From NCBI RefSeq assembly GCF_027922265.1, contig NZ_BSFI01000007.1:446979-510978 (forward strand): a DNA stretch of 64,000 bases, read 5' to 3'. Shown here one piece after another: positions 1 through 64,000 of this stretch (position 1 is its first letter; the number at the start of each line of letters is the position of its first letter). Made by a program: the position numbers and the translations under genes. The notes below the pieces were generated by a model. The model saw only the letters and a program-made list of their open reading frames with translations. It was not told the DNA's origin and did no database searches. The DNA comes from Hansschlegelia plantiphila. Lineage in GTDB: Bacteria; Pseudomonadota; Alphaproteobacteria; Rhizobiales; Methylopilaceae.

Positions 1-665
1 GGGATCGGCCGCTCGATCAGGCGGAGCGCCTCGTCGTCGCCCGCGGGGAGCGGCTGCTCCACCAGCGTGACGCGCGCCGCCGCGCAGGCCGCGAGATTCT
101 CCATGAGCGCGTCGCCGGTCCAGCCTTCGTTGGCGTCGACGATCAGCTCGGCGTCCGGGGCGCCCGCCCGCACCGCGGCGATCCGCGCGGGGTCGAGCCC
201 ATCGCCGCCGCCGAGTTTGACCTTGAGCAAGGGGCGGCCGGCGGCCCCGCGCGCGGCGGCGCCCATCGAGTCCGGGCTTCCGAGGCTGAGCGTGTAGGCG
301 GTGACGAGCGGAGCCGGCTCGGGCAGTCCGCAGAGCGCCGCCACGCTTACGCCTGCGCGCTTCGCCTCGAGATCCCACAGCGCGCAGTCGAGGGCGTTGC
401 GGGCGGCGCCGGGATGGAGGCGCGACTGCAGACGAGCCCGGTCGAGCCCGGCGGCGATCGCCTCGCCCAAAGCGTCGATTTCCGCCTTCACGCCTTCGGG
501 CGTCTCGCCGTAGCGTGGATAGGGCCGGCACTCGCCACGGCCCCGATGCGCGCCGTCGACGAGTTCGGCGACCACGGTCACCACTTCGGTGACCGAGCCG
601 CGGGCGATCGAGAATGCGCCGGCGACCGGCCAATGCTCGATGCGGGAGGTCAGCGTCACCGTCAT
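1..665 (-). CDS. dgcA: N-acetyl-D-glutamate racemase / dipeptide epimerase, C-terminus cut by window edge
   Basis: The minus strand reads open from an ATG at 663-665 to the window start, giving about 221 residues without a stop. The translation begins MTVTLTSRIEHWPVAGAFSI and has the enolase-superfamily capping domain followed by the start of the barrel, with the KVKLGGG and ELIVDANEGW motifs (catalytic Lys and metal-binding Asp of the muconate-lactonising/epimerase group). It starts 10 bp after dgcN on the same strand, so the two are co-transcribed. In the DgcN-DgcA pathway, DgcN acetylates D-glutamate and DgcA racemises N-acetyl-D-glutamate. The family alone would also fit L-Ala-D/L-Glu epimerase; the DgcN neighbour favours DgcA. 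The C-terminal half is outside the window. Confidence 0.85.
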   Translation of the reverse strand, partial: MTVTLTSRIEHWPVAGAFSIARGSVTEVVTVVAELVDGAHRGRGECRPYPRYGETPEGVKAEIDALGEAIAAGLDRARLQSRLHPGAARNALDCALWDLEAKRAGVSVAALCGLPEPAPLVTAYTLSLGSPDSMGAAARGAAGRPLLKVKLGGGDGLDPARIAAVRAGAPDAELIVDANEGWTGDALMENLAACAAARVTLVEQPLPAGDDEALRLIERPI

Positions 666-675
666 GCGCCAGCCC

Positions 676-1683
676 TCACGGAAACTCCGCCAGCAGCCGG
701 TCGACAATCGCCGCGACCCCGAAGCGGACAGGATCGCAGGCGGGCAAGCCGTACGCGCCGGCGGCCGCGTCGAGAGCGGCGAGCGCCGGCCCCTCCTCGA
801 GCGCGACCGTATTGATCGAAATCCCGACGCAGCGGATGTCCGGATTGGTCAGCCGCCCCGCGGCGACGGTCGCGTCGATCACCTGCCCGATGGTTGGCAG
901 GGCATGCGTCACGTTCCGCATCGTCTTTCGGGTTGGCTCATGGCAGACGACGAAGGCGTCCGGCTGCGCGCCGTGCAGCAGGCCGAGCGTGACGCCGGCG
1001 AAGGAGGGATGGAACAGCGAGCCCTGGCCCTCCACGACGTCCCAATGGTCGGCGGGGGCCGAGGGCGTCAGCCATTCGGCAGCTCCCGAGATGAAGTCTG
1101 CGACCACGGCGTCGATCGCCACGCCGCGGCCGGCGATCAGCACGCCGGTCTGCCCGGTCGCGCGGAATTCGGCGTCGAGTCCGCGGCCCGTCATCTCGGC
1201 TTCGAGCGCAAGCGCCGCATATTTCTTGCCGACCGCGCAGTCGGTCCCGACCGTCAGCAGGCGGCGTCCCGGCCGCTTCACGCCGGAGCCGGTGCGGAAC
1301 CGTTCCGTCGAGTGGCGGACGTCGAACAGCTTGCGGCCATGCGCCTCGGCCGCCGCGGCGATCCGGGGAATGTCGCCGAGCTTCGTGTGCAGGCCGTTCG
1401 CGACGTCGAGGCCGGCCTCGACCGCCTCGACGATCGCATCGACCCAGTGCTCGGGCAGCGTTCCTCCGGGGTTCACGACGCCGATCACCAGCGTCTTGGC
1501 GCCGTTCGCCAGCCCTTCGGCGAGATCGAGATCGGGCAGGCCGACATCCGCCTGGCATCCAGGCAGCCGAATCTGGCCGACGCACCAGTCGCGTCGCCAG
1601 TCCACGACGCCGGCGGCGGTCTTCGCCGCGAGTGCATCCTTGGCGTCGCCCAGAAACAACAGGTAGGGCTTCGTGATCTCCAA
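676..1683 (-). CDS. dgcN: D-glutamate N-acetyltransferase DgcN (DUF1611 family)
   Basis: 335 residues, the usual length for DUF1611 proteins. It has an N-terminal Rossmann-like part (PYLLFLGDAKDALAAKTAAG) and a C-terminal P-loop domain with a Walker-A-like GTDCAVGKKYAALAL around residues 146-160, followed by the conserved VEGQGSLFHPSFAGVTLGLL segment. Family knowledge: DgcN transfers acetyl to D-glutamate so that DgcA can racemise the product, feeding D-amino acids from peptidoglycan or the environment into L-glutamate metabolism. It lies directly upstream of dgcA and divergent from the MCE transporter operon across about 113 bp. The start is an ATG directly before EITKPYLLF; no upstream alternative looks better. 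Confidence 0.85.
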   Translation of the reverse strand: MEITKPYLLFLGDAKDALAAKTAAGVVDWRRDWCVGQIRLPGCQADVGLPDLDLAEGLANGAKTLVIGVVNPGGTLPEHWVDAIVEAVEAGLDVANGLHTKLGDIPRIAAAAEAHGRKLFDVRHSTERFRTGSGVKRPGRRLLTVGTDCAVGKKYAALALEAEMTGRGLDAEFRATGQTGVLIAGRGVAIDAVVADFISGAAEWLTPSAPADHWDVVEGQGSLFHPSFAGVTLGLLHGAQPDAFVVCHEPTRKTMRNVTHALPTIGQVIDATVAAGRLTNPDIRCVGISINTVALEEGPALAALDAAAGAYGLPACDPVRFGVAAIVDRLLAEFP

Positions 1684-1796
1684 GCGCGTCTCCCGAGGGG
1701 CGGCCGCCTCGACAGACCGCGACGCCGCTGAGTATTACGAGCAGGACGCGCATCGGCAAGACAGCCGGCGCGCTGGAAAATACGGACGAATTTCAG

Positions 1797-2942
1797 GTGC
1801 AGGTTGAGGACGACGTCGCCGACCTGAAAGTCGAGACCTTCGATGAGGGCCTCGTCGTGACGCCGCTCGGGGAATGGACCGCCGAAGCCGGCGACCGGCT
1901 CCAGCACAAGATCGACGTCATCGATTTCAGATCGGCCTCGGGCAAGACGGTTGCGATCGATCTCGCCGAGATCTCCCGCATGGACACCGTCGGGGCGCTG
2001 CTGATCGAGCGGCTGAAGGCGGCCGCCGAGAGCGCGGGCGCGAAGTTCGAAAGCCACGGCGCCCGGCCGCAGCAGGCGCGCCTGATGGAGGCGCTCGGCG
2101 AGCGCGGCAAGGAGCCGCCGCCCCCGAGCCGTAACGAGTCCGGTCCCGTCACGCTGCTTGCCGACATCGGCGGCGGGGTCATCGAGATCGGCGCCGACGT
2201 CAAGCGAGGCGTCGGCTTCCTCGGCGCCGTGGTGATGGTGACCGCGAGGCTCTCGCTCACGCCATGGCGCTTCCGGTTCACCTCGACCGTGAGCCACCTG
2301 GAGCGCGTCGGCCTGCGCGCGGTGCCGATCATCGCCCTGATCTCGTTCCTCGTCGGCGCGATCGTCGCGCAGCAGTCGATCTTCCAGCTCAAGAATTTCG
2401 GCGCGACCCTGTTCGTCGTCGATCTGCTCGGCATCCTCGTGCTGCGCGAGCTCGGGGTGCTGCTCACCGCCATCATGGTCGCCGGCCGCTCGGGCTCGGC
2501 GTTCACGGCCGAGATCGGCTCGATGAAGATGCGCGAGGAGATCGACGCCCTGAAGACCATGGGCCTCGATCCGATCGAGGTTCTGGCGATGCCGCGGCTC
2601 GTCGCGCTGGTGATCGCGATGCCGTTGCTGTCGTTCATCGCGGCGATGGCGGCGCTGCTCGGCGGCGGCCTGGTCGCGTGGATCTACGGCGACATCACGC
2701 CGATCACCTTTCTCCAACGGCTGAAGGACGCGCTCAGCCTGCAGACCTTCTTCGTCGGCATCGTCAAGGCGCCGTTCATGGCGGTGATCATCGGCCTGAT
2801 CGCCTGCACCGAGGGCATGAAAGTGGAGGGCTCCGCCGAATCGCTCGGCGCGCGGACCACGTCCTCCGTCGTGAAGTCGATCTTCGTGGTGATCGTGATG
2901 GACGGTCTGTTCGCCATGCTGTTCGCGGCTATGGGGATCTGA
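1797..2942 (+). CDS. mlaE: MlaE-family lipid ABC transporter permease with fused N-terminal STAS (MlaB-like) domain
   Basis: 381 residues. Residues about 5-100 form a STAS-like domain (GEWTAEAGDRLQHKID, then VAIDLAEISRMDTVGALLI), which is the role of the separate MlaB protein in enterobacteria. The remainder is a MlaE permease with about five membrane segments and the family motif GRSGSAFTAEIGSMK followed by EEIDALKTMGLDP. With the downstream ATPase and MCE protein it forms an inner-membrane complex moving phospholipids between inner and outer membranes. The GTG at 1797 is the first plausible start, but the frame stays open upstream (ATT at 1734, CTG at 1773), so the N-terminus is uncertain. 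The next gene starts 1 bp after the stop. Confidence 0.85.
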   Translation: MQVEDDVADLKVETFDEGLVVTPLGEWTAEAGDRLQHKIDVIDFRSASGKTVAIDLAEISRMDTVGALLIERLKAAAESAGAKFESHGARPQQARLMEALGERGKEPPPPSRNESGPVTLLADIGGGVIEIGADVKRGVGFLGAVVMVTARLSLTPWRFRFTSTVSHLERVGLRAVPIIALISFLVGAIVAQQSIFQLKNFGATLFVVDLLGILVLRELGVLLTAIMVAGRSGSAFTAEIGSMKMREEIDALKTMGLDPIEVLAMPRLVALVIAMPLLSFIAAMAALLGGGLVAWIYGDITPITFLQRLKDALSLQTFFVGIVKAPFMAVIIGLIACTEGMKVEGSAESLGARTTSSVVKSIFVVIVMDGLFAMLFAAMGI

Positions 2943-2943
2943 C

Positions 2944-3768
2944 GTGGCGGACGTGACCCCCCCCGCCGCAACGACGGACCGCGGCGCTGGCGACGAGCCG
3001 GAACTCGTCATCAAGGTTCGCGACCTCGTCGTCGGCTTCGGTGAGCGCAACGTCATCGACGGCATGGACATGGACGTCCGCAAGGGCGAAATCCTCGGCG
3101 TGGTCGGTCCGTCCGGCACCGGCAAGTCGGTGTCGCTGCGCGCCATCATCGGCCTGACGCCGAAGCGCGCAGGCACGGTCGAGGTGTTCGGCGTCGACCT
3201 CGACGCGGCGTCCGCCGCCGACAGGCTCGCGGTCGAGCGGCGGTGGGGCGTGCTGTTCCAGCAGGGCGCGCTGTTCTCCTCGCTGACTGTGCGGCAGAAC
3301 ATCGAGATGCCGTTGCGGGAGCACACCAATCTCAGCCCGAAGCTCCGCGAGGAGATCGCGCGCGTGAAGATCGACCTCGTCGGCCTGAAGCCGGAGGCCG
3401 GCGATCGTTTTCCCTCGGAGCTCTCCGGCGGCATGATCAAGCGTGCGGCGCTCGCCCGGGCGCTCGCGCTCGATCCCGATATCGTGTTCCTCGACGAGCC
3501 GACGGCGGGGCTCGACCCGATCGGCGCCAACGCCTTCGACCGGCTGATCATGACGCTGAAGGACGCCCTGGGGCTGACCGTCTACCTCGTCACCCACGAT
3601 CTCGACACGCTGACCACGGCGTGCGATCGCATCGCTGCGCTGAAGGGCGGCAAGGTGCTCGCGATCGGACCGATGTCCGAGATGGTCAAGAATGACGATC
3701 CCTGGATGAAAGAATATTTTCGTGGCGAGCGGGCCCGCGCGGCCGGCATCGGCGCAACAGCGGCCTGA
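2944..3768 (+). CDS. mlaF: MlaF-family ABC transporter ATPase
   Basis: 274 residues. Walker A GPSGTGKS (about 58-65), Q-loop LFQQGALF, signature LSGGMIKRAALARALA, Walker B DIVFLDEPTAGLDP and H-loop VTHDLDT are all intact. LSGGM followed by KRAALARA is characteristic of the MlaF/Ttg2A group. It powers lipid transport by the MlaE-MCE complex. The GTG start at 2944 lies 1 bp after the mlaE stop, indicating tight translational coupling. A short disordered N-terminal extension of about 20 residues precedes the ABC core. Confidence 0.9.
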   Translation: MADVTPPAATTDRGAGDEPELVIKVRDLVVGFGERNVIDGMDMDVRKGEILGVVGPSGTGKSVSLRAIIGLTPKRAGTVEVFGVDLDAASAADRLAVERRWGVLFQQGALFSSLTVRQNIEMPLREHTNLSPKLREEIARVKIDLVGLKPEAGDRFPSELSGGMIKRAALARALALDPDIVFLDEPTAGLDPIGANAFDRLIMTLKDALGLTVYLVTHDLDTLTTACDRIAALKGGKVLAIGPMSEMVKNDDPWMKEYFRGERARAAGIGATAA

Positions 3769-3787
3769 GGCGGGGATCGGATAGACC

Positions 3788-5368
3788 ATGGAGACCCGCG
3801 CAAACCACGTCCTTGTGGGCGCCTTCACGCTGCTGGTGCTGGCGGCCGCCTTCGGCTTCGTCTGGTGGTTCACCTCCGCCGGCGCGAACCGGGAGCGGGC
3901 GATCTACCGCGTGCAGTTCCAGGGCGCCGTCTCCGGCCTCACGCCAGGATCCGGCGTGCTGTTCAACGGCATCCGCGTCGGCGACGTGACCAATCTCAAC
4001 TTCGACCCGCAGGATCCGGCGAAGGTCGTCGCGCGCGTCGAGGTGTTCAAGAACACGCCGGTGCGCACCGACACCCGCGCCCGGCTCGAGATGACGGGCC
4101 TGACGGGCGGCGCCGTGATCCAGCTGACCGGCGGCGCGCAGACCTCGCCGCCGCTGCCGCTCGTCACCACCGAGAGCGGCGATCCGAACAACGCGCCGGT
4201 GCTGATCGCTGAAGGCTCGGCGTTCCAGGACATCCTCGAGGGCGCGCGCACCGTGCTGCAGCAGGCGCAGACGACCTTCGGCGACATCCAGGGCCTGGTC
4301 GGCAACAGCCGCGGCTCGGTCGAGCGCTCCCTGCAGAACGTCGAGCAGTTCACGGCGGCGCTGTCGGCGAACTCCGACGACCTCAAGACCTTCATGCAGA
4401 GCACGGGCGTCGCGGCGCGCCAGATCGGCAACCTCGCCGACAATCTGGTGCCGCTCGTCACCGACGTGCAGAATCTCGTGCGCGCGGTCGACGTGAATAA
4501 GGTCGACCAGACAATGACAAACGCCGTCGCCTTCACCGACAATCTCAAGAAGGCCGGGCCGAAGGTCGAGAAGGCGCTGGGCGACGTCGCGGCTCTCGCC
4601 GAGCAGTTGCGCGGCTCCGGCCAGCGCGTCGACGACGTGCTGAAGCAGGTCCAGTCGGTCGTCGCCGCGGTCGATCCGTCCAAGGTCAACGCGTCCGTCG
4701 ACCGCTTCACCGCGGTGCTCCAGTCGATCGATCCGGCCAAGGTCTCGAGCACGATCTCCTCGGTCGAGGAAGCCTCTCGCAACGCCAACCGCACGATCGC
4801 GGCGATCGATCCCGAGAAGATCAACCGCGCGGTCGACGGCTTCACCGGCCTAGCGACCTCGATCGACGGCCCGACGATCAACCGCGCCGTTGCGAGCATC
4901 GACCGCGCGGTCTCCGCGGTCGACGGCGACAAGGTCCGCTCGACCATCGACAACGTGAACCGCTTTTCCGAGGCGCTCGGCCGGAACTCCGAGAACGTCG
5001 ACCAGATCGTCGCCGACGCCCGCAGCATCTCCGAGCGCCTGAACGGCACCGCCGCCAAGCTGGACGGCCTGATCGACGACGCCCGCAAGCTCGTCGGCGG
5101 CGGGCAGGCGCAAGGCGCGGTAGCGGACTTCCAGAAGACCAGCCAGGCGATCCGCGAGCTCGCGCTCAAGCTCGACGGCCGGACCGCCGAGATCACTGCG
5201 GGCGTCAACAAGCTGTCGAACTCCGGCGTTCGCGACCTCCAGGGCTTCGTCTCCGACGGCCGGCGCACGCTGAACAACCTCGACAGCGTGCTTCAGGATC
5301 TCAAGAGGAACCCCCGCCAGTTCCTGTTCGGCAGCGATGGCGGCGTCCCGGAGTATCGCGGCCGATGA
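3788..5368 (+). CDS. MCE-domain lipid transport protein (MlaD/PqiB-like) with long helical repeat tail
   Basis: 526 residues, much longer than E. coli MlaD (about 180). Residues 1-30 carry one N-terminal membrane anchor (VGAFTLLVLAAAFGFVWWF). Residues about 38-118 are the MCE domain (YRVQFQGAVSGLTPGSGVLF, NGIRVGDV, TGLTGGAVIQLTGG). The rest is predicted long helices containing about six copies of a short (V/I)D-x-x-K-(V/I) motif, near residues 234, 295, 314, 340, 359 and 378. In the family, MCE domains form hexameric rings and long helical tails can form periplasm-spanning tunnels, so a tunnel-type bridge is likely (inference). The ATG is 19 bp after mlaF and the 3' end overlaps the next gene by 4 bp (ATGA). 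Confidence 0.88.
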   Translation: METRANHVLVGAFTLLVLAAAFGFVWWFTSAGANRERAIYRVQFQGAVSGLTPGSGVLFNGIRVGDVTNLNFDPQDPAKVVARVEVFKNTPVRTDTRARLEMTGLTGGAVIQLTGGAQTSPPLPLVTTESGDPNNAPVLIAEGSAFQDILEGARTVLQQAQTTFGDIQGLVGNSRGSVERSLQNVEQFTAALSANSDDLKTFMQSTGVAARQIGNLADNLVPLVTDVQNLVRAVDVNKVDQTMTNAVAFTDNLKKAGPKVEKALGDVAALAEQLRGSGQRVDDVLKQVQSVVAAVDPSKVNASVDRFTAVLQSIDPAKVSSTISSVEEASRNANRTIAAIDPEKINRAVDGFTGLATSIDGPTINRAVASIDRAVSAVDGDKVRSTIDNVNRFSEALGRNSENVDQIVADARSISERLNGTAAKLDGLIDDARKLVGGGQAQGAVADFQKTSQAIRELALKLDGRTAEITAGVNKLSNSGVRDLQGFVSDGRRTLNNLDSVLQDLKRNPRQFLFGSDGGVPEYRGR

Positions 5369-5976
5369 GCAAGGATCGCAGCATGGTCAAGGCGCCTCGA
5401 ACGGTCCTTCTCGCCGTCGTCGCGGCGGCCGCCTTTGCGCTCGCGGGCTGCGGAGGAGGCACGCCGCCCAGCACCTTCGATCTCACGGCGCCGGCGCGCC
5501 TGCCCGGCGCCGGCGGCGTGCGCGGCACGCTGGTGGTGGCGGAGCCGGTCGCGGTCGCGGTGCTCGACGGCCAGCGGGTCGTCGTGAAGCCCGACGCCGG
5601 CACGGTGACCTACCTGCCGAACGCGCAATGGTCGGATCGCCTGCCCAAGCTGGTCCAGTCCAAGATCATCGAAGCTTATGAGAACTCGAACCGGCTGCGC
5701 GCGGTCGGCCGTCCGGGCGACCGGCTCTCGGTCGACTATCAGCTGGTGAGCGAGCTCCGCGCCTTCGAGATCGACGCCGCCACGGGCCAGGCGAGCGTGG
5801 AGCTGACCGCGAAGATCGTCAACGACAAGACCGGCAAGATCGTCTCGGGGCAGGTGTTCTCCGCCCGCCGCGCGCTCGCCGGTCCGCTCGACGGCCCGAC
5901 GGCGACCCGGGCGCTCAACGAAGCGCTGGCCGAGGTGCTGGCCCGGCTCGTGGCCTGGACGGGAAACGGGGCTTAA
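5365..5976 (+). CDS. ABC-type transport auxiliary lipoprotein (PqiC/YmbA-like)
   Basis: 203 residues. The N-terminus is a lipoprotein signal: a basic start, hydrophobic stretch VLLAVVAAAAFALAGCGGG and lipobox LAGC at about residues 25-28. The body matches the ABC_trans_aux family (RLPGAGGVRGTLVVAEPVAV, YLPNAQWSDRLPKLVQSKII), which anchors MCE systems to the outer membrane, as PqiC does for PqiB. The start overlaps the stop of the MCE gene as ATGA, so it is the last gene of the transporter operon. It probably completes the periplasmic bridge at the outer membrane. Confidence 0.85.
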   Translation: MSKDRSMVKAPRTVLLAVVAAAAFALAGCGGGTPPSTFDLTAPARLPGAGGVRGTLVVAEPVAVAVLDGQRVVVKPDAGTVTYLPNAQWSDRLPKLVQSKIIEAYENSNRLRAVGRPGDRLSVDYQLVSELRAFEIDAATGQASVELTAKIVNDKTGKIVSGQVFSARRALAGPLDGPTATRALNEALAEVLARLVAWTGNGA

Positions 5977-6010
5977 GCGCTCCGGGGCCCTCCCTAGGTC
6001 CGAGGCCCGG

Positions 6011-7243
6011 CTATCTTCGCCCGAACACGGCGACCGCCTCGACATGGGCGGAATGGCGGAACTGGTCGACCGGCGTGATCCGCTCCAGGACGTAGCCGCC
6101 GCGCGTCAGGATCGCGGCGTCGCGAGCGAGCGTCGCGGCGTTGCAGGAGACGGCGACCACCCGGCGGACCTTCGAGGCGGCGATCGCCCGCGCCTGAAGC
6201 TCGGCGCCGGCGCGCGGCGGATCGAAGGTCACGGCGTCGAAGCGGGCAAGTTCGGCCGCGGTCATCGGGCGGCGGAACAGATCGCGCGCCTCTGCCTGAA
6301 CGCGCTTGAGGCCGGAGGCCGAACGCGCCGCGGCCGACAACGCCTCGACTGCGGGCCGGTCGGCGTCGGCTGCGAACACCTCCGCCGTCTCGGCCAGCCG
6401 AAGAGCGAACGCGCCGGCGCCGCAGAACAGATCGGCGACCCGCTTCGTCCGCCCTATCGCGGCCTGCACGAGACGGGCGAGCGTCTCCTCGCCCAGAACC
6501 GTCGCCTGCAGGAACCCGCCCGGCGGCGGCGTGACTCTCGCCCGGCCGACGGAAAGCAGCGGGCGGCGGCGCTCGACGACGACGTCGCCATGGATCGACA
6601 GGCGCGCGAGATCGAGCCGTCCGGCGAGATCCACCAGCTTCAGCAGCAGCGGTTCCGGCAGCGGCCCGGTCCCGCGGACGTCGAGGTCGAGTCCGGTCGC
6701 CGTGGCGGACGCCACGAGGTCGAGCGGCTTGCGTTTCCCCTTCAGCGCCTCGGCGATGGCGCGCGCCGCCGTCAGCGCGCCGCCGAGCTGCGGGGCGAGC
6801 AGGGGACAGACCCGGATCGGGACGATGGTGTGGGCGCGCGCTTCGGCGAAGCCGACCGCCAACCGTCCGTCGGCCTCGAAGCGGGCGTGGAAGGTGGCGC
6901 GCCGCCGTCCGGCGCCGTGGGCGTCGATGCAGGGGTCGACGCGGTCGGCGACCTCCAGTCCTTCGCGCTGGAAGGCTGCGATCAGCAGGCCGCGCTTCCA
7001 TTCAAGCGCTGCGGCTTGCGCGAGCTCCTGCGTGGCGCAGCCGCCGCAGCGGCCGACTTCCGGGCAATAGGCGGCGACCCGGTCGGGCGACGGCTCGACC
7101 ACGCGGAGCAGCCGCGCGCGGTCCCCGCCGAGCCGTTCGGCCTCCACGAGCTCGCCCGCGAGAGTGCGCCCGACATAGAGGGGGCCGTCCGCGACGCCGT
7201 CGCCGCGGTGGCCGAGTTCGGAAATCCGCAGCAGCTCAGCCAT
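6011..7243 (-). CDS. Class I SAM-dependent RNA uracil-5 methyltransferase (RlmD/RumA-like)
   Basis: 410 residues. A partial N-terminal TRAM-like region is followed by the iron-sulfur motif CPEVGRCGGC (Cys60, Cys66, Cys69, with Cys145 further on), as in RumA/RlmD. The SAM-binding motif ADLFCGAGAFALRLAE is near residue 270, then FDPPRAGAELQ and the catalytic cysteine in SCNAATLARD (Cys366). This family makes 5-methyluridine in rRNA or tRNA; the exact target base cannot be told from sequence alone. It overlaps the upstream tlyA-like gene by 8 bp, making a small rRNA-modification operon. Confidence 0.85.
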   Translation of the reverse strand: MAELLRISELGHRGDGVADGPLYVGRTLAGELVEAERLGGDRARLLRVVEPSPDRVAAYCPEVGRCGGCATQELAQAAALEWKRGLLIAAFQREGLEVADRVDPCIDAHGAGRRRATFHARFEADGRLAVGFAEARAHTIVPIRVCPLLAPQLGGALTAARAIAEALKGKRKPLDLVASATATGLDLDVRGTGPLPEPLLLKLVDLAGRLDLARLSIHGDVVVERRRPLLSVGRARVTPPPGGFLQATVLGEETLARLVQAAIGRTKRVADLFCGAGAFALRLAETAEVFAADADRPAVEALSAAARSASGLKRVQAEARDLFRRPMTAAELARFDAVTFDPPRAGAELQARAIAASKVRRVVAVSCNAATLARDAAILTRGGYVLERITPVDQFRHSAHVEAVAVFGRR

Positions 7244-7979
7244 CGGCGCGCCGCGCGGCTATGAGGAATTCGACATTGCCGTCGCCGCCGGCGATCGGCG
7301 ACTGCGCGACGCCAAGCACGGTGAAGCCGAGCGTTGTTATCAGCGCTCCGGCCGCCTCCACGACGCGGGCGCGCACCGCCTCATCCTTCACGACGCCGCC
7401 CTTGCCGATGTCGCGCCGCCCCGCCTCGAACTGGGGCTTCACCAATGCGACCAAGGTGGCGCCAGGCGCCGCGAACGCGAGGGCGGGCGGCAGCACGACC
7501 GCGAGGGGGGCGAAGCTCACGTCGACCACGATAATCCGGGGCGGGTGGGGCAGAGCCCCGGGCGACAGCCGCCGGATGTCCGTCGCCTCGAGCGACAGGA
7601 CCCGTGCGTCGTTTTGGAGGCGGGGGTGAAGCTGACCCCGGCCGACGTCGACCGCCGTGACATGCGCGGCGCCCCGGGCCAGCAACGCATCGGTGAAGCC
7701 TCCGGTGGAGGCGCCGACATCGAGCGCATGGAGGCCGCTCACCTCGATCGCGAAATGGTCGAGCGCGAAGGCGAGCTTCACGCCTCCGCGAGACACGAAG
7801 GGGTGGGCCGCCGACGCCGCGATCACGGCGTCGGGCCGCAGCGCGTCGGAGGCGCGCGCGACCGGAGCGCCATCCGCGCTGACGAGGCCGGCGGTGATGG
7901 CGGCCTGCGCCCTCGCGCGGCTTTCGAAAAAACCGCGCTCGACGAGCAGCAGATCCGCGCGGCGGCGGGGTGGGGACAT
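7236..7979 (-). CDS. tlyA: TlyA-family rRNA (cytidine-2'-O)-methyltransferase
   Basis: 247 residues from the ATG at 7977-7979. The open frame extends to 8087, but the upstream part is low-complexity and not conserved in the family, whereas SPPRRRADLLLVERGFFESR is the normal TlyA N-terminus. Residues about 5-65 are an S4 RNA-binding domain (RAQAAITAGLVSADG). The rest is an FtsJ-like methyltransferase with SRGGVKLAFALDHF, ALDVGASTGGFTDALL, VDVSF and LVKPQFEAGR. TlyA methylates 16S and/or 23S rRNA at cytidine 2'-O and affects capreomycin sensitivity in mycobacteria. It is co-transcribed with the RlmD-like gene. Confidence 0.87.
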   Translation of the reverse strand: MSPPRRRADLLLVERGFFESRARAQAAITAGLVSADGAPVARASDALRPDAVIAASAAHPFVSRGGVKLAFALDHFAIEVSGLHALDVGASTGGFTDALLARGAAHVTAVDVGRGQLHPRLQNDARVLSLEATDIRRLSPGALPHPPRIIVVDVSFAPLAVVLPPALAFAAPGATLVALVKPQFEAGRRDIGKGGVVKDEAVRARVVEAAGALITTLGFTVLGVAQSPIAGGDGNVEFLIAARRADG

Positions 7980-8154
7980 TTGAACGGTTCTCGGTGAGTG
8001 GCAATCCTTAGGACATGACGGCGCCGGACGGAACCGCGATCGGGCCTTCGGCCGCGCTGCGTCCGGATTGCGCGGCCGCCCGGCCACCTACGCAAATGTT
8101 TCCGCCGCCGCCCTCCGCCGACGATAGACTGCGGCTGGCGTTGGGGACCATGCG

Positions 8155-9522
8155 GTGCAGGACGAGATCGAGGATCTGAGGGCGGTCTCCCGCCGACGTT
8201 TCATGGCGGCGACGGCTTCCTTCGCGGCGTTGGCGGTGGCTCCGGCCTGGGCGCAGGGGATCGTCGGGGCGCTCGACGGGGCCGCGCTCGGAGTGAAGCC
8301 TGGCGACGCCGACCAGAGCAGAGCGCTCGCCCGCGCGCTTGAACGCTCAGCCCGGGAACGTCGGCCGCTCGCTCTCGGTCCGGGCGTCTACCGCGTGGCG
8401 AACGTGACGATGCCGGACGGCGCCGTGCTGATGGGCGTTCCCGATGCGACGCGGCTCGAGCTCTCCGGGAGCGGCGCGCTGCTCAGCGCCAGGGGCGCAC
8501 GCCGGATCGCCCTGCGCGGCATCACGCTCGACGGCGCCAACATCCCCGGCGACGAACGCGCGGGCGTGATCGAGGTTCAGGACGTCGCCGCGCTGACGCT
8601 GGACGAGGTCACGATCGTCGGGGCAGGCGCGAGCGCGGTGGTGATGAGCCGCTCCGGCGGAACGGTTCGCAATTCGCGCTTCGAGAACGCGCGCCAGTCC
8701 GCGCTGTTCTCGATGGACGGCAAGGGCGTCTCGGTCACCGACTGCGTGATCCTCGGCTGCCGCAACAATGGAATCCTGATCCGGCGCACCGACAAGGGCG
8801 ACGAGAGCTCGATGGTCTCGCGCAACCGCATCGAGGACACCGGCGCGCTCGACGGCGGGCTCGGCTGGAACGGCAACGCGATCAATATCTCAAAGGCGGC
8901 CGGGGTCGTGGTCTCTGGCAACGCGATCCGGCGGTCGGCTTTCACGGCGGTCCGCGCGCACCAGGCCGACGACGTCATCATCTCAGATAATCTGTGTCTC
9001 GATAGCGGCGAGACCTGCCTCTATGCGGAGTTCGGCTTCTCTGGCGCGGTGATCTCCGGAAACCTCGTCGACGGCGCGGCGAGCGGGATCGCGGTCGCGA
9101 ACTTCAACGAGGGCGGCAGGCTCGGGACCGTCGTCGGCAACGTGGTCCGCAATCTGTTCCGGCGCAGGAAACTCGATGGGCCCGGCGAAAGCTATGGTCA
9201 GGGGATCGGGGTCGAGGCGGACGTCGCGGTCACCGGCAACGTCGTCGAGAACGCGGCGACCGTCGGGATCACCGCCGGCTGGGGGCCGTACCTCCGCGAC
9301 GTCACGATTTCCGGAAACGTGGTCCGCGGCTGCGACGTGGGAATCAGCGTGTCGGTCGTCGAAGGCGTGGGGCCGGCGACGATCGTCGGCAACACGGTGA
9401 CCGGATCGCGGCGCGGAGGGGTTTTGGGATACCGCTGGGACCAGGTCTCGACGCCGGATCTCGCCGTCGGAGGGTCTGGCGGCCTACCCGGTCTGACCGT
9501 GTCCCAAAACACGCTCAGGTAG
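8155..9522 (+). CDS. Tat-exported right-handed beta-helix repeat protein (TIGR03808-like)
   Basis: 455 residues. The N-terminus has a twin-arginine signal, SRRRFMAATASFAALAVAPA, ending at AWAQG. The mature part is built from parallel beta-helix coils rich in the pattern VSGNxI/VxGNVV (for example VVSGNAIRRSAFTAVRAHQA and VTGNVVENAATVGI). This matches the Rhizobiales-restricted family TIGR03808 of Tat-translocated beta-helix proteins, whose function is unknown; the fold is common in pectate-lyase-like enzymes. The GTG start at 8155 gives a short leader before the RR motif. It stands alone and is divergent from tlyA. Confidence 0.8.
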   Translation: MQDEIEDLRAVSRRRFMAATASFAALAVAPAWAQGIVGALDGAALGVKPGDADQSRALARALERSARERRPLALGPGVYRVANVTMPDGAVLMGVPDATRLELSGSGALLSARGARRIALRGITLDGANIPGDERAGVIEVQDVAALTLDEVTIVGAGASAVVMSRSGGTVRNSRFENARQSALFSMDGKGVSVTDCVILGCRNNGILIRRTDKGDESSMVSRNRIEDTGALDGGLGWNGNAINISKAAGVVVSGNAIRRSAFTAVRAHQADDVIISDNLCLDSGETCLYAEFGFSGAVISGNLVDGAASGIAVANFNEGGRLGTVVGNVVRNLFRRRKLDGPGESYGQGIGVEADVAVTGNVVENAATVGITAGWGPYLRDVTISGNVVRGCDVGISVSVVEGVGPATIVGNTVTGSRRGGVLGYRWDQVSTPDLAVGGSGGLPGLTVSQNTLR

Positions 9523-9899
9523 CAAACGAAGCCGTCGCCTTCGTCGGCACGGGCCCGGCCAACTCTTTGAAGCACTTATAATTTGCACAAAGAGGAGGCG
9601 CCAAGGGTTGTTTCGCCTCGCCCGGAAAACGCCGCGATTTGGCCCTTTCAGCGCTGCGACATTTTGGCGACAGTGCGTCCGGAACAGTCAGTTCCCGCCT
9701 TCTTTGCCATAGCAATCAGCGCGGGAAAAATGTCCTCTGCAGTCAGCGGCGCCGAGTCGGGGGCGCTTGTTGAGCCATCGGTTCAGTTTCCGACAGATTT
9801 CGCACCGGCACGTCAAGAAACCGGACCGCATGGCGAAAACGACATCGTGCTCGGATAGGCGGCGTTCCCAGCAGGGCGCCGATCGGAGGAAAAGGCAAC
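9523..9899 (+). other. Intergenic region upstream of outer-membrane protein gene, no gene supported
   Basis: This 377-bp stretch separates the beta-helix gene from the outer-membrane protein gene. A 91-codon frame inside it has no signal peptide, domain or ribosome-binding site and is treated as chance. The last bases contain a strong Shine-Dalgarno, CGGAGG, about 10 bases before the ATG at 9900. The region near 9566-9590 is locally AT-rich and may hold the promoter, but no clear -35/-10 pair could be defended. Confidence 0.5.
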
Positions 9900-10751
9900 A
9901 TGCTGAATAAGACGATTAAAATTGCAGCAGCCGGCGCATTCATGCTCGGCGCCACGACGACCGCGGCTTTCGCCGGCGCAACCGCGCAGCCGGGCGAGAC
10001 CGCCGGCCTCGCCGCCGGCGCCCCGCTGCCGGAAGGCGTGTATTTCGTGAACACGCTCGACTGGGGCGTTCGCAAGCTCCCCGGCACCGACGCCAAGCTC
10101 CTCGTCGACATTCCGGTGCTCGCCTGGTCGACCCCTTGGACCATCCTCGGCGCCAACTTCCAGGTGCTCGGCGCGCTGCCGATGATCCATTCCGACGCCG
10201 GCACCAGCGACTACGGCCTCTACAACCCGTTCGCGGCGGTTCGCTTCGCGTGGGATCTGGGCGGCGGCTTCGGCGCCAGCTACCTCTCCGGCTTCTACTT
10301 CAACGCCGGCGACAAGGGCATCCGCGTCCCGGCCACGACCTGGCGTCAGGACTTCGCGGTCAGCTACACCGGCGACGGCTGGAACCTGACGGCGAACCTG
10401 CTCTGGGGCATCACCTTCGACACCTCGAAGTACTCGCCCTTCAACTCGACCCCGAACGGCTTCAACCTCGACCTGACGGCGACGAAGACCTTCGGCAAGT
10501 GGGAAGTCGGCGCGGTCGGCTTCGGCTCGACGCAGTATGACCTCCCGACCGGCTACGGCGGCAAGCAGAAGCAGTTCGCCCTCGGCCCGCTCGTCGGCTA
10601 CAACTTCGGCCCCGTCATCCTCCAGGCCTTCGTGACGCGCGATGTCTACCAGCGCAACATGGGCGGCAAGGACACCCGCTTCTGGTCGCGCATCATCATC
10701 CCGCTGTGGACCCCGACCCCGGCCGCCGCTCCGCTCGTCACCAAGTACTGA
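9900..10751 (+). CDS. Outer-membrane channel-like protein, Phenol_MetA_deg/SphA family
   Basis: 283 residues. Residues 1-26 are a Sec signal peptide ending in AAFAG. The mature part has alternating aromatic beta strands with the family hallmark features NTLDWGV, GASYLSGFYFNAGDKG, FAVSYTGDGWNLTANLLWGI, DLTATKTFGKWEVGAVGF and a closing strand LGPLVGYNFGPVILQAFVTRD. This is the Phenol_MetA_deg (PF13557) transporter-like family of outer-membrane barrels found near aromatic-degradation genes; the substrate is unknown. It has a strong ribosome-binding site and a strong terminator directly downstream, so it is a highly expressed single-gene unit. Confidence 0.75.
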   Translation: MLNKTIKIAAAGAFMLGATTTAAFAGATAQPGETAGLAAGAPLPEGVYFVNTLDWGVRKLPGTDAKLLVDIPVLAWSTPWTILGANFQVLGALPMIHSDAGTSDYGLYNPFAAVRFAWDLGGGFGASYLSGFYFNAGDKGIRVPATTWRQDFAVSYTGDGWNLTANLLWGITFDTSKYSPFNSTPNGFNLDLTATKTFGKWEVGAVGFGSTQYDLPTGYGGKQKQFALGPLVGYNFGPVILQAFVTRDVYQRNMGGKDTRFWSRIIIPLWTPTPAAAPLVTKY

Positions 10752-10793
10752 GACGACGGAACACCGGACGGTCCAATCGGATCGATCTGACGG

Positions 10794-10818
10794 AACGGGG
10801 GCGCCAAGCGCCCCCGTT
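10794..10818 (+). terminator. Rho-independent terminator of the outer-membrane protein gene
   Basis: A perfect 11-bp stem (AACGGGGGCGC pairing with GCGCCCCCGTT) with a 3-base CAA loop is followed by TTCG. It lies 43 bp after the stop codon of the barrel gene. Nothing else in the following 250 bp supports a gene. Confidence 0.85.
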
Positions 10819-11079
10819 TTCGTTTGTGCGGCGAGCGGCGGCGTGTTCCGAGCGGTCTGTTCCGCCCGGGGCGTCACCGTTTGCGATCGAACCACGCCCT
10901 CATGCTGCGCCGTCCCCAGCAGCCGCCGCTCAGCGCAGAGCCCTCCGATCTGGCGCAGCCCGAAGACGAGTTGGTCGCCCGGGGGTGACGGGGGCGATCC
11001 GACCCTGTCACGGTCTTGCTTGTCCGCAGCGCTGGTCAGATCGAGCCGCGACCGCTCCGGTCCTCGAGCCAGAAACGAA

Positions 11080-11101
11080 AACGGGGCCTTGCGGCCCCGT
11101 T
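11080..11101 (-). terminator. Rho-independent terminator of sodB
   Basis: A perfect 9-bp stem (AACGGGGCC / GGCCCCGTT, loop TTGC on the plus strand) is followed on the minus strand by TTCGTTTC. It is 26 bp past the sodB stop, oriented to end sodB transcription. Confidence 0.8.
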
Positions 11102-11127
11102 CGTGGTTCACTCCGGATCAGTCGAGT

Positions 11128-11724
11128 TCACTTCGCTTCTGAGAACAGCTTTTCAACATATTCCCAGTTCACGAGATTTTCGATGAACGCCTTGAGATAG
11201 TCGGGGCGACGGTTGCGGTAGTCGATATAGTAGGAATGCTCCCAGACATCGACGCCGAGCAGCGGGGTCGCGCCGTGAACCAGCGGGTTCTCGCCGTTCG
11301 GCGTCTTCATCACCGCGAGCTTGCCGTCCTTGAGCGCGAGCCAGGCCCAGCCGGAGCCGAACTGGCCTTTGCCCGCCTCGATGAAGTCCTCCTTGAACTT
11401 GTCGACGCCGCCGAGATCCTCGGTGATCTTGGCCTCCAGCGCGCCGGGGATCGCCCCGCCGCCGTTCGGCTTCATCCAGTTCCAGAAATGGAGATGGTTG
11501 AAGTGCTGGCCGGCGTTGTTGAAGAGCGGCGCGTTCTTGCCGTAGGACTCCTTCACGATCTCCTCGAGCGACTTGCCCTCGAGCCCTGAACCGGCGAGCA
11601 GCTTATTGCCCGTCTCGACATAGGCGTTGTGGTGCTTGTCGTGATGGAACTCCAAGGTCTCCTTGGACATATACGGCTGCAGCGCGTCATAGGCATAAGG
11701 GAGTTCGGGCAGTTGGAAGGCCAT
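11128..11724 (-). CDS. sodB: Superoxide dismutase, iron type
   Basis: 198 residues from the ATG at 11722-11724; the frame continues upstream but MAFQLPELPYAYDALQPYMS is the canonical start. Metal ligands are visible: the His of LEFHHDKHHNAYV (N-terminal domain), the His of NHLHFWNWM, and the D and H of DVWEHSYYIDY. The glutamine in NNAGQHFNHLHF is the residue typical of Fe rather than Mn enzymes. It converts superoxide to hydrogen peroxide and oxygen in the cytoplasm. It is monocistronic with its own terminator, and about 200 bp separates it from the divergent membrane protein gene. Confidence 0.92.
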   Translation of the reverse strand: MAFQLPELPYAYDALQPYMSKETLEFHHDKHHNAYVETGNKLLAGSGLEGKSLEEIVKESYGKNAPLFNNAGQHFNHLHFWNWMKPNGGGAIPGALEAKITEDLGGVDKFKEDFIEAGKGQFGSGWAWLALKDGKLAVMKTPNGENPLVHGATPLLGVDVWEHSYYIDYRNRRPDYLKAFIENLVNWEYVEKLFSEAK

Positions 11725-11926
11725 CGAAATATCTCCGGGACAATGAATGGGGTCCGGCGTTACGCAGGCCGCGAGGCGAACCCGCTGCACCGACGGTTCG
11801 CAGGCGGTAGATAGGCCCTGGGCCCGACGTGACAACGCCGCGGCCAGGGCCGCATCGCTTCATCTCCTGCTAACGCCTGTCCGGTCAAGAAACCTGTTCA
11901 GTCCCAAACAGCGAGACGCCACGCCA

Positions 11927-13210
11927 ATGCCCGTCGTCCTTTATGTTCTCGGCGCTGGCCTCCTCGCCTGGAGCGGTGTGATGCTCCTGAAGGGCGACGC
12001 TTTCGCGACGCTCGACATCGCGACGACGCTCGCCGGCGCGGGGGTGATCGCGATCGGGCTCGGCGCGGTGGCGGGGGCGGTCGCCCGTCTGGGACGGACG
12101 ATTTCGTCAGCTGCGGAAGGACGCTCAGCGCCCGGCGAACCATCGGTCCGGCCGACGTCGGCCCCGGCCGCGCCGTCTGGTCCTGCCGAAGCGCCCGCCG
12201 CGCCGGAGCCGAAGCGGCGCGCCGAGCCGAGGTTGCCTCCGGCGCCGACGCTCCCGGCCGATACGCCGGAAACTGCGCCCGAGCCGAAGCCCGCCGCGCC
12301 GGACGTCAAGCTCGACGTCGCCGCCGCACGCCCCCAACGGCCCCCGGTGGTGGTCGCCCGCCCGCGCCGCGCGCCGAAGGCTGAGCCTTCGGAAGCCCGC
12401 GACGAACAGGCGTTCGAGGGACCGATCGTCGTCGCGCCGAAATTTTCGGGCTTTGCAGTCCAGCGGCCCGAGGCGCCGCCGGCGGAAGTCGCCCGACCCG
12501 AGGTCACCCCGCCGCCAGCAGAGCCGTCGCCTGGGACGCAGCCGTCCGAGGTTGCTGCCGTCGAGGACGTCGAGGCGGCGCCGGTCGAGCCGCCCGTTGT
12601 CGAGGCCGCCACGGAGGGCGTGGCCGACTCGGCTCCGGAGGCCTCCGCCGGGCCGGAGCCTTCAGTCGCCGCGCGGGAGGATGACGTCTCGCCGCCTGCA
12701 AAAACGCCGCCGCCCGACTGGCTGGTCCGCGCCCGGGCGCGGAGGGAGGCCCGTGCAAAGAGCGAACCTGTTGTCGAGGCGCCGACGACGCCCGTCCCGC
12801 CGGCTGCCGAAGCCGAGGAGCCGTCCCGCATCGTCATCCGCGAGGGCGAACTGAACGGCGTGACGTATCGGTTTTTCCAGGATGGGTCCGTCGAGGCGCA
12901 GTCCGCTCACGGCGTCAGGCGTTTCCCGACCGTGGAGGCGTTGCGCGCGACGGTGCTCGGCGCCCGCGGAAAGGACGGCGCGCCGCCCGATCCGTCCCGA
13001 CCCGATTTCGCCGAGGCCGCTGACATCGACGGCCGAACGACGCCAGAGGACGGCCCTGCGGAGGGCGAGCGGATGGACGCCCCACGCTTTAGGGCGGCGG
13101 GGGCCGACGAGCCGGCGTCCCCCGACCAGAGCTTCGACGAAAACGAGGCGCTCGACGCCGCGATCGCGGAGCTCGAAGGCGGACGCGATCCGGCTGCCAC
13201 CGGTCGGTGA
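11927..13210 (+). CDS. Proline/alanine-rich membrane protein with a small conserved C-terminal motif, unknown function
   Basis: 427 residues from the ATG at 11927. Residues 1-55 hold two hydrophobic segments (VVLYVLGAGLLAWSGVMLL and AGAGVIAIGLGAVAGAVARL). A long disordered stretch rich in Pro, Ala and Glu follows (about 65-290). A short folded-looking segment, RIVIREGELNGVTYRFFQDG then SVEAQSAHGVRRFPTVEALR, lies near residues 303-345, and the tail is acidic. No catalytic motif is recognised. The composition suggests a membrane-anchored scaffold or envelope-associated protein, but that is inference. A frame extending upstream to 11747 is unlikely to be translated because it runs through the sodB promoter region. 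Confidence 0.7.
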   Translation: MPVVLYVLGAGLLAWSGVMLLKGDAFATLDIATTLAGAGVIAIGLGAVAGAVARLGRTISSAAEGRSAPGEPSVRPTSAPAAPSGPAEAPAAPEPKRRAEPRLPPAPTLPADTPETAPEPKPAAPDVKLDVAAARPQRPPVVVARPRRAPKAEPSEARDEQAFEGPIVVAPKFSGFAVQRPEAPPAEVARPEVTPPPAEPSPGTQPSEVAAVEDVEAAPVEPPVVEAATEGVADSAPEASAGPEPSVAAREDDVSPPAKTPPPDWLVRARARREARAKSEPVVEAPTTPVPPAAEAEEPSRIVIREGELNGVTYRFFQDGSVEAQSAHGVRRFPTVEALRATVLGARGKDGAPPDPSRPDFAEAADIDGRTTPEDGPAEGERMDAPRFRAAGADEPASPDQSFDENEALDAAIAELEGGRDPAATGR

Positions 13211-13235
13211 AGCCGACGCTTGGCGGAGTCGGCTT
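13210..13235. terminator. Bidirectional hairpin between convergent genes
   Basis: A perfect 8-bp stem, AAGCCGAC / GTCGGCTT, has a 10-base loop and lies precisely between two convergent stop codons. The plus-strand side continues TTTC and the minus-strand side ends in a short T run after CTT. It probably terminates both transcripts. Confidence 0.6.
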
Positions 13236-15368
13236 TCAGTCCGTCGCTGCGTCTGGGTGTCCGACAGCCTTCAGCGCGAAGGCGTAGGACAGGCCGACCT
13301 CCTCGAGCCGGTCGAACCGCCCCGCCGCGCCGCCGTGGCCTGCGTCCATGTTGGTCTTGAGGGCGATCGGCTTCTCCGACGTGGTCGCTTCGCGCAGCCG
13401 GGCCACCCATTTCGCCGGCTCCCAATAGGTCACGCGCGGGTCGGTGAGGCCCGCGAGCGCGAGGATTGCGGGGTAGGGCCGGGGTTTCACATTGTCGACC
13501 GGGCTGTAGCCGAGGATGCGGTTGAAGGCGCCCTCGTCGCGGATCGGGTCGCCCCATTCCGGCCATTCCGGCGGCGTCAGCGGCAATGTGTCGTCGAGCA
13601 TCGTCGTCAGCACGTCGACGAAGGGAACGTCGGCGATGATTCCGGCGAACAGCTCCGGCCGGAGGTTCGCGACCGCGCCCATCAGCATGCCGCCCGCGGA
13701 GCCGCCATGGGCGACGATCCGGCCGGCGCTGGTGAAGCCGTCGGCGATCAGCTGGTCCGCGCACGCCGCGAAGTCGGTGAAGGTGTTGGTCTTGTGGGCG
13801 AGCTTGCCGTCCAGGTACCAGCCCCAGCCCTTCTCGGCGCCGCCCCGAACATGGGCGATGGCGTAGACGAAGCCGCGATCGACCAGCGACAGCCGTCCTC
13901 CCGAGAAGCTCGCGGGCAGCGCGACGCCATAGGCGCCGTAACCGTAGAGCAGGCAGGGCGCGGAGCCGTCGAGCGGCAGTCCGCTCTTATGGATGACGGT
14001 GATCGGAACGGACGCGCCGTCCGGCGCGCGGGCCTCGAGGCGCCGCACGACATAGGCTGCGGGGTCGTGGCCGGACGGAATCTCCTGGCGCTTGCGTAGG
14101 GTCCGGTCACGGCTCGCCATGTCGTAGTCCCAGACTTCGGAGGGTGTCGAAGGCGAGGAGTAGGAGAAACGCGTGAGATCGGTGTCGAATTCTCGGCCGG
14201 ACTCGACGCCGAGCGAGTAGGCCGCCTCGCCGAACGAGATCCGGTGCTCCTCGCCGTCCGCCAGCGCCCGCACCACGATCCGCGGCAGCGCATTGACGCG
14301 CTCGAGCCGCACGAGATGACGAGCCGTCACCGCGTGGTCGAGCATGTAGACCCCGGGCGCGTAAGGCGCGATCTCGCGCTGGGGTCCGGCCGGGTTGTCC
14401 GAGTCGACCGCGACCAGCTTGAAGTCGACCGCGCCGTCGGCGTTCGTCCGCAGGATCAGGCTGGACCGTCCGTCGAGCGCAGGATGGTGGTCGAGCTCGT
14501 AGCGGACGCCGGCCTCCCGCGGCCAGACGACGCGCGGGGCCGCAACGGGATCTGCGCGCTCGATCAGGTGCGCCTCGGTCGTGTCGTGGTCGGAGACCGT
14601 GATCACGCAATATGTCCCGGATCGGGTCTCCTCGACGCCGACGAACCAGCCGGGATCGTCCTCCTTGAATACGAGCATGTCCGCGTCCGGAGTCGTGCCG
14701 AGCAGGTGACGGTAGACCTCCAGCGCGCGATGCTGTTCGTCGAGGCGGACATACCAGAAGCTACCGCAGTCCGCGGCCCAGACGGCGGCGCCCGTCGTGT
14801 CCGGCACGACATCGGAGAGGGCTTCGCCCGTCGCGACGTCCTTGACGCTGATCGTGCGGAACTCGGATCCCTTGTCGTCCGCGCTCCAGGCGAGCAACGC
14901 ATGGTCGGGCGAAACGCGCCACGACCCGAGCTGGAAATAGGCGTGGCCTTCGGCCAGCGCGTCGCCGTCGAGCAGGATGGTCTCCTCGCCGCCTCCTATC
15001 GGCGTGCGGACGACCAGCGGATGCTGGCCGCCGGCGCGGTGACGCACAGCGTATGCGAACGGACCCTCGACGACCGGCGCGCCGGAATCGTCCTCCTTGA
15101 TACGCCCGCGCATCTCTGCCACCAGCCGTGTCTTCAGCCCGTCGAGCGGACTGAGCAGCGCGGCGGCGTAGGCGTTCTCAGCTTCCAGGTGGGCGCGAAT
15201 GTCGGTCGGCAGCAGCGAAGGATCGCGGATCGCCTCGCGCCAATTATCCGCACGCAGCCAGGCGTAGGGATCTTCGAGCGACTGGCCATGAACGACGCGG
15301 CTCGTCGGCCGGCGCTCGGCGCGGGGCGGAGAAGCGACGGTTGGCGTCGCCGTCTCGGGTCCGGACAT
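13236..15368 (-). CDS. ptrB: Prolyl oligopeptidase family serine peptidase, oligopeptidase B (S9A)
   Basis: 710 residues, typical for oligopeptidase B. The N-terminal beta-propeller begins after a start rich in Pro and Arg (SRVVHGQSLEDPYAWLRADN is the family entry motif). The C-terminal alpha/beta hydrolase domain has YGYGAYG, the nucleophile motif GGSAGGMLMGAVAN, and the acidic and histidine residues near DPRVTYWEPAKWVARLR and NMDAGHGGAAGRF. The enzyme cleaves short peptides after basic residues in the cytoplasm or periplasm. No signal peptide is seen. It ends against the hairpin shared with the neighbouring convergent gene. Confidence 0.9.
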   Translation of the reverse strand: MSGPETATPTVASPPRAERRPTSRVVHGQSLEDPYAWLRADNWREAIRDPSLLPTDIRAHLEAENAYAAALLSPLDGLKTRLVAEMRGRIKEDDSGAPVVEGPFAYAVRHRAGGQHPLVVRTPIGGGEETILLDGDALAEGHAYFQLGSWRVSPDHALLAWSADDKGSEFRTISVKDVATGEALSDVVPDTTGAAVWAADCGSFWYVRLDEQHRALEVYRHLLGTTPDADMLVFKEDDPGWFVGVEETRSGTYCVITVSDHDTTEAHLIERADPVAAPRVVWPREAGVRYELDHHPALDGRSSLILRTNADGAVDFKLVAVDSDNPAGPQREIAPYAPGVYMLDHAVTARHLVRLERVNALPRIVVRALADGEEHRISFGEAAYSLGVESGREFDTDLTRFSYSSPSTPSEVWDYDMASRDRTLRKRQEIPSGHDPAAYVVRRLEARAPDGASVPITVIHKSGLPLDGSAPCLLYGYGAYGVALPASFSGGRLSLVDRGFVYAIAHVRGGAEKGWGWYLDGKLAHKTNTFTDFAACADQLIADGFTSAGRIVAHGGSAGGMLMGAVANLRPELFAGIIADVPFVDVLTTMLDDTLPLTPPEWPEWGDPIRDEGAFNRILGYSPVDNVKPRPYPAILALAGLTDPRVTYWEPAKWVARLREATTSEKPIALKTNMDAGHGGAAGRFDRLEEVGLSYAFALKAVGHPDAATD

Positions 15369-15536
15369 GGCGGATGAGTCCTCATGCGATGGGGCGCGTC
15401 GGGGAAATCGACGGGAGATCCGGCCGCGAACCGGAGAGCGACTTGCGCAGTCATCGGTTATGCGATGATGCGGCGGTTTTATGGCCAGTCATCACTGACC
15501 TCGTCAAACAAAGCTGCAGGAAAGATCGGACAAGAA

Positions 15537-15565
15537 CTTGCGCCGCAGTCGAGGATTGTCTATCT
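15537..15565 (+). promoter_or_regulatory. Putative housekeeping promoter of mucR
   Basis: CTTGCG, 17 bases, then CTATCT, which is close to the alphaproteobacterial consensus CTTGAC-N17-CTATAT. Transcription would start near 15572 and leave a leader of about 135 bases before the mucR ATG. It is the best promoter match in this 337-bp intergenic region. Confidence 0.5.
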
Positions 15566-15638
15566 AGCGAGCATGATGGTTCGCTTCGAGCGATGAACGC
15601 TGTAACGGCGTGATAAGCTGTCCAATGATGCAGTGATA

Positions 15639-15675
15639 TGACCGACGGGTGGGCTTATACCTTCGAGGTCGGTCA
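15639..15675 (+). promoter_or_regulatory. Inverted repeat in mucR leader
   Basis: TGACCGAC and GTCGGTCA form a perfect 8-bp dyad with a 21-base loop, ending 30 bp before the mucR start. Ros/MucR proteins repress their own genes, so this could be a leader hairpin or part of an autoregulatory site; neither role is shown by sequence. Confidence 0.3.
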
Positions 15676-15705
15676 GCCCCCAACACATTTACGGAACCAG
15701 ATTTC

Positions 15706-16122
15706 ATGAGCGACGACGCGCTTTCCTCGAACTACGTCGAACTCGCAGCCGACATCGTGTCTGCTTACGTCAGCAACAATTCTGTTTCGGTGGCCGATCT
15801 GCCGGTGCTGATCAACGAAGTCCACCTCGCGCTGACGCGGGTTTCTTCCGGGGCAGCGGCGCCTGCGACCGAAGCGTTGAAGCCCGCGGTGCCGCCCAAG
15901 AAGTCGATCACGCCCGACTACGTCGTCTGTCTCGAGGACGGCAAGAAGTTCAAGTCCCTCAAGCGCCACCTCCGCACCCAGTACAACATGTCGCCGGAAG
16001 ACTATCGCGAGAAGTGGGGTCTGCCGCCGGACTATCCGATGGTCGCGCCGAACTATGCGGCGGCGCGTTCCGAGCTCGCGAAGAAGATGGGACTCGGCCA
16101 GCAGCGCAGCAAGCGCGCCTGA
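15706..16122 (+). CDS. mucR: MucR/Ros family transcriptional regulator
   Basis: 138 residues from the ATG at 15706; the frame is open from 15649 but [20 protein letters not shown] is the usual N-terminus. The prokaryotic zinc-finger core is intact: [15 protein letters not shown], then the [20 protein letters not shown] block. MucR/Ros proteins are H-NS-like regulators of exopolysaccharide, motility and virulence genes in Rhizobiales. This one is a candidate silencer of the AT-rich islands elsewhere in the window (inference). It is convergent with ureG, 16 bp apart. Confidence 0.93.
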
Positions 16123-16138
16123 CCAGCGCGTCGTCGTT

Positions 16139-16753
16139 TCAAGCGAGCCCACCGGCTTTCTCGATGAACGCCACGATGGGGTCCACGCCAATCCCGTTCC
16201 GCACGCTCGCGAACACGTAAGGCGCGCCCTTGCGCATCCGGATGGTGTCGGCCTCCATCACCGCGAGGTCGGCCCCCACCATCGGCGCGAGGTCGGTTTT
16301 GTTCACCACCAGCATGTCGGAGCGGGTGATGCCGGGACCCCCTTTGCGCGGGATCTTCTCGCCGCCGGCGACGTCGATGACGTAGATCGTGATGTCGGCG
16401 AGCTCCGGCGAGAAGGTCGCCGCGAGGTTATCGCCGCCGGACTCGATCAGGATGAGGTCGAGCTTCGGGAAGCGCCGACTCATCTCGGCCACCGCCGCGA
16501 GGTTGATCGAGGCGTCCTCGCGGATCGCGGTGTGCGGGCAGCCGCCGGTCTCGACTCCCATGATGCGGTCTTCCGCCAAGGCGCCGGCCTCGACCAGGAT
16601 GCGCGCGTCCTCCTTGGTGTAGATGTCGTTCGTGATCGCGCAGATCTCGTAAGAGTCGCGGAAGGCGCGGCAGAGCGCCTCCATCAGCGCGGTCTTGCCG
16701 GAGCCGACCGGGCCGCCGACGCCGATCCTGAGAGGTCCGTTAGAGGAGGTCAT
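16139..16753 (-). CDS. ureG: Urease accessory GTPase UreG
   Basis: 204 residues. The P-loop [20 protein letters not shown] is at residues about 11-30. The nickel-binding and switch features follow: [11 protein letters not shown], the CPH motif in [32 protein letters not shown], and NKTDLAP for guanine specificity. UreG delivers nickel to the urease active site with UreD, UreF and UreE in a GTP-dependent manner. The ATG overlaps the 3' end of ureF by 4 bp. It is the last gene of the urea operon. Confidence 0.96.
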
Positions 16754-17466
16754 GAGCGGAAAAGCCTCGTGTACTGGGTCTCGTGCCGGGCGGAGCCGAG
16801 GTCGAGCCGGAAGGTGGCGTTGGCGAGATCGTCGAGCGTGGCGTGCGCGGCGGCCGCCGCAAGCCGGTTCGCGAGCGGCGCGATCCGCCCGACGATCTTC
16901 GCGCCGGATGTCTGGCCGATCGGCGCCAGGCGCACCCCCGCGGAGACCAGCGCCTGAGTGAGCGCGACGAGGTAGGCGGAGGCCGCCGTCTCCGGCGGCA
17001 CGCCGTGGCAGGCGGCTGCCGCGCCGACCGCGACGGGGTAGGCGACCTCGCCGCCAAGCCTTTTCCCGACCGCCAGCAACCGCTCGTTCGGCCACGCCGC
17101 GAGCACGGCGTCGAGGAAGCTGCGGCCCTGCTGGCTGGTCTCGAGGTGCAGTTCCCGCGTGGGCGCGAAGGCGAGCGCGAGTTCGTTGGCTTCGGCCAGC
17201 ATTCCGAAATCCTCGGCCGCGGCCGCCCGATGCGCGACCTGCAGCAGGATGGCGTCGTTGCGGCCGAGGCCGAGGGAGAGGGCGTCGGTCAGCCAGATCT
17301 CCAGCGTCGCTTCGTCCCTGACGTCGCCGTCCTCCACCGCCTGTTCGAGGCTGTGGCTGTAGGCGTAGCCGCCGACGGGGAAGGCGGGCGACAGCCAGGC
17401 GAGGAGGGTGGTTACGGCGGCCGCGGGTCCGTGCGCCGAACGCGTCTCCGCATGCTCCGCCGTCAT
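16750..17466 (-). CDS. ureF: Urease accessory protein UreF
   Basis: 238 residues from the ATG at 17464-17466. The family signature [24 protein letters not shown] is at residues about 20-45, and the C-terminus ends near [13 protein letters not shown] as in other UreF proteins. UreF bridges UreD and UreG during nickel insertion. The start codon lies inside the outer arm of a palindromic element (17461-17556) that fills the ureE-ureF gap, and no good Shine-Dalgarno is visible; no later ATG/GTG precedes the conserved region. The upstream in-frame extension to 17544 is encoded by the palindrome and is probably not native protein. Confidence 0.9.
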
Positions 17467-17556
17467 GCCGGGCTTGTCCCGGCATCCATTTCCGCGCCGG
17501 GCGCAAGGTCGCGTCGGCCGTCGCGGAAATGGGTTCCGGGACAAGCCCGGAACGAC
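17461..17556. repeat. Large palindromic intergenic element (REP-like) between ureE and ureF
   Basis: The outer arms CCGGGCTTGTCCCGG (17468-17482) and CCGGGACAAGCCCGG (17536-17550) are perfect inverted copies. Inner arms CATTTCCGCG (17487-17496) and CGCGGAAATG (17522-17531) are also perfect. The edges read CGTCATGCC and GGAACGACC, giving the CGTCATnCC...GGnACGAC layout seen in mobile palindromes of many Rhizobiales genomes. A related copy lies at 23064-23150 in the same operon. Confidence 0.75.
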
Positions 17557-17577
17557 CGCCTCAGCCGGTCGTCGGCT

Positions 17578-18054
17578 TCACTCATGCGCATGATCGTGGC
17601 CGCTATACGCCCCTGTCTCCGGCTGGAACGGGCGCCTCACGACCCGCGTCGCGCCGCCGAGGCCGCGGACCATCTCGACCAGCACGTGATCGGGCGCGAC
17701 GTAGATCGCTTCGTCGGTCACCTCCGCCGGCGTGTGGCGGTTGCCGAGGTGCCAGGCGATCTTGGCGAGACGGAGCGGGGTCGCGGCAGTGACCTCGACG
17801 AGCTCCTCCTCGGCCGCGCGGACGAGAACCAGCCGCCCGTCCTCGAGCTGCAGCGCGTCGCCGTCGTTGAGGTTCGCGGGGCGGGGGAGATCGAGCAGGA
17901 AGTCGAGGCCGCCGTCGGCCGTCATCGCGAGACGCCGCCGCCCGCGCGCCTCATGGTCGAGCGTGATGGCGTCGGCGACGGTGGCAGTTTTTACCGCGGG
18001 GCGGCGGAGGATGGATGTGGCACGTGCTGTCGATACTGATTTAAGCTGCAACAT
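17578..18054 (-). CDS. ureE: Urease accessory protein UreE (possible internal start within the fusion frame)
   Basis: From the ATG at 18052-18054 the product is 158 residues, the normal UreE length. It contains ATSILRRPAVKTATVADAIT, LDHEARGRRRL, the metal-site region WHLGNRHTPAEV and a C-terminal His-rich tail, SGHDHAHE. UreE is the nickel metallochaperone for urease. The expected N-terminus (M-x-RATSILR) is replaced by MLQLKSVSTARATSI, showing that the upstream AT-rich insertion begins at or just before the native start codon. The Shine-Dalgarno upstream of this ATG is weak. Confidence 0.7.
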   Translation of the reverse strand: MLQLKSVSTARATSILRRPAVKTATVADAITLDHEARGRRRLAMTADGGLDFLLDLPRPANLNDGDALQLEDGRLVLVRAAEEELVEVTAATPLRLAKIAWHLGNRHTPAEVTDEAIYVAPDHVLVEMVRGLGGATRVVRRPFQPETGAYSGHDHAHE

Positions 18055-18741
18055 TACGCGCCAATCTTCATTTATAGCAGCAATTCTATCTTCTTTACTT
18101 GCCTTCGGCAGGCGCATGTTTGTACCTAAAACGCCCGGATGGCTGTGTGCGTAAATAGAAAAATTCCGACCTAGATTATTATCATTTATCTTAATTGCAT
18201 TTCTTGAATCTCTTGTTGTCTTCCAATCTGTAGATAAAGAATATCGATCTAGAACAAAATTAAATGATAGCTGACCAAGGCAGGCAATTTTTTTGAGATT
18301 CGGCATATAGGAAAGAACGAAATCAAAAACCTGATGAGATCCTTTTTTCCAGCCTCGAGGCAATCTCGTTGATGCGCCTACGCCGACCCTTAGGAAGAAA
18401 CATGCGCTAATGTAGAGCGCCCCACAGGTCGTATTGCTACTACCATCTATGCGTGCAATGCGATTGTTCTTTGTAAGAAGCTCGGCAATACGTTGATTAG
18501 TGAAGAATGTAGGATCATGGCTGTAGGGATCTGCCTTGCCAGCGGCTAGGCGGTCATCAATGACGTGATCAGGTGCAAAATGCTCAGCGACAATGAGAAG
18601 GTCGCCGTTCCAATCGCCGCAGAGGCTCTCCGTCCCGAACAAGTTTCGTTGTCCAATTTTCCATTCATAGATGTTCTTAAATCCGGTTGCTCTTAATTCG
18701 CGAATGCTGTCGGGGACAGGGGGCGTTATGAAGTGAGGCAT
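17578..18741 (-). CDS. In-frame fusion of a uracil-DNA-glycosylase-like domain to UreE
   Basis: 387 residues with no stop between two unrelated parts. Residues 1 to about 229 are encoded by AT-rich DNA. They look like the uracil-DNA glycosylase superfamily: GDWNGDLLIVAEHFAP (nucleotide-pocket-like motif, about 42-57), NTTCGALYISACFFLR (103-118), KKIACLGQLSFNFVL (150-164) and a late AHSHPGVLGTNMR (198-210) like the HPS motif. Residues about 230-387 are UreE. The ATG at 18739-18741 is only 2 bp after the ureC stop. Whether the cell makes the fusion, an internally started UreE, or both is unknown. The glycosylase assignment rests on weak motif resemblance. Confidence 0.6.
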   Translation of the reverse strand: MPHFITPPVPDSIRELRATGFKNIYEWKIGQRNLFGTESLCGDWNGDLLIVAEHFAPDHVIDDRLAAGKADPYSHDPTFFTNQRIAELLTKNNRIARIDGSSNTTCGALYISACFFLRVGVGASTRLPRGWKKGSHQVFDFVLSYMPNLKKIACLGQLSFNFVLDRYSLSTDWKTTRDSRNAIKINDNNLGRNFSIYAHSHPGVLGTNMRLPKASKEDRIAAINEDWRVMLQLKSVSTARATSILRRPAVKTATVADAITLDHEARGRRRLAMTADGGLDFLLDLPRPANLNDGDALQLEDGRLVLVRAAEEELVEVTAATPLRLAKIAWHLGNRHTPAEVTDEAIYVAPDHVLVEMVRGLGGATRVVRRPFQPETGAYSGHDHAHE

Positions 18742-18743
18742 GC

Positions 18744-20456
18744 TCAAAACATAAAGTACCGCTGCGCCATCGGCAGCACGTCTGCGGGCTCGCAGATCAG
18801 CAGCTCGCCGTCGGCGCGGACGTCGTAGGTCTCGGCGTCGATCTCGATGACGGGGGTGGCGTCGTTCAGGATCATCGACTTCTTGCCGATGCCGCCGCGG
18901 ACGTTCTCGACCGCGACCATCGGCTTGGCGGATCGGATCCTGTCCGGCAGCCCATCCTCGATCGCGGCCTTGGACACGAAGGTCAGCGAATTCGCCAGCG
19001 GCGCCGGGCCGAAGGCGCCGAACATCGGGCGATAATGCACGGGCTGCGGCGTCGGGATCGAGGCGTTGGGGTCGCCCATCGCCGCCATCGCGATCACGCC
19101 GCCCTTGATGACGAGGTCCGGCTTCACGCCGAAGAAGGCCGGCGTCCACACCACGAGGTCGGCGAGCTTGCCGGCCTCGACCGAGCCGACGTGCCGCGAG
19201 ACGCCGTGCGCGATCGCGGGGTTGACCGTGTATTTCGCGATGTAGCGGCGGGCGCGAAGATTGTCGTTGTTTCCGGTCTCGCCGGGCAGGGCGCCGCGCT
19301 GGCGCTTCATCTTGTCCGCGGTCTGCCAGGTGCGGATGACGACCTCGCCGACGCGGCCCATCGCCTGGCTGTCGGAGGACATCATCGAAAGCGCGCCGAG
19401 GTCGTGCAGCATGTCTTCGGCTGCGATCGTCTCTTTCCGGATGCGGCTCTCGGCGAAGGCGAGGTCCTCCGGGATCGACGGATCGAGGTGATGGCAAACC
19501 ATCAGCATGTCGAGATGCTCGTCGATGGTGTTCTTGGTGTAGGGCCGCGTCGGGTTGGTCGATGACGGCAGCACGTTGGCGAGCCCCGCCACCTTCATGA
19601 TGTCCGGCGCGTGGCCGCCGCCGGCGCCTTCGGTGTGGAAGGCGTGGATTGTGCGGCCCTTGAAGGCCGCGATCGTGTCCTCGACGTAGCCGCTCTCGTT
19701 CAACGTGTCTGAGTGGATCATCACCTGTACGTCGAGTTCGTCGGCGACGGTGAGGCAGCAGTCGATCGCGGCGGGCGTCGTGCCCCAGTCCTCGTGCAGC
19801 TTGAGCGCGCAGGCGCCGCCGCGGACCTGCTCCTCGAGCCCGGCAGGCAGCGAGGCGTTGCCCTTGCCGGCGAAGCCGAGGTTCATCGGGAACGCGTCGG
19901 CCGCCTCGATCATCCGGGCGAGATGCCAGGGCCCCGGCGTGCAGGTGGTCGCGTTGGTGCCGGTCGCCGGCCCCGTGCCGCCGCCGAGCATCGAGGTGAC
20001 GCCGGACGCCAGCGCCTCCTCGATCTGCTGCGGGCAGATGAAGTGGATGTGGCTGTCGAAGCCGCCGGCGGTGATGATCTTGCCTTCGCCGGCGATCACC
20101 TCCGTGCCGGGGCCGACCACGATGTCAACGCCCGGCTGGACGTCCGGGTTGCCGGCCTTGCCCAACTTCACGATGCGCCCGTCGCGGATGCCGATGTCGC
20201 ATTTGAAGACGCCGGAATGGTCGAGCACCACCGCGTTGGTGATGACGGTGTCGACCGCCCCTTGCGCCCGCGTGGCCTGGCTCTGGCCCATGCCGTCGCG
20301 GATCGTTTTGCCGCCGCCGAACTTCACCTCCTCGCCATAGGTGGTGAAGTCGCGCTCGACCTCGATGATCAGCGTGGTGTCGGCGAGCCGGATGCGGTCG
20401 CCTGTCGTCGGGCCGAACATGTCGGCGTAGGCCGAGCGGGAGATTTTTGCGGGCAT
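18744..20456 (-). CDS. ureC: Urease subunit alpha
   Basis: 570 residues, the standard length. Active-site features are intact: [10 protein letters not shown] (nickel-binding His pair), the carbamylated-lysine region [34 protein letters not shown], the flap [22 protein letters not shown] and the catalytic Asp region [15 protein letters not shown]. Urease hydrolyses urea to ammonia and carbamate. The ATG follows the stop of the preceding membrane-protein gene with no gap, and the stop is 2 bp before the glycosylase-like fusion gene. Both neighbours are AT-rich, whereas ureC has normal high GC. Confidence 0.97.
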
Positions 20457-20891
20457 TTAGGCGACCCCAGATTTAATGGGCCAAAAAGGCCCGTGACAAA
20501 GAATCACGAGAAAAAATAGTAACGTTCCAATAATCAAGCCCAGCCACACGATCAACCTTGAAGTTTTCATGATCGCAGATCTATGAAGTCGATAGTAAGA
20601 TGTGTAACCGAGAATTTCGACGTTCCTGGCCTCGATCTCTGCTATGTAATTGTTCAAGACGCCAATTGTGCTATCTATAGCCGAGGTCCTAATAGCCCCA
20701 GCGCCCGCTAACGCAAGTGGGATAAACGATAGGTAAGGTATAAGCCCGGCAGCGGCTTGCGTTATTATAAAAATATATACGGCGGAAATCGCGCCAATAA
20801 CGTATATCTCAAGCTGATCCATCCATTTTATGTCTTCGAGTATAAGCTGTTTGCAGAACTTATATTCTTCGACTTCTAAGGGATGAGTCAT
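20457..20891 (-). CDS. AT-rich predicted three-helix membrane protein inserted between ureAB and ureC, unknown function
   Basis: 144 residues from the ATG at 20889-20891, 1 bp after the ureAB stop; its own stop abuts the ureC ATG with no gap. Charged residues 1-28 precede two adjacent hydrophobic segments (about 29-50, YVIGAISAVYIFIITQ; 51-67, IPYLSFIPLALAGAG). A polar helix (68-108, containing LNNYIAEIEARNVEILGY) and a third membrane segment (112-132, LIVWLGLIIGTLLFFLVILC) follow. No family could be named. Codon use is markedly AT-richer than in the urease genes, which points to recent acquisition. The precise junctions keep the operon transcript and translation order intact. Confidence 0.75.
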   Translation of the reverse strand: MTHPLEVEEYKFCKQLILEDIKWMDQLEIYVIGAISAVYIFIITQAAAGLIPYLSFIPLALAGAGAIRTSAIDSTIGVLNNYIAEIEARNVEILGYTSYYRLHRSAIMKTSRLIVWLGLIIGTLLFFLVILCHGPFWPIKSGVA

Positions 20892-20892
20892 C

Positions 20893-21513
20893 TTAAAGCT
20901 CACCCATGACGTCCTGGCGAAACCCATAGACCTTCCGCGCTCCGGAGAACGGCACGAGCGTCACCGTCCGCGTGGCGCCGGGTTCGAAGCGGATCGCCGT
21001 CCCGGAGGCGATGTCGAGGCGCATGCCGCGGGCGGCGGCGCGGTCGAAATCGAGCGCGGGGTTGGTCTCGAAGAAGTGGTAGTGGCTGCCGACCTGGATC
21101 GGCCGGTCGCCGGTGTTCGCGACCGAGACGGTGACGGTCTTGGCGCCGGCGTTGAGTTCGATGTCGCCCGGCGCGGCGATGACCTCGCCGGCCGACAATT
21201 CGGAAGCCTCGCCGCGGATCGGGTGATGGACGGTGACGAGCTTCGTCCCGTCCGGGAAGGTCGCCTCGACCTGAATGTCGTGGATCATCTCCGGCACGCC
21301 GTCCATCACCTGGGACGCGGTCAGCACATGGGCGCCGGCGGACATCAGGTCCGCGACCGTGCGGCCGTCGCGGGCGCCCTCGACGACGAAGTCGGTGATC
21401 AGCGCGATCGCTTCCGGATGGTTCAGCTTCACGCCGCGCTCCAGCCGGTTGCGCGCGACGATCGCGGCCATCGCGACCAGCAGCTTGTCCTTTTCGCGGG
21501 GGGTGAGATTCAT
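20893..21513 (-). CDS. ureAB: Fused urease gamma-beta subunit
   Basis: 206 residues. Residues 1-100 are the gamma subunit ([54 protein letters not shown]). Residues about 105-206 are the beta subunit ([55 protein letters not shown]). Most proteobacteria encode these separately as ureA and ureB; a fused form is known in Helicobacter and some alphaproteobacteria. The product forms the urease core with UreC. It starts 6 bp after the ureD stop. Confidence 0.95.
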
Positions 21514-21519
21514 GAAGCC

Positions 21520-22368
21520 TCAGCAGGACCAGACGCGGGGGAGGGGGCGGGCGAGCAGCAATGGCAGAACGGCGTGGGCGGCGTCGCGCAGGCGTTCGCC
21601 GAACGGGCTCAGCAGGCGCAGGACGAGCATGCCGTTCCAGGCGCTGGCGCCGGCTTCGACAGCGTGATGCTCCAGCGCCTCGCGGACCGCGGCGAGCCGG
21701 GCTTCCGCGTCCGGCGCGACATAGAGCAGGGTGGCGAGCGCTACGGAGCCCGCGGCGACCGTGCGCTTCGCCAGAATCTCGCGGATCGGGCCGACGAAGC
21801 TCAGCGTCTCGGCGAAGACCAGCCCGCCGCCGCGGCGCACGCGCCAGCGGTCGTCCAGCATGCCGCCCTCGACCGTCTCTCCGCGGGCGACGCGCCCGAA
21901 CACCAGCGCCTCGTAGACGAGCAACCGGCCGTCGGAGGCGACGTCGGCGTCGAGCCGGCGGGACAGGCGCGAGCGGTCGAACAGAATCGTCTCCTGCGGC
22001 AGCCAGCCGAGCGTCGCGCCGGCCTCGACGGAAAGCCTCGTCTCGACATGGGTCGTCGCGCCGTCGGAGCGATAGACGCGCTCGGCGCCGGGGGTGGAGA
22101 GGGCGACCGCGGAGTCCGGGCCGGCCTCGACCGAGACCGTCATGCGGTCGCCGCAGGCGAGGCCGCCCGCGACGTTCAGCATTACGGCGTCGAGGCCGTG
22201 CTCGGCGCGGGGGATGCGGATGCGCGAGGCGCCGCCTTCGGCAAGGCGGGTCACGCGCGAACCGCCGCCGGAGGTCTCCACGCGCAGCGCGATCGAGCCT
22301 TCCGAGCGCTGGCGGGGCGGGGCGGGGACGCCGCCCAGTATCTCAGAAGGCGAGTCGCTGGCGTACAT
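21520..22368 (-). CDS. ureD: Urease accessory protein UreD
   Basis: 282 residues. Family blocks are present: AVMLNVAGGLACGDRMTVSV, TPGAERVYRSDGATTHVETR, LGWLPQETILFDRSRLSRRL and WRVRRGGGLVFAETLSFVG. UreD is the first accessory protein to bind apo-urease and provides the nickel tunnel towards the UreF-UreG complex. Its start overlaps the end of urtE by 26 bp, joining the urea-transport and urease halves into a single operon. Confidence 0.93.
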   Translation of the reverse strand: MYASDSPSEILGGVPAPPRQRSEGSIALRVETSGGGSRVTRLAEGGASRIRIPRAEHGLDAVMLNVAGGLACGDRMTVSVEAGPDSAVALSTPGAERVYRSDGATTHVETRLSVEAGATLGWLPQETILFDRSRLSRRLDADVASDGRLLVYEALVFGRVARGETVEGGMLDDRWRVRRGGGLVFAETLSFVGPIREILAKRTVAAGSVALATLLYVAPDAEARLAAVREALEHHAVEAGASAWNGMLVLRLLSPFGERLRDAAHAVLPLLLARPLPRVWSC

Positions 22369-23038
22369 CGTTCCCTTCGAGCGCCTTGGCGTCGCCGCTC
22401 TCGATCACCTCGCCGCGCTCCATCACGATGAAGCGGTCGGCGAGCTCCTGCGCGAAATCAAAGTACTGTTCGACCAGCACGATGGCCATCGTTCCCTTGC
22501 TGCGCAAGTAGCGGATGGCGCGGCCGATGTCCTTGATGATGGAGGGCTGGATGCCCTCGGTCGGCTCGTCGAGCACCAGCAGCTTCGGCCGCGTCACCAG
22601 CGCCCGGCCGATCGCGAGCTGCTGCTGCTGGCCGCCGGAAAGGTCGCCGCCGCGCCGGTGCATCATCGACTTCAGCACGGGAAACAGCTCGAAGATGTCG
22701 TCCGGGATCGTCCGCTCGCCGCGCTTCAGCGGCGCGAAGCCGGTCTCGAGGTTCTCGCGCACGGTGAGCAGCGGAAAGATCTCGCGGCCCTGCGGCACAT
22801 AGCCGATCCCGAGCGCCGCGCGCTCATAAGGCCTCAGGCCCGCGAGCGAGGCGCCGTTGAGGCTGATCGAGCCGCCGGAGATCGGCCGGTGGCCCACGAT
22901 GGCGCGCAGCAGCGACGTCTTGCCGACGCCGTTGCGGCCGAGCACACAGGTCACTTCGCCCGGCGCGGCGGTGACCGACACGCCCTTCAGCGCGCGCGCC
23001 GAGCCGTAATAGAGCGAGACGTCCTCGACGTTCAGCAT
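22343..23038 (-). CDS. urtE: Urea ABC transporter ATPase UrtE
   Basis: 231 residues of the LivF type. Walker A LGRNGVGKTSLLRAIVG, signature LSGGQQQQLAIGRAL, Walker B KLLVLDEPTEGIQPSIIKDI and H-loop EQYFDFA are all present; EGIQPSII after Walker B is diagnostic of UrtE. It is one of two ATPases of the high-affinity urea importer. It is separated from urtD by a palindromic element and overlaps ureD. Confidence 0.93.
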   Translation of the reverse strand: MLNVEDVSLYYGSARALKGVSVTAAPGEVTCVLGRNGVGKTSLLRAIVGHRPISGGSISLNGASLAGLRPYERAALGIGYVPQGREIFPLLTVRENLETGFAPLKRGERTIPDDIFELFPVLKSMMHRRGGDLSGGQQQQLAIGRALVTRPKLLVLDEPTEGIQPSIIKDIGRAIRYLRSKGTMAIVLVEQYFDFAQELADRFIVMERGEVIESGDAKALEGNDVRQRLAF

Positions 23039-23063
23039 GCGGGCGCCCTCAGGGGATGAAGCT

Positions 23064-23150
23064 CGTCATGGTACGGCTTGACCGGACCATCCACTGCTTC
23101 CTCGCGCGCGACGCGCGAGATGGGTCCTCCGGTCAAGCCGGAGGACGACG
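23064..23150. repeat. Palindromic intergenic element (REP-like) between urtD and urtE
   Basis: GGCTTGACCGGA (23075-23086) and TCCGGTCAAGCC (23128-23139) are perfect inverted arms. CCAT and ATGG flank the interior, with a CG-alternating centre (CGCGCGCGACGCGCG). Edges CGTCATGG and GGAGGACGACG match the edge layout of the element at 17461-17556, so the two are members of one family. Confidence 0.7.
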
Positions 23151-23177
23151 CCAGGGTCTGAAGGCGTAGATGCATCC

Positions 23178-23945
23178 TCACCGCCCGAGATACACTTCGA
23201 TGACGCGCTCGTTCGACGACACCGCGTCGAGCGAGCCTTCGGCGAGCACCGACCCTTCGTGCAGGCAGGTGACCTTCACGCCGAGGTCGCGCACGAACAC
23301 CATGTCGTGCTCGACCACCACGACCGAGCGGGTCTTGGCGATCTCGCGCAACAGGTCTGCGGTGTCGGCGGTCTCCTGGTCGGTCATGCCGGCGGCGGGC
23401 TCGTCGACCAGCAGCAGCTTCGGCTCCTGCGCGAGCAGCATGCCGATCTCAAGCCACTGCTTCTGCCCGTGGCTCAGCTCGCTGGCCAGTCGATCGCGCG
23501 AGCCGGTGAGGCGAACGCGCTCGAGAAGGGCGTCGATGCGCTCCTTCTCCTGCCGCGTGCGGCGGGAGAACAGCACGGGGAACGGTCGCCGGTCGGTTTT
23601 CAGCGCGAGCAGGATGTTGTCCTCGACCGTGTGCATGTCGAAGACAGTGGGGGTCTGGAACTTGCGGCCGACGCCAAGCTGGGCGATCGCGGCCTCGTCG
23701 AGTCTGGTCAGGTCGTGGGTGGCCTCGAACAGGGCTTCGCCCGCGTCCGGCCGGGTCTTGCCGGTGATCACGTCCATCATGGTGGTCTTGCCGGCGCCGT
23801 TGGGCCCAATGATCGCGCGCATCTCGGCGTGGTCGATCGAAAGCGACAGCCCGTTCAGCGCCCGGAAGCCGTCGAAGGCGACCGAGACGTTGTTCAGGTA
23901 GAGCAGGGCGTTGGTGACCGGGCCGCCGATCGTCATCCGCGTCAC
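23178..23945 (-). CDS. urtD: Urea ABC transporter ATPase UrtD
   Basis: 255 residues of the LivG type. Core motifs: FDGFRALNGLSLSI, Walker A GPNGAGKTTMMDVITG, LGVGRKFQTPTVFDMHTVED, the signature region LSHGQKQWLEIGMLL and Walker B KLLLVDEPAAGMTDQET. LSHGQ in place of LSGGQ is usual for UrtD. A GTG at 23943-23945 overlaps the urtC stop as GTGA; the ATG at 23936 is the alternative start. The open frame extends to 24110 inside urtC, which is not expected to be coding for this protein. Confidence 0.9.
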   Translation of the reverse strand: MTRMTIGGPVTNALLYLNNVSVAFDGFRALNGLSLSIDHAEMRAIIGPNGAGKTTMMDVITGKTRPDAGEALFEATHDLTRLDEAAIAQLGVGRKFQTPTVFDMHTVEDNILLALKTDRRPFPVLFSRRTRQEKERIDALLERVRLTGSRDRLASELSHGQKQWLEIGMLLAQEPKLLLVDEPAAGMTDQETADTADLLREIAKTRSVVVVEHDMVFVRDLGVKVTCLHEGSVLAEGSLDAVSSNERVIEVYLGR

Positions 23946-25096
23946 TCCGCTGGCGTCGGTTCGGCGGGGGCGCCGGACGCGAGGGCGCTCGGGCCGGCGG
24001 GCAGATCGCTCTTGCGGCGGATCCCGAGCAGGTCCGACGCCGCGCCCACGATGCCCTTGGGAATGAGCAGCGTCGTCGCGACGAACAGGCCGCCGAGCGC
24101 GAACAGCCACAGCGACGGCAGCACGCCCGTGAACCAGGTCTTGCCGGCGTTGACCGCGAAGGCCCCGAGCGCCGCGCCGACCAGCGTGCCGCGGCCGCCG
24201 ACGGCGACCCAGATCACCGCCTCGATCGAGTTCGCGGGCGTGAACTCAGACGGGTTGATGATGCCGACCTGCGGCACGTAGAGCGCGCCGGCGACGCCCG
24301 CCAGCATGGCCGAGAGCGTGAAGACCGTGAGCTTGTAGTTCTCGACCCTGTAGCCGAGGAAGCGCGTGCGGCTCTCCGCGTCGCGGATCGCGACGACAAC
24401 CTTGCCGAGCTTCGAAGTCACCACCCAGCGGCAGAGCAGGTAGGAGCCCGCGAGAGCCAGCGCCGTGGCGGCGAACAGCGCCGCGCGCGTCGATTGCGCC
24501 TGCACCGAGAAGCTGAGGATCTCCTTGAAGTCGGTGAGGCCGTTGTTGCCGCCGAACCCCATGTCGTTGCGGAAGAAGGCGAGCATCAGCGCGAAGGTCA
24601 TGGCCTGCGTGATGATCGAGAGGTAGACGCCCGTCACGCGTGAGCGGAAGGCGAGCCAGCCGAAGCAGAAGGCGAGCAGGCCGGGGACGGCGACCGCCAT
24701 CATGGTGGCGAACCAGAAATGGTCGAAGCCGAGCCAGAACCATGGCAGCTCCTGCCAGTTCAGGAACACCATGAAGTCGGGCAGGATCGGGTTGCCGTAA
24801 ACGCCGCGCGAGCCGATCTGGCGCATCAGATACATGCCCATCGCATAGCCGCCGAGCGCGAAGAACGCGCCGTGCCCGAGCGAGAGGATGCCGCAGTAGC
24901 CCCATACGAGGTCGAGCGCGAGCGCGAGCATCGCGAAGGCGAGGTATTTGCCGAGGAGCGGCACCAGGTAGTCCGGCACATGCAGGGCGGAGTCGGGCGG
25001 GAGCAGCAGGTTCGACGCGGGGATCAGCACGGCCATGGAGAGCACCACGGCGAGGAAGAGCAGGCCGGCCCCGTCGAGGAAGCGATACCGGCTCAT
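23942..25096 (-). CDS. urtC: Urea ABC transporter permease UrtC
   Basis: 384 residues with about ten hydrophobic segments of the LivM type. Typical features include LALDLVWGYCGILSLGHGAF (about 59-78), GVYLSIITQAMTFALML, GGNNGLTDFK, VAIRDAESRTRFLGYRVENY and VAVGGRGTLVGAALGAFAVN. It forms the channel with UrtB. It is separated from urtB by 79 bp containing a stable hairpin and overlaps urtD by 4 bp. Confidence 0.94.
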   Translation of the reverse strand: MSRYRFLDGAGLLFLAVVLSMAVLIPASNLLLPPDSALHVPDYLVPLLGKYLAFAMLALALDLVWGYCGILSLGHGAFFALGGYAMGMYLMRQIGSRGVYGNPILPDFMVFLNWQELPWFWLGFDHFWFATMMAVAVPGLLAFCFGWLAFRSRVTGVYLSIITQAMTFALMLAFFRNDMGFGGNNGLTDFKEILSFSVQAQSTRAALFAATALALAGSYLLCRWVVTSKLGKVVVAIRDAESRTRFLGYRVENYKLTVFTLSAMLAGVAGALYVPQVGIINPSEFTPANSIEAVIWVAVGGRGTLVGAALGAFAVNAGKTWFTGVLPSLWLFALGGLFVATTLLIPKGIVGAASDLLGIRRKSDLPAGPSALASGAPAEPTPAE

Positions 25097-25114
25097 GGGC
25101 AGGACCCCGCGGTT

Positions 25115-25148
25115 CTGATCCCTCCCCGCCGCCGCGAGGAGGGATCAG
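25115..25148. repeat. Stable hairpin in the urtB-urtC gap
   Basis: CTGATCCCTCC (25115-25125) and GGAGGGATCAG (25138-25148) are perfect 11-bp inverted arms with a GC-rich 12-base loop. There is no T run, so it is more likely an mRNA processing or stability element than a terminator. Confidence 0.6.
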
Positions 25149-25175
25149 GAAGGCGGCGCTGGTTCCGGATCCTGC

Positions 25176-26807
25176 TCATGCCTCCACCGCCCGGCCCTTG
25201 AGCGCGAACAGGCCTCGCGGCCTCTTCTGGATGAACAGGATGATCGCGACGAGCAGGACGATCTTGCCGAGCACGGCGCCGGCCCACGGCTCCAGCAGCT
25301 TGTTCGCGACGCCGATCGACATGGCGCCCACAAGCGTGCCGTAGAGGTTGCCGACGCCGCCGAACACCACGACGAGGAAGCTGTCGATGATGTAGCTCTG
25401 CCCGAGGTTCGGGCTGACATTGTCGATCTGGCTCAGCGCCACCCCCGCGATGCCGGCGACGCCCGAGCCCAGGCCGAAGGTCAGCGCGTCGACCCGCGCG
25501 GTGCGGATGCCCATCGAGCCCGCCATGCGGCGGTTCTGGGTGACTGCGCGCACCTGCAGGCCGAGGCTGGTGCGCCGGAGCAGCAGCTGGAGCGCGGCGA
25601 ATACGGCGAGCGCGAACAGGATGATCGCGATCCGGTTCCAGGTCAGCGAGACGCCGAGAATCTCGACCGAACCCTGAAGCCATTCCGGCGTCGAGACCTC
25701 GCGGTTCGACGGGCCGAACAGCGTGCGCACCAGTTGCTGGAGGATGAGGCTGACGCCCCAGGTCGCCAGCAGCGTCTCGAGCGGTCGTCCGTAGAGGAAG
25801 CGGATCACGGTCCGCTCGATCAGCACGCCGACGCCGCCTGCGACGAGGAAGGCGACCGGGATCGCGATGACGAGCGACGCGTGGTTCAGCGCCGGAACGT
25901 GGTCCGCGATGAAGGCCTGAGTCAGGAATGTCGCGTAAGCCCCGATCATCACCATCTCGCCATGGGCCATGTTGATGACGCCCATCACGCCGAAGGTGAT
26001 GGCGAGCCCGATGGCGGCGAGCAGCAGGACCGAGCCGAGCGAGAGGCCGTAAACGAGGTTCTGGACGACGTTCGCGACCGACTGCCAGCGCTCGATCGCG
26101 GCGACGCCGGCGGCGGCCGCCGCCGAGACCGCGGGCGGCGAATCCGCCGGGAGGTTCGTGAGCGCGGCGAGCGCGTCGGCGTCGCCTACGGCCGCGACTG
26201 TCGCGGCGGCGGCGGCGCGATCCGCTTCGGGCGCGTCGGCCTTTCCGACCACGATGGCGGCGCGCGCTTGGGTCAGGATCTCCTTGACCTTCGGGTCGCT
26301 CTCGGCGGCGAGCGCAGCCTCGATGGAGGGCAGCGCGGTCGGTTCGCGCGTCTTGAAGATCGCCTTCGCCGCGCCGATCCGCTTGGCGCGGTCGGGCGAA
26401 CGCAGCTCGAAGGCGCCGGAGGCGGCCTCCACCGCGCGACGCAGCCGGTTGTTGAGGCGCACCGTCTTGAGGGGTTTGCCCGCGAGTTCGGCGGGCGCGG
26501 GCTCTCCGGTCTTGGCGAGCTTCAGGGCCCCGGAGGCGTCTTTGTAGAGAACGGTCTTGCTCTGGGGATCGAAGACCAGGCGACCGGCGCCGAGGGCGTC
26601 GAAGATCGCCCCGCCCATGGCGGCGCCTGACAGGATGACCCCCTGGATCGCCTTATCGGTGTCGTCGTATTTATCGGTCGTGAAGCCGGCGAGCGCGTCG
26701 TCCACCGCATCGGCGCGCGCGGGCGACGCCGCGATTGCGCCGAAGACGAGGAACGCGAGGGTCAGAACGAACCGGAGCGCCTTCGAGACAATGAACGTGA
26801 ACGGCAT
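25176..26807 (-). CDS. urtB: Urea ABC transporter permease UrtB
   Basis: 543 residues. A signal peptide (about 1-33, ending PARADA) and a roughly 210-residue helical extracytoplasmic domain precede a LivH-type permease, the normal UrtB architecture. Permease hallmarks include YGLSLGSVLLLAAIGLAITF, GVMGVINMAHGEMVMIGAYA, FLYGRPLETLLATWGVSLIL, RTLFGPSNREVSTPEW and VFGGVGNLYGTLVGAM. It pairs with UrtC for urea import. Confidence 0.94.
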   Translation of the reverse strand: MPFTFIVSKALRFVLTLAFLVFGAIAASPARADAVDDALAGFTTDKYDDTDKAIQGVILSGAAMGGAIFDALGAGRLVFDPQSKTVLYKDASGALKLAKTGEPAPAELAGKPLKTVRLNNRLRRAVEAASGAFELRSPDRAKRIGAAKAIFKTREPTALPSIEAALAAESDPKVKEILTQARAAIVVGKADAPEADRAAAAATVAAVGDADALAALTNLPADSPPAVSAAAAAGVAAIERWQSVANVVQNLVYGLSLGSVLLLAAIGLAITFGVMGVINMAHGEMVMIGAYATFLTQAFIADHVPALNHASLVIAIPVAFLVAGGVGVLIERTVIRFLYGRPLETLLATWGVSLILQQLVRTLFGPSNREVSTPEWLQGSVEILGVSLTWNRIAIILFALAVFAALQLLLRRTSLGLQVRAVTQNRRMAGSMGIRTARVDALTFGLGSGVAGIAGVALSQIDNVSPNLGQSYIIDSFLVVVFGGVGNLYGTLVGAMSIGVANKLLEPWAGAVLGKIVLLVAIILFIQKRPRGLFALKGRAVEA

Positions 26808-26832
26808 CGGCTCCCCGATCGAACGCTGACTG

Positions 26833-26861
26833 GAGGCGTCCGGACTCAGGCCGGACGCCTC
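26833..26861. repeat. Stable hairpin in the urtA-urtB gap
   Basis: GAGGCGTCCGG and CCGGACGCCTC are perfect 11-bp inverted arms with a 7-base loop, 17 bp after the urtA stop on the minus strand. There is no following T run. Such 3' hairpins commonly protect binding-protein mRNA and raise its level relative to the permease genes; that role is inferred here. Confidence 0.65.
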
Positions 26862-26877
26862 TTCGACGCCAGGAGGA

Positions 26878-28170
26878 TCAGGTGCCCTGACCGCCGCACT
26901 TCTTCGTCTTGGTGTTGTAGTTGCCGCACTTCAGCGTCACCCAGTCGGCCTCGAGGTCCTTCGAGCCGGGCAGGAAATCCGACCAGGCGTCGCCCGGCAC
27001 GAGATCGTCGGTCCTGGACACGACGTCGAACTGGCCGTCGTCCTTGATCTCTCCGATCAGCACGGGCTTGGTGATGTGGTGGTTCGGCAGCATCTTGGAG
27101 ACGCCGCCGGTGAGGTTGGCCTGCTCGATGCCGGGAAGCGCGTCGATCACCTTGTCGGCGTCGGTGGTGCCCGCCTTCTCGACCGCCTTCACCCACATGT
27201 TGAAGCCGATGTAGTGGGCCTCCATCGGGTCGTTGGTCACGCGCTTCGGGTTCTTGGTGAAGGCCTGCCACTTCTCGATGAACGCCTTGTTCTCAGGCGT
27301 GTCGACCGACATGAAGTAGTTCCACGCCGCGAGATGCCCGATCAGCGGGGCGGTGTCGATGCCCGCGAGCTCCTCTTCGCCGACGGAGAAGGCGATGACG
27401 GGAATGTCGGTCGCCTTCACCCCCTGATTGCCGAGCTCCTTGTAGAACGGCACGTTGGCGTCGCCGTTGATGGTCGAGACCACCGCCGTCTTCTTGCCGG
27501 TCGAACCGAACTTCTTGATGTCGGAGACGATCGTCTGCCAGTCGGAATGACCGAACGGGGTGTAGTTGATCATGATGTCTTCGTCCGCGACGCCCTTGCT
27601 CTTGAGGTAGGCCTCGAGGATTTTGTTGGTCGTGCGCGGATAGACGTAATCGGTGCCGGCGAGCACCCAGCGCTTCACGCCTTCTTCCTTCATCAGGTAG
27701 TCGACGGCGGGGATCGCCTGCTGGTTCGGCGCCGCGCCGGTGTAGAACACGTTCCTCTCGCTCTCCTCGCCCTCGTACTGGACAGGATAGAACAGGATCG
27801 AGTTGAGCTCCTTGAACACCGGCAGCACGGACTTGCGGGACACCGAGGTCCAGCAGCCGAACACCACGACGACCTTGTCCTGCGCGATCAGCTCCTTGGC
27901 CTTTTCGGCGAACAGCGGCCAGTTCGAAGCGGGGTCGACCACCACCGGCTCCAGCTTCTTGCCGAGCAGGCCGCCCTTTTTGTTCTGCTCGTCGATGAGC
28001 ATCAGCATGGCGTCCTTCAGCGTGGTCTCGCTGATGGCCATGGTGCCGGAAAGCGAATGCAGGACGCCGACCTTGATCGTGTCGTCCGCCGCCAAAACCG
28101 GTGATCCGCCGAACAGCGCGGCCGCCGCCAGCGCTCCGGCCGCGATTACTCCCCCGAAAAACCTGCGCAT
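26878..28170 (-). CDS. urtA: Urea ABC transporter substrate-binding protein UrtA
   Basis: 430 residues. A signal peptide covers residues 1-28 (GVIAAGALAAAALFGGSPVLA). The mature protein is the Peripla_BP urea form: DDTIKVGVLHSLSGTMAISE, LKDAMLMLIDEQNKKGGLLG, VFGCWTSVSRKSVLPVFKEL, FYPVQYEGEESERNVFYTGA and YIGFNMWVKAVEKAGTTDAD. It captures urea (or short-chain amides) in the periplasm. It is the first gene of the operon, and a sigma-54-type promoter lies 48-63 bp upstream. Confidence 0.95.
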   Translation of the reverse strand: MRRFFGGVIAAGALAAAALFGGSPVLAADDTIKVGVLHSLSGTMAISETTLKDAMLMLIDEQNKKGGLLGKKLEPVVVDPASNWPLFAEKAKELIAQDKVVVVFGCWTSVSRKSVLPVFKELNSILFYPVQYEGEESERNVFYTGAAPNQQAIPAVDYLMKEEGVKRWVLAGTDYVYPRTTNKILEAYLKSKGVADEDIMINYTPFGHSDWQTIVSDIKKFGSTGKKTAVVSTINGDANVPFYKELGNQGVKATDIPVIAFSVGEEELAGIDTAPLIGHLAAWNYFMSVDTPENKAFIEKWQAFTKNPKRVTNDPMEAHYIGFNMWVKAVEKAGTTDADKVIDALPGIEQANLTGGVSKMLPNHHITKPVLIGEIKDDGQFDVVSRTDDLVPGDAWSDFLPGSKDLEADWVTLKCGNYNTKTKKCGGQGT

Positions 28171-28217
28171 ATCGATCTCCGTCGATCCGTCCCGAATGTT
28201 TCGGACAGGCCCGGTCT

Positions 28218-28233
28218 CGCAAGCGGAATGCCA
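28218..28233 (-). promoter_or_regulatory. Sigma-54-type promoter of the urt-ure operon
   Basis: Read on the minus strand, the sequence TGGCATTCCGCTTGCG matches the -24/-12 consensus TGGCAC-N5-TTGCA, with the invariant GG and GC spaced by exactly 10 bases. Transcription would begin about 12 bases downstream, leaving a leader near 37 bases before the urtA ATG. This fits NtrC/nitrogen control of urea uptake. No convincing upstream NtrC site was found by eye. Confidence 0.65.
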
Positions 28234-28365
28234 GTCGAAGGATTGCAGGAGGCGCGGAACAAAACCTGGGGGATGCAGGCGGCAGATCCTGCGCGGCGCC
28301 GAAGGCGGGATGCGGACGCCCGCTTGTTGCCTAAAATTTGGGCGGGTAGCGCAGTCTCTCGGCGC

Positions 28366-29742
28366 TCAAGTCGGACGAACGGTCATCCACAGGCCGGCCG
28401 GTTGAAGCGTGATGCGCGCCTGTGGGAACACCTTCTCCGGCGCCGCCAGCGTGAAGCGGAAGGCCGGGAGTATGCGGGCGAGCACGATCAGAATCTCCTG
28501 CAGCGCAAACCCCTGTCCGATGCAGATGCGCGGCCCAAGTCCGAACGGAATGAACGCTCCGCGCGGGATTTCCGGCGCGCCCGGCAGGAAACGCTCCGGG
28601 CGGAACTGGTCCGGCTCGTCCCACAGCGCCCGCCTGCGGTGGACGATCCACGGCGAGATCACGACCTCGTCGCCTCTGGCGATGCGCTGACCTGAAAGCT
28701 CGTCGGCCTCGAGGGCCTCACGGCCGATGAACGGGGCAGGCGGATAGAGCCGCATGGCCTCGTTGACGACGGCTCGCGAGAATGTGAGCCGCTCGATCGC
28801 CTCGCGGTCCGGCGTCGCGCCGGAAAGACCTTCAAGCTCCTCGCGAATCCGCGCCTCGGCTTCGGGAAACAGCGCGAGCAGATACAAGATCCAGGCGAGC
28901 GCATTGCCCGTCGTCTCATGACCGGCGGAGAGGAAGGTCAGGACGTTGTCCGCAACCGCGTGCGTCGGCAGCGTGCGCCCGGTGACCGGATCGGGCGCGC
29001 GCATCAGCCGGTCGAGCAGGTCTGCGGCCTCACGTCCGGGAGCCGCCGAACGCTCTCGCACCACCCGGTCGACGACGCCGCGGAACACGCGAAGCGACGG
29101 CCTGGCCCGGACCGCCGAAAGGCTCGGCCACCACTTCGGCAGGCCGAGCACCGACGCGACGTCGATGCGGCCGAGGGTGTCGAAATAGATCGCCATGCTG
29201 GCGTGGATGCGGACGCGGTCCTCGTCGAGGGCGCCGGAGAAGACCGTGCGCGATACGATCTCGTAGGTCAGGCGCTGAAACTCGGCGGAGAGGTCGAGCG
29301 GCGTGTCGTCAGCGCGTTCCAGCCAGCGCCGGGCCATAGCGTCGGCGGCGAAGCGCATGTCGGAGGAGAGCGCCGCGATCGCGCGAGGACTGAACAGCGG
29401 CGCAGCGACCCGGCGGGCGCTCCGCCACTCGTCGCCTTCCGCCGTCAGCAGGCCGTCCTTCAACGCGGGCTTGAGCCGCCGCTGCTGCTGGTCGCTCTTG
29501 GCGTATCTTTCGGCGTTCCTGACGAGCACCTGCTCGATGTCGGCGGGATCGTTGACGAGCGTCACGCGCTTGCGTCCCCGGCCGATTTCGAGGGACGGCG
29601 CGTCATAGGCGACGGCCGCAAAGGCGGTGATCGGGTTGTCGCGCAGCAGCCGGAGCGCGGTGAGAAGGGATGGCGTTCTCCTCCGTGGCCACGGCGCGGC
29701 GGGACGGATGAAAGCCGGGGCGTCCATGGCGAAGTCGGTCAT
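28366..29742 (-). CDS. Cytochrome P450 monooxygenase
   Basis: 458 residues. The oxygen-binding I-helix motif is SAGHETTGNALAW, the K-helix ExxR is EAMRL, the meander reads FRPERFLPG, and the heme-cysteine loop is FGLGPRICIGQGFALQEI. No signal peptide or fused reductase is present, so it needs separate electron donors. The arrangement resembles fatty-acid or terpenoid hydroxylating bacterial P450s, but the substrate cannot be assigned. It lies upstream of the urtA promoter on the same strand, with about 200 bp between. Confidence 0.9.
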   Translation of the reverse strand: MTDFAMDAPAFIRPAAPWPRRRTPSLLTALRLLRDNPITAFAAVAYDAPSLEIGRGRKRVTLVNDPADIEQVLVRNAERYAKSDQQQRRLKPALKDGLLTAEGDEWRSARRVAAPLFSPRAIAALSSDMRFAADAMARRWLERADDTPLDLSAEFQRLTYEIVSRTVFSGALDEDRVRIHASMAIYFDTLGRIDVASVLGLPKWWPSLSAVRARPSLRVFRGVVDRVVRERSAAPGREAADLLDRLMRAPDPVTGRTLPTHAVADNVLTFLSAGHETTGNALAWILYLLALFPEAEARIREELEGLSGATPDREAIERLTFSRAVVNEAMRLYPPAPFIGREALEADELSGQRIARGDEVVISPWIVHRRRALWDEPDQFRPERFLPGAPEIPRGAFIPFGLGPRICIGQGFALQEILIVLARILPAFRFTLAAPEKVFPQARITLQPAGLWMTVRPT

Positions 29743-29853
29743 GATCCGGGCTCGCTCTTCACTGCAGCGCCGTAGCGGCGGACATCCGGACGGACTCCCG
29801 TCGCCCGGTTGAGGATCATCTCTGCGCAGCGAAGTTGGGCGCCATGGCGGCGC

Positions 29854-30474
29854 TCACAAGGCCGAAAGCCACGCCTTCGCGATCTGCACGTCGGCTTGCG
29901 TCAGCCCATGGGCGGCAGGCAGCGTCTGATGGTCGACGACGGCGCCGTCCGCTTTCAACGTCGCGGCGAGACCGCCGACGTCGGCCGCCGGGACGATCGG
30001 ATCGAAGGCGCCCGAGAGCATCAGGACCCGCGTTCCGTCGAGCCGCGCGGGCGGCGGCGCCTTGAGCGGCGACATCGCCCGGAGCAGCACGGTGCCGCTG
30101 AGCGCCCGCGGCCTCAGCAGCAAGGTCGCCGCCGCGATGTTCGCGCCGTTCGAGAAGCCGACCGCCACCGGCGCCGCGATTCCGTAGGCCTCGCGGGCGT
30201 CCTCGACGAAGTCTGCGAGGCGGTTCGCCTGCAGGCGGACGTCGTCCTCGTCGAACACCCCTTCGGCGAGCCGCCGGAAGAAGCGCGGCATGCCGTTCTC
30301 CAGCACGCCGCCGCGCGGCGACAGAAGGGCGGCCCCCGGCGCGAGCGCGGCGCCCAGCGGCAGCAGGTCGTTCTCGTCTCCGCCCGTGCCGTGAAGCAGA
30401 AGCAGAGGCGGAGAATCCCGCCCCGTCGCGGGGACGAAGCGATGCGCATGCGAAAGAGCGTGAACGACGGCCAT
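29854..30474 (-). CDS. Phospholipase/carboxylesterase family alpha/beta hydrolase
   Basis: 206 residues. Features: oxyanion strand PLLLLHGTGGDENDLLPLGA, nucleophile elbow GFSNGANIAA, catalytic Asp in LSGAFDPIVP and His in LPAAHGLTQADV. This is the Abhydrolase_2 carboxylesterase family. It follows the ring-cleaving dioxygenase gene 80 bp upstream on the same strand; the same pairing (MhqD-MhqO) is known in Bacillus, where the genes respond to quinone stress. A role in hydrolysing ring-cleavage products is inferred from that pairing. Confidence 0.8.
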   Translation of the reverse strand: MAVVHALSHAHRFVPATGRDSPPLLLLHGTGGDENDLLPLGAALAPGAALLSPRGGVLENGMPRFFRRLAEGVFDEDDVRLQANRLADFVEDAREAYGIAAPVAVGFSNGANIAAATLLLRPRALSGTVLLRAMSPLKAPPPARLDGTRVLMLSGAFDPIVPAADVGGLAATLKADGAVVDHQTLPAAHGLTQADVQIAKAWLSAL

Positions 30475-30554
30475 GACCGACCTTTCCGCGCTGCGGGGCG
30501 CGATCTCGGGAAAGGAAAGCGGGCGGACAACCGTGTCCGCCCGTTGGAACTTGT

Positions 30555-31505
30555 TCAGGCGTTCGCCTTTTCCGGCGAGATGTCGGGCAGCGTCGCCTCG
30601 ATCCGCTCTCGGTGCGGCTCCAAGAACTTCGGCAGCTTCAGCGCTTGGCCGAGGCTTTCCGGCGCTTCGTCGACCGCAAAGCCCGGACTATCGGTCGCGA
30701 TTTCGAACAGCACGCCGCCGGGTTCGCGGAAGTAGACCGACCGGAAATAGTCGCGGTCCTTCTGTTCCGTGGCGCGTACGCCGTGGTTCTGGCCAAGCTT
30801 GCGGACCATCTCGGCCTGCGCCGCGTCGTCGCTCGCGCGGAAGGCCACGTGGTGCACCGAGCCGCCGCCCGGACGTCCCGGCAGGAAGCCGCCGACCGCG
30901 CGAAGATCGACGACGCCGCCGATCGGCGTGTCGCCGGCCTGCAGGCGGATTATCGAACCCTCGCGGGCCGTCTCGGCGAAGCCGAGGACGTCGGTGAGGA
31001 TCGCCGCCGTCGGCTCCGCCTTGTCGAGCATCAGCGTGACGCCGTGGAAGCCACGGATGGCGTGCTCGGACGGAACGTCGCCGCCGCTCCAGCCGGCCTC
31101 GGCTTCAGCGCCCGGAACGGCGACGAGAACGAGGCGCATGCCGTCGGGGTCGCGGAACGGGATTACCGTTTCGCCGAAGCGCGTCTCCGGGGCCTCGTGA
31201 CGAACGCCTTCCGCAACGAAGCGGTGCGTCCAGAAGCCGAGCGAAGCTGCCGGCACGCGAAACGCCGTCTCGGACGTCTCGCCGACGCCGACCCGTCCCG
31301 GCGCGACATCCGCCCAGGGGAAGAAGGTGAGGATTGCGCCCGGCTGGCCGGCTTCATCGCCGTAATAGAAGTGATACGTGCCCGGGTCGTCGAAGTTGAC
31401 CGTCTTCTTGACCATCCGCATGCCGAGCACGCGGGTGTAGAAATCCAGATTGCCGCGCGCCGAGCCCGCGATCGCCGTGACGTGGTGGACGCCGTGGTAG
31501 GCCAT
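30555..31505 (-). CDS. VOC-family ring-cleaving dioxygenase (MhqO-like)
   Basis: 316 residues with two vicinal-oxygen-chelate modules. Metal ligands are suggested by the His of GVHHVTAIAG, the His in IRGFHGVTLMLD and VHHVAFRASDD, and the Glu of VYFREPGGVLFEIATDSPGF. The N-terminal part ARGNLDFYTRVLGMRMVKKT then FDDPGTYHFYYGDE is characteristic of the glyoxalase/dioxygenase group related to LinE and MhqO. It probably opens hydroquinone-type rings. It forms a two-gene operon with the downstream esterase. Confidence 0.82.
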   Translation of the reverse strand: MAYHGVHHVTAIAGSARGNLDFYTRVLGMRMVKKTVNFDDPGTYHFYYGDEAGQPGAILTFFPWADVAPGRVGVGETSETAFRVPAASLGFWTHRFVAEGVRHEAPETRFGETVIPFRDPDGMRLVLVAVPGAEAEAGWSGGDVPSEHAIRGFHGVTLMLDKAEPTAAILTDVLGFAETAREGSIIRLQAGDTPIGGVVDLRAVGGFLPGRPGGGSVHHVAFRASDDAAQAEMVRKLGQNHGVRATEQKDRDYFRSVYFREPGGVLFEIATDSPGFAVDEAPESLGQALKLPKFLEPHRERIEATLPDISPEKANA

Positions 31506-31776
31506 GATGGCTGCTCCCGATCTTCGTTTGCGCCGATGACCGGCGCCGTCGGCACAACAGATAAGACCGCAGGCGTGGAGCGCACGCTCTTTTGCTTGCG
31601 CAAGTGCAAGGAAAGGATTGTCGATCCCGATAATCCAATGCGACGGGAAGAAAATATCGTTGAATAATGAGCTTATTCTTTCGTTCTCATACTATTTGGA
31701 GACGTGCGCCGCCCGCAGCCTATGATCATCGGCTCGGCCGGGGACCGGTTCCTGCTTATCGAAAGGCGTCGACGAA

Positions 31777-32748
31777 GTGACGGAAGCGCATATCCATCAC
31801 GACCACGACCGCCATCATGGCGATGACCACGCCGCAGCGCAGGGGCATGGCGGCCACGGCCATTCGCATGCGCCAGCCGACTACGGCCGGGCGTTCGCGA
31901 TCGGCGCGGCGCTCAACATCGCGTTCGTCCTGGTGGAGGCCGGGTTCGGAATCGCTGCGAACTCGACCGCGTTGCTGTCGGACGCCGGCCACAATCTGTC
32001 GGACGTGCTCGGTCTCGGCGCAGCCTGGCTGGCGCATGTGCTGTCGTCCAAGCCGCCGAGCGAACGCTTCACATACGGACTGAAGGCGTCGTCGATCCTC
32101 GCCGCGTTGTTCAATGCGGTGTTCCTGCTGGTCGCGGTCGGCGCAATCGCCTGGGAGGCCGTGACGCGCCTGTTCCATCCTGCGGAAACTTCGAGCGGAA
32201 CCGTGATGGCCGTCGCCGCCGCGGGCATCCTCGTGAACGGCGTCACCGCCTGGCTGTTCTTCGGGGGGCGGAAAGGCGACCTCAACGTGAAGGGCGCCTA
32301 CCTGCACATGGCCGCCGACGCCGCGGTCTCGGCGGGCGTCATGGTCGCGGGCCTGGTGATCTGGCTGACCGGCTGGTTCTGGCTGGATCCAGCGGTGAGC
32401 CTCGTGATCGCAGGGCTTATCATCTGGGGCACATGGGGCCTGCTGAGCGACAGCGTGGCGATGTCGTTGAACGCCGCGCCCGAACGATGCGATCCGAAGC
32501 AGCTCGAGGCGTTTCTGGCCGCCTTGCCCGGCGTCAGCGAAGTGCACGATCTGCACGTCTGGTCGATGAGCACGACCGACGTGGTGCTGACCGCCCACCT
32601 TACGATGGCCGGCGGCCACCCCGGCGACGGCTTCCTGATCGGAGTCGCCGAAGAGCTTCGCAAGCGCTACGGGATCGGCCATTCGACCGTGCAGATCGAG
32701 ACCGATCCCGCGACACCGTGCGTGCAGCGATCGGCGAACGCCGTCTGA
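31777..32748 (+). CDS. Cation diffusion facilitator family metal exporter (CzcD/ZitB-like)
   Basis: 323 residues. The first 32 residues are histidine-rich, likely metal-sensing. Six membrane segments follow with the paired metal site motifs STALLSDAGHNLSD (TM2) and HMAADAAVSAGVMVAG (TM5), and a C-terminal cytoplasmic domain (VSEVHDLHVWSMSTTDVVLT). CDF proteins exchange Zn, Co or Cd for protons at the inner membrane. The GTG start at 31777 is preceded by GAAAGG. It is divergent from the dioxygenase gene across about 270 bp that holds nothing else recognised. Confidence 0.9.
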   Translation: MTEAHIHHDHDRHHGDDHAAAQGHGGHGHSHAPADYGRAFAIGAALNIAFVLVEAGFGIAANSTALLSDAGHNLSDVLGLGAAWLAHVLSSKPPSERFTYGLKASSILAALFNAVFLLVAVGAIAWEAVTRLFHPAETSSGTVMAVAAAGILVNGVTAWLFFGGRKGDLNVKGAYLHMAADAAVSAGVMVAGLVIWLTGWFWLDPAVSLVIAGLIIWGTWGLLSDSVAMSLNAAPERCDPKQLEAFLAALPGVSEVHDLHVWSMSTTDVVLTAHLTMAGGHPGDGFLIGVAEELRKRYGIGHSTVQIETDPATPCVQRSANAV

Positions 32749-33001
32749 AGACAGCGCTGGAGCTAACCGGGGCCGCGTCAGACATTGACGTCGAGCAGCC
32801 CGACAGATGAGGACGGCGCGGCGTTCGTCGTGCTGGTCGTCGTGGCGGCTGTGCTGCTCGACGAAGCGAGAAGGCTTGAGGCGGCCAGGCCGCGCAGGGC
32901 GTCAACGCTCGGTTTGTCCGTCGCGATCTGCAGCTATCCCGCCAGGGAGAAGTGAAGGCGGGCTTAGACGCCGTTCCATGGATAGGTTCGACCGCCGCCG
33001 G

Positions 33002-33523
33002 TCAGGCCGCGCCGCAGGCGGTCACCGAGTCGTAGCGGCGGCCAACATAGATCAGTCCCTCCGTCGGCTCGCCGCCGCCGATCTCCAGCACCTCGCAGAA
33101 CAGGACGGCGTGGGTGCCGACGTCCACGACCTTGGAGATGCGGCAATCGAACGAGGCCAGCGCCCCTTCGAGCACCGGAGCCCCCGTGCAGCCCGTCGTC
33201 CAGGTCGCGGCGGCGAAGCGCTCGTCGGAGGGCGTGCGGCCGCCGAACATGTTCGAGAGCGGCTGGTGTTCCGGCGCCAGCGTGTTGACGCAGAGCGAGC
33301 CGTTCGCGCGAAAAGCCTCGCCGACCGAGCTGTCGCGCTTGACGCAGACCAGCAGCGTCGGCGGGGAATCCGTCACGCTGCAGACCGCGGTCGCGGTGAA
33401 GCCCGCCCGGCCGCCGGGGCCGTCGGTGGTGACGACGTTGACCGCGGCGGCGACGCTCGCCATCGCATCGCGATAGCGGTCTTTGGTGACCGTGGCGTCG
33501 GCCGCGTAGCACAATTCACTCAT
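33002..33523 (-). CDS. Flavin reductase of a two-component monooxygenase
   Basis: 173 residues from the ATG at 33521-33523 (the frame is open from 33541). The flavin-reductase-like split-barrel motifs are AVNVVTTDGPGGRAGFTATA, SPPTLLVCVKRDSS, GSLCVNTLAPEHQPLSNMF and HAVLFCEVLEI. It supplies reduced FMN to the LLM-type monooxygenase encoded immediately upstream on the same strand (35 bp gap). The family is HpaC/DszD-like, and its partner here is NtaA-like. Confidence 0.85.
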   Translation of the reverse strand: MSELCYAADATVTKDRYRDAMASVAAAVNVVTTDGPGGRAGFTATAVCSVTDSPPTLLVCVKRDSSVGEAFRANGSLCVNTLAPEHQPLSNMFGGRTPSDERFAAATWTTGCTGAPVLEGALASFDCRISKVVDVGTHAVLFCEVLEIGGGEPTEGLIYVGRRYDSVTACGAA

Positions 33524-33558
33524 TGTCCAATGCCCGCTCAAGCGGGACCTCTGACTGT

Positions 33559-34872
33559 TCAGAAGTCCAGCAGATTGTCCCTCAGCCGCTCATGCGCATA
33601 GGAGGTGCGCGTCAGGCCCCGCTTCTGCAAGGCAGGCACCAGCCCATCGGCGACTTCGATGATGAAGCGCCGGCTGACCCGGAGCACCGGCGTCGTGATC
33701 AGGAAGCCGTCGCCGCCGACCTCCTCCATGATCTCGCCCATGCGCTCCGCGACGGTGTCAGGCGTCCCGACGAGCTCCACGGACGACACGAGGCCGCCGC
33801 CGCCGTCGACGACCAACTCGCGCAACGTCTTGCCGCTGCCCCACTGCTGGAACTTGTCGAGCGTGCCGGATTCGCCGTTGGTCACGAGCTTTTCGGGCAA
33901 TGGCTTGTCGATGTCGAACTGCGCGAAGTCGATCTCCGTGATCGCGGACAGCGAGGCGAGCGTGTCCACGATGAAGTGCGGAGAATTCAACATGCGTTCA
34001 TACTTGGCGCGCGCTTCCTCGTCAGTCTCGCCCAGCACCGGCGTCACGCAGAACATCACCTTGATCGTGTCTGGATCGCGGCCGAGCGCGGCGGCGCGGC
34101 TGCGGATGTCGTCGCGGAATTTCTTCATCTCCGCAACGCCGCTCGCGACCGAGATGATCGAGTCGGCGTGGGTCGCGGCGAAGTCGCGGCCCTTCGGCGA
34201 CGCGCCCGCCTGCACATAGAGGGGCTTGCGCTGCGGCGAGGGCACCGTGTTGAGCGGTCCGCGGACCTTGTAGTATTTGCCCTCGAAGTCGATCGGCGTG
34301 ACCTTGGTCTCGTCGGCGTAGATTCCCGCGTCCCGGTCGAGCACGACGGCGTCGGGCTCCCAGCTGTGAAACAGCTTGTCCATGACCTCCATATATTCGT
34401 CGGCCATCTCGTAACGCTGGTCGCGTGGCGGCAGCCGGTCCATGCCGAAGTTCTTCGCCATCAGGTCTTCGGCTGAGGTCACGATGTTCCAGCCGAAGCG
34501 GCCCTTGGTCAGGCTGTCGATCGTCGAGGACAGGCGCGCCATCATGAACGGCGGATAGGCCATCGTGGACATGGTCGCGATCACGCCGAGCCGCGAGGTG
34601 GCCATGCCCATGGCGACCGCAAGCGGCGCCGGGTCGTGCTTCGGCACCATCATGCCGTGGTTGAGCGAAGCCTTGGACGAGCCGCCATAGGTCTGCGGCA
34701 CCATCAGCTTGTCCTCGATCATGATGTAGTCGAAGCAGGCGCGCTCGAGCGTCTTCGCCATCTCTACATAGAACTGCCCGTCCCACGGCCTGCCGCCCTG
34801 GCCGAAGGGCTCACGCCATTCGTCGGGCGTGAAATTCATGAACCAGGCGAGATGGAAACGCTTGTCGGCCAT
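33559..34872 (-). CDS. LLM-class FMN-dependent monooxygenase, NtaA/SnaA/DszA family
   Basis: 437 residues, the usual length of the nitrilotriacetate monooxygenase family (TIGR03860). Typical blocks include FHLAWFMNFTPDEW, YIMIEDKLMVPQTYGGSSKA, RLGVIATMSTMAYPPFMMAR, LSSTIDSLTKGRFGWNIVTS, NFGMDRLPPRDQRYEMADEY, VQAGASPKGRDFAATHAD and GDGFLITTPV. Such enzymes oxidise C-N or C-S bonds using FMNH2. It lies 4 bp after the ABC ATPase gene and before the flavin reductase, so uptake and oxidation are coupled. The substrate is unknown. Confidence 0.88.
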   Translation of the reverse strand: MADKRFHLAWFMNFTPDEWREPFGQGGRPWDGQFYVEMAKTLERACFDYIMIEDKLMVPQTYGGSSKASLNHGMMVPKHDPAPLAVAMGMATSRLGVIATMSTMAYPPFMMARLSSTIDSLTKGRFGWNIVTSAEDLMAKNFGMDRLPPRDQRYEMADEYMEVMDKLFHSWEPDAVVLDRDAGIYADETKVTPIDFEGKYYKVRGPLNTVPSPQRKPLYVQAGASPKGRDFAATHADSIISVASGVAEMKKFRDDIRSRAAALGRDPDTIKVMFCVTPVLGETDEEARAKYERMLNSPHFIVDTLASLSAITEIDFAQFDIDKPLPEKLVTNGESGTLDKFQQWGSGKTLRELVVDGGGGLVSSVELVGTPDTVAERMGEIMEEVGGDGFLITTPVLRVSRRFIIEVADGLVPALQKRGLTRTSYAHERLRDNLLDF

Positions 34873-34876
34873 TGTC

Positions 34877-35689
34877 TCAGTCCCTTTCAGAAGCCGATGA
34901 CGGGACGGCCGAAGCGGCTTCAGCCGCGCGCAGGCGCGCGGTCTCGAAGCGGCGGCTGTCCCGGACGATGCGCGGCTTGGCGCAGAAGTCGGACGTGATG
35001 GTCGCGCCGAAGCGCTCGGGCGCCTGGGAATCCTTGCGCGCCTTGTCGATCGCGATGACCCTCGTGCCGAGATGGAAGGCCTCCATCAGGTCGTGCGTCA
35101 CCATGACGATGGTCATGGCGTGCTCCTCCCAGAGCTCGCGCACGAGGCTGTGCATGGCGCGCCGCGTGCCAGGGTCGAGAGCGCCGAACGGCTCGTCCAG
35201 CAACAGCACCTTCGGCTGGTTCATGAGCGCCTGGGCGATCGCCAGCCGCTGCTGCATGCCGCCGGAAAGCTGCTGCGGATATTTCTGCGCGTGCTCGGCG
35301 AGCCCCACGCGCGCCAGCAGCGCCATGGCGCGCTCGGCGAGCGCGCGCTTGGGCGCTCCGAACAGCCGGCCGAGCAACGGCGACGCGGCCCATTGCGGGC
35401 CGACCATGACGTTCGCCAGCACGGTCTTGTGCGGAAACACCGAATAGCGCTGGAACACTACGCCGCGGTCGGCCGTCGGCTCGCCTGCGATCGGCTCGCC
35501 GTCGAGCAGAATGCGACCGCGCGTCGGGCGCTCCTGCGCGAGCAAAAGACGGAGCAGCGTCGTCTTGCCGACGCCGCTTGGTCCGATGACGACCAGGAAC
35601 TCGTGATTGTCGAGCGTGAAATCGACGTTCTCGAGCACGATCGAGGAGCCGTATTCCTTCCAGACGTGCTCGAAGCGGATCTCGGTCAT
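34877..35689 (-). CDS. ABC transporter ATPase, SsuB/TauB type
   Basis: 270 residues. Walker A GPSGVGKTTLLRLLLAQERP, Q-loop VVFQRYSVFPHKTVLANVMV, signature LSGGMQQRLAIAQAL, Walker B KVLLLDEPFGALDPGTRRAM and H-loop VTHDLMEAFHLGTRVI are intact. This is the nitrate/sulfonate/taurine importer group. The start is 4 bp after the permease stop and the stop is 4 bp before the monooxygenase start. Confidence 0.92.
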   Translation of the reverse strand: MTEIRFEHVWKEYGSSIVLENVDFTLDNHEFLVVIGPSGVGKTTLLRLLLAQERPTRGRILLDGEPIAGEPTADRGVVFQRYSVFPHKTVLANVMVGPQWAASPLLGRLFGAPKRALAERAMALLARVGLAEHAQKYPQQLSGGMQQRLAIAQALMNQPKVLLLDEPFGALDPGTRRAMHSLVRELWEEHAMTIVMVTHDLMEAFHLGTRVIAIDKARKDSQAPERFGATITSDFCAKPRIVRDSRRFETARLRAAEAASAVPSSASERD

Positions 35690-35693
35690 CGCC

Positions 35694-36512
35694 TCATGCC
35701 TCCTTCAGGTGCTTCCACGGGAAAGCCCGCTGCGAAAGCTGTCGGAGGGCGAAGTCGAGCACGAAGGCGAGAATGGTGATCCAGGCGACGTAAGGCAGGA
35801 TGACGTCCATCGCGAGGTAGCGGCGGACGAGGAAGATCCGGTAGCCCAGACCGCCTTCCGCGGTGATCGCTTCGGCTGCGATCACGTAGAGCCAGGCGGC
35901 GCCCAGCGAGAGCCGAACCGAGTCGATCAAGCGGGGCATGATCTGCGGAAGCACGACGCCGATGATCATCTGCCAGGTCGAGGCGCCGAGCGTCTGCGCC
36001 TTGATGATCTGCTCCCTGGGGATCGCCATCACCGTCAGAACGATGTCGCGCACCATCACCGGCGCGATTCCGAACACGATGAGAATGACCTTCGACGTCT
36101 CGCCGAGGCCGAAGGCGATGAACAGGATCGGCAGCACCGCAAGCGGCGGGATCAGCGAGAGCGTGGCGATCATCGGGTCGAGCGCCGACCGGACGTACGG
36201 GATGAAGCCGACGAGAACGCCGAGCGTCAGCGCGAGGAGCGCGGAGATCCCGACGCCGGCGCCGAGGCGCGCCAGGCTGAACCAGGTGTCGAACCAGAAC
36301 AGCGGCTGGCCGACGGCCGGATCGGACCGGAAGACTACCCGCTGCATCGCCGCGACAAACGACGAGAAGGCGGGCATGATCTTGTCGCCGGGATTTGCGG
36401 CGAGCCGCGCGTCCGAGACAATGACGTAGGCGATGACCGCGATGGCGAAGGGCAGGGCTCCGAGGAGGAGCCTGCCGCCCGCGCTCGGAGCGTAGTTTAC
36501 GATACGCCGCAT
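35694..36512 (-). CDS. ABC transporter permease, SsuC/TauC type
   Basis: 272 residues with about six hydrophobic segments. The EAA-type cytoplasmic loop is REQIIKAQTLGASTWQMIIG followed by VVLPQIMPRLIDSVRLSLGA. Other family blocks are TLSLIPPLAVLPILFIAFGL, GETSKVILIVFGIAPVMVRD and AWLYVIAAEAITAEGGLGYR. It is the membrane channel of the importer and lies between the binding-protein and ATPase genes. Confidence 0.9.
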   Translation of the reverse strand: MRRIVNYAPSAGGRLLLGALPFAIAVIAYVIVSDARLAANPGDKIMPAFSSFVAAMQRVVFRSDPAVGQPLFWFDTWFSLARLGAGVGISALLALTLGVLVGFIPYVRSALDPMIATLSLIPPLAVLPILFIAFGLGETSKVILIVFGIAPVMVRDIVLTVMAIPREQIIKAQTLGASTWQMIIGVVLPQIMPRLIDSVRLSLGAAWLYVIAAEAITAEGGLGYRIFLVRRYLAMDVILPYVAWITILAFVLDFALRQLSQRAFPWKHLKEA

Positions 36513-36533
36513 GGGATCAGCCCGCCCCGATCG

Positions 36534-37619
36534 TCAGAGCTTGCCGTCCATGGCGAGCTTGGCGAACGTGGGGTCGACGCGGATCTTCACGGCTTTCGGC
36601 GATCCGAGCACCGACTTGTCGGCGAGCTCGATGCCGATCGCGTCGACGCTGTCGGCGCCCTGTCCATAAAGGCCCTGCTCGAAGCAGAAGGTCCGGACGT
36701 AATCCCAGATCTCTTTGGTCTTGGCGGCGGTCAGGAACTCGTAGGCCTCGGCGGGGGTCCAGAAGAAATGCGTGGTCGCCATCTGCGCTTCGGTTCCCGC
36801 GACGTCGGTGCCGAGACGGCCGGCCATCGCCTGCTTGATCTCGGCGGCGGTCGCGTCGTTCGCCTTCAGATGGCCGAGAGCCTCGTACCAGGCGCCCGTG
36901 AGGGCCTTGGCGAAGTCCGGGTTGTCCTTTAGCGTCGCGGTGTTTCCGACGAAGACGTCCATGATCTCGCCCGGAATTTTCGAGCTGTCGAAAATGATCT
37001 TCGAGCCGGGAGCGCCCTTGACCATGTCGGGGATCATCGGCTTCCACGACACCGCGTGCGCCATGTCCGGCTGGCTGATGAAGGCGGCGGAGATCTCGGC
37101 GTCGGAGATGTTCGTCGTCTTGACGGCGCCGACCCCCTTCATGCCGTTCAGGATGAGGGCCCGGTTCAGCAGGTAATGCGAGACGCTGTACTGGAGCAGG
37201 AAGATGTTCTGTCCTTCAAGCTCCTTCACCGAATTGGCCGTCTTCGATACGATCGCGTCGTTGCCGTTCGAGTAGTCGGTGATGAGGAAGATCGAGCTGT
37301 CGACGCCGCCGGCGGCCGGCATCGTCAACTGGTCCATGTCCGTCATGGCGAAGGCGTCTAGATCGCCCGCGATGAACTGGTTGATGCCGCCGACATAGTC
37401 GTTGATCTGCACGATCTGGACGTCGATGCCGTATTTGTCGGCCCACTTCTTCAGAACGCCGGAAGTCTTCAGCCACTGGAGGGGCTCGAAGCCGACATAG
37501 ATGGAATAGCCCAACTTGAAGGTCTTCTTGCTTGCGGCCTCGGCTGGCTGGGCGAATGCGGCGATCAGCCCAAGACCGAGCGCTGCGGTGACAGCGGCTG
37601 CGCGAAAGAAACGGTGCAT
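36534..37619 (-). CDS. ABC transporter substrate-binding protein of the TIGR03427-like (urea-carboxylase-region) family
   Basis: 361 residues from the ATG at 37617-37619; the open frame extends to 37808 through the operator and is not used. A Sec signal (AAAVTAALGLGLIAAFAQPAEAA) precedes FKLGYSIYVGFEPLQWLKTS, then QINDYVGGINQFIAGDLDAF, AMTDMDQLTMPAAGGVDSSI and YSNGNDAIVSK. These are the features of the binding-protein family usually found beside urea carboxylase, which in many bacteria acts on guanidine. No carboxylase is present here; the partner is an FMN monooxygenase. The ligand is therefore probably a small nitrogenous compound (inference). A Shine-Dalgarno AGGAG lies 7 bases before the start. 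Confidence 0.82.
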   Translation of the reverse strand: MHRFFRAAAVTAALGLGLIAAFAQPAEAASKKTFKLGYSIYVGFEPLQWLKTSGVLKKWADKYGIDVQIVQINDYVGGINQFIAGDLDAFAMTDMDQLTMPAAGGVDSSIFLITDYSNGNDAIVSKTANSVKELEGQNIFLLQYSVSHYLLNRALILNGMKGVGAVKTTNISDAEISAAFISQPDMAHAVSWKPMIPDMVKGAPGSKIIFDSSKIPGEIMDVFVGNTATLKDNPDFAKALTGAWYEALGHLKANDATAAEIKQAMAGRLGTDVAGTEAQMATTHFFWTPAEAYEFLTAAKTKEIWDYVRTFCFEQGLYGQGADSVDAIGIELADKSVLGSPKAVKIRVDPTFAKLAMDGKL

Positions 37620-37658
37620 CGCATGCTCCTGATCGGCGCGCCCAGGGTCGACGGCGCT

Positions 37659-37676
37659 ATTAAACAGGTGTTTAAT
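37659..37676. promoter_or_regulatory. Perfect operator dyad between the ABC operon and the tetR-like gene
   Basis: ATTAAACA-GG-TGTTTAAT is a perfect inverted repeat with a 2-base spacer, midway in the 106-bp divergent intergenic region. On the minus strand it overlaps a plausible promoter, CTTGTG then TTTAAT with 18-base spacing, so a bound repressor would block transcription of the ABC-monooxygenase operon. The divergent TetR-family gene is the obvious binder. Confidence 0.65.
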
Positions 37677-37725
37677 ATGACTCACAAGCGATGCCTTGTG
37701 CAGCGCAAAAACTAGGCGCCTTTCA

Positions 37726-38424
37726 ATGGGCAAGACCGTTGATATTGCTGGGAAGGCGCCTGCTGGCGCGCCGCGCGCTGCGCAATCTGCGGCCATCCGA
37801 AAACCCAAAGCGAAGAAGGCGGCGCGGACCCGTTTGGACCCCGCAATCCGAGCCGAACAGATTCTCGACGAGGCGCTCAGGCTGTTCGCCGAGCGCCATT
37901 ACAGCAACGTCACGATCCGCGACATCGCGCTCGCGAGCGCCGTCAATCCGGCGCTGATCTATTATTACTTTGAGAGCAAGGAGCATCTGTTCAGCCGGGC
38001 GCTCGGCCACGCGATCGATCAGCTCAACGCCGGCTACGAGACGCTGCGGGGGGGCGCAGGCGACGCCAGAGCGGAAATCATGGCGTGGCTTGACATCCAC
38101 ATCTCGATCGCGCCGACGCTGACGCGCATGACGAAGCTGATGGCGGACCACGCCGCGTCGAACGCCGGTGAGACCGCGGCGAGCGCTCTGATCGCCCGGT
38201 TCTACGAGCGAGAGCAGGCGCTGCTCGAGGACTGCATCGGCCGAGGGGTCGCGAGCGGCGTGTTCCGCGAAATCGACGTCAACAAGACCGCGCGCACCAT
38301 CAGCCTGCAGCTCGACGGGATTTTCTACGCCTCCACCAGCCGCGGCGACGAACGTATCGCGGAGGACATCGGCGACCTGCGCTGGCTGGTCGGGGCGCTG
38401 CTCGACCCGCCGTCGCCTCAATAA
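37726..38424 (+). CDS. TetR/AcrR family transcriptional regulator
   Basis: 232 residues from the ATG at 37726; an upstream TTG at 37696 is less likely. A basic, Lys/Pro-rich tail (about 1-40) precedes the HTH: AEQILDEALRLFAERHYSNV, TIRDIALASAVNPALIYYYF then ESKEHLFSRAL. The C-terminal ligand domain is helical (YETLRGGAGDARAEIMAWLD onwards). It is divergent from the ABC-monooxygenase operon and probably represses it through the dyad at 37659-37676. Its stop overlaps slyX by 7 bp in convergent orientation. Confidence 0.88.
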   Translation: MGKTVDIAGKAPAGAPRAAQSAAIRKPKAKKAARTRLDPAIRAEQILDEALRLFAERHYSNVTIRDIALASAVNPALIYYYFESKEHLFSRALGHAIDQLNAGYETLRGGAGDARAEIMAWLDIHISIAPTLTRMTKLMADHAASNAGETAASALIARFYEREQALLEDCIGRGVASGVFREIDVNKTARTISLQLDGIFYASTSRGDERIAEDIGDLRWLVGALLDPPSPQ

Positions 38425-38633
38425 TGCGGGGGCGGGCGGTCGACGGGGCCCGGGCCGCTGACAGCGTCCTCCAGCCGCTCGAGAAGGTTCGCGACCTGCC
38501 GCTTCAGGGCGTCGATCGTCGTCCACTGCGCGGTGATCGTCTGGTTCAGCGCCTCGATGGTCTCGTCCTGATAGGCGAGACGCTCCTCGAGCGCGTCGAC
38601 CCGCTCGGTCAGCCGATCGGCGTCGTCAGACAT
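38418..38633 (-). CDS. slyX: SlyX family coiled-coil protein
   Basis: 71 residues from the ATG at 38631-38633. An N-terminal coiled coil (RLTERVDALEERLAYQDETI EALNQTI split across about residues 6-32) is followed by RQVANLLERLEDAV and the typical SlyX ending, PPPHY. Function is unknown despite wide conservation. It overlaps the 3' end of trhO by 8 bp. Confidence 0.85.
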   Translation of the reverse strand: MSDDADRLTERVDALEERLAYQDETIEALNQTITAQWTTIDALKRQVANLLERLEDAVSGPGPVDRPPPHY

Positions 38634-39375
38634 CGGCGTGCTCCGGCGTCTGTTCGACCAGGCCATGGCCAAGCGCGACGCGCTCGTCGAACACGAAGCA
38701 CGAGCCGCGCCACAGGCTGTCGGCCGGATCGACCTCTTCGAGATATTTGAGGATGCCGCCCTTCAGCTGGCACACGTCGGAAAATCCGTTCGCGAGCAGG
38801 TGCGAGCTCGCCTTCTCGCAGCGGATGCCGCCGGTGCAGTAGAGCGCGACGGTCTTGGGCCTCGCGCCCGCGAGCGTCCCAGCGGCGAAGCCTTTGAAGT
38901 CGCCGAAGCGCTTGGTCCGCGGGTTCACGGCGCCGTCGAACGAACCCATCGCAACCTCGAACGCGTTGCGGACGTCGACGACGACGACATCGTCGCGCGC
39001 GATCAGCGCGTTCCATTCGCACGGCGCGACATAGGCCCCGGTCCGGACCGTCGGATCGGCCGCGGGATCGCCAAGCGTCACGATCTCGCGCTTCAGGCGC
39101 ACCTTGAGGCGCTTGAAGGGCTGCGCCTCCGCGTTGGAGAGCTTCGGTTCAATGTCGGAGAGCCGGCCGTCGAACAGCGGCCCGAAGCGCAGCCCTTCCA
39201 GCAGCGCGTCGATCGCGGCGGACTCCCCCGCGACCGTGCCATTTATCCCCTCGGGGGCGAGCAGCAGCGTCCCCGTCACGCCGAGCTCCGCGCAGAGATC
39301 GCGCAGCGGCGCCTGTAACGCGCGGAAGTCGGGAAGCGCGACGAATTTATAGAGGGCGGCGACGGCGAGCGGCAT
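38626..39375 (-). CDS. trhO: tRNA uridine(34) hydroxylase TrhO (rhodanese family, YceA-like)
   Basis: 249 residues. The N-terminal domain has YKFVALPDFRALQAPLRDLC, TGTLLLAPEGINGTVAGES, and KVRLKREIVTLG. The rhodanese domain reads VVDVRNAFEVAMGSFDGAVN and has the active-site Cys in VALYCTGGIRCEKASSHLLA, continuing NGFSDVCQLKGGILKYLEEV. TrhO performs oxygen-dependent hydroxylation of U34 in certain tRNAs, the first step of 5-methoxyuridine/cmo5U formation. It is co-transcribed with slyX. Confidence 0.92.
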   Translation of the reverse strand: MPLAVAALYKFVALPDFRALQAPLRDLCAELGVTGTLLLAPEGINGTVAGESAAIDALLEGLRFGPLFDGRLSDIEPKLSNAEAQPFKRLKVRLKREIVTLGDPAADPTVRTGAYVAPCEWNALIARDDVVVVDVRNAFEVAMGSFDGAVNPRTKRFGDFKGFAAGTLAGARPKTVALYCTGGIRCEKASSHLLANGFSDVCQLKGGILKYLEEVDPADSLWRGSCFVFDERVALGHGLVEQTPEHADV

Positions 39376-39607
39376 TCGCGTCCTCTAGCAGCGCCGCCGG
39401 CGGGAGAACAGCCCGCGGGATCGGTCGGACTTGCGAGGACGGCGCCTTCGGCTCACGCATATCTCCCGGCGCGACAAAGATCTCGTAGAGGATGAGCGGT
39501 CCGGGATAGAAGGACCGGGACGACGCCCCTTCGACGCCTCGGCCGTCTTGGTCGGCGGCGCGGACAAACGTCCTTATATGCTGGACTGCCAATCAGGATC
39601 CGATCCG

Positions 39608-41455
39608 ATGCCCGCCTATCGCTCCCGCACCACCACCCACGGCCGCAACATGGCCGGCGCGCGCGGCCTCTGGCGCGCGACCGGCATGAAGGACGGCGAC
39701 TTCGGCAAGCCGATCATCGCGGTGGTGAACTCCTTCACGCAGTTCGTGCCGGGCCATGTCCACCTCAAGGATCTTGGCCAGCTGGTCGCGCGCGAGATCG
39801 AGAAGGCGGGCGGCGTCGCCAAGGAGTTCAACACCATCGCCGTCGACGACGGCATCGCGATGGGCCATGACGGCATGCTCTACAGCCTGCCGTCGCGCGA
39901 GCTGATCGCCGACAGCGTCGAATACATGGTCAACGCGCACTGCGCGGACGCCATGGTCTGCATCTCGAATTGCGACAAGATCACGCCCGGCATGCTGATG
40001 GCCGCCCTCCGGCTGAACATCCCGGCGGTGTTCGTCTCCGGCGGCCCGATGGAGGCGGGCAAGGTCGTCCTCAAGGGCAAGAAGGTTGCGCTCGACCTCG
40101 TCGACGCCATGGTCGCCGCCGCCGACGACCGCGTGTCGGAGGAGGACGTCGCCACCATCGAACGCTCGGCCTGCCCGACCTGCGGCTCGTGCTCGGGCAT
40201 GTTCACGGCGAATTCGATGAACTGCCTCACCGAGGCGCTCGGCCTGTCGCTGCCCGGCAACGGCTCGACGCTCGCGACCCACGCCGACCGGGAACGCCTG
40301 TTCGTCGAGGCCGGGCATCTGATCGTCGACATCGCCAAGCGCTGGTACGAGAGCGACGACGCCAGCGTGCTGCCGCGCTCGGTCGCGAGCTTCAACGCCT
40401 TCGAGAACGCCATGAGCCTCGACATCGCGATGGGCGGCTCGACCAACACGGTCCTCCATCTGCTCGCCGCCGCCCACGAAGGCGAGGTCGATTTCACGAT
40501 GGACGACATCGACCGCCTCTCGCGTCGCGTGCCGGTGCTCTGCAAAGTCGCGCCGGCGAAGTCCGACGTCCACATGGAGGATGTCCACCGGGCCGGCGGC
40601 GTGATGGGCATTCTGGGCGAGCTCGGACGGGGCGGCCTGCTGCACCTCGGCGAGCCGACCGTGCACAGCTCGACGCTTGGCGAAGCGCTGAAGCGCTGGG
40701 ACGTCGCCGAGACCAAAAGCGAGGCGGTGCAGTCTTTCTACCGCGCGGCCCCCGGCGGCGTGCCGACCCAGGTCGCCTTCAGCCAGGACGAGCGCTGGGA
40801 CGAGCTCGACCTTGACCGCGACTGCGGCGTCATCCGCGACGTCGAGCACGCCTTCTCGAAGGACGGCGGCCTCGCGGTGCTGAAAGGCGACCTCGCGCTC
40901 GATGGGTGCATCGTGAAAACGGCGGGCGTTGACGACGCGATCCTTAAGTTCTCAGGGCCTGCGAAGGTGTTCGAAAGCCAGGACGACGCGGTTTCGGCGA
41001 TCCTGACCGGCAAGATCGTGGAGGGCGACGTCGTCGTCATCCGCTATGAGGGCCCGCGCGGCGGACCGGGCATGCAGGAGATGCTCTATCCCACGAGTTA
41101 CCTCAAATCGAAGGGGCTCGGGAAAGCCTGCGCGCTGGTGACCGATGGCCGTTTCTCCGGCGGATCATCGGGGCTTTCGATCGGCCACGTCTCGCCGGAG
41201 GCCGCGGAAGGCGGGCTGATCGCGCTGGTGCAGGATGGCGACGCCATCGAGATCGACATCCCGAACCGCTCGATCCGTCTTGCCGTCGCGCCCGAGGTGG
41301 TTGAGGCCCGGCGATCCGCGGAGATCGCGAAGGGCGCCGAAGCTTGGAGGGCTAAGGGGCGGAAGCGCAAGGTGTCTTCGGCCTTGCGGGCCTATGCGGC
41401 ATTCACGACGAGCGCCGCCCGCGGCGCCGTGCGCGACGTCGACCAGATAAGATAG
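39608..41455 (+). CDS. ilvD: Dihydroxy-acid dehydratase
   Basis: 615 residues from the ATG at 39608; the upstream open extension is discarded because [20 protein letters not shown] is the canonical start. Iron-sulfur and active-site features: [80 protein letters not shown] and [20 protein letters not shown]. It converts dihydroxyisovalerate and dihydroxymethylvalerate to 2-keto acids in valine/isoleucine synthesis. It is monocistronic. Confidence 0.96.
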
Positions 41456-41563
41456 CGGTCGCCGGTCTTCGGTCGACAGAGGCGAAGCGCCGCCGCGATC
41501 TGGGCGGCGGCGCATCGTGGCTGTTGAGGGTAGGGCGGGTGCCAGCCGGCGGCTGCGAGGCTC

Positions 41564-41893
41564 TCAGGGGCAGAACCAGAGGGGGCCGACCTGGACGCAG
41601 CCGCGCGTCCGCCAGTCTCCGGGCCGGGCGCCGTAGCGCCGCCAGCCGGACGGTGCCGAACGATAGCGGCCGCCAGGCGTAAACCGCTGATTTCGGCCGT
41701 TTCGGTTTTTCATCGCCGGCCCATGGCGCATCTCCCGATGCGGAGCCGCTTTCTTTTCATGCCGAAGCTGCACCAGTTCGATGGATCCAGCAGTCGGTGA
41801 GAAGAAGTCGGCGGACGACGTGGCGGGCGAAGCCAACGCGGCGGAGGCCGGGAGAAGTGCAGCAAGCGTCGCGGGGATCAAAAATTTCAGCAA
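41564..41893 (-). CDS. Small secreted basic protein, unknown function
   Basis: About 109 residues if translation starts at the TTG at 41891-41893, which has AGGAG about 7 bases upstream; a TTG two codons earlier is also possible. A signal peptide (LKFLIPATLAALLPASAALA) is followed by a basic, Arg/Gly-rich mature region ending RGCVQVGPLWFCP. Small rhizobial periplasmic proteins with this GC-x-x-VGP-x-WFCP ending are common but uncharacterised. The longer frame to 42094 has no conserved sequence upstream. Confidence 0.55.
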   Translation of the reverse strand: MLKFLIPATLAALLPASAALASPATSSADFFSPTAGSIELVQLRHEKKAAPHREMRHGPAMKNRNGRNQRFTPGGRYRSAPSGWRRYGARPGDWRTRGCVQVGPLWFCP

Positions 41894-42059
41894 GGACAAT
41901 CTCCTGATTGGAACCTCCTTACACGCGGAGAACCGTTCGACCCCGCGGTCCCTCCCGCACCTGCTATCGATGGGCCCGCGTGGCGCCGGAGCGCTGTAGA
42001 TTCTTCCGTCCGGTTTAGGTGGCTCATCACGCTTGACTGCGGAGCGGCCGATGTCTCGC

Positions 42060-42088
42060 CTTGACAGCGCGATCTCGCACTGCAGTAT
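42060..42088 (+). promoter_or_regulatory. Putative promoter upstream of the surface-polymer island
   Basis: CTTGAC, 17 bases, CAGTAT closely fits the alphaproteobacterial CTTGAC-N17-CTATAT pattern. The predicted start falls within the dyad at 42091-42114. The first gene downstream begins about 335 bases later, leaving an unusually long leader. Confidence 0.4.
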
Positions 42089-42090
42089 GC

Positions 42091-42114
42091 ACATATAAAG
42101 CTGCCGTTATATGT
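42091..42114. repeat. Operator-like perfect dyad at the predicted transcription start
   Basis: ACATATAA and TTATATGT are perfect inverted 8-bp arms with an 8-base spacer, directly after the promoter-like pair. The size and placement suit a repressor site; no cognate regulator is evident nearby. Confidence 0.45.
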
Positions 42115-42430
42115 TCATCGGGCGTCGCCGCCTGCGCCGGACGACCAGTCTTTGCAGGCTGGTCAGGAAAGGGCCGATCGAATGGTGACTTTGTCCAATG
42201 GTATCTGACGACTATGCCGATTTTACGCGCCTTCGCGAGCTCAGATGCTGAGGGCCGGATGTAATGCTTGGTGGCCAATTGCTCACCATTGAATTCTGTT
42301 TGTCGCGCAGTTCGGCCCCGGCGGATGACGACGATATCCGCTGGATTTGACAGATCATTGCGCGATGCAATATATACTTTGAATCTGAGCATTAAAACTA
42401 CGGACGATCACGCAATATTCGAGGGTTAAC

Positions 42431-43099
42431 ATGACAGACGTCGCAGTGATGGACGATGAGGCAGCTCGGACGAAGGCCTATTGGGACAAGTTCTACGCCC
42501 AGACTTGGTACTCCGACTCTTCGACGTTCTGCCGTTATGTCGCCGAGTCCGCTTTCTTTCGCGACGTGGTCGTCGACCTCGGGTGCGGCAATGGACGCGA
42601 CTCCTTCGGCTTCGCGAAACGCGCCAGCAAAGTGGTCGCGGTCGACCAATCCGCAGTGGCTGTCGAGAACGGCAACAGAAAGGCGGCGGAGGCGAGCCTG
42701 CCCGGTTTGTCTTTCGCGCAGTGCGAGCTTCAGGATGGGGAGAAGCTCAGCGCCATCTTCGAGGGGCTGAAAGGGTTGTCGCCCCAGGGCGTGTTGTTCT
42801 ATTGCCGCTTCGTCCTGCACGCGATCGATGAGCCCACCCAGGATATCCTGCTGTCCACTGTCGCGGCCGCCATGGGCCCCGGCGACGTCTTCGCGGCGGA
42901 GTTTCGCACGAGCAAGGACGCCAACAAGAACCACGTGCACGGCGATCATTATCGGCGGTACCAGGACGCTCCGGCGCTCGCCAAGCAGTTGTCGAGCCGA
43001 TGGGGCCTTACGGTCCGCGTCTATCAGGAAGGCAACGGCTTCTCGCCCTATAATGAGGAGGATCCGGAGCTCTGCCGTCTGATTGCGCTGAGAAGCTAG
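42431..43099 (+). CDS. Class I SAM-dependent methyltransferase
   Basis: 222 residues. The SAM site is VVDLGCGNGRDSFGFAKRAS (about residues 50-69), then VVAVDQSAVAVENGNRK. Later blocks are FYCRFVLHAIDEPTQDILLS, GDVFAAEFRTSKDANKNHVH and VYQEGNGFSPYNEEDPELCR. These later blocks recur almost motif for motif in the C-terminal half of the LicD-fusion protein 1.2 kb downstream, so the two are paralogous. A role in methylating a surface-polymer sugar or headgroup is inferred from the neighbours. Confidence 0.8.
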   Translation: MTDVAVMDDEAARTKAYWDKFYAQTWYSDSSTFCRYVAESAFFRDVVVDLGCGNGRDSFGFAKRASKVVAVDQSAVAVENGNRKAAEASLPGLSFAQCELQDGEKLSAIFEGLKGLSPQGVLFYCRFVLHAIDEPTQDILLSTVAAAMGPGDVFAAEFRTSKDANKNHVHGDHYRRYQDAPALAKQLSSRWGLTVRVYQEGNGFSPYNEEDPELCRLIALRS

Positions 43100-43507
43100 G
43101 CTCACCATCCTGCAGCGGGGTTTCCGGTGCGTCCGAGGCGGGCTCGATTTTCTTGGATCGATCCCGTCTCGTCGGCGGCTAGCCCGGGTCGACACGGCGA
43201 CCCAGGCCGGCGCGGGCTCGGCGGCGCTGTCTGCGTATGGCGGGGCGCTGCTCCATCGGTCGAGCGCGGTGGTCAGAGGCGGCTCGCGAAGTCGGGCGCT
43301 GCGATCTCCACCCGCGATCCGCTTCCGGCGCACCGCCGGCAGGCTGCGTCCAGGTATGCGTATGGCGGATTGCGCAAATAAACTCCCGCGCGGCAATTCA
43401 TGTGGCCGGGCAATACCCGCAAGATCCCGGCGACGCAGACAGCATTGACGCGAGCCGCCGAGCATTTTTATCGCCGATGGCTTCTGAGCGAACGAGGGAG
43501 TCATGAA
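43100..43507. other. Intergenic region between the two methyltransferase genes, no gene supported
   Basis: This 408-bp GC-rich stretch has only short overlapping frames without motifs. The 13-base string TGCGTATGGCGGG or its close variant occurs near 43232 and 43356, suggesting a small duplication. A Shine-Dalgarno AGGGAG lies just before the next gene. It may be the eroded remainder of a lost gene, but nothing recognisable remains. Confidence 0.4.
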
Positions 43508-45091
43508 ATGGAAAACGTCGCCGCGCAGCTCCGGATTGAAAGTCTGGATAAGTCGACATTATCCGGCTCGGTGAGCGCTACGGATAATGCGCCGGTCCGG
43601 GTTGAATTGACGCTTGACGGGCTTCGCGTTGCGTCGACCTGGGCGACACGCGCCGTCCCGGACATGGGTGTCCACCTCTTTCGGTTTAACCTTCGAGATA
43701 TCTGGAAGTATTGCTCTTCGTCACGGCAGCTCGGCGTTCGGGCGGCGGGGGAGCAGCCCGTCCCGCATGAAGATCATATCGAAGAGCTTCGTGGGCTACC
43801 TTTATTTCCAGCCGAGAAGCTTCAGGCTCTTCTCGAAGACGGATTTATTTTCAATCAGTTTGGCCGTCTGCAGCTTTCGAAATTAAAAGATGTGCAATGG
43901 CGGACAGGCATCCTCGACCTGTACGCGCGTCTCGCGGACTTTCTTGAAGAAAGGTACGCGATCAAGCTCATCGTCTGTTACGGCACGATGTTGGGCGCCG
44001 TTCGCGGCGGCGATTTCATTGGCCACGATCATGATTTCGACGCGGCGTACATCTCGAATTCGCAGGATCCAGTTTCCTGTAGAACGGAGCTGATGCGGAT
44101 AGCGCGGGATTTGATTGCCGAAGGATTCAAGGTCACAGCGCGCAGAACATGCATCTGGGTCTACGACCCGACCAATACGTCGTTGAAGATCGACATCTTC
44201 CATTTGTTTTTTGACGAGGAGGGAGTGCTTCAGTTCCCATTCGGCGTCGCGGGGCCAAGGCCGTTCACCCTCTCTGATTTCAAAGGCTACGACGAAGCCA
44301 TTCTCAACGACCGGGCGGTCAATATTGTGGACGACCCCAGGCTGTTCGTTGAACGGATATATGGCCCAAGTTGGGGAACGCCGAATCCCGGCTTTAACTG
44401 GGATAAAGACCGTCTGAGCGATAACAAGGATGCATGGCTCGTTTTGTCCGAAAGGGCGGAGATCTATTGGGATGCGTATTATGGTCTAAAAGATCCGACG
44501 CCGCCCTCCGACTTCGCCCACATGGTGATCAAGCTTCCGGACATTCCGGACCGTATCGTCGACATCTGCTGCGGCCACGGCGCCGATATGCTGATGTTCG
44601 CGGAGGTCGGAAAGAGCGTTGTGGGATACGACGGGTCGATCAACGCCGTTAAAGCTGTCAAACGTGGGGTTAGTTCCTATTCGGGACGCCTGGATGCTGA
44701 GGTCCACCACGGCACAATTGATGGTACGGACGGATTTCGGCGTTTGCTGGCGGACACGGCACGCCGCGGCGATGAGCCCATTATGTTCTATCTTCGGTTC
44801 GTTCTGCACGCGCTTTCGGACAGAGGCGAGAGGGCGCTAATGAGCGCAATACGGGAGGTCAGCAGGCCTGGCGACGTCATCGCTTTCGAATTCCGAACGA
44901 CGAAAGACGAAGAAAGAAAGAAGAACAACAACAAGGCGCCATTCCGCCGGTATATTGATGTAGACGCTTTTCTGGGTCGCCTCCATAAGTCCTACAAGTT
45001 TCGTCCGCAGGTGGTCCAAGAGGGCAATGGGTTTGCGCGGTTCGGACGAGAAGATGCGCATGTCGCGCGGGTCATCGGGAAACGACGCTAA
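43508..45091 (+). CDS. LicD-family phosphotransferase fused to a C-terminal methyltransferase
   Basis: 527 residues from the ATG at 43508, preceded by AGGGAG; the frame is open from 43400. Residues about 1-100 are an uncharacterised N-terminal region. About 130-300 is a LicD/nucleotidyltransferase-like domain with YGTMLGAVRGGDFIGHDHDF (the D-x-D-type acidic pair) and LKIDIFHLFFDEEGVLQF. About 345-527 is a methyltransferase: IVDICCGHGADMLMFAEVGK, FYLRFVLHALSDRGERALMS, FEFRTTKDEERKK and VVQEGNGFARFGRED. LicD proteins transfer phosphocholine-like groups to surface glycans. The fused methyltransferase is a paralogue of the protein encoded at 42431-43099. Confidence 0.8.
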   Translation: MENVAAQLRIESLDKSTLSGSVSATDNAPVRVELTLDGLRVASTWATRAVPDMGVHLFRFNLRDIWKYCSSSRQLGVRAAGEQPVPHEDHIEELRGLPLFPAEKLQALLEDGFIFNQFGRLQLSKLKDVQWRTGILDLYARLADFLEERYAIKLIVCYGTMLGAVRGGDFIGHDHDFDAAYISNSQDPVSCRTELMRIARDLIAEGFKVTARRTCIWVYDPTNTSLKIDIFHLFFDEEGVLQFPFGVAGPRPFTLSDFKGYDEAILNDRAVNIVDDPRLFVERIYGPSWGTPNPGFNWDKDRLSDNKDAWLVLSERAEIYWDAYYGLKDPTPPSDFAHMVIKLPDIPDRIVDICCGHGADMLMFAEVGKSVVGYDGSINAVKAVKRGVSSYSGRLDAEVHHGTIDGTDGFRRLLADTARRGDEPIMFYLRFVLHALSDRGERALMSAIREVSRPGDVIAFEFRTTKDEERKKNNNKAPFRRYIDVDAFLGRLHKSYKFRPQVVQEGNGFARFGREDAHVARVIGKRR

Positions 45092-45273
45092 GGTGCGGGT
45101 TTAGGGACGTGAACCGCCCGGGGTTGATCTCCGATCGCCAGCGTCCGACGGAGGCCAAGCGGGTCAGGATATTGAGCCATAAGCGGGAGAGGACTTTCCT
45201 GCCCCCACACCTGACCACGATGTGGCTTGCACCACGACGGTTCGTCCGACCCTCGGTCGGCCGCCGCCCTTCG
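45092..45273. other. Short convergent intergenic region, no gene supported
   Basis: 182 bp between the convergent LicD-fusion and LicD genes. Frames crossing it on both strands lack recognisable domains. A C-rich stretch follows the fusion gene but no perfect terminator hairpin was found by eye. Confidence 0.35.
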
Positions 45274-46143
45274 TTAGCTGGTGAGCAGCACGGCTCGGCT
45301 TGCTTTCCAGTCGTGCCGCCAATTCTTTTGCGGCACCGGCCATGACGGTCCATAGACCTGTTCAAGATAACGGATGGTCTCCCGCGGGAAGGGGCAGTCA
45401 ACCCCGCAGAACGGTTCGAGGGACGCAGGAAAGATGCTCGCCAATTCGATTGCGTCTATCGGCCCAGGTCTCCAGTTCCCGTAAGGGCCGCTCTCAAGAC
45501 CAATGAATACGTCGATAATCTCGCCACCGTCTGACACATGCAGATGTGTCCTCAGACGCTTAACAGTATAACCCTTTTCCTGGAGAAGGCTGGATACAAC
45601 GCGTATTCCGTCTGGGAAATTCGTAACTCCGGGAACTGCGACTATGATATCGACATCGTCATCATGAGCGATCAAATTCTTCTCGCGGACATGACCTAAT
45701 ACCGCGCCGAATCCGAAGCATACATTTGGCGTGAGGGTACGGAGATCCTCCACCAGCCTGTTGCACGTTGTTAAATAGCGGGCGACTTCCTCCGGACTCC
45801 AGAAGCGGAAGGTGCGGGTGATGCCATGCTGGTTCCACTCCAGCTCGTGTTCAAACAGAGCTTCAGGTCCGATGGCGTCCGCCAGTCTCTGATAGTCAAG
45901 GTCGTGAAGCCATCTCTTGTTGGCCTGCATCAGCGAAAGAGCGTCGTCAATTCGGCCGAGAGAAGCGAGAGACATGGTCTCGTAAGCGACCGTCAGCCGC
46001 TTCACGACCTTAGTGAGGGACCACAATTCCTTGGCCTGCGCCGCAAGTTGCTGCTGAAGGTCGTCTTGCGTCATCCCGGGCCCAAATCCACGCTTGAATG
46101 AAGATTTCGGCCGTCGAAGCCGTTTCTCGGTGGTGGTTCGCAA
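45274..46143 (-). CDS. LicD family protein (phosphorylcholine/phosphodiester transferase-like)
   Basis: 289 residues from a TTG at 46141-46143 with AGGAA 7 bases upstream; an ATG at 46074 is a possible alternative. A coiled N-terminal part (DDLQQQLAAQAKELWSLTKV) precedes the LicD domain: NVCFGFGAVLGHVREKNLIA then HDDDVDIIVAV (acidic metal-binding cluster), and GGEIIDVFIGLESGPYGNW. The C-terminal FPRETIRYLEQVYGPSWPVP resembles the corresponding part of the LicD-fusion protein (VERIYGPSWGTPNPGF). It probably attaches a phosphorylated headgroup to a cell-surface polymer. Confidence 0.82.
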   Translation of the reverse strand: MRTTTEKRLRRPKSSFKRGFGPGMTQDDLQQQLAAQAKELWSLTKVVKRLTVAYETMSLASLGRIDDALSLMQANKRWLHDLDYQRLADAIGPEALFEHELEWNQHGITRTFRFWSPEEVARYLTTCNRLVEDLRTLTPNVCFGFGAVLGHVREKNLIAHDDDVDIIVAVPGVTNFPDGIRVVSSLLQEKGYTVKRLRTHLHVSDGGEIIDVFIGLESGPYGNWRPGPIDAIELASIFPASLEPFCGVDCPFPRETIRYLEQVYGPSWPVPQKNWRHDWKASRAVLLTS

Positions 46144-46182
46144 TCGACGTTCCTGTGAACGGAACGCCCAGTGCGTCTTTCC

Positions 46183-47337
46183 CTAGACAGCATCGCTCAT
46201 CGCCAGTTCCTGCGGGAGCCGTTCGTCCCTTTCGCCGAACGCCCGGTCCAGGGCGGCTCTGAGCGGTTCATCGCGCACATGCCGCGCGGGGTCGTATTTC
46301 ACCACGCGGCTTCGGTCGAACTGCCAGTTGGTGTTTATGCCCTTTAGGTGACGAAATTGCACGGCGGGGCTGGTGGGCAGTTGGAGATCCTGGATCCAGT
46401 GCGTGCGCCACGCGCACTTCTCCTCAATACGCGAGGGGATCAGCGCCCACTTCGTAGCGCACGCATCAGTGTCCGGGTTGAAAAGGTCGTAATCCGAGTG
46501 CCTTGGAGTCCTGTCGGCGGGAAGCTCGGTGGCCTCGATCCACCGGCCTGCAAACAGGATGCCTCCGAGGGCGCTGTCCCCGACATGCTCGAAGACGGAG
46601 CGTCCATCCTGGGTCACTGCAAGCTCGTCGATGTCCGCGTTGATCACGCCCGCCGCTTCCGAGAGGAACCGCCTGCGTGCATGCTCGAGCATCGTGGCCT
46701 GGCAGAAATTCCCGAACGGACCGATGCCTCTTGTCTGGGGACCATAGAAGTAAGGCCAGTGGACCACGACAGCCGCGGCGAGACCGTCCACCTGGCGTAA
46801 CTCCGCCAAGATGTCGCGGAGGCGGTAACGGTCAGACGCATTGTCGTAAATAAGCACCGCGTCGACTTCGTGCTCCTTTACGTAATATCGAGCCCAGTCC
46901 GAGATCCAATGAAGATCATTGTTCTTTGACAGCGTCATAAGGACACGTCGCCCTTTGAAGGTGTCCGTGTCAGCGCCATTCACCCGGACGGCGCTGCGGA
47001 CGATGTCCGAATGCAGTTCCAGTATCTTGGCCGGTCTCTGCGTCCAGAGGTGCGAACGCTGGGTTCGCCTGATGTCCTCGAGCACCGGCTCTTGAAGCGC
47101 CGGCACCCCGTCTATTAGAAACTCGGCGCTGCGGAGCTCCTTCGCCAGGTTGTATAAAGGAGGGCCTGCGAGAATGATTTTATCTTTGAAGTTGAATACG
47201 TCATAAAAGATTCCCCGATAGTCGTATCTCTTCAGATCGGCGGGGTTTCCGCGGCGAACAGACTTGCGGACGTTGCGCCTGACATCTAGCGCTTCGGGAA
47301 TGAATATGCTCGAAACGTCCGCGATATAGAAATTCAT
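46183..47337 (-). CDS. Glycosyltransferase family 2-like protein (Glyco_tranf_2_4 / GT92-like)
   Basis: 384 residues from the ATG at 47335-47337. The central domain reads VLMTLSKNNDLHWISDWARY YVKEHEVDAVLIYDNASDRY in two halves, then RRRFLSEAAGVINADIDELA with the acidic catalytic motif D-x-DE. The ending has QFRHLKGINTNWQFDRSRVV. The motif of a known conversation-like start (NNDLHWISDW) and the DIDE site are typical of Glyco_tranf_2_4/GT92 proteins. It sits between the LicD and glycerophosphotransferase-like genes on the same strand. Confidence 0.72.
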   Translation of the reverse strand: MNFYIADVSSIFIPEALDVRRNVRKSVRRGNPADLKRYDYRGIFYDVFNFKDKIILAGPPLYNLAKELRSAEFLIDGVPALQEPVLEDIRRTQRSHLWTQRPAKILELHSDIVRSAVRVNGADTDTFKGRRVLMTLSKNNDLHWISDWARYYVKEHEVDAVLIYDNASDRYRLRDILAELRQVDGLAAAVVVHWPYFYGPQTRGIGPFGNFCQATMLEHARRRFLSEAAGVINADIDELAVTQDGRSVFEHVGDSALGGILFAGRWIEATELPADRTPRHSDYDLFNPDTDACATKWALIPSRIEEKCAWRTHWIQDLQLPTSPAVQFRHLKGINTNWQFDRSRVVKYDPARHVRDEPLRAALDRAFGERDERLPQELAMSDAV

Positions 47338-47424
47338 GCTACCTTTCCCGGAATGCAGCGCCACAGCCCGCTCGCGATACGGCGCCCGGAGCCGGCTGTC
47401 GAGACGCGGCTCAGGCCAGAGCCG

Positions 47425-49494
47425 TCAGACACTCGGAACGGCGCTCTGGCTGAGAATCCTCGCTTCGAGGTGATTGATCAACCGGGCGCAGTTCTGCTCA
47501 TCACCGAACGCGGTGAATTTGTCTCGGACGTCGTCGATTTTTTGGATCATCGTCTCCATTTGCCCCACTCCCCAATCTTCGACGACGCGCTCGAAACCCT
47601 GCAAATTTTCCACGATCGGGCCAGGCAGGATCTCCAGGTTGACGTAAGGCGCCTCCGCCAGAAAGAATTCGTCGCGATCAAACATGAAGAATATAGTGGG
47701 ACGTTCTATATACAAAAGATCAAAACAGAGGGACGAATAGTCCGTAACGAAAAGGTCATACTCGGGCAGCCCGCTGACCACCTCCCTTAAGGTTTTCTGT
47801 TGAACGCCTTTTGTCGCAAATATAGAGGCGAACCGTTCGAAAATGCTATGAACGCAGAAGACCACCTCAAAATTGTGAGCGTCCGCCCGCCGGGCCATAA
47901 TCTCAAGCGCGGCCTTCCATTGTTCGAAAAAGCCGGACTGTCGGAAGTCGTCGAAGCTGAGCTTGTCGAGCCGCTTTCTCCATGTGGGAAAGACCAGCAC
48001 CTTCCTTCGACGGGCCTCCCCCGCAGGTCGGTGCTGCTGAACCCGCTCGGAGAGCCGATCCCACCGCGGAAGCCCCGACACAATGACATCGTTGGGAGAA
48101 AAACTGCATTCTCTCACAACAAGGTCCTGCTCCCGCCGTGAGCTGACATTAAACAGATCATAGCCACATGTTCTCTTATGGTAGTCGCGCAGAACTGGCT
48201 TGATGGCTAAAACGCCGTGCTGAAGGAAGAGCGTAACCGGCTGGGTTTCGTCCTCCTCGCTGGCGCGGCGCATCAGATTGGGCATGACATAGACGGCGTG
48301 GTGGGTGAACAGCAGCGCGCGCGCCTGTCGGCACGCCCGCAGATGCTCTACGCTTCCGTATTCGAGGATATGCGTCCCGTCCGGCTCGAGGCCGTCGTGG
48401 TTGTGACGATCGATGATGTACGCGGGTTGTCTCTCTGCGCGGTGGTGGCGGAGATAGTTGAATATCTCCCAACCATTGTCGCGCGCAGTGGTGGTGTATT
48501 CCCCGCACAGCCAGCGTCTCTTTTCATCGTTGCGTGTCCGGAAGCTCGGATCGACGAGCCTCGACACTTCCTCCGCGTCGTCCTGCTGGAAGGAGAAGTA
48601 CTCAAGGCGGATATTCTTGGTCGCACGATCCTGAAACGAATGAACGAGGGCGAAACGATCGTCGATCGTGCCGCTGAAAAGATCGGGCTTTTTGAAGAAG
48701 TTACTGTTGTAAGGGAAGATCCCGCGGAGGCGTCCGGAATCGACCCTCACCATTACGCTGTATAGGCCTGGGCTCTGAAAGCAGGAGCGCACATCGACGA
48801 TCGCCTCGCCGTGGAGCACGGTCTGCCCACTGAAGTGGTGATGCAGAGCCGCGCTGACGCGGTACGCCTTTTTTGCCGGCGACACGGTCACCGGAATTTC
48901 AAAGGATCGCGCCTCGTCTCTAAATTTGTATACGACCAACTCCATCGACTGCGGCTGCGTAAAGCCGAACGACGTGAAAGTAAACGTCAGATGGCCGTTG
49001 ACCAGATTGATCCGCTTGATGTAGTGCCGCCAGTCGTCTTCGACGGCGGTGGGCGGCGCGGCGTCAGGATCGAAGCAGAGATGAAGGTGGTGCCTCGTGC
49101 AGTACCATCCCGCGGGCAGCCGCATAATCGTGCCTGCGACCCAGATGCGCGTCCTTTCGCCGTCCCTGCGGTCCGCATAGAACGTCACTCGCTTTCCGAG
49201 GATCGCATCAGGTATAAAGGCGTGATAATATATCAGGCCCTCGGACCGATGCAGAGCTTGATAATAGATTGGGGTCCGACGGCGATCCTTATCCACAGCT
49301 ACAATCGACCGCATGTGCCGGAACGATTTAGCTTGGCAAGCCCCGGTGATTCGAACGCCGTGCCCGGTTCTCTCGACCTCCAAAGCAAGGTGCAGAGGGT
49401 CGTTCGGCAGGAGGCCCGTCATCAGTCTCGGTGTCTGAGGACCGTCGTCGACGTCGCCTTCGACCTGACGCTCGGGCATACTGATAACGTTCAC
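47425..49494 (-). CDS. CDP-glycerol glycerophosphotransferase family protein (TagB/TagF-like)
   Basis: 689 residues. The N-terminal half (about 1-310) is a beta-rich region without a name. The C-terminal half matches the Glyphos_transf family: YIIDRHNHDGLEPDGTHILE, VTLFLQHGVLAIKPVLRDYH with the catalytic-type HG, VVSGLPRWDRL-like spacing, VFPTWRKRLDK, and EYDLFVTDYSSLCFDLLYIE then RPTIFFMFDRDEF. Related enzymes build teichoic-acid chains in Gram-positives and phosphoglycerol-linked capsules in Gram-negatives. Start is GTG 49494 or ATG 49479. It faces the divergent FkbM gene. Confidence 0.82.
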   Translation of the reverse strand: MNVISMPERQVEGDVDDGPQTPRLMTGLLPNDPLHLALEVERTGHGVRITGACQAKSFRHMRSIVAVDKDRRRTPIYYQALHRSEGLIYYHAFIPDAILGKRVTFYADRRDGERTRIWVAGTIMRLPAGWYCTRHHLHLCFDPDAAPPTAVEDDWRHYIKRINLVNGHLTFTFTSFGFTQPQSMELVVYKFRDEARSFEIPVTVSPAKKAYRVSAALHHHFSGQTVLHGEAIVDVRSCFQSPGLYSVMVRVDSGRLRGIFPYNSNFFKKPDLFSGTIDDRFALVHSFQDRATKNIRLEYFSFQQDDAEEVSRLVDPSFRTRNDEKRRWLCGEYTTTARDNGWEIFNYLRHHRAERQPAYIIDRHNHDGLEPDGTHILEYGSVEHLRACRQARALLFTHHAVYVMPNLMRRASEEDETQPVTLFLQHGVLAIKPVLRDYHKRTCGYDLFNVSSRREQDLVVRECSFSPNDVIVSGLPRWDRLSERVQQHRPAGEARRRKVLVFPTWRKRLDKLSFDDFRQSGFFEQWKAALEIMARRADAHNFEVVFCVHSIFERFASIFATKGVQQKTLREVVSGLPEYDLFVTDYSSLCFDLLYIERPTIFFMFDRDEFFLAEAPYVNLEILPGPIVENLQGFERVVEDWGVGQMETMIQKIDDVRDKFTAFGDEQNCARLINHLEARILSQSAVPSV

Positions 49495-49657
49495 AATATT
49501 GATAATCCCCGATCAGCCCTGCGGGCGAAGGGTTGCAAACGGGGGTCACGCTTGTCAAGCTGTCTGGCGCCCGGCTTGCTTATCCACCTCGCTAACGGTG
49601 AACTCGGCGGACGCGCTCGCGTCCGCGCTTAAGGTATTCACGCGCGGAGATTTGTCG

Positions 49658-50569
49658 ATGCCGCTTTTTGTCCGGACGCCGCATAATGATGTGGTTATCA
49701 AAGCACATGGGACCTATAGACGATATCTTAATGTTCTTGATCGGAAACAAACAGCCGTTCAACGAGCATTGCGACGGGGCGGTCTCAGCGAGTACGAACC
49801 GGCGGTGCAAGCCACTCTTCTGGCCTTGGTCGAGGGGGCGCCGGCGTCCCATGTCTTTTATGACGTCGGGGCCCACATCGGGCTTTATTCTGCCCTTATC
49901 AATGCGGTCTATCGCCGATCCCACATAAAGGTCGTCGCGTTCGAAGCGGCGGCTGAGACCGCCGCCATATGCAGACTGCTCGTGGCCAAGAACAGACTCG
50001 ATTTCGAGGTGGTTGAACTTGCTGTGTCTTCTACGGCGGGAACGAAAAAATTCTTCATTTCGCCCAAGGCCGAGACGTCGAACTCTCTGAATCCGAAATT
50101 TCGTACGGGGGCGCAGTTCGTTGAAGTTCAGGCGACCACGATCGATCAGTTCGTCGCTCTCGGCGGCCCGGCGCCCACAGTGATGAAACTCGACGTCGAA
50201 ACGCACGAGCCTGACGTTATAAAGGGCGCCGCAGCGACGATAGAGCGATGCCGGCCATGGATCGTGTGCGAGTTTCTGGATAAGGCGAACAGGCGCAAAG
50301 TACAGAATGCCGTGGAGACCCTGAAGGGATTGAACTACAGCTTCTATCGTCTCTCCGACCCGCTGTGGCATCCTCACTCGGTGGATGAGGTCGTGAACGA
50401 CCTCGACACCAAGGACCGCGACTGGCTATTGGCGCCAAGTCCGGTTTGGGACGGGCTAAAGACGCGCATTCGCTCATGGAGCAATGCGATCGCGGAATGC
50501 ACGCCGGTGACAAATCTGGTGGTGAATTCCGGCGAAGCGGCGCCGCCGGAGGTGAGCGCAAGCTGGTGA
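49658..50569 (+). CDS. FkbM family methyltransferase
   Basis: 303 residues from the ATG at 49658, preceded by GGAG; the frame is open from 49499. The FkbM signature is HVFYDVGAHIGLYSALINAV, then VVAFEAAAETAAICRLLVAK and TVMKLDVETHEPDVIKGAAA. The family O-methylates sugars or polyketides in surface glycan and antibiotic pathways. It is the last recognisable gene of the surface-polymer island before the prophage. Confidence 0.87.
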   Translation: MPLFVRTPHNDVVIKAHGTYRRYLNVLDRKQTAVQRALRRGGLSEYEPAVQATLLALVEGAPASHVFYDVGAHIGLYSALINAVYRRSHIKVVAFEAAAETAAICRLLVAKNRLDFEVVELAVSSTAGTKKFFISPKAETSNSLNPKFRTGAQFVEVQATTIDQFVALGGPAPTVMKLDVETHEPDVIKGAAATIERCRPWIVCEFLDKANRRKVQNAVETLKGLNYSFYRLSDPLWHPHSVDEVVNDLDTKDRDWLLAPSPVWDGLKTRIRSWSNAIAECTPVTNLVVNSGEAAPPEVSASW

Positions 50570-51120
50570 AGAGGCTAGGCCGGGAGCCGCGGACGGAGCG
50601 TCTATGATCTTTTTCCGCTCGGAGCTGGTCCTGTTCCTATCAGTCGTTCTCCGAACTCGTCTTCAGGATATCGGCCAGGCGGAGCCCCGGCCGGGCCAAT
50701 CGGTCGAACACGGGGGCGGTTGGCCAAAACGTGTCCCTCAGGCGATTCCGCGACGACCAGGGTCAGGGGCGAGGCCACACATGCCCGCATGCGCTTGATG
50801 GAACTGGTGGGCCCGGCAGGCCTACCGGTCGCAAGTAGCATCAGGCACTTAGATCAAGGTGGGGCAAGCGGAAAACCTAAGGGTTTTCAGAGCCGCACAA
50901 CCCAGCGTGTCCCACTCGCGGCGCCGCCTGAACGCCAAAAGCGAAACGCCGCGGCCCTGGCAGGGGCACGCGGCGCGGATCGCTTACAGGATGGCTGGCT
51001 GGCCGATGCGGAAGATACCGCGGCACCGCACGATCGGCAAGCGTTGCGAGTGGCTCGCAACTACGGGCTTGCCGAAGCGAGTGCCCGCCTGATCGCGGAG
51101 CACGCGTGGGGGTGCGGCCG
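50570..51120. other. Island-to-prophage boundary region, no confident gene
   Basis: No tRNA, integrase or recognised gene lies here. A plus-strand frame (50720-51124) overlaps the next phage gene as ATGA, so its C-terminal part (KRNAAALAGARGADRLQDGW onwards) may be a real phage coding end. No credible start codon follows the junction, as if the 5' part was lost or exchanged. A minus-strand frame at 50602-50841 has no domain. The palindrome at 50871-50888 falls in this stretch. Confidence 0.4.
50871..50888. repeat. Short inverted repeat near the prophage left edge
   Basis: GAAAACC-TAAG-GGTTTTC is a perfect 7-bp dyad with a 4-base spacer. It could be a recombinase core/arm site or a small terminator. 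No second copy was found elsewhere in the window, so it is not proven to be an attachment site. Confidence 0.3.
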
Positions 51121-51495
51121 ATGAGCTGCCTTCCTCCCGACTACGATTTTTGGCGCGACAGCGCGAACATCGTCGTCCCGAGCCAGCCGCCCGTCGCCAT
51201 CTACACGAACACGGCGGACGAAGTGGTGCTTCGCCAGGTCGAGGATGACGAGGACGTCGTCGTTCGCGTTCGCCCGGAACACGTCATGGCTATCTGCCGG
51301 GCGATGCTGCGGGAGATCGGCCGCACCCTGTCCGATGGCGCCCCGCAGCCTGTTCCTGCCCCGGAGCCGGTCGCGAAGGACCGAACCGGAGCAGAGAGGC
51401 AACGCCGTTACAGGGCGTCACGCCGTAACGGAGGCCGTGACGTAACGCCTCGTAACGGTGACGCTCCGAACCTCTTCCGAGAGGCGGCCGAATAG
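51121..51495 (+). CDS. Small phage protein, unknown function
   Basis: 124 residues from the ATG at 51121, which overlaps the preceding frame as ATGA. The sequence begins MSCLPPDYDFWRDSANIVVP, has an acidic central part (QVEDDEDVVVRVRPEHVMAI) and a basic tail with RTGAERQRRYRASRRNGGRD, a pattern frequent in small genes just upstream of phage head modules. The DNA for the tail contains several CGTAACG repeats, arising from codon use. No domain is recognised. Confidence 0.5.
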   Translation: MSCLPPDYDFWRDSANIVVPSQPPVAIYTNTADEVVLRQVEDDEDVVVRVRPEHVMAICRAMLREIGRTLSDGAPQPVPAPEPVAKDRTGAERQRRYRASRRNGGRDVTPRNGDAPNLFREAAE

Positions 51496-51553
51496 CCGCC
51501 GACGATCCGGCTTTCCCTGAAAGCTCAGGGGAAGTCCCGCGATCGTCGGCGGC
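51495..51553 (+). repeat. Large nested hairpin after a small phage gene
   Basis: GCCGCCGACGATC (51495-51507) and GATCGTCGGCGGC (51541-51553) are perfect 13-bp inverted arms. Inside, CTTTCCCTGA and TCAGGGGAAG form a second, nearly perfect stem. The whole 59-bp unit would fold into one long rod starting at the stop codon of the preceding gene. No T run follows. It could be a structured RNA, a packaging/recognition site or a terminator variant. Confidence 0.55.
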
Positions 51554-51957
51554 GCGCTGTCAGGCGTCGTCGCTCGGAGGTCCCTTCGACGCCTGTTCGC
51601 TCCGTCCCGATCGCGAAGCACCTCGCGACGGGTCTTCTGCCGTTCTTGCCCCCGCCGCCGCGTGATCGCTGGTCCGCCGACGATCGCCGTCCATGAAGAG
51701 CTCACGGCCGCCTAGGGCCGAAGACAACCCAGGACGCTCCGCCGGAACTCACCTCGAGAGAGGGCTCCGACGGCCCCGTAGCGGATGCGCGCGAGGGGAT
51801 AGCCCGCCCAAACGACCCCCTATGCTGGCCGACATGGCTGGGGAGGCGACTGGCCCACGATACGGGCAGGCGGGGTAAACGGAGCTGAGAGCATCCCTCC
51901 CAGGCCGCGACCTACCGAAGGGTAGGGGAGGAAGCGGAGGCGGAGCTATGCCAAAGC
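51554..51957. other. Non-coding phage stretch between hairpin and the inverted beta-flower gene
   Basis: No gene is supported; a 61-codon plus frame at 51693-51878 is Arg/Pro-rich without motifs. At the right end CCTACC-GAAG-GGTAGG (about 51911-51926) makes a small stem that, on the minus strand, follows the beta-flower gene stop and may end its transcript. Confidence 0.4.
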
Positions 51958-52314
51958 TTATGCGAACAAGCTATCGAAGCTCGCGCCGCTCCATGACAGC
52001 TTAGGTACTGCCGGGATTGGAGGCACGCGCGGAACGGCGGGCACTGGTGGAATACGAGGAATGCGCTTAAGCGGCGGGACCTTGGGAACAGGAGGAAGCG
52101 GTCCACCGCTGGTGAGATTACCAGGGCTGTAAAGCACTGCCGCGCCTTTATGATCGCGGATCCATCCGCCACTCACCACAGCTACGTGGATGCCCCGGTT
52201 GGAATATACGTTTTGCCCTCGTACAAAGCCGAGGGGTGTTCCGTCCCACCGATAGAGTGTGCCGTTGTTGTTGATGTAGTGCGAAGCTCTGCCAGAGCGA
52301 TCGTAGAAGTCCAT
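51958..52314 (-). CDS. 4-fold beta flower-like protein, prophage cargo
   Basis: 118 residues. Four short beta repeats (MDFYDRSGRASHYINNNGTL, YRWDGTPLGFVRGQNVYSNR, GIHVAVVSGGWIRDHKGAAV) are followed by a proline-rich collagen-like tail (PPVPKVPPLKRIPRIPPVPA) and the ending LSWSGASFDSLFA. This matches the architecture of the 4-fold beta flower family: a compact tandem-repeat propeller-like domain plus a Lys/Pro repeat tail ending in LSWS. Its biological role is unknown. It is oriented opposite to the phage genes and AT-richer, which is typical of a lysogeny-expressed moron gene. Confidence 0.7.
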   Translation of the reverse strand: MDFYDRSGRASHYINNNGTLYRWDGTPLGFVRGQNVYSNRGIHVAVVSGGWIRDHKGAAVLYSPGNLTSGGPLPPVPKVPPLKRIPRIPPVPAVPRVPPIPAVPKLSWSGASFDSLFA

Positions 52315-52479
52315 GATAGTCCTCGTGAAAAACCAGTAATATAAAGCGGCGCACGGCTAAGCCGCCGTACTCCGATGCTATTTATGGTGTGCGTCTTCAC
52401 GGATTTGAAGCCCTGCGGCGCGCCTATCTGCGCCCATCCATGGCTCGCGTGAAACCCATGAGCGCCGGCATCATGGCGC

Positions 52480-52803
52480 ATGCTTCAGGACACAAGCGAG
52501 CGGATTGAACCGCGGCCCCGGCTCTGCCCGGCAGAGAAGGCGCGCCTCGTCGTCGCCGCGACGGAAGTCGGCCAGCGCATCGGCGCTCAGACGCCTAAGC
52601 TCCGCGAGGATCTGAAGCGAGCGATCGGCCGCGAGCCGACCTTCGCGGACATGATGGGCTTCTGCCTCGTCGTCATGACCGACGCGATGAACACGATCGC
52701 CGCCGGCGTGATCGCGCTAGGCGGGACCGACGAGGATGCGGAGGACGTCTGCCTCGCGGTGCAGGACGGCATCAGCAGCGCTGTTGGGGGCACGCTCCAT
52801 TGA
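52480..52803 (+). CDS. Small phage protein upstream of the HNH/terminase module
   Basis: 107 residues from the ATG at 52480; no strong Shine-Dalgarno is visible. It begins MLQDTSERIEPRPRLCPAEK and is mainly helical (ATEVGQRIGAQTPKLREDLK, FADMMGFCLVVMTDAMNTIA). The stop overlaps the start of the HNH gene as TTGA. The position suggests a packaging-related or regulatory role; a small terminase subunit is conceivable but no HTH or motif supports it. Confidence 0.55.
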   Translation: MLQDTSERIEPRPRLCPAEKARLVVAATEVGQRIGAQTPKLREDLKRAIGREPTFADMMGFCLVVMTDAMNTIAAGVIALGGTDEDAEDVCLAVQDGISSAVGGTLH

Positions 52804-53231
52804 GCCGCCTGACCGCACGCAAGCGAGGTTATGGAGCGAAGTGGGAGAGAGCCCGTCTCGGCTTCCTGCGCGATCACCCATTCTGCGTCGCGTGCGCTTC
52901 CGAGAACCGTCGCCGCCTTGCGACCGTCGTTGACCACAAGCGTCCGCACCGTGGCGACCAGCGCCTGTTCTGGGACCCGACCAACTGGCAGGCCCTCTGC
53001 GCCGAGCATCACGACCGCGACAAGCAACAGGCCGAAACCTGGGGCTACAGCAACCGCGTCGGGCCGGACGGCCTCCCGACGGACCCGCGACATCCGTTCA
53101 ACCGAGGCGAGCCGAACGTCGACGACGTCTTCCCGCCGAAGGGCCGGGGGGTCTCAGAGTCCGGGCCGATGGGGGCCGGACCGGCATGGGCGCTTGCGAC
53201 AGAGTTAGTTTCAGATCGGGGGCGCTGCTGA
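52800..53231 (+). CDS. Phage HNH endonuclease
   Basis: 143 residues from a TTG at 52800 overlapping the previous stop. Zinc-finger cysteine in FCVACASENRRRLATVVDHK, then the HNH core HKRPHRGDQRLFWDPTNWQA LCAEHHDRDKQ (split), with paired Cys/His metal ligands. HNH proteins encoded directly before the large terminase assist cos cleavage during packaging in HK97-like phages. The stop overlaps the terminase ATG by one base (TGATG). Confidence 0.88.
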   Translation: MSRLTARKRGYGAKWERARLGFLRDHPFCVACASENRRRLATVVDHKRPHRGDQRLFWDPTNWQALCAEHHDRDKQQAETWGYSNRVGPDGLPTDPRHPFNRGEPNVDDVFPPKGRGVSESGPMGAGPAWALATELVSDRGRC

Positions 53232-54891
53232 TGGGCGCGCGCGGTCCCGGCGCTCGAGCGCGGCTTGTCGCTGCGGCGCAGCTTCCGAAGCGCCAGCGTG
53301 CGCTGCCGTGGGCGCGGAAGGGCTTATCGCGCGTCGCGCGCGTTATCGCCTTCCTCGAGTTCCTGCCGATCACGAAGGGGTCGCTCGCCGGCCGGCGGAT
53401 GAAGCTGCTCGTTAAGCAGCGGGAGTTCGTCGAGCGGGTTTATGGCGACCTCGACGCCAAGGGACTGCGGCGCCGGCGGATCGGCGTTAAGAGCGAGCCG
53501 AAAGGCAACGGCAAGAGCGGCCTCTGCGCCGGGCTCGCGCTTTGTCACCTGCTTGGCCCTGAGAGCGAGCCGCGCGGCGAGGTCTATTCGGCGGCTGTCG
53601 ACCGCAACCAGGCCGGCCTGATCTTCCGGGAATGCGAGGCGATCATCCTGCAGGTTCCGGAGTTCGCCGCTCGCGTGAACGTCGTGCGCTTCCACAAGCG
53701 AATCGAGGTGCTGGACGGAGACGGCAAGGGCTCGACCTATGAGGCCATGTCGGCGGACGCCCGCTCGGCTCACGGGCTCGCGCCAAGCCTCTTCGTCTAT
53801 GACGAGCTCGCGCAGGCGCCGAACCGCGAGCTGCTCGACGCGCTGATCAACGGCTGGGCAAGCGCAAGGAAGCGCTCGGGCTGATCATCTCGACGCAGGC
53901 GCCGAGCGACGATCATCCGCTCTCCCAGATCATCGACGACGGGCTGACCGGCGCCGATCCCTCGATCTTCGTGCAACTCCTCGCGGCGCCCGCCGACGCC
54001 GACCCGTTCGCCGAGGAGACATGGAAGGACTGCAACCCTGCGCTCGGCAAGTACCTGTCGCTCGCCGAGATGCGGCAGGCGGCCTGGCGCGCGCGGCGCA
54101 TGCCGGCGTTCGAAGCCGGCTTCCGCAACCTGCGCCTCAATCAGCGAGTCGACGCCAACGAGGAGGAACGGGTCGCGACGCTTCCCGTCTGGAAGCGCGG
54201 CGACCATCCCGTCGACCGCGAGCGGCTGAAGGGCCGCCTGTGCTTCGCCGGGCTTGACCTGTCGGGCAAGCACGACCTCACGGCCGCGGTGTTCGTCTTC
54301 CCGAGCGACGACCCGGCGCCGGTCTATGACGTCGTGCCGCTGTTCTGGACGCCCGAAGATCAGCTCGCACAGCGGAAGGCCGCCGAGCAGGAGCGGTTTC
54401 GCCTCTGGATCGACCAGGGGTTCATGATCACCACGCCCGGTCCGACCGTCCGCTATGACTTCGTGGCGGCGCAGCTCGCGGCGTTCGCCGCCGAGCACGA
54501 CCTCCAGGCGATCGCCTATGACCGCTGGCGGATCGAGGATCTGAAGGCCGACCTCGCGAAGATCGACGCGCACTTCCCCGTTCCGCTCGAGGAGTTCGGT
54601 CAGGGCTATCAGAGCATGTCGCCGGCGATCGAGTGGTTCGCCGAGCTCGCGCTGACCGGCCGGCTGCGCCATGGCGGGCATCCCGTGCTGACGGCCGCCG
54701 TGTCGAACGCGATCACGGTCCCGGACCCCGCCGGCAACCTCAAGATCGAGAAAGGCAAGTCGAACCGCCGCGGTCCGGTCCGGATCGACGGCGCGGTGGC
54801 GCTGATCATGGCGCTGTCGATCGCCAAGCGCTTCGAGAGCGAGCCGCGGGGCAACGTCGACGACTTCCTCGCGAACATGGTGTTCGCCTGA
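53231..54891 (+). pseudogene. terL: Phage terminase large subunit, disrupted by a single-base frameshift
   Basis: The ATG at 53231 opens a frame with the ATPase domain: VKSEPKGNGKSGLCAGLALC (Walker A) and SLFVYDELAQAPNRELLDAL (Walker B), ending at a stop at 53882. The second half continues in another frame to 54891: IISTQAPSDDHPLSQIIDDG and the nuclease domain with GRLCFAGLDLSGKHDLTAAV. Adding one G in the GGCTGGGCAAG run near 53856 restores INGWGKRKEALGLIISTQAP, the family consensus. So a one-base deletion (or sequencing error) splits the gene. Intact, the product would be about 553 residues, the packaging motor of an HK97-type phage. Confidence 0.85.
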
Positions 54892-56119
54892 TGGCCGGCG
54901 CGTTCGGGACGTTCCTGCGCAACTTCACCCTTCGCGAGCGGAAGGTGTGGCTGTCGTTCTTCGGCCGGGAAACCTGGGCGGGGAGGGCGGTCACGCCGGC
55001 GACTGCGATGGAGGTGGCGGCGTTCTGGGCCTGCGTCCGGCTGCTCGCGCAGACGATCGCGACGCTGCCGCTGGGCGTCTACCGGCGCCGCCCGGACGGC
55101 GGCCGGATCCTCGCGAGCGACCATGCGCGAACGCCGACCAGACGGCGTGCGAGTTCTGGGAAGGCGTCGTCGCCTGCCTCTGCCTCTGGGGCAACGCCTA
55201 TGTCGAGAAGTCGCTCAGCGGCGGGCGGCTGGTCGCGCTGACGCTGCTCCGGCCGGACCTGATGCAGGTCGACCGCCGCGAGGATGGCTCGCTCCGCTAC
55301 CGCTACAGCGATCCGAGCGGCGCCATCGAATACGACGAAGGCGAGCTGATGCACGTCCGCGGCTTCGGCGTCGGCGGCGACCTCGGCTTGTCGGTCCTCG
55401 CACACGCCCGCCAGACGATCTCCTCGACGATCGCGACCGACGAGGCCGCGGCGCGCACCTTTGCCAACGGCATGCGGCCGGGCGGCTTCTTCACCTACGA
55501 AAAGGGCTCTCTCGCCCCCGAGCAGCGCGAGCAGGCCCGGAAGGCGCTGATCGAGCCGATGCAGGGCGTAGAGAACGCCGGTCGGATCGGCCTCCTCGAG
55601 GCCGGCGGCGGCTTCAAGTGGCAGGAGGTCGTGATACCGCCGGCGGACGCCGAGCTGCTCGCGTCTCGCCGCTGGCACGTCGAGGAGGTCGCGCGCTGGT
55701 TCGGCATTCCGCCGATCCTGATCGGGCACGCCTCCGAAGGCCAGACGATGTGGGGCAGCGGCGTCGAGCAGATCATGCTCGGCTGGCTCACCCTGGGCCT
55801 GCGCCCGTATCTCACGCGGATCGAGCAGGCGGTGAAGCGCTCGCTGATCGCGCCGGCGGAGCGCGCCACGCTCTACGCCGAGTTCGCCGTCGAGGGCCTG
55901 CTCCGCGCCGACAGCGCTGGCCGCGCCGAGTTCGCGTCGAAGATGATCCAGAACGCCGGCATGACGCCGAATGAGTGGCGCGCCAAAGAGAACATGCCGC
56001 CGATCGAGGGCGGCGATCAGCTCTTCATCAACTCGACGCTTGTCCCGCTCGCGATGGCCGGCCAGCGGCCGAGCCGCGTCCAGCCGGCGCCGGGCGAGCC
56101 GATCCCGGAGGATGTGTGA
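54891..56119 (+). pseudogene. Phage portal protein, disrupted by a small out-of-frame deletion
   Basis: The ATG at 54891 (TGATG overlap with terL) reads MAGAFGTFLRNFTLRERKVW, then AFWACVRLLAQTIATLPLGV and GGRILASDHA; the frame is lost near 55124-55131. The rest is open in another frame: ADQTACEFWEGVVACLCLWG NAYVEKSL onward, WFGIPPILIGHASEGQTMWG, QNAGMTPNEWRAKENMPPIE. HK97 portals have about ten more residues between SDHP and the NADQT-like segment, so roughly 30 bases minus a frame remainder are missing. Portal proteins form the head-neck ring. The lesion supports prophage decay. Confidence 0.83.
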
Positions 56120-56811
56120 TGGCGCTGTCGCTCAAGACCCGCGACCTCGGACTTTCCGTGAAGGAGATCCGGCCGAACGGCGTGTTCTCCGGCTACGCCT
56201 CGCTCTGGGGTGCGATCGACACCTATCGCGAGCGCGTCGAGCGCGGAGCGTTCGGCGAGAGCCTGGCCGCAGCGGCGGAGAAGAACCGGGCGCTCCCGAT
56301 CCTCTGGCAGCATCGCACAGCCGAGCCCATCGGCGTCTGGACGAAGCTCGAGGAAGACGAGCGCGGCCTCTACGGCGAGGGTGAGCTCTGGCTCGACGAG
56401 GCGCCCTATGCTCGTGTTGCGCACAAGGGCATGGCGTCGCGCTGCGTCACCGGCCTGTCGATCGGCTACTTCGTCCAGGACGACAGCTTCGACGACAAGG
56501 AGCGGGTCCGCACGCTGAAGAAGCTGGATCTCCGCGAGGTGTCGATCGTGACCGACCCCGCGCTCGAGGAAGCGCGCGTCGACACCATCAAGGCCAAGCT
56601 CGCTGCCGGCGAGCAGATCAGCGAACGAGAATTTGCGCGGGTCCTGCGGGAGCGGGGCTTTTCGCGAACAGCGGCCGACGAGATCGCCGTCGTCGGCTTC
56701 ACGGAATGGTCGCGTCGGGAGACGGGGACCGTGACGGCGAACAGCCCGGCCGGCTGGGGCGACCTTGCGAAGGCGCTCGGCGGCCTCTCCCTCCCGAAAT
56801 TCGGAGACTGA
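56119..56811 (+). CDS. HK97 family prohead protease
   Basis: 230 residues. The start ATG overlaps the portal stop as TGATG. The U35 peptidase core includes VFSGYASLWGAIDTYRERVE RGAF, ALPILWQHRTAEPIGVW (active-site His), and KGMASRCVTGLSIGYFV with the Ser, then KKLDLREVSIVTDPALEEAR. It matures the capsid scaffold. The C-terminal extension (about 160-230) is helical and may carry a scaffold function. It lies 2 bp before the capsid gene. Confidence 0.9.
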   Translation: MALSLKTRDLGLSVKEIRPNGVFSGYASLWGAIDTYRERVERGAFGESLAAAAEKNRALPILWQHRTAEPIGVWTKLEEDERGLYGEGELWLDEAPYARVAHKGMASRCVTGLSIGYFVQDDSFDDKERVRTLKKLDLREVSIVTDPALEEARVDTIKAKLAAGEQISEREFARVLRERGFSRTAADEIAVVGFTEWSRRETGTVTANSPAGWGDLAKALGGLSLPKFGD

Positions 56812-56813
56812 AC

Positions 56814-58103
56814 ATGAACGCGATCATTCACCCCCGCCTCTTCAATGACGGCCCGATTGAGTTCGGCCGCAAGGACGGCGGCCAGCACAGCGCCGGCGGC
56901 GCTGCCGACGACAATCTCGAGCTCAAGAGCGTCATCGAGGCAATCGGCAAGCGCGACCGCGAGATGGTCGACTTCGCCAAGAAGGCCGACGCCGAGATCA
57001 AGGCGACCGGCCAGATGGCGACCGAAACCAAGTCGGCGCTCGAAAAGCTGGCGACCGACGCCTCCGGCCAGCAGGCTCGGCTCATGGAGCTGGAGCAGAA
57101 GCTCGCACGCCGCGGCGGAGCGCAGGGCGCCGAGGCGCTTCCCTCGCTCGGCGAGCAGCTCTCCGGCAGCGACGACTTCAAGGCGCTCCAGCTCCGCGGC
57201 AAGGGGCGCGCCGTCCTCAAGGTGAAGGCGGTGACGTCCGTCACGTCGACGACCGCCGGCACGGGCGGCGTCGGCGCCGCGGTCCAGCGCACGCGCCTGC
57301 CGGGCGTCATCGCGCCCCCGGACCGGCCGATGACGATCCGCGACCTGCTGATGCCCGGCCGGACCGACTCGAACGCGGTCGAGTACGTCCGGGAGACCGG
57401 CTTCCAGAACATGACGGCGCCGGTCGCCGAAGGCGATCTGAAGCCGCAGAGCGATCTCTCTTTCGACCTGCAGACGACGCCGGTTCGCACGCTCGCGCAC
57501 TGGGTGCTCGCGTCCAAGCAGGTGCTCTCAGACATCCCGCAGCTTCAGAGCTACGTCGATCAGCGGCTTCGCTACGGCCTGACCTACGTCGAGGAAATGC
57601 AGCTCCTCGCCGGCAACGGCGCGGGCCAGAACCTCAACGGGCTCATCCCCCAGGCGACCGCCTACGGGTTCGCGGCCTACTCGAAAGCGGCCGACACAAA
57701 GATCGACCGGCTGCGGCGCGCCATGCTGCAGATGCGGATCGCCGAGTATCGGGCGAGCGCGATCGTCATGAACCCCATCGACTGGACCGACATCGTCCTG
57801 ACGAAGGACTCGATCGGCCAGTACGTCTGGTCCGACCCGACGGTGAATAACGGCCAGAACCTCTGGGGCCTGCCGGTGGTCGACACGAACGCCATGGCGA
57901 CGGGCAAGTTCTTGGTCGGCGCCTTCAACATGGCCGCGCAGATCTTCGACCGCGAGGACGCCAGCGTCGAAGTGTCGACGGAGGACAGCGACAACTTCCG
58001 CCGCAACATGGTGACGATCCTCGGCGAGGAGCGTCTCGCCCTCGCGGTCTTCCGGCCGCAGAGCTTCGTCTACGGCAACCTCGTCGACGGTAACGCGAGC
58101 TGA
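56814..58103 (+). CDS. HK97-type phage major capsid protein
   Basis: 429 residues. Residues about 25-110 are a coiled-coil delta/scaffold region (VIEAIGKRDREMVDFAKKAD). The gp5-fold follows: RPMTIRDLLMPGRTDSNAVE, LAHWVLASKQVLSDIPQLQS, VDQRLRYGLTYVEEMQLLAG, NGLIPQATAYG, YRASAIVMNPIDWTDIVLTK and LWGLPVVDTNAMATGKFLVG. It forms the icosahedral shell. The open frame upstream of 56814 overlaps the protease gene and is not used. Confidence 0.93.
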   Translation: MNAIIHPRLFNDGPIEFGRKDGGQHSAGGAADDNLELKSVIEAIGKRDREMVDFAKKADAEIKATGQMATETKSALEKLATDASGQQARLMELEQKLARRGGAQGAEALPSLGEQLSGSDDFKALQLRGKGRAVLKVKAVTSVTSTTAGTGGVGAAVQRTRLPGVIAPPDRPMTIRDLLMPGRTDSNAVEYVRETGFQNMTAPVAEGDLKPQSDLSFDLQTTPVRTLAHWVLASKQVLSDIPQLQSYVDQRLRYGLTYVEEMQLLAGNGAGQNLNGLIPQATAYGFAAYSKAADTKIDRLRRAMLQMRIAEYRASAIVMNPIDWTDIVLTKDSIGQYVWSDPTVNNGQNLWGLPVVDTNAMATGKFLVGAFNMAAQIFDREDASVEVSTEDSDNFRRNMVTILGEERLALAVFRPQSFVYGNLVDGNAS

Positions 58104-58165
58104 GGGACGTCGGACCTTCGGGGGTCCGGCTCCGGCCGGGCCTCCTCAACCCTGAGGAGACCGCA

Positions 58166-58375
58166 ATGTCGAAAGCGAAGATCCTGAAGCCGTTCAACCA
58201 GCACGCCGCCGGCGGGATGGTGCATCCCGGCGATCCGGACATCGAAGTCAGCGACGCCGAGCACGACGAGCTCGCGGTGCTGGGGCATGTCGAGCCGCGG
58301 AAGCGAGACGCCAAGGTCGCGCCGGCCGCGGACAACAAGATGAAGCCGGCGCCGGCGAGCAAGGCGGGGGCCTGA
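58166..58375 (+). CDS. Small phage protein between capsid and connector genes
   Basis: 69 residues, starting MSKAKILKPFNQHAAGGMVH. An acidic middle (DPDIEVSDAEHDELAVLG) precedes a Lys/Ala/Pro-rich tail. Small proteins at this position are common in HK97-like genomes and may be head decoration or Rho-N-like proteins; no domain is certain. GAGGAGACC lies just upstream of the ATG. Confidence 0.6.
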   Translation: MSKAKILKPFNQHAAGGMVHPGDPDIEVSDAEHDELAVLGHVEPRKRDAKVAPAADNKMKPAPASKAGA

Positions 58376-58379
58376 CGCG

Positions 58380-58994
58380 ATGCTGACCGTCGTCACCCCC
58401 GCGACCTCAAGCCTGCTGACGACGGTCGAGCGGGCGCGCTCGCTGCTTGGCCTGGACGCCGGCGTCGACACGGCCGCCGCGCTCCAGCGACACATCGCGA
58501 CAGCGTCGCGCGTGATCGCCGACTACTGCCGTCGGCCGTTCGGCGTCGAGACGCTGAAGCAATGGGGAGAGGGCGACGTCCTCAACGGGATCGCCTTCGC
58601 CCGCACGCCGGTCCGCTCGATCGCCAGCGTCTCGATCGGGAACGCCGACCTCGCGCCGGACGAATACGCGATCGACGCAGGCTCGGGCTCGCTGCTGCGA
58701 ATGGGCGAGTGCGACGTCGTGCTCTGCTGGTGGACGGCGCCGACGATCGTCTACGAGGCGGGCTATCAGCTCCCGACCGACAACAACGCCGGCGATCTGC
58801 CCGAGTCGGTTGAGCGCGCCGCGATCATCCTCGCAGGCAGCTACTTCGCCGGTGCCGGCCGCGACCCGCTGCTGAAGAGCGAGGACATCGACGGTTTGGC
58901 GTCGGCGTCCTGGTACGTGCCCGGCGCGGCCGACCAGGTGCTCGTCCCTGAGGTCGCGCAGATCCTCGCGCCTTATCGGAGGTTCTGGCCATGA
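58380..58994 (+). CDS. Phage head-tail connector protein (gp6-like)
   Basis: 204 residues. The pattern SSLLTTVERARSLLGLDAGV, ASRVIADYCRRPFGVETLKQ W, RTPVRSIASVSIGNADLAPD EYAIDAGSGSLLRM and VVLCWWTAPTIVYEAGYQLP matches the phiE125 gp8/HK97 gp6-like connectors that sit under the portal. The start is 4 bp after the previous stop. Its stop overlaps the next start as ATGA, which is where the module breaks off. Confidence 0.85.
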   Translation: MLTVVTPATSSLLTTVERARSLLGLDAGVDTAAALQRHIATASRVIADYCRRPFGVETLKQWGEGDVLNGIAFARTPVRSIASVSIGNADLAPDEYAIDAGSGSLLRMGECDVVLCWWTAPTIVYEAGYQLPTDNNAGDLPESVERAAIILAGSYFAGAGRDPLLKSEDIDGLASASWYVPGAADQVLVPEVAQILAPYRRFWP

Positions 58995-59113
58995 AGCGCG
59001 GTTCGCTCAGGCCGGACGGACCAGTCGGCCAGTGCCCGAAACAACCCCGACAGCCTGCGGCGACTAGTTCCGGGGGCGTGGTCCGCGACCATTTCACTCT
59101 GGATGCGGCTTGA
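58991..59113 (+). pseudogene. Truncated phage head-closure gene remnant
   Basis: An ATG overlapping the connector stop (ATGA) opens only 40 codons. The first residues, MKRGSLR, are the usual start of head-closure (gp7/gp16-like) proteins, but the sequence then diverges into PDGPVGQCPKQPRQPAATSS without family features. This marks the point where the rest of the neck and all tail genes have been deleted. Confidence 0.6.
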
Positions 59114-59115
59114 GC

Positions 59116-59565
59116 ATGAGCAAGATTGACGATCTCTGCGCCCGCGCTGGCGTTCGCATCGTGCCGAGGAGGAAGCGGCGCCACGGACGCGAGACGCATG
59201 CTCGTCAGACGCTGACGAAGCTCGCGAGTGAGTGCGGACCCGGCCACGTGCTCTTCGTGCTAAGGGCGATCGCTGAGAACGATAGGAACAAGGCCGCGCT
59301 CTGGAGCGAGATCATCTGGGCAGTGTCCGACATCGTCATTATGCGGCCGGACCTCGCGGACCGCGGCCTCGCGTTCATGGAGGCGCTCGACGGGATCGAC
59401 CTGAACGAGCTCCGGCTGGCGGCAAAGGCGATGCGCATCGGCGCGGCGCGGGACGTGCTTCGAGTGATGCTCGCTGAGCGGCTCGCAAAAGCGCTACTCT
59501 TGCGCGAGACTGCGACGCGCCTGCGGGCCTCCTTAAGAGCCGCGGAACTTCCGATGGCTGCTTGA
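59116..59565 (+). CDS. Prophage-associated protein of unknown function
   Basis: 149 residues from the ATG at 59116, 2 bp after the remnant above. Basic N-terminus (RIVPRRKRRHGRETHARQTL) then a helical region (LFVLRAIAENDRNKAALWSE, IIWAVSDIVIMRPDLADRGL, LAERLAKALLLRETATRLRA). Proteins with this RHGRxTHARQTL motif recur in prophages of Rhizobiales next to early or regulatory genes; function is not known. In an intact phage it would not be expected right after the connector, supporting a deletion junction. Confidence 0.6.
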   Translation: MSKIDDLCARAGVRIVPRRKRRHGRETHARQTLTKLASECGPGHVLFVLRAIAENDRNKAALWSEIIWAVSDIVIMRPDLADRGLAFMEALDGIDLNELRLAAKAMRIGAARDVLRVMLAERLAKALLLRETATRLRASLRAAELPMAA

Positions 59566-59576
59566 GCTGCGCGAGG

Positions 59577-60299
59577 TCACCGAGTCGGGCCTCCACTTCT
59601 CCTTGGCATTTCGTGAGGATCGTACGCGGCGGCAGCGGTCAAGGCTGGCGTCCAGAAGTCACGGGATAAGCGGGTAAAAAATTCGTCGTGCTCATCGAAC
59701 GACCCGTTCGCCCCTCGGATAGCCAAGTCCGCGTGCTCCAAGAAGGCCTGCGCGATGTCGACCAGGGCGAACAGATCGTTGTAGCGAGGGCGCGGGACCA
59801 AAGCCTCTGTCCACAGCGAATGCGCAAGCTCCTTGTTCCGGAGCATCTGGAGGGCGTTCCTGGCCTCGCCGAGCTCACTTCCCGACTGGAGCTGTTGGTA
59901 GACCCCTAGAGCGCGGCGGATTGCGCGCCCGCAAGAACGGGCTTGTGAGCGACCCGACCACGTCTTCAGAGCAGTCCAAATCAGGAGGCGCCTGACGTCT
60001 CGCATCTCCAAGAGCCGGGCAAGTTCCGGAATAGAGGCGACGTCGGTGTCCTCGCGCCACGGTCGCTCCATGATCTTTGCGACGGCGACCGCTAGCGTGA
60101 ACTGTTGTGCGTGTTGAACCAGATCGAGAACGGTAGCGGTTTCCGCATGGAAGCCCTTCTCCCGCACCAGCCTGTTCGCTTCTTCCAGCGAAGCCTCTAG
60201 CCGGATCGCATGAATGGTTTGAGGCCTCAGCAGCCAGACCATTCGCTCGAGCCGTTTCGGGCTGACGGGGCAGTAGGCAGGTCGCGGCTTAGACTTCAT
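59577..60299 (-). CDS. HEPN/AbiU2-like domain protein, possible abortive-infection RNase
   Basis: 240 residues, entirely helical by appearance. The key site is MLRNKELAHSLW, with Arg154-Asn155 and His160 fitting the Rx4-6H motif of HEPN RNases; the LRNKxxAH form is typical of AbiU2-type HEPN proteins. The rest includes QFTLAVAVAKIMERPWREDT and DIAQAFLEHADLAIRGANGS. A 66-codon frame upstream (60296-60496) overlaps its ATG as ATGA and might be a small partner, but has no recognisable domain. It is opposite to the phage genes, as moron genes often are. Confidence 0.6.
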   Translation of the reverse strand: MKSKPRPAYCPVSPKRLERMVWLLRPQTIHAIRLEASLEEANRLVREKGFHAETATVLDLVQHAQQFTLAVAVAKIMERPWREDTDVASIPELARLLEMRDVRRLLIWTALKTWSGRSQARSCGRAIRRALGVYQQLQSGSELGEARNALQMLRNKELAHSLWTEALVPRPRYNDLFALVDIAQAFLEHADLAIRGANGSFDEHDEFFTRLSRDFWTPALTAAAAYDPHEMPRRSGGPTR

Positions 60300-60492
60300 C
60301 GATCAATACCACGTTGAGAAGCGCGGCCACCCAATATCGCTGCCGCGAGCGGAAGTGGAAGGCCTTCCTTGGCTCCTATCGCCGTTCGACGATGTCGGGG
60401 CGTGCGCCGACTGACGATCCGGGGTTGGGTCGCCTCGGCGTCAACCTCGTACGCTTGGGCGATGAATGACACAGTGCGATGCGGCTTCGTTG

Positions 60493-60571
60493 GCAAGCAT
60501 TATCCCGATGACAGGGGATGCATGCTTGCACCTCTGAGGCAAGCATGCCAGCATTCACTATCGGCAAGCAT
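60493..60571. repeat. Four GCAAGCAT octamers upstream of the P63C gene
   Basis: Direct copies at 60493-60500, 60539-60546 and 60564-60571 and an inverted copy (ATGCTTGC) at 60522-60529 lie within 80 bp. The last copy abuts the GGGAGG ribosome-binding site of the following gene. The array looks like an operator or translation-control region. Three of the copies share the longer form GGCAAGCAT. Confidence 0.6.
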
Positions 60572-60582
60572 GGGAGGTCGAC

Positions 60583-61593
60583 ATGCCTACGGGTTCGAGC
60601 AAAGGCGGTAGGGCCCGAGCAGCGAAGCTCTCGTCAGAACAGCGGCGCGACATAGCCAAAGCCGCTGCGCAAGCGCGGTGGGATCGGATCAAGAATCCTT
60701 CCGGCCTTCCAGAGGCGGATAGCGACGGCGTGCTGAAAATTGGCGAGGTTTCCCTTGAGGTTTACCGCCTCAAGGATGGTCGGCGAGTGATTAGCAAAAG
60801 AGCCATGGCGGCCGCCCTTGGACTGCAGTCTCAGGGCGGCAACGCCTTCATGCGGACCATGAGCCGCAAAGGGCTACGATCCGGTTTGACCCAAAAACTG
60901 CTATTTAGGATCGAAAACCCTATACACTTCAGAGGGTTGGGGACGGATTTGGCAGACGGGTACGACGTGGAGGATCTGATTGAGGTATGCGACGCCCTGA
61001 TCGTCGCCAGGAATGAAAAACGCCTTCACCCTTCTCAGTCTTTCCTAGCTCAACAGGCGGAAATTATCGTTCGTTCCTGCGCTAAGATCGGCATTATCGC
61101 GCTGGTGGACGAAGCTGTAGGCTATGTTGACCGTCGAAAAGACGAATATCGCAAACTGTTCGATACATTTGTAAGCGGCGAAGTTCGGCAGTGGGGCAAG
61201 GAATACCCGCCGAAGTTCTTTGATATGATTTATGCACTATATGGGCTGAAGAGATCTGATCCAAATCAAACGAGGCACCCTCAGTTCTTCGGCCATTTTA
61301 TCCGGCGCTTCGTATATTTCCCTTTGGCGCATAGCCGAGGCGCAATATTAGAGATGCTTGATGAGAAGAATCCGGTCGTCTATGCGGGCGGAGGACGTCG
61401 ATATAAGCTTTTTCAGTTCCTCTCGGATGAGATCGGAATAGACGCACTCCGTCAGCATCTGTGGCAAACAATCGGCATCGGCTCCGCGGCACGTGATCGA
61501 GGGCAATTTGAGCGAGCATTCTATCGAGCTTTCCCAGAAAGTGTGCCTCTCCATCATCAATGGGATTTACTCAACGATCTTAGCGACGGCTGA
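60583..61593 (+). CDS. P63C domain-containing protein
   Basis: 336 residues. A basic Ala/Lys-rich start (KLSSEQRRDIAKAAAQARWD) is followed by a middle domain (ISKRAMAAALGLQSQGGNAF; VEDLIEVCDALIVARNEKRL) and the P63C domain near residues 205-275: KEYPPKFFDMIYALYGLKRS, HPQFFGHFIRRFVYFPLAHS, ILEMLDEKNPVV. P63C proteins are phage- and mobile-element-associated, sometimes with antirepressor-like or defence context; the activity is unknown. GC content is lower than the phage head genes. The ATG has a strong GGGAGG site. Confidence 0.75.
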   Translation: MPTGSSKGGRARAAKLSSEQRRDIAKAAAQARWDRIKNPSGLPEADSDGVLKIGEVSLEVYRLKDGRRVISKRAMAAALGLQSQGGNAFMRTMSRKGLRSGLTQKLLFRIENPIHFRGLGTDLADGYDVEDLIEVCDALIVARNEKRLHPSQSFLAQQAEIIVRSCAKIGIIALVDEAVGYVDRRKDEYRKLFDTFVSGEVRQWGKEYPPKFFDMIYALYGLKRSDPNQTRHPQFFGHFIRRFVYFPLAHSRGAILEMLDEKNPVVYAGGGRRYKLFQFLSDEIGIDALRQHLWQTIGIGSAARDRGQFERAFYRAFPESVPLHHQWDLLNDLSDG

Positions 61594-61652
61594 CGATCTG
61601 GGGCGAGGCAGGACTGTCAGCTACTGGACAGATGCGCAATACAGACGGATAC

Positions 61653-62687
61653 CTAAGCCATCGCCAGCCACCCTTTGTCGTTCAGCGTGTTGAAGGCAAT
61701 ACCGAGTTGCCTCGGGGTGAAGTGCCTCTTGCGTTCATTCCACGAATAGACCGCTTCCACCGCCTTTTGCGGATCATCGACGCCTTCGTGGGCGGCAACC
61801 CAATGGACCGTCGCCAACAACTCGAGCCCGAACGGCGACTCGAACCCGTCGACCAGCTCACCGACGCGTCCGAAGCGGCCGATCGTCTCGTCACGACCGA
61901 CCAGGAAGGCCTCGGCTTCCCGAATGGCCCCTGGAACAAGCTCAACCTGCTTTTCCGGGATGTCGCCTCCGTCGGCATACCCAGAGAGCAGGTGACCCTC
62001 AATCGCGCTCAGCACGTGCCGGAGGTTCTCGGCATACGGACCATAATGGCCCTTCGCGTATTTCAGCCGAAGCGGCTCGCCCGCCACCTGCATGAAGTAC
62101 ATGAGCTTATGGATCTCGAGCAAAGACACGAATGGGTCCATCAGGCCGGCTAGGTAGCGGTTCGTCAGCGCAACCAAGGCCGCCCTTCCTGGCGTCATAT
62201 TCGGCACTTCGCGGGACTTCGTCTTGACGGGCGCCGCTGTAGGCTCGAACAGCAGGATTTCGACGTCATTGATCCCGCCGAGGGCTTCGATGATGCGTGG
62301 ACGTACATCACCCCAGTCCAGACCGCCGAGGCCGCTCCCCAGCGGCGGGATGGCGATCGACCTAATCTTGCGGTCACGTATCTCCGACGCGAGCGCAGCA
62401 AGGCCTGACTCGATGTCCTCCATTCGGCTCTTGCCGCGCCAGTGGCGTTTGGTCGGAAAATTGATGACGTAGCGAGGGTTGTTCACCGTCATGCGGTCGT
62501 AGACGAACATCCGCCCAGGCTGAACCATGCCGGCCTTGCAAGCCTCGGCGTAAGCTTTGAAGTTGTTTGGGAATGCGTTCTTGAACTGCAGCGCGACGCC
62601 GCGTCCCATGATGCCCACGCAGTTGACCGTGTTGACGAGCGCCTCGGCGTCGGCGGTCAGGATGTCTCCGGTGGTGAAGCTGATCAT
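61653..62687 (-). CDS. darG: DarG: macrodomain antitoxin, DNA ADP-ribosylglycohydrolase
   Basis: 344 residues from the ATG at 62685-62687; the longer frame to 62753 lies within darT. The macrodomain (about 1-155) has TGDILTADAEALVNTVNCVG, IMGRGVALQFKNAFPNNFKA and IPPLGSGLGGLDWGDVRPRI. The C-terminal domain (about 165-344), with VALTNRYLAGLMDPFVSLLE IHKLMYFMQ and KGHYGPYAENLRHVLSAIEG, is the usual DarG partner domain that binds DarT. DarG removes ADP-ribose from thymidine in DNA. It follows darT with a 13-bp gap. Confidence 0.92.
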   Translation of the reverse strand: MISFTTGDILTADAEALVNTVNCVGIMGRGVALQFKNAFPNNFKAYAEACKAGMVQPGRMFVYDRMTVNNPRYVINFPTKRHWRGKSRMEDIESGLAALASEIRDRKIRSIAIPPLGSGLGGLDWGDVRPRIIEALGGINDVEILLFEPTAAPVKTKSREVPNMTPGRAALVALTNRYLAGLMDPFVSLLEIHKLMYFMQVAGEPLRLKYAKGHYGPYAENLRHVLSAIEGHLLSGYADGGDIPEKQVELVPGAIREAEAFLVGRDETIGRFGRVGELVDGFESPFGLELLATVHWVAAHEGVDDPQKAVEAVYSWNERKRHFTPRQLGIAFNTLNDKGWLAMA

Positions 62688-62700
62688 TGCGGTCGGTCCA

Positions 62701-63345
62701 TCAGTAGTACCATTCGCGCCTGATCTCGACCGGAGGCCGGTGCGCGGCACCACGCAAGGTGTTCGCTACCTGCTGAGCAACCGCACTGGAATAGACGCCG
62801 ATTCGGCGCACGAGGTGCCATGGGAAACTCCGTTCCATCAGAAATTCGGCCTGCTTGCCTTCTTTGATCTCCGAGTCCCGGAAGTTGCCAGCGGCTATCG
62901 CGTCCCAATTAATGTCGCCGAGATCGGCTAGGTCGTCTCGGTCGTCGAAGTAGGAAGATCCGGCGTTCGACAGCGTGAAAGCCCATCGCCGGTCCTTCGC
63001 CCCTGCCCATTCGACAGCTTCCTGGAGGTCTGCTTCAAGCGTGACGATTGGGGCCTGGCCGCCGCGGTAGCTTAGCTCCGGATGGTTCGCCATAGATATG
63101 ATGTAGAGCATGATCGACCGGGGGCAGAAGTAGAACGGTGCACAATCGCCGACAGCCAGATCGGGGTGGCTGTCGAGCTTGGTCCGGAGCCGCCGCGCCT
63201 TGATGCCGCTCATGCCAATGGTCGTACCAGGCGAAGCTCGTGCAATTACCTCGGCGTCCGACCAAATCCGGCCATCCAGCACGATCGACGCCAGCCGATC
63301 GACATGCACGATGTGGTAGATCTTGGGGCGCGCCGGGACGGCCAT
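62701..63345 (-). CDS. darT: DarT: ssDNA thymidine ADP-ribosyltransferase toxin
   Basis: 214 residues. NAD-site motifs are PKIYHIVHVDRLASIVLDGR IW, the GMSGIKARRLRTKL segment, and APFYFCPRSIMLYIISMANH. The catalytic Glu is in KQAEFLMERSFPWHLVRRIG (Glu167 by position), followed by VYSSAVAQQV. DarT modifies thymidine on single-stranded DNA, stalling replication, and acts in anti-phage defence when released from DarG. It starts 2 bp after the XRE gene, forming a three-gene operon XRE-darT-darG. Confidence 0.93.
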   Translation of the reverse strand: MAVPARPKIYHIVHVDRLASIVLDGRIWSDAEVIARASPGTTIGMSGIKARRLRTKLDSHPDLAVGDCAPFYFCPRSIMLYIISMANHPELSYRGGQAPIVTLEADLQEAVEWAGAKDRRWAFTLSNAGSSYFDDRDDLADLGDINWDAIAAGNFRDSEIKEGKQAEFLMERSFPWHLVRRIGVYSSAVAQQVANTLRGAAHRPPVEIRREWYY

Positions 63346-63347
63346 TC

Positions 63348-63584
63348 CTACATACCTGCCTTCTTCAGTCGAACACCCGGCCCCTCGCCGTTCTCGGCGA
63401 CAAAGATGACGCCGGCGGTTTCGAGAGCCTTGCGGATCGCTGTTAGCGTCGATGCTTTCGGATCGGCCGTCCCGCGCTCGATGTTATTCAGTGCAGTGGT
63501 CGAGAGCCCCGCGGCTGCCGCTAGGGCAGCCTGCGTGAGGCCAAGCATCGCGCGTGCGCCGCGTATCTGTTGAGGCGTGATCAT
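63348..63584 (-). CDS. XRE-family HTH regulator of the darTG operon
   Basis: 78 residues. The HTH reads QQIRGARAMLGLTQAALAAA then AGLSTTALNNIERGTADPKA, followed by STLTAIRKALETAGVIFVAE. Proteins of this size with a VIFV-ENGEGPGVRLKK ending are common autoregulators of toxin-antitoxin or phage modules. It is the first gene of the darT-darG operon and diverges from an S24-like gene across 107 bp carrying two matching dyads. Confidence 0.88.
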   Translation of the reverse strand: MITPQQIRGARAMLGLTQAALAAAAGLSTTALNNIERGTADPKASTLTAIRKALETAGVIFVAENGEGPGVRLKKAGM

Positions 63585-63600
63585 GCGCCTCTTGTACGCT

Positions 63601-63679
63601 GCGCTTGATTTTTCCTCAAGCGCGCTTGACGTCCACTGAAGTTACATTTAACTCAAGCCTACTTGATTATTTCTCAAGT
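63601..63679. promoter_or_regulatory. Two matching operator dyads, CTTGA-N7-TCAAG
   Basis: The first is GCGCTTGA (63601-63608), a 7-base spacer and TCAAGCGC (63616-63623). The second is ACTTGA (63661-63666), a 7-base spacer and TCAAGT (63674-63679). Additional half sites (GCGCTTGAC at 63622-63630, CTCAAG near 63652) lie between. The paired spacing and divergent placement suggest binding by the XRE protein to control both directions. Confidence 0.65.
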
Positions 63680-63691
63680 GGAGGCTTTTAG

Positions 63692-64000
63692 ATGCCGAAA
63701 CACAGCGTTCCGGCCCCGGCCGCGGGCGGAGCTATGCCCGCCGCAGCCCAGACCGAGTACCGCGCGCTGACGATCTACAGCGCGCCGCCGACCGGCTGCA
63801 TCGTCTTTCCGGTGACGCGAAACGGTTTCGAGCCGCACCTCCGACTCGGCGAGATCGCGATCGTCGATTCCGGAGACCGCGAGCTGCAGAACGGTGAGCT
63901 CTACGTCATCCGCTGGAACCATCCCCTTGAACCGGATGGCATTAAGGCGCTCGTCCAGATATGGCCGCGGACTCATCGCGGGACCGACGGCAACAGCTTT
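63692..64000 (+). CDS. S24/LexA-like peptidase-fold protein, C-terminus cut by window edge
   Basis: 103 residues to the window end without a stop, from the ATG at 63692 with GTGGAGG upstream. After a low-complexity start (MPKHSVPAPAAGGAMPAAAQ), the part VTRNGFEPHLRLGEIAIVDS GDRELQNGELYVIRW resembles the strand pattern of S24 peptidases (where G-D-x-x-x-V/I-x-D and GxxYxI occur). No HTH precedes it, unlike a normal phage repressor. The continuation lies outside the window. Confidence 0.55.
   Translation, partial: MPKHSVPAPAAGGAMPAAAQTEYRALTIYSAPPTGCIVFPVTRNGFEPHLRLGEIAIVDSGDRELQNGELYVIRWNHPLEPDGIKALVQIWPRTHRGTDGNSF

Follow-up and report, generated by a model that had tools for sequence, protein, structure and literature searches.

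The fused gene of the urease operon

We describe here a gene of the urease operon found in a 64,000-nucleotide stretch of DNA, which we call the window, and which belongs to a genome designated G000. The features discussed are collected in Table 1. On the minus strand, the TGA of ureC (18744-18746) is followed by two bases, GC, and then by an ATG (18739-18741), from which the frame runs with no stop until the TGA at 17578-17580, giving 387 residues. The end of this frame is UreE, while its beginning stands out by its base composition: GC is 0.43 across 18000-18499, whereas ureC and ureE lie at 0.65-0.72 over most of their length and the window as a whole at 0.66, and the first 231 codons have a GC of 0.44 and a GC3 of 0.42, against 0.72 and 0.88 in UreE. 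The mechanically listed frame extends upstream to 19497, overlapping ureC in another frame; the start of the fused gene can nevertheless be fixed, because the equivalent frame in a second genome, G008, already ends one codon ahead of the ATG.

Table 1. Features of the urease locus in the window and of the corresponding gaps in related genomes.
Feature	Location	Strand	Remarks
Fused ORF (UDG-like part and UreE)	17578..18741	-	387 aa, ATG 2 bp past the ureC stop
UDG-like part, residues 1-231	18049..18741	-	AT-rich; AEHFAP (residues 52-57) and HSHPG (199-203) do not vary between the two species
Linker, residues 232-239	18025..18048	-	Occupies the place of the start codon and first residue of unfused UreE
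UreE homologous region, Arg240 to stop	17578..18024	-	Pfam UreE_N and UreE_C; purifying selection as in unfused UreE
ureC, upstream neighbour	18744..20456	-	Stop 2 bp ahead of the ATG of the fused gene
Second AT-rich insert, between ureAB and ureC	20457..20891	-	144 residues if the ATG is that at 20891; hydrophobic stretches
ureAB	20893..21513	-	Operon context; presumably a gamma-beta fusion
AbiJ_NTD4/PDC-S32 gene, ureC-ureE gap of G010	L037 5861-6727		TGA overlaps the TTG start of UreE
Antitoxin/PIN (VapBC-like) pair of G008, between a urease subunit gene and ureC	L035 7199-7860		Assigned by Pfam
176-residue protein of no known family, ureAB-ureC gap of G001	L028 4297-4824		

The same fusion is found in G008, which we take to be Chelatococcus sambhunathii S14 and which, like G000, belongs to our set of 13 Chelatococcus genomes. 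There (L002 1039-2190), the order is the ureC stop, three bases, the ATG, the first part and UreE, again with no stop between the two parts. The first part is 59% identical between the two species and UreE 86%. An artefact of assembly or sequencing could in principle have erased a stop or the start of UreE, but two genomes with diverged DNA agree, and as the independent copy keeps the frame open at 59% identity, a chance event or a sequencing slip is very unlikely; we consider the artefact practically negligible. The initial annotation had placed the beginning of an inserted AT-rich segment 2 bp downstream of the end of ureC, reading in frame into ureE. The join and the foreign character of the segment are both supported, and the fusion is real and common to two species.

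The identity of the first part

The sequence of the first part resembles little in the libraries searched. With Pfam, nothing above cut-off was found in residues 1-231 (DUF2415 appears at E 0.12-0.19, below its cut-off), and searches with PHROG, PADLOC, NCBIfam and PDB sequences gave no match. The profile of the Pfam uracil-DNA glycosylase (UDG) family, PF03167, has no match at E up to 1 in the protein of either species, so that the first part appears to lie outside this family and to be UDG-like in its predicted fold only. When it was aligned by hhalign with 30 UDGs, the E-value was 0.26 and the score of 14.4 was reached by 62 of 150 column shuffles. The real alignment is colinear over 153 columns, while the five best shuffles cover 13-30 columns; it pairs AE(HFAP) with GE(APG), LYISACF with vYItN, IACLG with vVaLG and HSHPG with HPs/a, at a score no better than that of the shuffles. 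In this non-significant register, Glu53 and His201, which are invariant in both species, fall on the GEAPG Glu and the HP-motif His, respectively, and the predicted recognition strand reads SAC instead of TN or AN. The register is only suggestive, but it keeps the Glu and the His and not the base-reading Asn, and would thus favour a base other than uracil. Family 4 UDGs and UdgX carry the cysteines of an iron-sulphur cluster, including an N-terminal CxxC, a feature not found in all of the 30 UDGs aligned; a CxxC was looked for in the G000 and G008 proteins and not found. Ordinary UDGs are present in both genomes, since PF03167 has four matches in G000 and five in G008, of which, among the matches listed, two and three, respectively, lie elsewhere in the genome at E <1e-25.

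The AlphaFold model of the first part, whose input was an alignment of two sequences, has a mean pLDDT of 55 and a pTM of 0.60, with ten-residue means of 67-85 over residues 131-200; a model of the full fusion (pLDDT 39) was unusable and was discarded. In a Foldseek search of the PDB, the best 26 of 124 matches (E up to 10) are all uracil-DNA glycosylases, the best having an E of 7.6e-3 and none reaching 0.001 or below. With VIA-align, the model reaches a Z of 10.2 to 4zbx, the family 4 UDG of S. tokodaii, over 167 residues with an rmsd of 3.7, while models that have no clear match typically reach 7-8 at best. The 35 best rows (Z of at least 8.0) are all UDGs, mostly UdgX or family 4, with no unrelated proteins among them. 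The best viral structure (BFVD) is a phage UDG-like domain protein (E 1.2e-4, 21% identity). From these comparisons, it is highly probable that the first part adopts the UDG alpha/beta fold. The likeness to the UDG superfamily that had been read from short motifs in the initial annotation is therefore upheld only in part: a low-confidence model gives a UDG-type fold, but no UDG sequence profile matches and the hhalign score is that of the shuffles.

Compared with the family 4 and UdgX enzymes (4zbx, 4zby, 6io9), 167-171 of the 231 residues align in the predicted alpha/beta fold, and the motif-A Glu and the HP motif come in the same order in the non-significant profile alignment. The differences are the following: identity is 7-14%, AEHFAP replaces GEAPG, the CxxC is absent, the domain is fused to UreE, and there is no Asn at the aligned base-reading position (for the role of this Asn, see PMC11078745).

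The UreE half

Residues 246-386 match both Pfam domains of UreE, UreE_N (1.1e-16) and UreE_C (1.1e-25), and the highest-scoring UreE model of NCBIfam reaches 140.4, its cut-off being 144. Unfused UreE proteins in G001, G002, G003, G010 and G012 start with M/L-TRA and then continue with matching sequence, while both fusions retain the Arg-Ala of TRA without a start codon; therefore, the join lies at the start of UreE. The edge around it (residues 232-245) is poorly kept, with the same residue at 5 of 13 aligned codons in the two fusions. The selection acting on UreE is not relaxed: omega is 0.12-0.22 in pairs with a fused copy, against 0.12-0.30 where neither copy is fused (the pair G000-G010 being excluded), so the fused UreE is as constrained as the unfused one. 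By its domains and its constraint, the second half is thus comparable to the ordinary nickel chaperone of urease, from which it differs by lacking its own start codon and by carrying an N-terminal domain of 231 residues. In G008, a draft genome that is 99% complete, the fused copy is the sole UreE_C match; if urease is active there, UreE can only come from the fused gene, whether as part of the fusion or through an internal ATG. In G000, UreE_C is matched a second time, on a different contig, and we note that its contig C2 (257655-299351) carries a second UreC and distant UreE matches.

The internal ATG deserves attention, as one frame could give two products. UreE would then also be made separately from the ATG at residue 230, the fusion would be a device of gene overlap, and the UDG-like part would be carried on the longer product, or degraded. 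This ATG is in frame at the same column in both species, ten codons ahead of Arg240 in the window, and the poor conservation just described for residues 232-245 would agree with it. Met230, however, ends the last predicted helix (216-230), so that it may be kept for structural reasons; the sequence ahead of it offers at best a weak GAAGA, and neither species has a stop separating the two parts. Overall, we regard separate translation of UreE as unlikely.

Distribution and probable exchange between lineages

Among 199 related genomes, there is one other true copy, that of G008, and when the named genome contigs were searched with two short peptide patterns, C. sambhunathii was the sole match. 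Each of the 11 other genomes of the genus set matches UreE, and none of them matches the UDG-like part. The search for this part covered overlapping sets of 199, 397, 385, 398 and 189 genomes. Weak matches outside the two species, to residues 93-139 (L003), 105-171 (L005), 116-196 (L006) and 81-148 (L122), all contain stops and were rejected; no UDG-like gene was recognised among the listed ORFs at the first three of these loci. Scans of viral contigs gave no match to the UDG-like part, nor did tblastn against plasmids and phages at E 0.1. With the G008 protein at E 10, tblastn gave no phage match, and its five plasmid matches (E 4-9), two of which were inspected, were set aside.

This distribution disagrees with the urease gene tree. 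In the DNA tree of the four urease genes, G008 pairs with G010 (100/99) and G000 falls elsewhere, without a settled position of its own; the UreC protein tree also pairs G008 and G010 (94/92). In AU tests, a clade of G000 and G008 is rejected with the four urease genes (p 1.6e-67) and weakly rejected with ureE alone (p 0.028). The segment has also diverged further than the genes on either side: between the two species, the first part has a dN of 0.37 and a dS beyond computation, while dS is 0.39 for ureC and 0.49 for ureE; in a low-GC gene, such an uncomputable dS may partly mean faster change. The same gap between ureC and ureE holds 34 bases in G003, and in G001 and G012 it has no sense-strand ORF of at least 50 aa and is palindromic by eye. 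Most simply, the segment would have passed from lineage to lineage in one block, drawn from a set of divergent alleles outside our sample. An ancient fusion followed by several losses, two separate fusions, or a faster rate in a low-GC gene instead of block exchange are the other accounts to be considered. Inspection by eye of the ORFs within 12000-24000 revealed no recognisable integrase or transposase, and the direct repeats of at least 14 bases within 17400-21100 do not bracket the insert.

Other genes in the gaps of urease operons

The window itself contains a second AT-rich gene, between ureAB and ureC, whose TAA abuts the ATG of ureC. None of the 12 other Chelatococcus genomes matches it, and it finds nothing above curated cut-offs; its weak PHROG matches are to families with no assigned function (best E 0.005). 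In G010, the nearest relative of G008, the ureC-ureE gap holds a candidate defence gene of the AbiJ_NTD4/PDC-S32 type, with relatives of 32-34% identity carried by plasmids of Leptospira and Aquicella. It shares its location with the UDG-like part, but belongs to a different Pfam family and is not fused to UreE. In addition to the antitoxin/PIN pair of G008, genes read as PIN or antitoxin-like from their translations precede ureC in G004, G005, G006 and G009 (L053, L054, L056 and L060), where ureC and the closest ureE are in different places. By our count, a gene of UDG-like, AbiJ or toxin-antitoxin type occurs at a urease locus in 7 of the 13 Chelatococcus genomes.

We also surveyed these gaps more widely, in urease loci only: 50 loci with ureC, from the 98 of 150 genomes that have a strong UreC match, besides five further loci with ureE and without ureC. 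From 35 of the 50 loci, we picked 66 gap ORFs of at least 80 aa, leaving out antisense and shorter ones; some of them may be spurious. Among 25 of the 29 families, the defence-type genes are PIN (7), MazE-type antitoxin (4), ParE (1), ParD (1) and AbiJ_NTD4 (1), and the ordinary ones include GFA (7), ABM (5) and LprI (3), many being metabolic. PADLOC assigned one member each to its AbiJ (PDC-S32) and phospholipase effector models. Gap genes are common across the 50 loci, but many of them plainly have nothing to do with defence, and we rejected the view of urease gaps as hot spots of defence in themselves.

Several other features of these loci can be mentioned. A match to the Rfam family 5' ureB sRNA (RF02514, 79.1 bits) lies at 20017-20302 on the forward strand of the window, antisense to ureC, and may merely mirror the conserved coding sequence of this gene. 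Long imperfect palindromes, which we take to be REP- or MITE-like, occur at 17459-17559 near the ureE-ureF boundary and, by eye, in the ureC-ureE gaps of G001 (L028 6550-6695) and G012 (L039 7165-7260). The ureF match of G012 is split by about 290 bases (L039 8090-8379), possibly an insertion within ureF. The ureC match of G007 has an internal TGA (L034, around 7922), perhaps a sequencing error, this genome being 88% complete. Finally, the window has a lower-GC ORF of 157 aa on the forward strand (15649-16122) that may encode a regulator of the MucR/Ros type.

A probable swapped cargo that may excise bases

Considering all of the above, our preferred account, to which we give a probability of about 0.5 as a whole, is that of a swapped cargo, likely a divergent base-excising enzyme, in frame with UreE. 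A complete UDG-fold domain would have been acquired as cargo in the ureC-ureE gap and joined in frame to UreE, at the cost of the start codon of the latter. It would be translated with the urease operon, in coupling with the ureC stop, as a two-domain protein of 387 residues whose UreE half would still load nickel. The first domain would most likely flip and excise a DNA base, and because its predicted base-recognition strand departs from the usual UDG pattern, the target would more likely be a modified base, of the kind met in phage DNA, than uracil itself. The segment would move among Chelatococcus lineages by recombination through its conserved flanks.

Among the known proteins close to this description are the anti-phage DNA glycosylases Brig1, Brig2 and Brig3, which are, according to PMC11078745 and PMC13160076, divergent members of the UDG superfamily, as the first part would be by fold prediction. 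In PMC11078745, Brig1 is recognised through its structure, its homologues being annotated as hypothetical, and the structure it matches best is again that of the S. tokodaii UDG, with a Dali Z of 9.2. According to the same paper, many Brig1 homologues reside in putative defence islands, whereas the first part sits in a urease operon, and we liken the two by description and fold, not by sequence. Brig3 excises 5hmC and inserts an Asn into DNA, as stated in PMC13160076; Asn208, which is invariant five residues past HPG, would be a candidate for such an insertion.

That the first part is a glycosylase is, in our opinion, somewhat probable, and that it serves defence is plausible, at a little short of an even chance. 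It speaks for the defence reading that other cargo in these gaps, within the genus, comprises a candidate defence protein by PADLOC as well as toxin-antitoxin genes of the PIN type. The domain might instead be a housekeeping repair glycosylase, acting on uracil or another deaminated base and carried in the operon as an accidental passenger. The best PDB matches of the model are indeed repair-type UDGs, and Glu53 stands as in GEAPG in the non-significant hhalign register, but only 2 of the 13 Chelatococcus genomes have the gene, its distribution is at odds with the urease tree, both genomes have other PF03167 genes, and the strand reads SAC, not TN or AN. We find this reading improbable. It is even less probable that the domain excises nothing and is an appendage binding DNA, a nucleotide or a partner in the service of UreE or urease assembly. 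It is fused to UreE in both species that possess it and belongs to no known family, as an appendage might; eleven congeners, however, have a UreE match without it, its distribution disagrees with the urease tree, and its candidate catalytic Glu and His are invariant. In the literature, we found no paper on a urease operon together with a uracil-DNA glycosylase, and nothing relevant came up in searches on UreE fusions, on gap genes or on fusions of glycosylases, within the limits of such searches.

One may go further and see in the urease gaps of Chelatococcus a swap site, where defence-type genes ride a metabolic operon without a mobile element, trading places by recombination in the conserved flanks, and where the fusion to UreE locks the cargo in: as UreE has no start codon, deletion of the cargo would break the nickel chaperone. 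This extension is speculative and we do not expect it to hold, but, if true, it would mean that getting rid of the defence gene would cost the host its urease. If the domain is an anti-phage glycosylase, the Brig idea extends to a sequence group absent from the libraries searched, and defence genes can sit, and even fuse, inside a metabolic operon, beyond the reach of island-based searches. If it is not, the fusion, as the sole UreE found in G008, is still a clean test of how much UreE can tolerate at its N-terminus.
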